Shown here: in pieces, positions 1 through 32,218 of the stretch | Layout: the number at the start of each line of letters is the position of its first letter | Numbering within the stretch: position 1 is the first letter of the stretch | NCBI GenBank assembly: GCA_003165335.1 | Contig: PLTD01000048.1 | Span: forward strand, 1-32,218 | Length of the DNA stretch: 32,218 bases | Source of the DNA: Rhodospirillales bacterium | GTDB taxonomy: Bacteria > Pseudomonadota > Alphaproteobacteria > BOG-932 > Roseiterribacteraceae | Direction of reading: 5' to 3' | Notes under the pieces: generated by a model | What the model saw: only the letters and a program-made list of their open reading frames with translations | Told to the model about the DNA's origin: nothing | The model's database searches: none | Program-made: the position numbers and the translations under genes

Positions 1-72
1 CACCAACTTCTTCGCCCGATTGCCCAGCGCGCTCCCCATGCACCTTGCCCCCATACCCCACACGGTGTATAA

Positions 73-123
73 GCCCCGCCTTCGGGTGGCGAGGCCGGGT
101 TTCGACCCCATAATGGCATGCCC
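73..123 (+). promoter_or_regulatory. rpmI 5' leader with small hairpins
   Basis: The 175 bases before rpmI hold no convincing ORF. They contain a GC-rich hairpin (arms 73-80 and 88-95, one mismatch, 7-base loop), a short GGGT-TTCG-ACCC hairpin at about 97-108, and a perfect 10-bp palindrome at 114-123. Ribosomal protein L20/L35 operons are commonly controlled through their leader RNA, so this could be a regulatory leader. I do not recognise a known leader family here, and the regulatory role is inference. Confidence 0.3.
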
Positions 124-175
124 AACCACCTTTTTGAACGCACCCCACAAGGTGCACATCCACTAAGGATCGAAA

Positions 176-373
176 ATGCCTAAGATGAAGTCAAAGAGCG
201 GCGCCAAAAAGCGCTTCTCGCTCACCGCCACCGGCAAGGTGAAGTGTAAGCAGGCCAACACGGCCCACCGTCTGGTCAGCAAGCCCAAGTCGGCCAAGCT
301 GCGCAACCGCGGAACGACCACTTTGGTCGCCCAGGATGCGTACAAGGTCAAGCGCTATTGGCTCGCTGGTTGA
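176..373 (+). CDS. rpmI: 50S ribosomal protein L35
   Basis: This encodes a 65-residue basic protein of the large ribosomal subunit. It opens with MPKMKSKSGAKKRF and carries the LRNRG stretch near residues 42-46, both typical of bacterial L35, and the length matches the family. The ATG start is preceded by AAGGA at 165-169, a good ribosome binding site. It lies 14 nt upstream of rplT in the conserved rpmI-rplT pair. The usual upstream partner infC is not in the window; the region before rpmI looks non-coding. Confidence 0.98.
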   Translation: MPKMKSKSGAKKRFSLTATGKVKCKQANTAHRLVSKPKSAKLRNRGTTTLVAQDAYKVKRYWLAG

Positions 374-387
374 GGGGGGAACAGTAA

Positions 388-765
388 ATGGCACGCGTAA
401 AACGGGGCGTTACAGCCCACGCTCGTCACAAGAAGATTCTCGACCTCGCCAAGGGCTATCGCGGCCGCGGGTCGAAGGCCTATCGCGTTGCGATCGAAAA
501 GGTCGAGAAGGGGCTGCAATATGCCTATCGCGACCGCCGCAACAAGAAGCGCGAATTTCGCGCACTCTGGATTCAGCGCATCAATGCTGGCGCGCGGCTG
601 AACGGCCTTACCTATTCGCAGTTCATGGACGGACTGAAGAAGTCGGGCATCGAAGTCGACCGCAAAGTGCTGTCCGACATCGCGGCGCAGGAGCCCGATT
701 CGTTTAGACTGCTGGTCGAGCAAGCCAAAACTGCGTTGGGCGGAGCGGCAGCCCAGGCAGCCTGA
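388..765 (+). CDS. rplT: 50S ribosomal protein L20
   Basis: This encodes a 125-residue basic protein that binds 23S rRNA early in 50S assembly and, in studied bacteria, can repress its own operon. The N-terminal [18 protein letters not shown] block and the central [15 protein letters not shown] and RINAGAR stretches are L20 hallmarks. The length is slightly above the usual 115-120 because of an alanine-rich tail. A purine-rich ribosome binding site (about 373-380) precedes the ATG. It is co-transcribed with rpmI and followed by a strong terminator. Confidence 0.98.
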
Positions 766-786
766 TCCTCCAGCACATAATCCAAT

Positions 787-820
787 AAAAAGGGGCCGCT
801 CTTGCGAGGGCCCCTTTTTT
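787..820 (+). terminator. Rho-independent terminator after rplT
   Basis: The arms AAAAAGGGGCC (787-797) and GGCCCCTTTTTT (809-820) pair over 11 bp around a loop of about 11 bases and end in a run of six T. The A-tract on the left could also let it work on the opposite strand. It separates the ribosomal-protein operon from pheST, so pheS probably has its own promoter in 821-871. Confidence 0.93.
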
Positions 821-871
821 CGTGTCTTTCGGCAACGGATTTTTACAAGGCGTAAGCGGTAACGGCGAATC

Positions 872-1966
872 ATGACAGACCTTACGGCAAACGACGATCT
901 AGAGGCGCTACGCACCCAACTGTTGGAAAGGGTCGCGCAGGCCACCGACGAATCCGCACTTGAGCAGGTGCGGGTCGAGACGCTGGGCAAGAAGGGCGTC
1001 ATCACGCTGCGCATGGCAAGCTTAGGCCAGGTCGCGCCGGAACTGAGGCGCGAGGTCGGGCAGGCCAACAATGCGCTCAAAAACGCCATCAGCGAGGCGA
1101 TTGCGCTCCGTCAGACGGCATTGGCCGGGGCCGCACGCACGGCGAAACTGGCGGCCGAACGTGTCGACGTGACCCTGCCCGCGGCGCCCGAGGCCGAGGG
1201 CCATGTCCATCCGATCAGCCAGACCATCGAGGAGATTACGCAGATCTTCGCCGAGATGGGCTTCACTGTCGCTGAAGGGCCCGAGATCGAGAGCGACTTC
1301 AACAACTTTGCCGCTCTCAATATTCCCCCCGAGCATCCGGCGCGGCAGATGCACGACACATTTTATCTGCCGCCGGGGGCGGACGGGGCGGCACGGGTTC
1401 TTCGCACCCACACCTCTCCGGTGCAGGTCCGCACGATGCTGAACAGCAAACCGCCGATCCGCATCATCGCGCCGGGACGGACCTATCGCTCGGATTACGA
1501 TATGACCCACACGCCGATGTTCCATCAGGTCGAGGGGCTGGTCATCGACGAATCCACCCATATGGGACATCTGCGCGGCTGTTTGACTGAGTTTCTGCGC
1601 GCGTTTTTTCAGATCGACGATCTGCCGTTGCGTTTCCGGCCCAGTTTTTTCCCGTTCACCGAACCCTCGGCGGAAGTCGATATTGGCTGTTCGCGCAAGG
1701 GCGGCCAGCTCAAGCTCGGGAACCATGGCGACTGGCTGGAGATTTTGGGCTGCGGCATGGTGCATCCCAAAGTACTGGACATGTGCGGCATCGATTCCAC
1801 TCGCTATCAGGGATTCGCCTTCGGCATGGGGATCGAGCGCATCGCGATGCTGAAATACGGCATTCCCGATCTGCGCACCTTCTTCGACGCCGACCTGAGA
1901 TGGCTGCGCCATCACGGCTTTTCCTTCCTCGACCAGCCGAGCCTCGGGCTTGGCCTGACGCGGTAA
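872..1966 (+). CDS. pheS: Phenylalanine--tRNA ligase alpha subunit
   Basis: This is the catalytic alpha subunit of the cytoplasmic alpha2beta2 class II synthetase that charges tRNA-Phe. The 364-residue protein has an N-terminal coiled-coil region (about 1-90) that contacts tRNA, followed by the class II core. Visible signatures are [36 protein letters not shown] (motif 2 region), and the C-terminal [17 protein letters not shown] (motif 3). The length is normal. No strong Shine-Dalgarno precedes the ATG. It is followed 6 nt later by pheT, the standard pheST operon. Confidence 0.98.
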
Positions 1967-1972
1967 CGGCTT

Positions 1973-4354
1973 ATGAAATTCACGCTCAATTGGCTGAAAG
2001 ATCACCTGGACACGGCCGCGTCGCTGGATGAGATCGCTTTAACGCTGACCCGGATCGGGCTCGAGGTCGAAGGAATCGAGAACCCCGCGGAGGCGCTTTC
2101 CCCCTTCGTCGTCGGTGAGATTCTGTCCGCTGCGAAGCATCCGAACGCCGACAAGCTGCAGGTTTGCCAGGTCGATGTCGGCAAGGGCCAGCCAGTTGAG
2201 GTCGTTTGCGGTGCGCCCAATGCCCGCGCAGGGCTGAAGACAGCTTTCGCCGCACCGGGCAGCGTCATTCCAGCCACCGGGGACGTGCTGAAGGTCGGCG
2301 CGATCCGCGGCGTCACCTCGAACGGCATGCTGTGCTCGACCCGCGAGTTGAAGCTGGGCGAGGATCATGACGGCATCATGGAACTGCCGGCCGATGCCGT
2401 GCCGGGTGCGCCGATCGGCCCCCTGCTGGGGCTTAACGATCCGGTGATCGAGATCAATCTGACCCCCAACCGCGCCGACTGCGCTGGGGTGCGCGGCGTC
2501 GCCCGCGACCTGGCCGCAGCGGGGCTGGGTGAGCTGAGGCCGTTGGGCATCGATCCGGTGGCCGGCGCCTTCCCGAGCCCGATAACCGTCAATATCGAAA
2601 ATACCGACGCCTGCCCGCTGTTCCTGTCGCGCGTCATCTACGGCGTGAAGAACGGGCCCAGCCCGAAATGGCTGCAGGACCGGCTGACCGCGATCGGTCT
2701 TCGCCCGATATCGGCGCTGGTCGATGTGACGAATTATTTCACCTTCGACCGCTGCCGCCCGCTGCATGTGTTCGACATCGCAAAAATTCATGGGAACACA
2801 CTGACCGCCCGCTCAGCCCGCGCGGGCGAGACGATGGCCGCGCTGAACGGCAAGGACTATGCGCTGAGCCCCGGCATGACGGTGATCGCGGATGCCGAGG
2901 GCATCGAGAGCCTGGGCGGCATCATCGGCGGAGCGGCTAGCGGCTGTTCGCCCGAGACCGGCGGCATCGTCATCGAATGCGCCCTATTCGATCCCAAGCG
3001 CACCGCCGAGACGGGACGTACACTGCAGGTCAACTCCGATGCCCGCTATCGCTTCGAACGCGGGCTCGACCCCGCTGCGGTCCTTGAGGGAATCGAAGCG
3101 GCAACGCAGATGATTCTCGAGCTTTGCGGCGGCGAGGCCAGCGAGATCACCGTCGCAGGCGCCGTGCCGGACTGGCGGCGCACCATAGTTTTCCGTCCGA
3201 CGCGAGTTGCGTCGCTGGGCGGCGTCGGCGTGCCGCCGGAGCGTCAGGAAGCGATATTGTCGGCAATCGGCTGCATGATCGCCGTCGACGGTCCGGCGCT
3301 CTCGGTTACGCCGCCGTCCTGGCGGGCGGATATCGAGGGCGAGGCCGATCTGGTCGAGGAGGTTCTGCGGATCGAGGGATACGACCGCATCCCCGAAACG
3401 CCCCTGCCCCGCCTGCATGCCGTCACCCGTCCTGCCGTGGACGCAGCCCAACGGCGCGTGTTCTGGGCCAAGCGCCTGCTGGCCGCACGGGGCCTGGAAG
3501 AGGCGGTTACCTGGTCCTTCATGGACGGCAAACTGGCCAAGCTGTTCGGCGTCGCCGACAATTTGGTGCTGCTGAACCCGATCAGCGCCGATCTGTCGAC
3601 CATGCGCCCTTCGATTCTGCCTAACCTGATTCAGGCGGCCGCGCGCAATGCCGCACGCGGCCTCAACGACGCAGCCCTATTCGAAGTCGGTCCGGTATTC
3701 TTCGCCGACGGGCAATCGACGATTGCCACCGGCATCCGCACCGGCCTTGCTCAGGGTCGGCATTGGTCCGGCAAGCCCAAGGCGGTCGATCTGTTCGACG
3801 TTAAGGCCGATGCACTGGCGCTGCTGACTTCGCTGGGCGTCGACGCCGGCAAGCTGACGGTCGATGCCAGCGCGCCCGGGTGGTTCCATCCGGGCCGGTC
3901 GGGCCTATTGAAGCTGGGCCCCACAGTGCTGGGTACTTTCGGCACGATCCACCCCGACATTTTGGACGCCGCAGGCTTTGAAGGCGCCTGCGTCGGCTTT
4001 ACTGTAGATCTGGCCGCCGTGCCGCTGCCGCGCCGTAAGGGCACGGAGCGGCCGCAGCTGGTGCTGTCGGCCTTCCAGCCGGTACGGCGCGACTTCGCCT
4101 TTATCGTCAGTGAGGACGTGGCGGCGGAAAAACTCATTCGCGCGGTGCGGGGCGCTGACCGTGCATTGATCGTCGACGCGCGATTGTTCGACGTCTATAC
4201 CGGACCGGGGGTCGAAGCCGGCAAGAAATCGCTGGCAATCGAGGTGACGCTGCAGCCGGCGGAACGTACGTTGACCGATGCCGATATCGAGGCTGTGGCG
4301 GCTCGCATCATCGCCGCCGCAGCCAAGGACGCAGGCGCGGCCCTGCGCGGATAA
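1973..4354 (+). CDS. pheT: Phenylalanine--tRNA ligase beta subunit
   Basis: This is the 793-residue beta subunit of PheRS, which forms the heterotetramer with PheS and carries editing and tRNA-binding modules. Domains by position: N-terminal OB-fold tRNA-binding domain (about 40-150), B3/B4 editing domain (about 200-380), B5 domain (about 400-475), a catalytic-like core, and a C-terminal ferredoxin-fold anticodon-binding domain (about 700-793, beginning near the FQPVRRDFAFIV segment). The length is typical for proteobacteria and no frame disruption is seen. It starts 6 nt after the pheS stop, so the two are translated together. Confidence 0.98.
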   Translation: MKFTLNWLKDHLDTAASLDEIALTLTRIGLEVEGIENPAEALSPFVVGEILSAAKHPNADKLQVCQVDVGKGQPVEVVCGAPNARAGLKTAFAAPGSVIPATGDVLKVGAIRGVTSNGMLCSTRELKLGEDHDGIMELPADAVPGAPIGPLLGLNDPVIEINLTPNRADCAGVRGVARDLAAAGLGELRPLGIDPVAGAFPSPITVNIENTDACPLFLSRVIYGVKNGPSPKWLQDRLTAIGLRPISALVDVTNYFTFDRCRPLHVFDIAKIHGNTLTARSARAGETMAALNGKDYALSPGMTVIADAEGIESLGGIIGGAASGCSPETGGIVIECALFDPKRTAETGRTLQVNSDARYRFERGLDPAAVLEGIEAATQMILELCGGEASEITVAGAVPDWRRTIVFRPTRVASLGGVGVPPERQEAILSAIGCMIAVDGPALSVTPPSWRADIEGEADLVEEVLRIEGYDRIPETPLPRLHAVTRPAVDAAQRRVFWAKRLLAARGLEEAVTWSFMDGKLAKLFGVADNLVLLNPISADLSTMRPSILPNLIQAAARNAARGLNDAALFEVGPVFFADGQSTIATGIRTGLAQGRHWSGKPKAVDLFDVKADALALLTSLGVDAGKLTVDASAPGWFHPGRSGLLKLGPTVLGTFGTIHPDILDAAGFEGACVGFTVDLAAVPLPRRKGTERPQLVLSAFQPVRRDFAFIVSEDVAAEKLIRAVRGADRALIVDARLFDVYTGPGVEAGKKSLAIEVTLQPAERTLTDADIEAVAARIIAAAAKDAGAALRG

Positions 4355-4378
4355 CGTCTAGCTTTAGGGAGCGATGGT

Positions 4379-4618
4379 ATGAGCGACAAAATAACAGAAC
4401 TGCACGATAAGGCACAGGAATATGCCGAGAAGTACAAGGACCCGGAGCTGAGCGACTATCTGCTGACGGTCGCCCACGAGTTGGAAGAGGCCGAGATGCT
4501 GCGCCATCATTTCAGCTATTTCGTCATGCACGCCCAGGCTGTTCTGCCATATGACGTACAGCCTCGCCACTTCAAGGAAGCGCTGGCCCGGGCCAAGAAG
4601 GTTCTGGGCAAGGCTTAA
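4379..4618 (+). CDS. Small hypothetical protein
   Basis: This is a 79-residue protein I do not recognise. It is charged and predicted mostly helical, with many Glu/Lys in the first 40 residues, a central HHFSYFVMHAQAV segment and a basic C-terminal helix (ALARAKKVLGKA). There is no signal peptide, membrane span or cysteine motif. It sits 24 nt after pheT and 42 nt before the SDR gene, on the same strand, with a plausible ribosome binding site (GGGAGCG) before the ATG, so it may be read from the pheST transcript. Gene status rests on start, spacing and composition only. Confidence 0.72.
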   Translation: MSDKITELHDKAQEYAEKYKDPELSDYLLTVAHELEEAEMLRHHFSYFVMHAQAVLPYDVQPRHFKEALARAKKVLGKA

Positions 4619-4660
4619 AGCCAAAGGCACCGAACGCGCCGCACGATCAGGGGAAGCACC

Positions 4661-5494
4661 ATGGAACTGGGCCTTTCAGGCAAGACCGTCATCGTGACCG
4701 GGGGCAGCGGCGGCATAGGCCGCGGGCTGTTGCTGGAATTCGCGCGCGAGGGCTGTAATGTCATCAACGCCTCGCGCGATATGGATATCGGGCACGCCAT
4801 CGAGCGCGATGCCAAATCGCAGGGCTTGAAAGGCACAATCCTGTCGGTGAAGACGGATGTCACCGACCGCGCCAGCGTCGATGCCATGGTGAAGGTCGCC
4901 AACGAGCGCTTCGGCCCGGTCGATGTGCTGGTCAATAATGCCGGCGGCGTTGCCCATCAGTCGCCTTTCGAGGAACTGTCGAGCGACACGCGGTCATGGG
5001 AATTGGCGCTCAACGCCGACGGGGTGATCAACTGCAGCCAAGCGGTCGCCCACGACATGCTGTCGCGCAAGCATGGCAGCATCATCAATATTTCCTCCAA
5101 TTCCGGCCTGCTGGGCGAGGCGGCGCAGCAGGTGGTGCATTACGGGGCGACCAAGGGGTTTGTGAACAGCCTGAGCAAGGGGCTGGCCTATGAATGGGGA
5201 CCGAAGGGCGTGCGGGTGAACAACATCGCCCCCGGATGGATCGTCCCTTACAAGAACGACGATGTCGGACCCGGCAGCTTCTGGAACCGCCTGGTCGTGG
5301 ATAACCGCGGCAAGCCCGAGCAGATGCAGGAGGCCCTGGAAGCCGGCCAATTGCAAAATATGGCCAACCTGCCGATCCGGCGCCTGGGGCGTCCGGAGGA
5401 CATCGCCTATCTGGCGCTGTTCCTGGCCTCTGACGTTTCCAGCTATATCACCGGCCAGCTGATCAGCGTGTCCGGCGGTGTCTATATGCCTTAA
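4661..5494 (+). CDS. SDR family NAD(P)-dependent oxidoreductase
   Basis: This is a classical short-chain dehydrogenase/reductase of 277 residues. The Rossmann dinucleotide motif TGGSGGIG is at residues 13-20, NNAG at 92-95, and the catalytic triad is S148-Y161-K165 (YGATK). After strand beta-2 the chain reads NASRD with no acidic residue at the usual NAD-selecting position, which favours NADP(H) (inference). An insertion near residues 205-235, between the PGW motif and the LGRPED motif, probably shapes the substrate pocket. The substrate is unknown. GGGGAAG lies a few bases before the ATG. Confidence 0.92.
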   Translation: MELGLSGKTVIVTGGSGGIGRGLLLEFAREGCNVINASRDMDIGHAIERDAKSQGLKGTILSVKTDVTDRASVDAMVKVANERFGPVDVLVNNAGGVAHQSPFEELSSDTRSWELALNADGVINCSQAVAHDMLSRKHGSIINISSNSGLLGEAAQQVVHYGATKGFVNSLSKGLAYEWGPKGVRVNNIAPGWIVPYKNDDVGPGSFWNRLVVDNRGKPEQMQEALEAGQLQNMANLPIRRLGRPEDIAYLALFLASDVSSYITGQLISVSGGVYMP

Positions 5495-5573
5495 GGGCAA
5501 TCGAGGGCGAAGACATCTTTTACCGCGGGGGCGATGGCTCTATAGTCTGAAGTGTCCATCTAAGAGCGGGTTG

Positions 5574-6719
5574 ATGAGCGATTGCGTCGAGCAACAGGCT
5601 GCCCCTCCGATCGGCGCAAATATTCCGCCGGGGAGGACTCGCGATTGTCTCGACCCCTGGAACTATCTTGAAATCTCGGCGCGCGGCGACATCCGCCCCT
5701 GCTGCAATTTCCACCCCTTGGCAGAACTCCTCGATAGTGAAGCAAGTATAGGCGCGGTCCGGGACAATGCCGGGTTTCGGGCTTTGCGCAAATCGTTGCT
5801 GAGCGGTGAGCTGCAGGGACCTTGCGAGAAATGCCATATTCGCAAGATGACCCCCGTCGGTGTGCTGGAGCGGCGCCTATCGAGCGCGAAACATCGGCGC
5901 TCCCAGCCCGATATCCTGGCGCCATTGCCTGTCGTCGAGTTGCGTATCGACATCAATGAAAAATGCAATCTGCGATGCGACTATTGTGCCGTTTCGTCCC
6001 CCGAGTATCGCGGAGTTGAGATGAACGGTGAGCTTTTCGAGAAAGTCGAAAAGCTCGTCGGGGAAGTCAGCCCGCATGCTGCTGTGCATGTAAACGGACA
6101 TGGCGAGACGACCTATCATCCGAAATGGATGACGATGTGCGGGTCAATTATCGAGGTCGGTTATCGTCCACATATCATCACCAACCTCGCCAAAAACTAC
6201 AGCGAAGAAGAAATCGACATGCTGGCCAAGTTTTCCAGCATTCAGGTCAGTCTCGACAGCGACGACGACGCACTGATGCGCAGTATCCGCAAATCGGTAC
6301 GTACGGCTCATGTATTCGAAACGATAGAGCGCATTCTCAACGCCGCTGGGCGCCTGGGAATCTCCCCCGCGCCTCGCGTGTCGTTCAGCGTCGGGGTCTA
6401 CGACCCGTCGATCTGGACTCTGGAAAGATTTGTCGAACGGATCGTCGCGTTCGGCGTTCGCAACATAACATTCTGGAACCTGGTTGAGATGGATCACCAG
6501 AGGCTGGTCGAACCATTGCGCAACTTGCCCGCTTCGGACCAAAATCGCGCACGCGCCATCTTGGCGGCAGTACGCAGAACGCTCGAAAAAGCGGACGTCA
6601 ATTACATCTTTGCCGGCGATTTCGACTCAATGGTTCCCCAGCTGACCGGAGCCTCCCGTCTGCGCTCGATATTGCGACGGGCCCGCCGCGCCGCTTGGCG
6701 CCGCGTATTTTCGGCATAG
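5574..6719 (+). CDS. Radical SAM protein with N-terminal SPASM-like cysteines
   Basis: This 381-residue protein has the radical SAM cluster motif CNLRCDYC (C131, C135, C138) followed by NGHGE, the GGE-like SAM-binding motif. These predict a [4Fe-4S] cluster that cleaves S-adenosylmethionine. Ahead of the core is a cysteine-rich module: C25, then RPCCNFHP (C43, C44), then GPCEKC (C84, C87). This resembles half of a SPASM auxiliary-cluster domain, normally found after the core. The C-terminus is basic and arginine-rich. The ATG at 5574 was chosen because the upstream in-frame start at 5478 overlaps the SDR gene and adds a non-conserved basic extension. The substrate is unknown and no obvious peptide precursor lies adjacent. 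Confidence 0.87.
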   Translation: MSDCVEQQAAPPIGANIPPGRTRDCLDPWNYLEISARGDIRPCCNFHPLAELLDSEASIGAVRDNAGFRALRKSLLSGELQGPCEKCHIRKMTPVGVLERRLSSAKHRRSQPDILAPLPVVELRIDINEKCNLRCDYCAVSSPEYRGVEMNGELFEKVEKLVGEVSPHAAVHVNGHGETTYHPKWMTMCGSIIEVGYRPHIITNLAKNYSEEEIDMLAKFSSIQVSLDSDDDALMRSIRKSVRTAHVFETIERILNAAGRLGISPAPRVSFSVGVYDPSIWTLERFVERIVAFGVRNITFWNLVEMDHQRLVEPLRNLPASDQNRARAILAAVRRTLEKADVNYIFAGDFDSMVPQLTGASRLRSILRRARRAAWRRVFSA

Positions 6720-6778
6720 CGGGCGCCAATTCCCTTACCTGAATGAGCGAGTCGGCAGGCTGCTTAAAAAGCGGTCAT

Positions 6779-6806
6779 TGATATGCAACCATATGGTTGC
6801 ATATCA
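6779..6806. promoter_or_regulatory. 28-bp perfect palindrome, probable ArsR operator
   Basis: The two 14-base halves are exact reverse complements, centred on CCATATGG between 6792 and 6793, with GCAACC/GGTTGC as the GC-rich core. It lies directly before and across the start region of the ArsR gene, where an autoregulatory ArsR dimer would bind. The perfect symmetry and position make an operator the most likely reading. Which regulator binds is inference. Confidence 0.82.
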
Positions 6807-7107
6807 GGTCATGGATGACGTGTTCAAGGCCTTGGCGGATCCCCGCCGTCGGGCATTGCTGGATCGGCTTCAAGCCGAGCCCGGACAAACCCTGGGCGAG
6901 CTTTGCCAGGGGGTGGAAATGAGCCGACAGGCGGTTTCCAGGCATCTGGCGATCCTGGAAGAGGCAAAGCTGGTGGCGACCATCAGACGCCGACGGGAAA
7001 AGCTGCATTACCTGAACCCAGTTCCCATCCATGAGATCGCCGATCGTTGGATCTGCAAATATCAGCGCGCCGCTCGATGCGTTGGCCGCACTGCAGTTGC
7101 AACTTGA
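6793..7107 (+). CDS. ArsR-type winged-helix regulator, C-terminus frameshifted
   Basis: This is a small HTH regulator of the type usually paired with SRPBCC/AHSA1 genes. It shows the N-terminal VFKALADPRRRALLDRL block, the recognition region MSRQAVSRHLAILEEAKLV, and the wing ending in REKLHYLNPVPI. The last residues depart from the family. Reading one base out of frame from about 7066-7070 restores PLDALAALQLQLEEEK and a stop at 7130-7132, overlapping the next start as expected, so one extra base has probably entered the GCGCGC run. The start is uncertain: ATG 6793 falls inside the palindrome, ATG 6811 just after it, and TTG 6778 is unlikely. The DNA-binding domain is intact, so it may still function. 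Confidence 0.8.
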   Translation: MVAYQVMDDVFKALADPRRRALLDRLQAEPGQTLGELCQGVEMSRQAVSRHLAILEEAKLVATIRRRREKLHYLNPVPIHEIADRWICKYQRAARCVGRTAVAT

Positions 7108-7118
7108 GGAGGAAAAGG

Positions 7119-7409
7119 ATGAGCAGCGATAAGCCGAGTTTCGTTGATGTCACCTATATCAAATCGACGCGCGAGCACGTGTTCGAGGCGCTGACCGATG
7201 GCGCGATCACGTCCAAATATTGGTTCGGCCATCGCATCGAAGGCGAGTGGCGGGTGGGCGGGCCGCTCAAATTCGATCATGAGGACAAGCTGGTCCATGA
7301 TGACAAGGTCCTGGCTTACGACCCGCCCAACCTCCTTTCGTATAGCTGGCCCCCCTGCCAAAGGCTTTGAGAACGAGGCCGTATCGCGCGTGACGTTCAC
7401 GCTGGAGCA
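7119..7409 (+). pseudogene. SRPBCC/AHSA1-domain gene, frameshifted and 3'-truncated
   Basis: The ATG at 7119 follows a strong GAGGAGG site and reads MSSDKPSFVDVTYIKSTREHVFEALTDG, the start of an SRPBCC (START-like, AHSA1) protein of the kind encoded beside ArsR regulators. The frame stops at 7370 after a run of six C (7350-7355). Removing one C restores WPPAKGFENEAVSRVTFTLEQ, the expected continuation. Family identity then ends near 7410, about two thirds through the domain, where the sequence becomes a receiver-domain fragment in another frame. The gene is therefore broken twice and very probably non-functional. Confidence 0.8.
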
Positions 7410-7589
7410 AGTCGGGTCGCAGATGCCGCAAGAGAAACCCGACCCGGCCTGAAAGTGCTGTTCGTAACCGGCTATGCAGAGAATGCCGCCGTCGGCAAAA
7501 GTCTGCTCGATCCGGGGATGCAGTTGATCACCAAACCGTTCGCGATCAGGGCCCTGGGCAATAAGATGCGCGAAATGATCGAAGGCTGA
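7410..7589 (+). pseudogene. 3' remnant of a response-regulator receiver domain
   Basis: Reading from 7410, the frame gives SRVADAARETRPGLKVLFVT, then GYAENAAV, DPGMQLITKPFA and a stop at 7587-7589. This is the end of a CheY-like receiver domain, as found at the C-terminus of alphaproteobacterial hybrid histidine kinases, with the beta-4 VLFVTGY strand and the conserved KPF lysine. There is no start codon, no phospho-acceptor Asp and no kinase upstream. It is the tail of a gene whose body has been deleted, joined to the SRPBCC fragment. Confidence 0.78.
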
Positions 7590-7631
7590 GGCGGATTGTC
7601 GATCGGCCCCAGCCTCCGAAATATTAAGCGC

Positions 7632-9842
7632 TCAATGCGCCAGCGGATTGGGGCGCATCTGGAAATTGGCGATGTGGCCGTAGGCGCCGTTTTCCTGGTG
7701 GGCCATCGCGGCGGTGGTATAGGGCGCCCACAGGCCCCGTCCCTTCCAGCCGGCCTTGGCGTCGTCGATGCGACCGTCCACGTCCCGGGCGTAAAAGCCC
7801 ATCGGATAGGGCACGCGTAGCGTCACCCATTTTTCGGTCTTGGGCAGGAAGGCCAGCACAGAATCGGAGTTGTCGCCGGGGAAGAAGGGCACGTCCTTGC
7901 CCAGCCCGAACACGTTTTCGTAATCGATCCAGGTCGCATAGATGTGATCCGAACCGACATCCGTGCCTGCAACCAAAGGTCCGGGCGGGTTGAATATCTT
8001 CCAGCCCTTTGCGCAATGCTGGCCGGTCGCGGTCGGGCCGTTCAGCACGTCGCACTGCCGCCGGTCGAAGCGGCCGATCTGGCCAGAGGCGAAGGCCACC
8101 CAGGCGACGCCATCTGAATCGATATCAACCCCGCGCGGATTAAATGCCAAATAGCGGCCGTTCACCAAAGGCGGCTCATAATATTCGACCTTGCAGGTTT
8201 CCGGCGGGTGGCTGCCGCGGTCCATGCGGATGATGCCGCCCGGCACGTAGGGCAGATAATCCGCGCCCCAGACGCTGTGGTCCTTCGGGCTGACGCCGAT
8301 GCCGTAAATAAAGCCGCGCACCAGCGTGTCATGGGTCGGGTCGGCCACCTTTGGCGAGCCTTCCTCCATATTGATTTTGGCCTTGTCGGCGATGTTGTTC
8401 CAGCGTGACGAATCCTGATCCATCTTGCCGTCGCCGCTGGTGTCGATCACCAGCGGGCACCAGCCCTCGGCCTTTTCGGCATTGTGGGTTTCATCCCAGA
8501 CGCGGGTGTCGAACCAGCCCATCGCCGAGAACTCGCCGCTGAAATAAACGGTATTGTCCTTGTCGCGGTCGAAGTTCAGATGGTCGCTTTCGGCGCATTC
8601 GGGGATGACCGTCACTTTCTTGGTCGCCGGATCGTAGATATCGATGATCCGCGCCTGGGGATTGTCCATCGGATAGAGCTTGGCGAAGGCGTTCTTGGGG
8701 TCGGTGCAATAGGACGGGTTCGGCCCCTCGCGATAGTTCGCCGCCACCCAGACGCGGCCCTTCTGGTCCAGCGTCACGGCATGGGGCACGGCTTTGTCGT
8801 TATGGTCCGACGCCGGACTGATGCCGGGGATCGGCACCGACCAGGTTTTGTCGGTGACCGGATCGATATTTTCGAACGTGCCATCGTGAACGCCTAGCCC
8901 ATAGATCGTGCCGTAGCCGTTGATCCACGGGTTGCGGTGATCAGTGCTGGCCTGGTCGTGAATCTGGCGGCCGTCGGCCCAATCGCGCACGGTGACGACC
9001 AAGTTGCGCTCCACGCCCTCGGGCCGCGCCGGGGGAACCGGCGGCACCTCGCCATCGGCGATGCGTTTTGTCCAATCGGCGAAGACCTTGACCGCGGCGT
9101 CATGGCCGAAGCGGGCGAAGTTGTTGTTCATGCCGGCATTGAGCTTGACCCGCGCGGTCCAGCCGTCGGGTGAATTATCGGCCGCCTCACGCGTCGCCTG
9201 GTCGCCCAGCTGATGACAGAATTCGCAATTTTCCTTCATGTTGCCGAACCAGCTTTGCTGAGTCTTCAGCTGCGGATTGATGCCGTTGCCCTGTGGGCCG
9301 GTGCCGGGGAATTGATCCTCCTTCGGCGGGTGCAACAGGGCGTACCAGTAATTCGCCGGATAGATCTGGGCGGCGGCGCGGGCATCGGGCGCACCCGTCA
9401 CGGTCAGATTGACCGCCATGCCGGGCGTTGCGACCACAGGCTTTGAGTCGGTCAGGCCATAGCCGCGAACCCAGACTTTGTAGTTCACCTTTTGTAGTTC
9501 GGGGATGACATATCGGCCGGCATCGTCCGTGACGACCACCTTTGCCAGAACCGTCGGCAGATCGCTGGTCTCGGCAATAACCCAGACCCCGGCTTCCGGA
9601 CCCTTCGGACCCATCACCCGGCCGCCGATATCGTCAGCGGTGATCTCGACGCCATCGGGTGCTTTCTGACCGGCGGGGGCGCGCTCTGACTTATCGGTCA
9701 AGGTCGGAGCGGCGGCATGCTTGACCGGCGCCTTCTGCGCCGAGCCGCCGAGCGTCTGGGTTACCTCCTGCGCCATCGCGGGCAGACCCGCCAACAGGAG
9801 ACAGGCCGACGCAACCAGGCACAACCGCCGATAACTTCCCAT
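7632..9842 (-). CDS. Secreted protein with carboxypeptidase-regulatory-like domain, CxxCH heme site and beta-propeller
   Basis: This is a 736-residue exported protein. The signal peptide (residues 1 to about 24) has a basic start, a leucine-rich core and a predicted cleavage after AMA. A carboxypeptidase-regulatory-like beta-sandwich spans about 70-150. CEFCH at 206-210 is a single c-type heme motif. From about 290 to 720 the repeated tryptophan and glycine-rich strands suggest a Vgb/SMP-30-like propeller, with DTSGDGKMD and DIDSDGVAW loops that could bind calcium. The ATG at 9842 was chosen because the longer frame (to 9941) adds 33 residues ahead of an excellent signal peptide. Substrate and electron partner are unknown; periplasmic location is inferred. 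Confidence 0.85.
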   Translation of the reverse strand: MGSYRRLCLVASACLLLAGLPAMAQEVTQTLGGSAQKAPVKHAAAPTLTDKSERAPAGQKAPDGVEITADDIGGRVMGPKGPEAGVWVIAETSDLPTVLAKVVVTDDAGRYVIPELQKVNYKVWVRGYGLTDSKPVVATPGMAVNLTVTGAPDARAAAQIYPANYWYALLHPPKEDQFPGTGPQGNGINPQLKTQQSWFGNMKENCEFCHQLGDQATREAADNSPDGWTARVKLNAGMNNNFARFGHDAAVKVFADWTKRIADGEVPPVPPARPEGVERNLVVTVRDWADGRQIHDQASTDHRNPWINGYGTIYGLGVHDGTFENIDPVTDKTWSVPIPGISPASDHNDKAVPHAVTLDQKGRVWVAANYREGPNPSYCTDPKNAFAKLYPMDNPQARIIDIYDPATKKVTVIPECAESDHLNFDRDKDNTVYFSGEFSAMGWFDTRVWDETHNAEKAEGWCPLVIDTSGDGKMDQDSSRWNNIADKAKINMEEGSPKVADPTHDTLVRGFIYGIGVSPKDHSVWGADYLPYVPGGIIRMDRGSHPPETCKVEYYEPPLVNGRYLAFNPRGVDIDSDGVAWVAFASGQIGRFDRRQCDVLNGPTATGQHCAKGWKIFNPPGPLVAGTDVGSDHIYATWIDYENVFGLGKDVPFFPGDNSDSVLAFLPKTEKWVTLRVPYPMGFYARDVDGRIDDAKAGWKGRGLWAPYTTAAMAHQENGAYGHIANFQMRPNPLAH

Positions 9843-10309
9843 TTTCCCGACTTTCTTATTTAGAACACGCTTCAAAAACGCAGCACACTGCCCGGCAGAA
9901 CCTAACCCTTGTCGCATAAAGATGCTGTCGTCAGGCCACAAGGCTTTTGGCAGGACTATTTATTCATTTCGTGAAATGCCCGCGCAATTCGCTGCGGCGC
10001 CAAGCGGGCAGTCGGGAGTTGGACCTGTGGCTTCAGCGCGCGACAATCGAGATCGGACAGACATCAAGCCCTGGCCTAGCCCGCATTTCTAACACTGCCG
10101 CTCCCAGGGCACTTGGCGCCCCTATTTGCGTAACGCAATTAGCGACGTCTAGCGTCGCGGCGGGGGAGGCAGTCGCACAGCCGTCCATTGCGGAATCAAT
10201 TTTCGCGCGGCGACACTACCCCCACCCGGCGCTGAGCGCCGACCTCCCACTCAAGGGAGGCGTTTATAAAGCAGGAGAGGGTATGAGTGAGGCGCCGATC
10301 TCCCTCATT
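9843..10309. other. 467-base intergenic region, no credible gene
   Basis: The gap lies between the start of the propeller gene and the end of the DUF2076 gene, both on the minus strand. It contains short symmetric elements: CATTTC-GT-GAAATG at 9965-9978 and TTGCGT-A-ACGCAA at 10126-10138. A REP-like double hairpin is near its right end. The promoter of the propeller gene should lie here, but I see no clear -35/-10 pair. A long plus-strand frame crossing it runs antisense through DUF2076 and is not credible. Confidence 0.5.
10221..10262. repeat. REP-like intergenic double hairpin
   Basis: Two hairpins are adjacent: GGCGC-TGA-GCGCC (10228-10240) and CCTCCC-ACTCAA-GGGAGG (10243-10260), preceded by CCCCCACCC. 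The layout resembles dispersed extragenic palindromes that recur between alphaproteobacterial genes. It sits just after the DUF2076 stop (10310, minus strand), where such elements can stabilise or end transcripts. Only one copy is visible in the window, so the repeat status is from recognition of the type, not from counting. Confidence 0.5.
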
Positions 10310-11020
10310 TCACGCGAAATCGTCGCCGCCGCCGAAGTCCGCGCCGCCGCCGTCGTCGAAGGTTCCGCCGTTATCAAAAGCGGTGTCGGTAAAGCCCTGG
10401 TCGGAGGCGCCCTGGTCGAAGCCCGCGCTTTCGCTCCCGGCGCCCGCACCCGGCTGATCGTAATAATTATTCACAACCGTTTCGGTGAGGCCCGGCTGGG
10501 GCATGAAACCGCCGCCATAGCCCGCGCCGCCGAAGCCGCCGCCGAAACCGCCATGGCCGCCCATCAGGGATTCGATGCCCTGAAACAACAGAGCGCCGCC
10601 GGCAATGCCGGCCGCGGTGGTCGCAGCGCTACGCAGGAAGGACGGCTGAGTCGGAGCCGCCTGCCCCCAGGGGCCGGGCGCAGGTTGAGCATAGGCAGGC
10701 TGCTGGTATGGCTGAGGAACTGGCTGCGGCTGGGGCCGCTGCGGCGGCTTGCCGCTCCCGAAGATGGCGCTGAGAAAGCCACCGCTTTCCTGCGGCTGTT
10801 GGCCCTGCAACTGCTGCTCGAGATCGGCGATCCGCGTCTGCGCCTGGTGCAGCGCGTAATCCTGAATCAAGACGGTCTGGGCCAACACATAGGGCGCGTT
10901 TGGCTTTTCACGAACGAGATCGTTGATCAGGCCCGCCGCTTCTGCGTCCTGCTGCTGAGGCGGGGACTGGCGGAGCCGGTTCACGAGATTGGTCAGAAGG
11001 TCGCGTTCCTGAGGGGTCAT
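10310..11020 (-). CDS. DUF2076 domain-containing protein
   Basis: This 236-residue protein begins with the conserved DUF2076 segment MTPQERDLLTNLVNRLRQ, followed by an acidic helical stretch and a coiled coil (RIADLEQQLQGQQ, about 62-75). The centre (about 90-130) is rich in Pro and Gln, then comes a short hydrophobic glycine/alanine segment (about 133-150) and a low-complexity Gly/Asp tail ending in GGGDDFA. The function of the family is not established, though a periplasmic or envelope role has been suggested. The ATG start and the N-terminal match support this strand over the long opposite-strand frame. Confidence 0.88.
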   Translation of the reverse strand: MTPQERDLLTNLVNRLRQSPPQQQDAEAAGLINDLVREKPNAPYVLAQTVLIQDYALHQAQTRIADLEQQLQGQQPQESGGFLSAIFGSGKPPQRPQPQPVPQPYQQPAYAQPAPGPWGQAAPTQPSFLRSAATTAAGIAGGALLFQGIESLMGGHGGFGGGFGGAGYGGGFMPQPGLTETVVNNYYDQPGAGAGSESAGFDQGASDQGFTDTAFDNGGTFDDGGGADFGGGDDFA

Positions 11021-11239
11021 CGAAAATCTCCAAAGGCGAGGTCGCCGGGAAACACGGATATGGGATGGGATCGGCCCGGGCGCAATCCACTCACCTGGGC
11101 CACTTCACGCGACCGGAGCTATTCCCCTGCGGAATATGTATTTCGCGGCTCGAAACATTGACCCGGAGCGGCTTTCGTGGTTCGAGAGCCGGTTCAATCG
11201 CGCGACAAGCCCATTCAATCACGTGACAAGGATTTGCGA
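11021..11239. promoter_or_regulatory. Divergent promoter region, DUF2076 / acyl-CoA dehydrogenase-type SDR operon
   Basis: These 219 bases separate two divergent genes. They include an imperfect palindrome, GCGGAAT-ATGT-ATTTCGC (11129-11146), and near the right end two 17-base direct repeats (listed separately). AAGGA at 11228-11232 is the ribosome binding site of the rightward gene. I cannot assign definite -35/-10 boxes. Confidence 0.4.
11193..11230 (+). repeat. Two 17-base direct repeats spaced 21 bases apart
   Basis: TTCAATCGCGCGACAAG (11193-11209) and TTCAATCACGTGACAAG (11214-11230) differ at two positions. Their starts are 21 bases apart, close to two helical turns, so a regulator could bind both on the same face. 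They end within 10 bases of the ATG at 11240, overlapping the ribosome binding site. Confidence 0.55.
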
Positions 11240-13066
<1,827 letters not shown>

Positions 13067-13067
<1 letters not shown>

Positions 13068-13384
13068 TGAAACTGCTGGTAACCGACCTCGAAGGAGTGG
13101 AACATTCGATCGAGGCAATGGCGAACTGGACCGTGATGGAAATCATCCGGGATGGAGACCTGCCTATGCGGGCGGAATGCGGCGGCTCCTGCGCCTGCGC
13201 GACCTGCCATGTCTATATCGCCCAGGAATGGGTGAACCGCCTGCCGTCGATGGAAGAAGAAGAGCGTGGAACGCTGGACGGCGGGTTCGAGATCGAGCCC
13301 AACTCCCGCCTGTCATGCCAATTGATCATGACGCCGGACTTGGACGGGCTGAAGGTTACGCTGACCAACGACAGCAGCAACTGA
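13067..13384 (+). CDS. 2Fe-2S ferredoxin, adrenodoxin type
   Basis: This is a 105-residue electron carrier. Cluster ligands are read as C38, C44, C47 (in CGGSCACATC) and C84 (RLSCQL), the adrenodoxin/ISC pattern C-x5-C-x2-C-xn-C, with an extra C42 inside the loop. The acidic stretch EEEERGTLDG matches the partner-docking helix of such ferredoxins. It overlaps the FNR stop by one base, which implies coupled expression. The physiological acceptor is unknown; cytochrome P450s, Rieske oxygenases and Fe-S assembly are common for the family, and none of these is in the window. Confidence 0.95.
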
Positions 13385-13397
13385 CCCAAGGCCGGCA

Positions 13398-14282
13398 ATG
13401 AGCGGATCAGGCGATCGTCACAGCCCGGCCCCCGCGGTGCTGAACGACGCCTCAAAGCGGGCGGGTTTTTTCCTGAAGCCGGTCCCCTTATCGGAGTTCA
13501 CCTTTTATCTGGTCGGGCTTTTGTTCGTCCAATATTGGGCCGGTTTTGCGGCGATGCTGCTCAGCCATCTGAGCGCCGAAACCCTTGCCAATGAATTTGC
13601 CCAGGTCAGCGTATTGCCCGTCATCGAATGGTATATGCTGTTCGGGTTCATTCGCCGGGTGGGCAACCGGCCTATTTCGCCCGCACTGGCCTATGGCTCT
13701 CTGGCGCTGATCGTCGCCGCTTCGGTGGGGGTCCATCACCAGCGCATCGCCTTTCTGGTTGAGACTTTGGCATTGCTCGCCGCTTGGATCGCGGTGCCGG
13801 GATTGAGACGCGTCGGGGCGATCCTGTTGATGATCGCGCTTCAGCATCCGCAATGGCTGACTCCGCTGCACGGGCTGATCAGCGGGTTCGATGCTCAAAC
13901 GGTCAGTGGCGTTATGAGCCTGATCGGCCATCCTGTGACACGCACCGGGAACATGATCATTTCGGCAGGAATGCCCGACGGCATGATCGTTCTTGCAGGG
14001 TGCGCCAGCAGCAATCTGATGGTGCCGATGGGATTGGGGCTCGCGGTTCTGCTTGTTGCGAGCCGGGACAGATTGACTGGAGCCGACTTTGGCTGGATCG
14101 GCATCACGCTGGCGATCGCCTTCGCAATCAATATCGTGCGGCTGTGCCTGATGCTTCAGAGCCACGCGGCCTATCTGTCGTGGCATATCGGGACCGGCGC
14201 ATCCTACGTCAGCGTCGGAGGGTTGATCGTTACCCTGGCAGCCTGGTTCGCCGCGACCGGCCGTGACGAGGCCCGAGCATGA
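13398..14282 (+). CDS. Exosortase/archaeosortase-family transpeptidase-like membrane protein
   Basis: This is a 294-residue polytopic membrane protein, with about seven or eight hydrophobic segments between residues 33 and 285. It carries the exosortase catalytic pattern: C202 in GCASSNL, N245-xx-R248 in NIVRLC, and H263 in WHIGTG. The order and spacing match the Cys-Arg-His triad of enzymes that cleave PEP-CTERM-type sorting signals in the inner membrane. CASSNL differs from the common CSG form. It starts 13 nt after the ferredoxin and overlaps the next gene by 4 nt (ATGA). No protein with a PEP-CTERM-like tail is encoded nearby, so the substrate is unknown. Confidence 0.78.
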   Translation: MSGSGDRHSPAPAVLNDASKRAGFFLKPVPLSEFTFYLVGLLFVQYWAGFAAMLLSHLSAETLANEFAQVSVLPVIEWYMLFGFIRRVGNRPISPALAYGSLALIVAASVGVHHQRIAFLVETLALLAAWIAVPGLRRVGAILLMIALQHPQWLTPLHGLISGFDAQTVSGVMSLIGHPVTRTGNMIISAGMPDGMIVLAGCASSNLMVPMGLGLAVLLVASRDRLTGADFGWIGITLAIAFAINIVRLCLMLQSHAAYLSWHIGTGASYVSVGGLIVTLAAWFAATGRDEARA

Positions 14283-14743
14283 TCTCGGCATTCCGCCTGA
14301 GCTGTGCCGCGGCGCTCACCGGGTTCATCGCGCTCGGCGCCGTGAGGCGGCACGGCGACGGCCCCTTGGCTGACCCGGCCACTGCGCTGGTCGATCATAT
14401 CCGCGCGCGCGGATATGATGTCTCTGCGCCTCAGAAGGTTCTATGGGGCGTGCCGGGTATCGCAATTTCGGTTGCCGCCTGTCCACAGCCGATCGACGCC
14501 CTGGTATTCGAATTCGATGAAATCATGAGCCCGGGCATTTTGGCGGGCGTGCGCGCAGCCGATCCGGGTATTTTGCAGGTGAGCTATGAAGGAGAGACGT
14601 TCTCGACATTCGACCGCGCTGCGCTGTATCGGCTTCGGCTGACAAACGGCCTGGCCGAATTTGTTCGTACGGGACAATGGGTCGATCCGCCGGTTATTCT
14701 CCTGTTCTGGCCCGCGGGCTGCGCCCAAACGTCGATTCTATAA
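14279..14743 (+). CDS. Hypothetical protein, exosortase-linked, N-terminal membrane segment
   Basis: This is a 154-residue protein I do not recognise by family. Residues about 5-21 form one hydrophobic segment (a signal anchor or uncleaved signal), and the rest looks globular with mixed alpha/beta content and two scattered cysteines near C68 and C149. The gene overlaps the exosortase by 4 nt, so the two are translationally coupled. This layout is similar to exosortases accompanied by a small membrane-anchored accessory protein. It could be a periplasm-facing partner of the exosortase (inference). There is no C-terminal PEP-CTERM motif, so it is unlikely to be the sorted substrate. Confidence 0.75.
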   Translation: MISAFRLSCAAALTGFIALGAVRRHGDGPLADPATALVDHIRARGYDVSAPQKVLWGVPGIAISVAACPQPIDALVFEFDEIMSPGILAGVRAADPGILQVSYEGETFSTFDRAALYRLRLTNGLAEFVRTGQWVDPPVILLFWPAGCAQTSIL

Positions 14744-14755
14744 GGAGCATACGGC

Positions 14756-15538
14756 ATGTTCCCGCCCAACCGAATCGTCTGCCTGACCGAAGAAACCGTC
14801 GAGACGCTCTATCTTCTGGGCGAACAGGACCGGATCGTTGGCGTATCGGGTTATGTCGTGCGGCCGCCGGAGGCACGGCGCGACAAGCCGCGGGTCAGCG
14901 CCTTCACCTCAGCCGATACCGGAAAGATCCTCGCCCTGGAACCGGATCTGGTGTTCACCTTTTCGGATCTGCAGGCCGACATAGTCGCCGATCTGATCCG
15001 CCATGGCGTAGCCGTCCACGCCTTCAACCACCGCACGATCGCCGGAATTTTGGATATGATCCGGATGGTGGGTGCGATTGTCGGTGCGGCCGATCGCGCG
15101 GACGCGCTGGCACGTTCCTATGAAAGCAAGCTGGAAGATGCGCGGAGCCGTGCGGCCCAATTACCTCATCGGCCTAAGGTCTTCTTCGAAGAGTGGGACG
15201 AGCCTTTGATATCCGCAATCGGCTGGGTATCCGAGCTGGTCGAGATAGCCGGCGGCGACGATATATTCCCTGAGCGGGCAAAGCAGGGCGGGGCTCAGGG
15301 ACGTATCGTGACCGCCGAGGATGTGATCGCCAAACAGCCGGATATCATCATCGGATCGTGGTGCGGGAAGAAGTTCCAGCCGTCGAAAGTACGCGCCCGG
15401 CCGGGGTTTTCCGGCGTCCCTGCGGTCATCAATGGCCGGCTGCACGAGATCAAATCCTCGATCATCCTGCAACCGGGCCCCGCCGCGCTGACCGACGGGC
15501 TGGCTGCGATGCAGGCAATCATCGCACAGGGATTATAG
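14756..15538 (+). CDS. BtuF-like cobalamin-binding protein, no signal peptide
   Basis: This 260-residue class III solute-binding-protein-fold protein resembles BtuF. Supporting stretches are RIVCLTEETVETLYLLGEQD (N-lobe start), EPDLVFTFSDLQADI, FFEEWDEPLISAIGWVSELV and VIAKQPDIIIGSWCGKK. The chain starts straight into the first beta strand with no signal peptide, so it may act in the cytosol or be exported another way. AAGGAG at 14742-14747 gives a strong ribosome binding site, 12 nt after the previous stop. No BtuCD permease is adjacent. It converges, 8 nt apart, on the iron-sulfur protein that follows icmF. Siderophore or other corrinoid ligands remain possible. Confidence 0.82.
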   Translation: MFPPNRIVCLTEETVETLYLLGEQDRIVGVSGYVVRPPEARRDKPRVSAFTSADTGKILALEPDLVFTFSDLQADIVADLIRHGVAVHAFNHRTIAGILDMIRMVGAIVGAADRADALARSYESKLEDARSRAAQLPHRPKVFFEEWDEPLISAIGWVSELVEIAGGDDIFPERAKQGGAQGRIVTAEDVIAKQPDIIIGSWCGKKFQPSKVRARPGFSGVPAVINGRLHEIKSSIILQPGPAALTDGLAAMQAIIAQGL

Positions 15539-15546
15539 CCTGCCCA

Positions 15547-16227
15547 TCATCGGTTGGCCCGCAGGAAGGCCTGCATATAGAAGCCGGCCTGATGGTTGCC
15601 ATAGCGATGGATCCCACCGACTGGGCAGGCGCGCCGAGCCATACAACCGGATGTCATGCAATCGGCGCCGTGATGCCCAGAGATATGGCCTATACAAGCC
15701 GGAACGTCATAGCCCGCAGATCCAAAAGCACCGACTGGGCACGCGGCCAGGCAAGGCTTGCCGCTGCATGTGTCGCATGGGCTGGGATGAGGATCCTTTT
15801 GCGGGATCGTCAACCTTTCACGAAATGCCAGCGCGCCGCGATAGGAATGCCATAGCCCCCAATCGGGATGAATCAATATACCAAGCGGAGACGGGTGGAC
15901 CGGTTCGGCCTTTAGCGCCCAGAGCTGAAAAGGCAGAAATGGAGGTCCGCAGAACGGGAATAGGGGCGTCGCACAGACCCTCCTTGCAAGGTCGCTTACG
16001 GTTCGCCGCGACCAGCGGTCGAGCGGATCGGGCCGGCCATCGGAAGCCTCGGGCGAAGCAGCGAAAGCAGACCATTGCCCATTTCCCGTAAAGCCCACCA
16101 GTACGAGCGTTCCGGGCGACACGCCGTTGGGCAGGATCGGTGGCGCATCCTCCAAGTCGGGATGGAAAGCGCCGCGAAACGCTAGTCCGGCCGCAGCGAT
16201 GAAGCTTCGAATGGAGTCGAGTTCCAT
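15547..16227 (-). CDS. 4Fe-4S protein related to QueG/corrinoid reductases
   Basis: This 226-residue protein has a C-terminal iron-sulfur region: CDTCSGKPCLAACP (C-x2-C-x4-C-x3-CP) at about 150-163, then a second set in DCMTSGCMARRACP. These would hold two [4Fe-4S] clusters. The N-terminal part, with DPLDRWSRR, PLFPFCGPPFLPFQLWA and SPLGILIHPDWGLW, resembles the cobalamin-binding half of QueG-like enzymes, although full QueG is longer and has C-terminal repeats. The gene starts 21 nt after the icmF stop on the same strand, so it is probably the last gene of the ACAD-icmF operon. A role in reducing or handling cobalamin for IcmF is inference. Confidence 0.8.
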   Translation of the reverse strand: MELDSIRSFIAAAGLAFRGAFHPDLEDAPPILPNGVSPGTLVLVGFTGNGQWSAFAASPEASDGRPDPLDRWSRRTVSDLARRVCATPLFPFCGPPFLPFQLWALKAEPVHPSPLGILIHPDWGLWHSYRGALAFRERLTIPQKDPHPSPCDTCSGKPCLAACPVGAFGSAGYDVPACIGHISGHHGADCMTSGCMARRACPVGGIHRYGNHQAGFYMQAFLRANR

Positions 16228-16248
16228 GCGAAACCGTCACCGATCCTT

Positions 16249-19200
16249 TTACATGTTCCGCCGGTACTGGCCGCCAACTTCGAAAAGCGTATCGCTGATC
16301 TGGCCGAGCGAGCAGACCCGTACGGCGTCCATTAGCACGGCGAACATGTTCTGATTGGCGATCGCCGCCTGGCGCAGGCGTTCGCGCATCGCCACGGATT
16401 CATCAGCGTGACGCTGCTGAAAATCGCGCAGCCGAGCGATCTGATTGTCTTTCTCGTCGCTGGTCGAGCGTTGAAGTGGCGGCCCGGGCATCGCCTCCTG
16501 ATGCGGATTGATAAAGGTGTTCACACCGATAATCGGCAGGCTGCCATCGTGCTTTTTATGTTCGTAGAACAGGCTTTCTTCCTGAATCTTGCCGCGCTGG
16601 TAGCCGGTTTCCATTGCTCCAAGAACTCCACCGCGCTCCGCAATTCGTTCGAATTCCTTCAGCACGGCCTCTTCGACCAGATCAGTCAGTTCGTCGATGA
16701 TGAACGAGCCCTGGATCGGGTTCTCGTTCTTCGACAGGCCCCATTCGCGATTGATGATCATCTGGATCGCCATAGCGCGCCGAACGGAATTCTCAGTGGG
16801 CGTCGTATAGGCCTCGTCGAACGCGTTGGTATGCAGGCTGTTGCAATTGTCATAGATCGCGATCAGCGCCTGCAACGTCGTGCGTATGTCATTGAAATCC
16901 ATTTCCTGAGCATGAAGCGAGCGGCCTGAGGTTTGAATGTGATATTTCAACTTCTGAGAGCGGTCGTTCGCGCCGTATTTGTTACGCATTGCCACCGCCC
17001 AGATGCGCCGCGCCACGCGACCGATGACGCTATATTCCGGGTCCATCCCGTTCGAGAAGAAGAACGATAGGTTCGGCGCGAAATCATCGATATTCATACC
17101 GCGCGCAAGATAGGATTCGACGAACGTGAATCCATTGGACAAGGTGAAGGCAAGCTGGGAGATCGGGTTCGCGCCGGCCTCTGCGATGTGATAGCCGGAG
17201 ATCGAAACGGAATAGAAATTCCGCACCTTGTGATCGACGAAATATTCTTGGATGTCGCCCATCATCTTGAGGGCGAATTCTGTCGAGAAGATACAGGTGT
17301 TTTGCCCCTGGTCTTCCTTCAGAATATCGGCCTGAACCGTGCCGCGCACGGTCTGCAACGCATTGGCGCGAATCTGTGCAGCTTCGTCAACCGTCGGGGC
17401 TCGGCTCGTTTCGGCCTCGAATTTCTCGATTTGCTGATCGATCGCGGTGTTGAAGAACATGGCCAGCAGCATGGGCGCCGGTCCGTTAATCGTCATCGAA
17501 ACCGATGTTGTGGGCGAGCAAAGATCGAAGCCCGAATAGAGCGCCTTCATATCTTCCAGTGTTGCGATCGACACGCCGGAATTGCCGACCTTGCCATAGA
17601 TATCGGGCCGTTCGTCCGGATCCCAGCCATAGAGAGTCACCGAATCGAAGGCAGTCGACAAACGCTTGGCGTCAGAGTCTTTGGACAGGAACTTGAAGCG
17701 TGCGTTCGTGCGGAAGGCATCACCCTCGCCGGCAAACATGCGAGTCGGGTCCTCGCCTTCGCGCTTGAAGGGAAACACGCCGGCGGTATAGGGGAACTCT
17801 CCTGGCACGTTCTCCGCCGTCAACCAGCGTAACAACTCGCCGTGATCTTCGTAGCGCGGCAGCGCGACCTTTCGGATCCGCGAGCCGGACAGGCTGATGG
17901 TTACCTGCTTAGTGCGAATTTCCTTGTCGCGTACCTTCACAACGTAATCGTCGCCGGAATAGGCCTCCTTCACCGCAGGCCAGGCTTCAAGCAGCTTGCG
18001 TGCGCCTGCATCCTGACGGTCCTTGCGGTCCGCGAGAAGCACATCCAGCGAACTGCCATCGCCCCCGGTCGCAGCGAGCATCCGCTTGGTGCCTTCAAGC
18101 TGCTGTATCTCGCGTGCGACCTTCACCTGAGCCGCCGCCTGGTGATGATAGCCACGCACCGTGTCGGCGATCTCGGCCAGATATCGCTGTCGTGAAGCCG
18201 GAACGATCGCCGGACGTGCAGACGGAACATGTCCACCAGCCATACCGAAACGGGTTTTGGGAAGTGGAAAATCCTTCGCCGCCAATTGTTCGCGCAAGCC
18301 CAAATAAAGGCCGGTTACGCCATCATCCTGGAAACGCGCCGCTATTGTGCCATAGACCGGCATCGTTTCCGGCGCCTGCATGAAGGCCTCACGGTTGCGC
18401 TGAACCTGCTTGCGGACATCGCGCAACGCATCCTCGCCGCCCTTGCGGTCGAACTTGTTGATCGCAACGATATCGGCGAAATCGAGCATGTCGATTTTTT
18501 CGAGCTGGCTGGCCGCGCCAAATTCCGGGGTCATCACATAGAGCGAGATATCGGCGATATCGGCGATTGCAGCATCGCCCTGGCCAATACCGGGCGTCTC
18601 GACGATCACAAGGTCAAAGCCGGCGGCGCGGCAAGCCTCGATCGCGGATGGCATGAACTTAGGAACTTCGCTATCCGATTCGCGCGTCGCGATCGACCGC
18701 ATATAGATCTGAGGCCCATTGATTGCGTTCATACGGATACGATCGCCCAGCAGAGCGCCACCGCTTTTCCGCTTTGATGGGTCGATCGCCAATATGGCTA
18801 TTTTGAAGTCTTCGCTGTCGAGACGGAAACGGCGAATAACCTCATCGGTCAGGGATGACTTACCCGAACCGCCGGTGCCTGTGACTCCGAGAACCGGCAT
18901 CGGCCGGCGCTCGCTCGTGCCTTCGCCAAGCCCTGCCATCGTCGCAGCACCCGCAGTACCGTGCTCAAGCCGCGTAATCATCCGCGCCAAGGGACGCCAA
19001 CCAGCCGTGGGCAGCGACTCGAGGCCGACGGCTCCATCGTCGGCCGGATCGTAATCGGCACGCTGGATCATGTCATTGATCATACCCTGGAGGCCCATCC
19101 GTTGGCCGTCTTCGGGCGAATAGATCTTCTCGACGCCATAAGCATGCAACTCGGCAATTTCGTCTTTTACGATTACGCCGCCGCCGCCGCCAAACACCTT

Positions 19201-19509
19201 GATACGGCCACCGCCGCGTTCGCGCAGCAGGTCGATCGCATATTTGAAATATTCGACATGCCCGCCCTGGTAGGAACTGATGGCGATTCCCTGAACATCT
19301 TCCTGGATAGCGGCCGTGACGATCTCATCCACAGACCGATTATGGCCCAGATGAACCACCTCGGCACCGGTCGACTGGATGATGCGCCGCATGATGTTGA
19401 TCGCGGCGTCGTGACCGTCGAACAGGCTGGTAGCGGTGATAAAGCGAATCTTATTCTTCGCCTTGTAAAGCTGCGGCTTTGCGAATTCGACTGTCACGCT
19501 ATCGGGCAC
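16249..19509 (-). CDS. icmF: Fused isobutyryl-CoA mutase with G-protein chaperone domain
   Basis: This 1086-residue adenosylcobalamin enzyme interconverts isobutyryl-CoA and n-butyryl-CoA, and in some members related acyl-CoAs. Domains in order: B12-binding domain (about 20-150) with FDGHD, H33 being the lower cobalt ligand; a MeaB-like GTPase (about 200-420) with P-loop [12 protein letters not shown] at 208-219 and NKFD near 351; then the TIM-barrel mutase domain (about 540-1086). F592 in TRMFAGEG occupies the place of the methylmalonyl-CoA mutase tyrosine, as expected for IcmF. The start is GTG, supported by an excellent AGGAGGAA at 19513-19520. It lies 85 nt downstream of the acyl-CoA dehydrogenase and 21 nt before the 4Fe-4S gene. 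Confidence 0.96.
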
Positions 19510-19512
19510 TGC

Positions 19513-19520
19513 TTCCTCCT
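19513..19520 (-). promoter_or_regulatory. Strong ribosome binding site fixing the icmF GTG start
   Basis: On the minus strand AGGAGGAA ends three bases before the GTG start at 19509. The next ATG in frame would remove part of the B12-binding domain, so this site supports the GTG. Confidence 0.8.
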
Positions 19521-19594
19521 ACGGAGACGGTCGCGGGCGCATTCGGCTCCCATGCAACCTCGTGTCTTTAACTTAGTTTACACCAATGAAGACG

Positions 19595-21385
19595 TCAGAA
19601 CGCATCTTCCGCCATCGCCATGACTGTGGCGCTTCCCGCCGTTGCCATAACCTTCAAGGATGACGCGCGAGGCAGAATCTGTTCGCCATAGAACCGCGCG
19701 GTCACGATCTTCGCCTTCAGGAATTTCTCGTCGGCTCCGCCTTGAGCAAGTTCCGATTTGGCGGCCAAGGCACCTTTAGCCAGCAACCACCCGCCTGCGA
19801 CCGTACCCCACAGCCGCATAAACGCGACCGCACCGGCGGCAGCATCGCGCGGGTCGCCTTTCTGACTTTCCAAAATCCAATCGGTCGCGCTGTCCAAGGC
19901 TGCAATGCCCTCGGTCAGCGCAGCACGCAGGCCCGCCAACTCAGCCCCCGCCGCATCTAGGCCGGCATCGATGTCGCGCATTCTCGCTATGAAGGATTTA
20001 GCGGTCTGGCCGCCGTCTCGGGTCAGCTTGCGACCGATCAGGTCATTTGCCTGAATGCCGTTTGTGCCCTCATAAATTTCTGCGATTTTGGCGTCCCGCA
20101 TGAACTGAGCAGCGCCGGTTTCCTCGATATAACCCATTCCGCCATGAACCTGGACGCCGATCGCAGCGACCTCGGACCCCACTTCGGTTCCCCAGCCCTT
20201 TACGACCGGAATCAGCAAGTCGACAACGGCCTGACGCGCCTTGCGAACCTCGGGGTCGTGGTGGCGCTTGGCTACATCAAGTGAGCTCGCAGCCAGATAG
20301 GCCAACGCCCGGCTGGCTTCTGTTAGGGAGCGCATGGTCAAGAGCATGCGGCGGACGTCCGGATGGTGAACGATCGTGACGCCCTTAGAGTCCGTTCCGG
20401 CGACATCGCGACTCTGTACACGGTCACGGGCATAGGCCGCAGCATGCTGTGTCGCCCGCTCGGCGATTGCCACACCTTCGAGGCCGACCGACAGTCGCGC
20501 ATTGTTCATCATTGTGAACATATATTGAAGGCCTTTGTTCTCCTCGCCGACTAGCGTGCCGATCGCCCCACCATTGTCGCCGTAAGCCATGACAGCCGTC
20601 GGGCTGGCATGGATGCCCATCTTGTGTTCCAGCGACGCGCAACGCAGATCGTTACGTCCCTGGATATCGCCGTTGGGCCCGACGAGATATTTCGGAACGA
20701 CAAACAGCGATATGCCCTTGACGCCAGGCGGAGCGTCGGGCGTGCGAGCCAGCACCAGATGAACGATATTCTCGGTCATCTCGTGATCGCCATATGTGAT
20801 GAATATTTTCTGGCCGGTGATCAAATAATGATCGCCCTGTTTGACAGCACGGGTACGTACGGCGCCCACGTCTGATCCCGCCTGAGGCTCGGTCAGGTTC
20901 ATCGTGCCGGTCCATTCGCCGGATATCAGTTTCGGTAGGAACAGGGTCTTTTGGGCCTCCGTCCCATGATGCGATATCGCTTCGACTGCGCCCTGGGTCA
21001 GCATCGGACAAAGGGAGAAGGCCATGTTGGCCGAAGTCCACATTTCCTGCAGTACGATCGAGACCAACCAAGGCAGGCCCTGCCCGCCGTGATCGGGATC
21101 GAAAGGCACTGAGTTCCAACCACCATCAACAAAGGCGCGGTATGCCTCGGCCCAGCCATCCGGAGTGCGCACCACACCGTTCTCAAGACGAGAACCCTGC
21201 TTGTCGCCAACCCTATTAAGCGGCCCCAAGACCCCTCCGGCCAATCGACCCGCCTCTTCGAATATAGAGTCTGCCAGTTCGAGATTGAGGTCTTCGACAC
21301 CGGGCAGTGCAGCGACCTCATCGAAACCTGCCAGCTTCGTGGCTGCGAAACGCATATCGGCTATTGGAACTCTATAGTCTGTCAT
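19595..21385 (-). CDS. Acyl-CoA dehydrogenase, long (about 600 aa) DmdC/FadE-like type
   Basis: This 596-residue flavoprotein introduces the 2,3-double bond into acyl-CoAs. The N-terminal DWAEAYRAF/GGWNSVPF region, the flavin-binding block MNLTEPQAGSDVGAVRTRA, the middle beta domain with TGQKIFITYGDHE, and the C-terminal helical block IAEIYEGTNGIQANDLIG are all present, with the extra C-terminal domain of the long subfamily. Exact substrate cannot be told; 3-methylmercaptopropionyl-CoA dehydrogenases (DmdC) share this architecture. The ATG at 21385 faces a divergent TetR gene across a 172-nt region, and icmF follows, so a role in branched-chain acyl-CoA use fits the context. Confidence 0.93.
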   Translation of the reverse strand: MTDYRVPIADMRFAATKLAGFDEVAALPGVEDLNLELADSIFEEAGRLAGGVLGPLNRVGDKQGSRLENGVVRTPDGWAEAYRAFVDGGWNSVPFDPDHGGQGLPWLVSIVLQEMWTSANMAFSLCPMLTQGAVEAISHHGTEAQKTLFLPKLISGEWTGTMNLTEPQAGSDVGAVRTRAVKQGDHYLITGQKIFITYGDHEMTENIVHLVLARTPDAPPGVKGISLFVVPKYLVGPNGDIQGRNDLRCASLEHKMGIHASPTAVMAYGDNGGAIGTLVGEENKGLQYMFTMMNNARLSVGLEGVAIAERATQHAAAYARDRVQSRDVAGTDSKGVTIVHHPDVRRMLLTMRSLTEASRALAYLAASSLDVAKRHHDPEVRKARQAVVDLLIPVVKGWGTEVGSEVAAIGVQVHGGMGYIEETGAAQFMRDAKIAEIYEGTNGIQANDLIGRKLTRDGGQTAKSFIARMRDIDAGLDAAGAELAGLRAALTEGIAALDSATDWILESQKGDPRDAAAGAVAFMRLWGTVAGGWLLAKGALAAKSELAQGGADEKFLKAKIVTARFYGEQILPRASSLKVMATAGSATVMAMAEDAF

Positions 21386-21465
21386 GGGCGTTGAACCACG
21401 AAATCAGGCATGCTCTCCGGCCCATCGAGCGAGATCGAAGGGCACGTGGTGCAGGCCTTTGGTTA

Positions 21466-21494
21466 TTGAACAAACGTTTGTCTGACTATATTCA
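21466..21494 (+). promoter_or_regulatory. Probable TetR operator over a candidate promoter
   Basis: A perfect 12-bp palindrome, ACAAACGTTTGT, is at 21470-21481 in the 172-nt region between the divergent acyl-CoA dehydrogenase and TetR genes. It overlaps a possible -35 (TTGAAC, 21466-21471), with TATTCA (21489-21494) 17 bases further on as a possible -10 for the TetR direction. This is the usual layout for a TetR protein repressing itself and its divergent target. The promoter boxes are tentative; the palindrome is clear. Confidence 0.68.
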
Positions 21495-21557
21495 ATGTGA
21501 GTTCGCGAAACAAGATTCGCACCCTAGTGAACCGACGACGCCCGCAGGAATTTCACG

Positions 21558-22175
21558 GTGAGGACACAACTGGCTAAACATCCGGATAGCTCGCCTGAAA
21601 TTCAGCTGCCGTCCGAGGGGACGCGCAACCGCAAACAACAAATCCTCGAAGCCGCCGCGCGTCATTTCAGTGAGCGCGGTTTTCATGCAACGAGTATGCG
21701 CGACATTGCAGCCGACGTTGGGTTCCTAGTCGGGTCAATCTATTACCATTTCGAGTCCAAAGATGCCTTGTTCGTTGCCGTACACGGAGCAGCGGTTGAG
21801 ATGATGACCGAGGCCGTCCAAGCTGCGCTCAACGGGTTCGTAAAGCCATGGGACAGGCTTGAGGCCGCCGCTGCAGCGCATTGCGAGGCACTGAACGGCG
21901 ATAACGCGTTCGTCGGCGTGGTCACACCGATATTTCCGGTAACCGTTGGCGAACTGCGCAATGCGTTGGCAGCACAGCGCGACGCCTATGAGCGGCTATT
22001 CATGGCTCTTATCGATGCTCTCGATCTGGATGATTCGATGGACCGGAAAGTTTTCCGCCTCCACCTTTTGTCGGCCCTCAATGGTACAAAATTCTGGTAT
22101 CGGCGGGGCGGAAAGACCCCCTCGGAAATTGGCCGCCAACTCGTCCGTATGCTGCATCCTCGCAAGTCAGACTGA
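21558..22175 (+). CDS. TetR/AcrR-family transcriptional regulator
   Basis: This 205-residue repressor has an N-terminal TetR helix-turn-helix: RKQQILEAAARHFSERGF, then TSMRDIAADVGFLVGSIYYHF and SKDALF (about 24-75). The C-terminal ligand/dimer domain (about 80-205) is variable as usual. The start is GTG at 21558; a short polar tail of about 22 residues precedes the HTH, so a later start is possible. Because it lies between the divergent ACAD-icmF operon and the hydrolase gene it is read with, it probably responds to an acyl-CoA and controls both (inference). FLVGSIYYHF is the recognition helix region. Confidence 0.93.
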   Translation: MRTQLAKHPDSSPEIQLPSEGTRNRKQQILEAAARHFSERGFHATSMRDIAADVGFLVGSIYYHFESKDALFVAVHGAAVEMMTEAVQAALNGFVKPWDRLEAAAAAHCEALNGDNAFVGVVTPIFPVTVGELRNALAAQRDAYERLFMALIDALDLDDSMDRKVFRLHLLSALNGTKFWYRRGGKTPSEIGRQLVRMLHPRKSD

Positions 22176-22223
22176 TTGCTTATTGGGCGGGGCCAAACAA
22201 GGCCCGTGCCCCCGAGGACGAAT

Positions 22224-23306
22224 ATGAATTTGAAAGAGACCGTCAAAACCGCAATCGATGGCGCGGTCGGGGTCATTACTTTGGATCGCCCGCGGGCGTT
22301 GAACGCACTGGACAAGTCTATGTGTTTGGCGATCGACAGTGCACTCACCTCATGGGCAACCGATGAATCGGTCGCTGCCGTTTTGATCCGCAGCTCAACA
22401 GAACGTGCATTCTGCGCCGGAGGCGACGTTCGGCAGATACATGACAATGGGCTTGCTTGGAAGCGAGGCCAAGGCGACGGAAGTCTCGGACGTGAATTCT
22501 TTCGAGACGAATACCGGATGAACCACAAAATCCGAAGTTTCCCTAAGCCCTATATCGCGCTGATCGACGGCATCACGATGGGAGGCGGTGTCGGGCTTTC
22601 AGTTCACGGCGAATATCGCATCGCGACCGAGCGCACACTTCTCGCTATGCCCGAAACCGGCATCGGTCTGTTCCCGGATGTCGGCACGTCTTATGTGCTA
22701 CCGAGACTGCCCGGTGAATTCGGAACTTATCTCGCTCTTACCGGCGCGCGTATCAAAGCAGCAGATGCTTTAGCCCTAGGTTTGGCAACCCATTTCGTAT
22801 CGGCCAATCGGCTCGACGAACTCACGACCGCCTTGATTGGCACGATCAATGTTGCCGATGCTGTCGGGATGATTGAGAAGACAATGATGCAGTTCGCCAC
22901 CGATCCTGGCACACCGGAACTGATCGACCACCGCGCTCTGATCGATCAGTGTTTCGGGCACAACCGCGTCGAGGAGATTTTGGCGGAATTGGATCGGCAG
23001 CATAGCATGTTTGCACAAACGGCCGCCGCGACGATCCGCGCAATGTCGCCGACTAGCGTGAAACTGACGTTGAAGGAAATGCGCCAGGGCCGGAGTCTCG
23101 ATTTCAGCGCATGCCTACGCATGGAGTATCGACTGAGCCAATATCTTCTAGCGGGGCACGATTTCTATGAGGGCGTTCGCGCACAATTGGTAGACAAGGA
23201 TCGAGACCCGAAATGGTATCCGGCCTCTCTCGATGCCGTCGACGATAATACACTCGACAGTTACTTCCTAAGTCCGGTCGACGGCGACCTGACCTTTCCT
23301 GCTTAG
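22224..23306 (+). CDS. 3-hydroxyisobutyryl-CoA hydrolase / enoyl-CoA hydratase-family protein
   Basis: This 360-residue crotonase-fold protein resembles HIBCH, which releases 3-hydroxyisobutyrate from its CoA ester in valine degradation. The oxyanion-hole regions are FCAGGDVRQIH and TMGGGVGLSVHG, followed by the HIBCH-type stretch LLAMPETGIGLFPDVG. The C-terminal half carries the HIBCH extension (VKLTLKEMRQGRSLDF, FYEGVRAQLVDKDRDPKW), which separates it from ordinary enoyl-CoA hydratases. The ATG at 22224 has GAGGA at 22214-22218; the upstream in-frame start at 22176 abuts the TetR stop and lacks a site. It lies 48 nt after TetR on the same strand, probably co-transcribed. Confidence 0.9.
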   Translation: MNLKETVKTAIDGAVGVITLDRPRALNALDKSMCLAIDSALTSWATDESVAAVLIRSSTERAFCAGGDVRQIHDNGLAWKRGQGDGSLGREFFRDEYRMNHKIRSFPKPYIALIDGITMGGGVGLSVHGEYRIATERTLLAMPETGIGLFPDVGTSYVLPRLPGEFGTYLALTGARIKAADALALGLATHFVSANRLDELTTALIGTINVADAVGMIEKTMMQFATDPGTPELIDHRALIDQCFGHNRVEEILAELDRQHSMFAQTAAATIRAMSPTSVKLTLKEMRQGRSLDFSACLRMEYRLSQYLLAGHDFYEGVRAQLVDKDRDPKWYPASLDAVDDNTLDSYFLSPVDGDLTFPA

Positions 23307-23487
23307 TCCGGGCGGCAGCCGAAATCCACAGCGGCGATCAAGTTCCCGGAATCCTGGGGACCGAGTGCAGGCTACCTCTCAATTCAATTGTCATGTGGAA
23401 AGGGAACATAAGTTATTTGACATGACCTTATGCTGATGATTGTGTTTCTCAAGCGTCATTAGTTGGCAATCAATTAATAGGCACCCA

Positions 23488-24717
23488 ATGTTCCGATGGT
23501 ACCTTGGCAAGACCATCCAACGCGGCAGGATGGTTCTAATAGAAGCCAACGGCCGAGAGACGAAGTTCGGCGAAGATTGCCCCGGCCCGGCTCTTACCCT
23601 TCGTGTCCACGACAGAAGAACGATGTGGCGGCTTTGTATCAATCCGGATCTCGCGCTGGGAGAAGCCTTCATGGAGGGGACGCTCACTGTCGAGAATGGC
23701 ACAATTCGAGACGTCATTGGGCTGATTTTCGACAATATGGCAGATGGGTCTCCTCTGCCACAGGATGCCTTGGCGCGCCCCATAAGACCCGTTATGCGGC
23801 GGATTCAACAGTATAATCCCATTGGGCGTGCGCAGCGGAATGTTTCCCACCACTATGATTTGTCTCGACGCCTTTACGAGTTGTTCCTGGATGCTGACGA
23901 GCAATATTCTTGCGCTTACTTCTCCAACCCGGGCATGACTTTAGAGGAAGCACAAGATGCCAAGAAAAAGCACATCGCGGCGAAACTGCTGCTCAAGCCG
24001 GGTATGCGCATTCTCGACATAGGGTCAGGCTGGGGAGGATTGGCTTTAACTCTAGCAGAAACCGCTGGGGTCGATGTAACCGGCCTCACGCTTTCACGCG
24101 AACAACTTGCCGTCGCTAGCGAGCGCGCAAAGGCCCGCGGCGTGTCCGACCGGGTGCGATTCTATCTGCGTGATTACCGAGCCGAGACTGGTGTCTATGA
24201 CCGAATCGTATCGGTTGGCATGTTCGAGCATGTCGGAGTCAATCACTACGAGACATTTTTTGATACGGCTAATCGACTATTGGCACCCGACGGAATCATG
24301 TTGCTGCATTCGATCGGGCGCTTAACGGGTCCGGGTAAGACCAACTCCTGGATCAGGAAGTACATCTTCCCTGGCGGATATGCTCCTGCATTGTCGGAAG
24401 TGCTCACTGTAATCGAAAAATCCGGGTTATTGACGACGGATATCGAGATATTGCGGACGCATTACGCAATGACGATCAACCGCTGGCAGGAACGCTTTAC
24501 GGCAAACCGAGCAGAAATCTCCCAGCTTTATGACGAGCGATTTTGCCGCATGTGGGAATTCTATCTCGCCGGAGCGGAAATGGATTTTCGATACCTCAAG
24601 GCAATGGTGTTTCAACTGCAAATGTCCAAATCGATCAGCGCCGTTCCTCTGACCCGTGACTACATGTTCGAATGGGAAAAGCAAGGCGCGCAATCCCCGG
24701 AAAGCCGCGCAGCATAG
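23488..24717 (+). CDS. cfa: Cyclopropane-fatty-acyl-phospholipid synthase family methyltransferase
   Basis: This 409-residue SAM-dependent enzyme would transfer methylene to unsaturated acyl chains of membrane phospholipids. The N-terminal domain begins MFRWYLGKTIQRGRMVLIEANG. The methyltransferase domain shows QYSCAYF, LDIGSGWGGLALTLAE (SAM motif I), VSVGMFEHVG and LLHSIGR. The C-terminal WEFYLAGAEMDFRY is typical. The ATG at 23488 matches the family N-terminus; the earlier TTG at 23440 adds an unrelated 16 residues. Non-coding flanks on both sides are AT-rich, so it may be a single-gene unit. Close relatives with other lipid substrates exist. Confidence 0.92.
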   Translation: MFRWYLGKTIQRGRMVLIEANGRETKFGEDCPGPALTLRVHDRRTMWRLCINPDLALGEAFMEGTLTVENGTIRDVIGLIFDNMADGSPLPQDALARPIRPVMRRIQQYNPIGRAQRNVSHHYDLSRRLYELFLDADEQYSCAYFSNPGMTLEEAQDAKKKHIAAKLLLKPGMRILDIGSGWGGLALTLAETAGVDVTGLTLSREQLAVASERAKARGVSDRVRFYLRDYRAETGVYDRIVSVGMFEHVGVNHYETFFDTANRLLAPDGIMLLHSIGRLTGPGKTNSWIRKYIFPGGYAPALSEVLTVIEKSGLLTTDIEILRTHYAMTINRWQERFTANRAEISQLYDERFCRMWEFYLAGAEMDFRYLKAMVFQLQMSKSISAVPLTRDYMFEWEKQGAQSPESRAA

Positions 24718-24922
24718 CGAGACCTTTAAGAGGTCATAATATAAATATTATAGTTCTTATTTATTTACCATATATAACAACAATTATAGTATATTAAACT
24801 ATGTATATGACCAATAAATACTTTATATACATACAGAAAGTCTTAATATAAAATTCAAGTAGCGCGGCGTCGCGTTATGTGCTTTAAACCGCCCGTCTTC
24901 AAAAAATAGAGGGTGACGCACT
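24718..24922. promoter_or_regulatory. AT-rich pstS upstream region with inverted repeats
   Basis: About 140 bases (24736-24875) are strikingly AT-rich for this chromosome. They hold three symmetric elements: GACCT-TTAAG-AGGTC (24721-24735), ATAATAT-AA-ATATTAT (24736-24751) and TATGTATAT...ATATACATA (24800-24808 and 24825-24833, 16-base loop). pstS begins at 24923, so the phosphate-regulated promoter is expected here. I could not find a convincing pair of Pho-box repeats. The first hairpin may help end the cfa transcript. Confidence 0.5.
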
Positions 24923-25978
24923 ATGTCTAGAACCGTCGTGAGAACATTACGGCAGGCCGCTTTTGGCACGCTCGCAATCCTGGCTATGGCCGGCAGCGCT
25001 CAGGCCGTCGACATCACGGGCGCGGGCTCTACCTTTGTGTATCCCATCATGGCCAAGTGGGCGGAAGCCTACAAAGTAGCAGCCGGAACATCGACCAACT
25101 ATCAATCGGTGGGTTCGGGCGCCGGCATCAAACAGATCAAAGCGAACACAGTCGATTTTGGTGCTTCCGACAAACCGCTTCCGCCGGACGACATTAAGGC
25201 TTCTGGCTTCGTCCAATTTCCGGCGGTGATTGGCGGCATTGTCCCGGTGGTCAATCTGCCTGGTATCAATCCGGGCGAACTTGTACTCGACGGCAAAACG
25301 CTTGCCGATATTTACGCAGGCGTCATCACGACCTGGAACGATCCAGCCCTTGTCAAAGCCAACCCTGGTGTCAAGCTTCCGAATACCCCCATTACTGTGG
25401 TCCACCGGTCCGACGGTTCAGGAACGACATTCAATTTCACATACTACCTTGCGGCAGTGAATGCGGACTGGCAGGCAAAGGTTGGCGCCGATACTGCCGT
25501 CGAGTGGCCTGCTGGCGTCGGCGGAAAGGGAAATGAGGGCGTAGCGGCATTAACCGCGCAGACAACTGGCGCTATAGGTTATGTGGAATATGCCTATGCA
25601 CTCCAGAACAAGATGACTTATACAAAGATGGTTAACTTCGACGGGTTAATCGTGGAGCCGAGTGCGGCTAACTTCCAAGCTGCGGCGGCCAATGCCGATT
25701 GGAAGAGCGTTCCAAACTATCGGCTGGTCCTAGCGAACCAGCCAGGGAAGAATAGCTGGCCGATGACCGCTGCGGTTTCCATCTTGATCTACGCTAAGCA
25801 GGATAAGCCCGCTGTCGGTAAGGAGGTCTTGAAGTTCTTCGATTGGGCCTATCACAACGGCCAGCAACTGGCGGGGGACCTACAGTACGTGCCGCTGCCC
25901 GATAACTTGGTTAAACTGATCGAAGCCTCGTGGGCGAGCGACGTTAAGGATGCCGACGGCAAACCTCTCTGGCCGTAA
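24923..25978 (+). CDS. pstS: Phosphate ABC transporter substrate-binding protein PstS
   Basis: This 351-residue periplasmic phosphate-binding protein supplies the Pst transporter. The signal peptide (about 1-28) has RTVVRTLRQ then a hydrophobic core and a predicted cleavage after SAQA. Phosphate-binding segments are visible: GAGSTFVYPIMAKW, YQSVGSGAGIKQI, DFGASDKPL and HRSDGSGTTFNFTYYL. The length is normal. It heads pstSCAB, and an 80-nt gap with a hairpin separates it from pstC, which would allow more PstS than permease. Expression under phosphate limitation is expected from the family. Confidence 0.97.
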   Translation: MSRTVVRTLRQAAFGTLAILAMAGSAQAVDITGAGSTFVYPIMAKWAEAYKVAAGTSTNYQSVGSGAGIKQIKANTVDFGASDKPLPPDDIKASGFVQFPAVIGGIVPVVNLPGINPGELVLDGKTLADIYAGVITTWNDPALVKANPGVKLPNTPITVVHRSDGSGTTFNFTYYLAAVNADWQAKVGADTAVEWPAGVGGKGNEGVAALTAQTTGAIGYVEYAYALQNKMTYTKMVNFDGLIVEPSAANFQAAAANADWKSVPNYRLVLANQPGKNSWPMTAAVSILIYAKQDKPAVGKEVLKFFDWAYHNGQQLAGDLQYVPLPDNLVKLIEASWASDVKDADGKPLWP

Positions 25979-26001
25979 CTGACTTGTTTGAGTAGTTACT
26001 A

Positions 26002-26026
26002 GGAGCGGGGCTTAGAGCCCCTCTCC
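26002..26026 (+). terminator. Intercistronic hairpin between pstS and pstC
   Basis: GGGGCT (26007-26012) and AGCCCC (26016-26021) pair around a TAG loop, and GGAG/CTCC extend the stem beyond one mismatch. The 3' side is CT-rich, with no clean T-run. It may protect the pstS 3' end or partly stop transcription, giving more binding protein than membrane subunits. It is not a standard full terminator. Confidence 0.6.
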
Positions 26027-26058
26027 ATCTTCTCCAGAACCACAAGTGAAGGCTACTG

Positions 26059-27027
26059 ATGACCCAAGTAGCGGTGAGCGCATCTCACGGCCAAAGAGGC
26101 GGCGCCCATCCGGGGCGCGTCGGCAACATCCTCTTCGGAGGATCCGCCTGGATTTTCGCGATCCTGGTTTTGGTTTTGCTAGCAGGAGTCACCGTCTCGC
26201 TGGTAATCGCCGCAGCGCCCGCCTTTCGCGAGTTTGGTTTTTCATTCATCTGGACCGAGGCCTGGAACCCCGTAAAGGATCGGTTTGGCGCGTTGCCAAC
26301 CCTTTATGGCACGGTGATCACCGGGTTTATCGCCATGATTATCGGCGTCCCGGTCAGTCTCGGGATTGCGATCTTCCTGACTGAGCTGTGCCCAAACTAT
26401 CTCAAGCGCCCGATATCGACGGCGGTCGAATTGCTCGCAGCGGTTCCCAGCATCATTTACGGCATGTGGGGTCTGTTCGTCCTGGCCCCGCTGATGCAGA
26501 AATATATCGAACCCGCGATTATCGGTACGCTCGGAAATATTCCCTTAGTCGGCGTTTTCTTCCAAGGTCCGCCCTATGGCATAGGTCTATTTACGGCCGG
26601 AATCATTCTGTCCGCGATGGTGCTGCCTTATATGGTTTCCATAATGCGCGACGTATTCGAAACCGTGCCACCGCAGTTTCGTGAATCAGCCTACGGCTTA
26701 GGCGCGACAACCTGGGAAGTCGTTCGTAGCGTCGTTCTACCTTATAGTAGAGTTGGCGTTATAGGCGCTTTCATGCTGGCGCTCGGTCGCGCACTCGGGG
26801 AAACGATGGCAGTCACCTTTGTGGTCGGTAACTCCTACCATATATCGACATCACTCCTGGCGCCCGGCAGTACAATAGCGTCGTCATTAGCCAACGAATT
26901 CGCGGAAGCCGACGGATTGCAGTTGTCCTCTCTTATGGCGTTAGGGTTTCTCCTCTTCGTCTTAACCTTTTCGGTAATTGGCATCGCCCGTTTGATGCTG
27001 ATGCGACTACAAAAACGATACGGCTAA
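26059..27027 (+). CDS. pstC: Phosphate ABC transporter permease PstC
   Basis: This 322-residue inner-membrane permease pairs with PstA. About six hydrophobic segments are seen, beginning at residues 33-55. The cytoplasmic EAA loop that contacts PstB is near ESAYGLGATTWEVVRSVVLP, followed by the conserved GALGRALGETMAVTFVVGN-like block (here ALGRALGETMAVTF). It has the usual longer soluble N-terminus (about 30 residues). It starts 80 nt after pstS and ends 3 nt before pstA. Confidence 0.97.
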   Translation: MTQVAVSASHGQRGGAHPGRVGNILFGGSAWIFAILVLVLLAGVTVSLVIAAAPAFREFGFSFIWTEAWNPVKDRFGALPTLYGTVITGFIAMIIGVPVSLGIAIFLTELCPNYLKRPISTAVELLAAVPSIIYGMWGLFVLAPLMQKYIEPAIIGTLGNIPLVGVFFQGPPYGIGLFTAGIILSAMVLPYMVSIMRDVFETVPPQFRESAYGLGATTWEVVRSVVLPYSRVGVIGAFMLALGRALGETMAVTFVVGNSYHISTSLLAPGSTIASSLANEFAEADGLQLSSLMALGFLLFVLTFSVIGIARLMLMRLQKRYG

Positions 27028-27030
27028 GCC

Positions 27031-27906
27031 ATGGTGACGCTCGCTAAGACTCCGAGAGTGGCCTCCACCAATGCCGTTGTCCGGCGACGAGTTCGCGCGA
27101 ACCGGATTATATCGGGCTTATCGATCGCCGCGACCGGCGCCGGACTTTTCCTGCTGGCATGGATCTTAGGCTATCTGCTTTTCAAGGGCTTCACGACCCT
27201 GTCCCTGCAGCTATTCACAATGGACACTCCTCCGCCTGGCAGCAACGGCGGGCTGGCAAATGCCATAATCGGCAGCCTTTTGATCACCGGCGTCGGGATC
27301 CTGCTGGCCACGCCGATCGGCATTTTGGCTGGCACTTTCTTGATCGAATATGGCCGCGGCACCAAATTGGCCGAAGTTATCCGGTTCGTGAACGACATGC
27401 TGGTCAGTGCACCATCGATCATCATCGGCCTGTTCGTGTATCAAATTGCGGTCGCACCGGTTCATCATTTCTCGGCTTGGGCCGGCGCCATCGCGCTCGC
27501 CATCATCGCACTGCCGATCATCGTGCGTACGACTCAGGATATGCTGCAACTCGTCCCCGACGCGTTGCGCGAAGCCGCTTTTGCGCTGGGGGCGCCGAAA
27601 TGGCGCGTGATTGTGGTCGTCAGCTATCGTGCTGCGTTCCAGGGTATGCTGACCGGCGTGTTGCTTGCCGTGGCTCGGATTAGCGGCGAAACGGCTCCAC
27701 TCTTGTTTACCGCCTTGTCCAACCCCAGTTGGACAACCAGCATGTCATCCCCCATGGCAACTTTGCCCGTCGTGATATATAAGTTTGCTGGCGCGCCCTA
27801 TCAGGATTGGCAAAATCTGGCCTGGGCGGGAGCTTTGTTGATTACGTTCTCTGTATTGATTTTGAATGTCGTCGCCCGCAGTTTTGCTCCACGCACCAGG
27901 AATTGA
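27031..27906 (+). CDS. pstA: Phosphate ABC transporter permease PstA
   Basis: This 291-residue permease forms the membrane channel with PstC. It has about six transmembrane stretches, the EAA-type loop [19 protein letters not shown], and the conserved [17 protein letters not shown] block of PstA proteins. The ATG at 27031 comes right after the pstC stop. It ends 4 nt before pstB, consistent with one operon. Confidence 0.97.
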
Positions 27907-27910
27907 ACGC

Positions 27911-28741
27911 ATGAGCGAACCTCATTTAAGTCTGCAAACAATCGCTCCCGGAGCAAGTTCCGGGCCACTCGCCGACCCCAGCTTCAACCCCAAGATTTCA
28001 GTTAAGGGACTGGATTTCTACTACCAGACCGGTCACCGCGCTTTGAAGGACATCAACCTGTCGGTCGCCGACAAGCTGGTGACCGCTTTTATCGGCCCCT
28101 CGGGTTGCGGCAAGTCGACCTTATTGCGCGTGCTCAACCGGATTTACGATCTGTATCCTGGACAGCGCGCGACCGGTGAGGTGTTGGTCGATGGCGAAAA
28201 TATTCTCGCACCAAATTACGATTTGACTCGGCTTCGCGCTAAGGTCGGCATGGTCTTCCAAAAACCCACGCCATTCCCGCTGACGATCTGGGATAATATC
28301 GCTTTCGGCATCAACCTTTATGAAAAGCTTTCTAAACCCGACCTCGAGGCCCGTATCGAATGGGCTCTACGCAAGGCTGCCATTTGGGAAGAGGTAAAGG
28401 ATAAGCTGAAGCGAAACGGCGCCAGCTTATCAGGCGGTCAGCAACAGCGCCTGTGTATCGCACGAGCCATCGCGGTCAAACCTGAAGTCATCCTAATGGA
28501 CGAGCCATGTTCTGCGCTCGATCCGATTTCAACCGCCCGTGTGGAAGAATTAATTCTTGAACTCGCAGACGACTACAGCATCGTCCTGGTGACCCATAAT
28601 ATGCAGCAAGCCGTTCGCACGGCGGATTTCACAACCTTCATGTATCTTGGCGAGATAGTCGAGTTCGGCCAGACAGAGCAGATTTTTTCCAATCCCACCC
28701 AGCAGCGCACGCAAGACTATGTCACCGGCCGCTTCGGCTAA
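27911..28741 (+). CDS. pstB: Phosphate ABC transporter ATP-binding protein PstB
   Basis: This 276-residue ATPase powers the Pst importer at the inner membrane. Walker A is GPSGCGKST at 62-70, the Q-loop glutamine is in [12 protein letters not shown] near 117, the ABC signature is LSGGQ at 173-177, Walker B is ILMDEP at 194-199, and the switch histidine is in LVTHNM. The C-terminal [10 protein letters not shown] is typical of PstB. The ATG at 27911 was chosen; an in-frame start at 27866 would lie inside pstA. No phoU follows: the next gene is on the opposite strand. Confidence 0.97.
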
Positions 28742-28768
28742 TCAGCTACAGTGACAGTGGTGTGGGGG

Positions 28769-29344
28769 CTATTGCTCGACGCCATTTAGGTAGGCACCTA
28801 TTTCTTTGATAATCGCCGGCACCGGCTTTGCGGCATCAACCGCGATATAGCGCTCGTCGGCTGACGGTTCCTCCAAGACCTCAAATTGTGTCGACAAGAG
28901 AGACGCGGGCATGAAATGCCCAATGCGGCCTTCCAAATGCGCCGAGACTGTCTTCAAAGTACCCTGTAAATATACAAAAAGCACCTCCGGACGCCCCCTC
29001 GCCAAAATTGCACGATAACTATGCTTTAGAGCCGAGCAGGTAACAATACCGGTTTCTCCGTTGTGTAAGCGCGCATCGATCCAGGCTGCTATGCTGTCCA
29101 GCCAAGGAATCCGGTCGTTATCATTCAGGGGGTACCCCGAACGCATTTTTGCGATATTGGCTGGAGGATGGAAATCATCACCTTCGGCAAAAACCCATCC
29201 CAGTTTCTTTGCCAGGGTCACGGCAACCGTACTCTTGCCGCAGCCTGAGACACCCATGACGACTAGAATTCTAGGCGAATGCGAATTCAAATTGCAGGCC
29301 GAGGTAAAGAGTGGGTCACCCCGGTACCAGCCTGTGCACCCCAT
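28769..29344 (-). CDS. gntK: Gluconokinase
   Basis: This small P-loop kinase phosphorylates gluconate to 6-phosphogluconate with ATP. It shows VMGVSGCGKSTVAVTLAKKLG (Walker A), FAEGDDFHPPANIAKMRSG, PLNDNDRIPWL, VTCSALKHSYRAILR-like and VYLQGT, all hallmarks of the GntK/IdnK family. The start is uncertain. ATG 29344 (191 aa) overlaps rpiA by 29 nt, and ATG 29350 is similar. TTG 29290 gives 173 aa and puts Walker A where E. coli GntK has it, but has no ribosome binding site. Coupling to rpiA is likely. It links gluconate to the pentose-phosphate pathway. Confidence 0.92.
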   Translation of the reverse strand: MGCTGWYRGDPLFTSACNLNSHSPRILVVMGVSGCGKSTVAVTLAKKLGWVFAEGDDFHPPANIAKMRSGYPLNDNDRIPWLDSIAAWIDARLHNGETGIVTCSALKHSYRAILARGRPEVLFVYLQGTLKTVSAHLEGRIGHFMPASLLSTQFEVLEEPSADERYIAVDAAKPVPAIIKEIGAYLNGVEQ

Positions 29345-30011
29345 CCACATCCGCAACGAACGCCTCTGAAGCGATACCAACGAACAAACCACTTTCGACT
29401 ACGCCAACAATCGTCGCCAGGTCACGTTCGAGGGTCCCGGCATCCAAAATGAGATCGAAGTCGCAGTCCACGATATAGTGCCCACCATCAGTAACATACG
29501 GACCGCCATCGGCACCGATGCGAAGCGTTACCTTCCCGGCGCGATCACGCAATTTGTTAACCGTGACTTCCCAGCCGAAAGGAACGATCTCCACCGGCAA
29601 TGGAAAGCCGCCACCCAGTCGATCGACTAGTTTTGAGGCGTCGCTGATCACGACCATGCGGTCGCTGGCCGCCGCGACGATCTTTTCGCGCAACAAAGCC
29701 CCGCCGCCGCCCTTGATAAGATCGAGCCTACCGCGCGCGATCTCGTCAGCACCGTCGATCGTGATGTCGATCCTTTGCTGTTCGGAAAACCCAACGACGG
29801 TAATCCCTTCGGCTTCGGCCTGGATGCGCGTGGCTTCGGAAGTGGGAATGGCAATGATGTCCAACCCCTGCCGCACCCTCTCGCCGATGATCGAAACCAG
29901 GAACTTGGCGGTCGAACCTGTTCCAAGTCCGACCACCATTCCGTCAACGACAAGATCCGATGCGGCCTGTGCGGCAGCCCTTTTCAGCTCTTGTATAGTC
30001 GCGCCGCTCAT
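29316..30011 (-). CDS. rpiA: Ribose-5-phosphate isomerase A
   Basis: This 231-residue enzyme interconverts ribose 5-phosphate and ribulose 5-phosphate in the pentose-phosphate pathway. Conserved stretches are VVGLGTGSTAKFLV, IPTSEATRIQAE, DITIDGADEI, IKGGGGALLREKIVA and the catalytic-region VDRLGGGFPLPVEIVPFGW. The ATG at 30011 is preferred over the upstream in-frame TTG at 30029. Its 3' end overlaps the most likely gntK starts, so the two are probably one unit. Confidence 0.96.
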   Translation of the reverse strand: MSGATIQELKRAAAQAASDLVVDGMVVGLGTGSTAKFLVSIIGERVRQGLDIIAIPTSEATRIQAEAEGITVVGFSEQQRIDITIDGADEIARGRLDLIKGGGGALLREKIVAAASDRMVVISDASKLVDRLGGGFPLPVEIVPFGWEVTVNKLRDRAGKVTLRIGADGGPYVTDGGHYIVDCDFDLILDAGTLERDLATIVGVVESGLFVGIASEAFVADVDGVHRLVPG

Positions 30012-30132
30012 CCCTGTTGGCCTGCCCAAATTTAATGATCAAGGATTAATGTTAGTGTAAGGGGACTTCTGACGCCACAGTTTGTGTGGCCCGCACCTCC
30101 CCAACGGCAGGAGCAGCAGTCTATGGCGCGGT

Positions 30133-30151
30133 GCTTCGTCCCGGGCGAAGC
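30133..30151 (-). terminator. Hairpin downstream of pgi, no T-run
   Basis: GCTTCG (30133-30138) and CGAAGC (30146-30151) pair around a 7-base loop, 22 bases beyond the pgi stop on the minus strand. There is no T-run, so it may be a weak or Rho-assisted terminator or a 3' stabiliser. The remaining part of 30030-30172 upstream of rpiA shows no gene and should hold the rpiA promoter. Confidence 0.35.
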
Positions 30152-30172
30152 AATAGAACTAATGGATCAAGA

Positions 30173-31825
30173 TCAGCTCACTGGACACTCAAGCGGTGCT
30201 CCTTTGAGCTTGCGATAGAGGCGGATCAGGGCGTTGGTCGAACTGTCATGCTCAAGCTTAGGCTCGTCGGCACCCTCAAGTTGTGGCACGATCCGCTGGG
30301 CCAAAACCTTGCCGAGTTCGACGCCCCATTGATCGAATGAGTCGATTTGCCAAATCACGCCTTGAGTGAAGACATTATGTTCATAGAGGGCGACCAGTTT
30401 GCCAAGGGCAGCTGGCGTCAGCCTGTCCATCAAGATCGTGTTTGATGGGCGGTTGCCTTCGAAAAGACGGTGCGGCACCAGCCAGTCCGCCGTGCCTTCC
30501 GCCTTGACCTCCGCTTCCGTCTTGCCGAAGGCGAGTGCTTCGGCCTGGGCAAAGACATTGGCCATCAATATGTCGTGATGCCGGCCCAGCGGGTTCAGCG
30601 TCTGGGCGAAACCGATGAAATCGCAAGGGATCAGTCGCGTTCCCTGATGTATCAACTGATAGAAAGAATGCTGGCCGTTGGTTCCCGGCTCGCCCCAATA
30701 GATCGGGCCGGTATCGGTATCCACCTGGGTGCCATCGACCTTCACGTGCTTGCCATTGCTCTCCATGGTCAACTGCTGAAGATAGGCGGGAAAGCGCTTC
30801 AGATATTGCTCATAGGGCAGGATCGCAACGGTTTGCGCATCAAAGAAGTCATTGTACCAGACCGCCAGCAGCCCCATCAGCACCGGCAGGTTGCGCTCGA
30901 ACGGCGTGGTGCGGAAATGCTCATCCATTTCGTGGAAACCGGCGAGCATGGCACGGAAATTATCCGGTCCAACCGCTATCATGGACGACAAGCCGATGGC
31001 GGAATCCATCGAATATCGGCCACCGACCCAATCCCAGAAGCCAAACATATTGGCGGTATCGATGCCGAACTTGGTTACTTCCTTGGCATTGGTCGAGACC
31101 GCGACGAAATGTTTGGCGATGGCGCTATCGTCTCTCAGCCGGGCCAACAGCCAGTCCCGAGCCGTATGGGCGTTGGTCATGGTTTCCAGCGTGGTGAAAG
31201 TCTTGGAGGAAATGATGAACATCGTCTCCTCGGCATCTAGATCGATGACTGCCTCAGCGAAGTCGGTTCCGTCGACATTGGAGACGAAGCGGAAAACCAA
31301 ATCGCGGGCGCTATACTGGCGCAGCGCTTCGTAGGCCATGACGGGCCCCAAATCCGAGCCCCCGATACCGACATTGACGATATTGCGGATCCGCTTGCCC
31401 GTATGGCCCTTCCAGGCGCCACTACGCACGCGGTTCGCGAAGTCCGACATCTTATTCAGAACAGCATGAACCTCGGGCACGACATTTTGCCCGTCGACGA
31501 CGATAGTCGCGCCTTTGGGTGCACGCAGTGCGACATGGAGAACGGCCCGGTTCTCGGAAATATTAATTTTCTCGCCGGCGAACATCGCGTCGATGTGCGC
31601 TTTTAACCCCGACTGCTCCGCAACCTGGATCAGCAGCTTCAACGTCTCATCGGTAATTCGATTCTTCGAATAATCGAGATAGATGCCGACATCCTCCACC
31701 ACGAGGCGCTCTCCTCGCTTTGGGTCCTCGGCGAAAAGCTGGCGCAGGTGAGTATTTTCGATCTTCTTGTGGTGAGCGCCGAGAGCGACCCATGCGGGCA
31801 GATTGCGAAGCGGTGTATCGGTCAT
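30173..31825 (-). CDS. pgi: Glucose-6-phosphate isomerase
   Basis: This 550-residue cytoplasmic enzyme interconverts glucose 6-phosphate and fructose 6-phosphate. Both family signatures are visible: [19 protein letters not shown] with [14 protein letters not shown] for sugar-phosphate binding, the catalytic-site region [19 protein letters not shown], and the C-terminal [16 protein letters not shown]. The length is standard. It is 71 nt downstream of tal on the same strand, across a strong hairpin. Confidence 0.98.
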
Positions 31826-31849
31826 CCGAAGGCCTCTTGGATAAGGGAG

Positions 31850-31884
31850 TCGCGCGCCCCCGCGATCCCCGCGGGGGCGCGCGA
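31850..31884 (-). promoter_or_regulatory. Perfect 15-bp hairpin between tal and pgi
   Basis: The arms 31850-31864 and 31870-31884 are exact reverse complements, almost all G and C, around a 5-base loop. It lies 12 bases after the tal stop and 24 bases before the pgi ATG. There is no T-run, so it is not a classic terminator. It could protect the tal mRNA 3' end or set the tal:pgi ratio. Confidence 0.75.
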
Positions 31885-31896
31885 AGGATTGGGCGG

Positions 31897-32218
31897 TCAG
31901 GCAGCCGCCTTGGCTGCGGCTGTCTTAGCGTCGATCCCGGCCATCAATTCATGCCAAGACGCGACGAAGGATTCCGCACCGTCGTCCTGCAGTTTTGTCG
32001 CCAGGGCGTCGATGTCGATACCAGCTTTGCTGAAGGCGGCCAGCATCTGCTCACCCTCGACCCCGTCGGTCGGCATGACGTTCCCGACCTCACCGTGATC
32101 GCCGAAGGCATTCAGCGTATTCTCTGGCATTGTATTGACCGTAAAGGGCGAGGCAAGCGCCTTAATATACAAAATGTCCGGGGCTTTGGGGTCCTTGGTG
32201 CCGGTGCTGGCCCAGAGC
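31897..32218 (-). CDS. tal: Transaldolase, 3' part (gene runs off the window)
   Basis: The open frame enters from the right edge and ends at 31897, giving about 106 residues of the C-terminus. [20 protein letters not shown] and [11 protein letters not shown] are the typical end of bacterial transaldolases of the tal type that precede or are fused to pgi. It transfers dihydroxyacetone units in the non-oxidative pentose-phosphate pathway. The tail ends in an alanine/lysine-rich helix. The in-frame ATG at 32172 is internal, not a start. Partial by position only; no defect is seen. Confidence 0.95.

Follow-up and report, generated by a model that had tools for sequence, protein, structure and literature searches.

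The window, the whole 32,218-nt stretch of a Rhodospirillales genome analysed here, carries two overlapping ORFs on its forward strand. The first (13398..14282, +) encodes a 294-aa protein predicted to belong to the exosortase superfamily by a profile-profile match to the XrtA core; the second (14279..14743, +) encodes a 154-aa protein with an N-terminal signal or anchor, a predicted extracytoplasmic alpha/beta domain and two conserved cysteines. The two genes overlap by 4 nt at the stop and start codons (14279..14282, +), with the ATG of the small gene at 14279-14281 and the TGA of the enzyme gene at 14280-14282, the arrangement given in an earlier sequence-only reading of this DNA. That reading had described the neighbours as redox and B12 genes, and indeed genes for a short-chain dehydrogenase, a reductase and a 2Fe-2S ferredoxin lie upstream of the pair and a gene for a cobalamin-type binding protein lies downstream. 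It had also noted the lack of PEP-CTERM substrates and exopolysaccharide genes in the window; in agreement, a C-terminal-tail scan of the window gave no candidate with both tail and motif, and no polysaccharide gene was seen among the window proteins scanned.

Three further genes in the window were observed in passing: one for a large 769-aa exported protein (7632-9941, −) with a weak carboxypeptidase-regulatory-like match at the N terminus and otherwise unmatched in Pfam and NCBIfam, one for a 226-aa Cys-rich protein (15547-16227, −) with only a sub-threshold QueG/ferredoxin match, and one for a radical SAM protein (5478-6719, +) with a SPASM match before the radical SAM domain, scoring below all equivalog cut-offs.

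The 294-aa enzyme is hydrophobic, and its hydropathy profile suggests ∼8 to 10 membrane segments, some of them overlapping, where about eight transmembrane helices are usual for the superfamily. EpsH is described by Haft et al. 2006 (PMC1569441) as having three motifs, Cys-x-Gly, Asn-x-x-Arg and His-x-x-x-Gly, placed where successive membrane helices end. The window enzyme keeps the second motif (N245-I-V-R248; codons at 14130..14141, +) and the third (H263-I-G-T-G267; 14184..14198, +), while the first is replaced by Cys-x-Ser in GCASSN, where C202 (14001..14003, +) is the predicted nucleophile. In a 13-row family alignment with pairwise identity of 15-33%, residues N185, C202, N245, R248 and H263 are invariant and the HxxxG motif is exact in 12 of the 13 rows; Cys-x-Ser occurs in most family members, with Cys-x-Gly retained in just one of the 13 (genome G038). 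The Cys-Arg-His pattern and its positions (202, 248 and 263), as well as the departure of the cysteine motif from the common form, had been read correctly from the single sequence.

At E ≤ 1, neither the enzyme nor its small partner had a match among the Pfam and NCBIfam models, those of EpsH-type exosortases (PF09721 and TIGR02602) included. A PF09721 search of the enzyme's own genome returned XrtA and one weak frame of 12.2 bits, the window enzyme being absent from the matches. For that enzyme a single family model left any trace: TIGR04178, for the exosortase/archaeosortase signature, aligns to residues 197-283 with E 7.9. The AlphaFold model of the enzyme is poor (pLDDT 40.7). Compared by hhalign with 13 alphaproteobacterial XrtA cores, a profile of 14 family members gave a probability of 95% (E 3.8e-8, 240 columns); the Cys positions coincide, as do the NxxR positions, and the reversed control gave a probability of 0.38%. 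In addition, two relatives pass the TIGR04178 cut-off of 23 bits, those of Rhizobium gallicum (30.8 bits) and Rhizobium sp. WL3 (23.6 bits). HMM classification, proposed earlier as a check in which scores under the threshold would count against the idea, has a divided outcome: scores of the window enzyme are below every family threshold, yet the profile-profile match and the two relatives still place it in the superfamily. By these comparisons the enzyme is a divergent member of the exosortase superfamily, and the earlier suggestion of a distinct subfamily gains support.

The single window sequence led to three true remote relatives among 385 genomes of the class; a match in locus L005 (E 9e-4) was rejected as an aminotransferase. 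A four-member profile found the family in 10 of the 385 genomes at 11 loci (G356 has two), with matches in G260 and G337 (E 3e-4 and 1e-3) discarded as partial matches inside 516-aa frames. In a draw from the phylum, 5 of 398 genomes carried the family, all of the same class (Alphaproteobacteria). Among genomes of 84,980 species no close relative of the window enzyme was found, and a three-relative profile yielded three loci. The named relatives, Caulobacterales and Rhodospirillales MAGs, Microvirga ossetica, R. gallicum and Rhizobium sp. WL3, are all Alphaproteobacteria. Altogether 17 enzymes were examined (the identity range given above covers the first 13); the enzyme at locus L084 is 82% identical to one of the two in G356 and hence not independent. 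The family is thus, judged on sequence, a sparse and very divergent alphaproteobacterial exosortase subfamily. The one annotated relative is that of Rhizobium sp. WL3, where enzyme and partner are both labelled hypothetical; we found no paper naming the enzyme family or the tail described below, a search result that does not establish absence from print. Many family loci contain glycosyltransferase, export or chain-length genes. The enzyme of Rhizobium sp. WL3 lies in an annotated polysaccharide locus and that of R. gallicum in an apparent one, identified from reading frames only.

The sequence-only reading had proposed that the small gene encodes a coupled partner and had asked whether the 154-aa family always accompanies the enzyme. 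A partner gene is found directly downstream of the enzyme gene, or fused to it, in 16 of the 17 members, and all 16 partners have two cysteines (aligned or read); in the 17th (G038) a frame occupies the partner position and was left out of the partner alignment. Enzyme and partner genes overlap by 2 to 98 nt at 13 of 13 loci measured, and the two cysteines, C68 (14480..14482, +) and C148 in PAGC (14720..14722, +) in the window protein, stand at equivalent places in all 13 partners aligned. A forecast written beforehand for three plasmid loci was correct for the two-Cys partner in 3/3 cases and for tail proteins within a few kb in 1/3 (M. ossetica); its third item, polysaccharide genes, was borne out by the annotated locus of Rhizobium sp. 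WL3 and the apparent one of R. gallicum. M. ossetica encodes enzyme and partner as an in-frame fusion, a single 479-aa frame (L108:7803-9242, +; plasmid NZ_CP016617.1); its halves match the enzyme and partner of G098 with E-values of 2e-67 and 8e-17, respectively. Because the two proteins are fused in this species, enzyme and partner are likely to cooperate physically. PLSDB lists no gene at the fusion frame. The description of the 154-residue protein as membrane-anchored and unrecognised agrees with its N-terminal signal or anchor and with the model searches above. Its predicted structure (pLDDT 65.5, pTM 0.56) had no Foldseek match in the PDB at E ≤ 0.001, and the best VIA match (2joi, Z 5.1) is below the level called meaningful by the tool. 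We conclude that the small gene was rightly taken for a true, if predicted, partner of the enzyme.

Candidate targets were detected next to the relatives. These are secreted proteins with a C-terminal tail made of an (A/V)P(A/G/S)PxxGxG motif, a hydrophobic helix and an Arg-rich end; they are tiny, about 56 to 140 aa. At 8 of 14 loci tail proteins are encoded no more than 2 kb from the enzyme, namely in G207, G356 (both enzymes, three proteins), G110, G098, G038, G603 and L084; six of the loci were identified by rule, G110 and G603 by reading only. A further tail protein is situated ∼8 kb from the enzyme in G213, and M. ossetica has two directly upstream of the fused enzyme. The tail rule was drawn up after tails had been seen; its first, strict version gave four matches near enzymes and one in the control, and the version loosened to admit a longer basic end (which G110 and G603 fail) found seven frames in 64.7 kb near enzymes versus one in 256 kb of control sequence, in which L083 duplicates part of L035. 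The sole control frame is the G213 protein. Comparison of L084 with G356 shows that both flanking targets have kept the proline motif and the first part of the helix almost intact (VPGPLEGVGLPF; VPGPLEG to VPGPVEG), whereas the protein bodies have diverged in parts. When an M. ossetica tail was compared with 72,556 plasmid records, it matched the record of the fused enzyme at four places and otherwise gave just two matches, with E-values of 5 and 9. Searches of the whole genomes of G099, G199 and G623, each of which has the enzyme, detected no tail protein, nor was there one within 8 kb of the enzyme on the two Rhizobium plasmids. In G278, a 65-aa protein (L059:1417-1614, +) is barely more than a signal peptide and a tail (SPAPAPVAGASLLGLG...RRRNRDK).

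The earlier reading had called the enzyme an orphan with an unknown target. This part did not hold, given the polysaccharide loci of relatives and the proteins encoded elsewhere in the window genome. A tail model (A3) built from tails of five relatives, none from the window genome, matched that genome with E-values of 7.9e-5 and 1.9e-4, and the proposed genome-wide search for short C-terminal sorting tails did find a matching set: at least eight APxP tail proteins, with contig C56 carrying a row of five, C117 two and C42 one. All eight start with a hydrophobic, signal-like N terminus; one ends in EPAPAPVAGAGIASFGAAFAALAAFRIRRRQ and the others alike. The enzyme gene itself adjoins neither a target gene nor a polysaccharide gene in this genome. 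A classical PEP-CTERM set together with an exopolysaccharide locus served by this enzyme had been named as a finding that would speak against the idea. Both exist in the genome, with 11 PEP-CTERM sites (PF07589) and, by reading, an apparent exopolysaccharide locus, yet they accompany a separate, true XrtA (280 bits against a cut-off of 208). Those APxP tail proteins that were scanned against the PEP-CTERM models (PF07589/TIGR02595) all stayed below the cut-off. The five APAP-tail genes arrayed on C56 (8333-12973, within L086:8333-13835) are accompanied by a recombinase-like gene upstream (6496-8082) and two genes for similar 270-aa membrane proteins of unassigned kind (11249-12061 and, just past the array, 13023-13835).

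A model of 12 tails matched 11 of the 385 class genomes at E ≤ 1e-3. By reading, seven of these have genuine tails, and 7/7 have the new enzyme; the other matches were rejected as an acyl-CoA dehydrogenase (G125), a transporter (G351) and PEP-CTERM-like sequences (VPEPASVLLFG in G314 and VPELGTALVFG in G301). An eighth tail genome among the enzyme carriers is G098, whose tail protein (E 0.0145) adjoins the enzyme. Tails are thus present in 8 of 10 genomes with the enzyme versus 0 of 375 others (matches read), a contrast that is partly circular since much of the model was trained on tails seen either beside the enzyme or in the window genome (five relatives and that genome supplied the training tails), and since the class search scored no more than 20 first-look candidates from any one genome. 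When each genome was left out of training in turn, recovery was good for G278 (7.3e-7, an unlinked target), for G098 (1.6e-6) and, with a best value of 4.5e-5, for the window genome; it was weak for G213, G207 and G356 (0.003-0.005), G110 and G603 came back only at 0.16-0.17, and recovery failed for G038 and L084; the background column of this test contained shortened copies of the tails themselves and was not used. PF09721 is found in 52 of the 385 genomes, and only G000 and G213 carry both PF09721 and the new enzyme. Genuine tails occur in none of the 50 PF09721 genomes lacking the new enzyme, while in six tail-bearing genomes the new enzyme is present and PF09721 finds no match. Within the window's order, the four other genomes all contain PF09721 and lack both the new enzyme and the tails.

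The reading we favour, with a probability of roughly 0.8, is that the window pair makes up a separate exosortase system, one enzyme plus its dedicated accessory subunit, with APxP tails of its own. Target proteins would be exported by Sec, with the tail retaining them in the inner membrane, and the proline motif would be recognised at the periplasmic face. C202, together with R248 and H263, would then cleave the target through a thioester, after which the target may be handed to a lipid or polysaccharide acceptor or released. The partner domain would reside on the same side of the membrane, probably disulfide-linked, and may aid recognition or transfer from a position like that of EpsI in XrtA-EpsI proteins. 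In the window genome the pair would run beside XrtA and its PEP-CTERM proteins. Counting against this reading are the three whole genomes with the enzyme and no detected tail protein, the two Rhizobium plasmids with none within 8 kb, the partial circularity of the tail contrast, and the position of the window enzyme away from any target or polysaccharide gene. We infer cleavage, acceptor and role of the cysteines by analogy with EpsH and archaeosortase as presented in PMC1569441 and PMC7157517; the former leaves the acceptor open. A stronger version, which we put forward only tentatively, has two independent sorting lines in one cell with different destinations, XrtA serving PEP-CTERM and the new enzyme with its two-Cys subunit serving APxP; here the partner's Cys pair would be a working part, perhaps as a redox switch or as a second acyl carrier passing the cleaved protein to a different acceptor.

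The APxP tails could instead be PEP-CTERM variants handled by XrtA, with the window pair doing something else or decaying. The two kinds of tail do have a common three-part layout, the window genome encodes XrtA, and contig C42 has one gene of each sorting class, PEP-CTERM and APAP-tail, placed end to end in convergent orientation (L088:10469-11867). This explanation is nonetheless improbable: it is at odds with the tail genomes that lack a PF09721 exosortase and with the PF09721-only genomes that lack tails, none of the 11 PF07589 sites in the window genome is an APAP gene, and catalytic residues are intact across the enzyme family. Even less credit is due to the idea that the enzyme is an exosortase-like protein of polysaccharide assembly or transport without a protein target, the nearby tail proteins being coincidental. 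The polysaccharide-related genes at many family loci and the three family genomes with no detected tail protein would fit it; conservation of the triad in 13/13 aligned enzymes and of the strict HxxxG in 12/13 argues against it, as does the concentration of tail proteins beside the enzyme, with unlinked ones in the same genomes.

More weight, if still on the unlikely side, goes to a doubt about the small protein, which might be the target itself or a highly divergent EpsI rather than a member of a new accessory family. EpsI occupies the same place in XrtA systems, downstream or fused (PMC1569441), and XrtA proteins of the class often bear an EpsI domain in the equivalent position. Against the first version, the aligned partners have no C-terminal sorting tail, and in M. 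ossetica the partner is part of the enzyme polypeptide. Against the second, the partner has no Pfam or NCBIfam match to EpsI (TIGR02914/DUF3485) and hhalign with 13 EpsI domains gave a probability of 0.5%, a value that leaves room for common ancestry beyond detection.

The proposed system of enzyme, accessory subunit and APxP tail resembles XrtA/EpsH with PEP-CTERM and EpsI in the homologous core with NxxR and HxxxG, the accessory extracytoplasmic domain encoded downstream or fused, the tripartite tails and the polysaccharide-locus setting of relatives. It differs in having CxS rather than CxG, no PF09721/TIGR02602 match, a partner not detectably EpsI, an APxPxxGxG tail in place of PEP, and in coexisting with XrtA in the window genome. 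Exosortase D with VPLPA-CTERM is an alphaproteobacterial system. It, too, pairs a proline-rich tail with a dedicated enzyme; its models TIGR04152 and TIGR03370 are, however, absent from all family enzymes and tail proteins scanned. Relatives of the window enzyme match cyanoexosortase C (NF033464), archaeosortases E (TIGR04124) and D (TIGR04175) and XrtX (NF046081) weakly in the C-terminal half (E 2e-7 to 4e-3), all far under curated cut-offs; the window enzyme matches none of them. In Flavobacterium johnsoniae, deletion of either XrtF or the adjacent system-associated protein causes the same biofilm loss (PMC10936215). The likeness is one of arrangement, an exosortase with an adjacent dedicated partner; XrtF targets are given as unknown in that paper, whereas the new enzyme has candidate tail proteins.

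What is new here, on the evidence of sequence comparison, is a subfamily of exosortases that has a sorting tail and an accessory family of its own, all below the specific family models tried. Exosortases would thereby gain a subfamily missed by the specific Pfam and NCBIfam models tried, along with a sorting signal and an accessory family. The presence of two tails and two enzymes in one cell would allow a direct test of exosortase specificity; the tiny targets and the fused enzyme/partner likewise make specificity testable, and targets of this size are suited to mass spectrometry of new C-termini.

Two family loci deserve mention for their composition. At L003, one family enzyme is flanked by a 4′-phosphopantetheinyl transferase-like gene (166-879) and an Acetyltransf_6 FemAB-like gene (2814-3566). 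In G356, two copies of the system are situated on different contigs (L031 and L035), and the tail proteins of each copy are worded differently.
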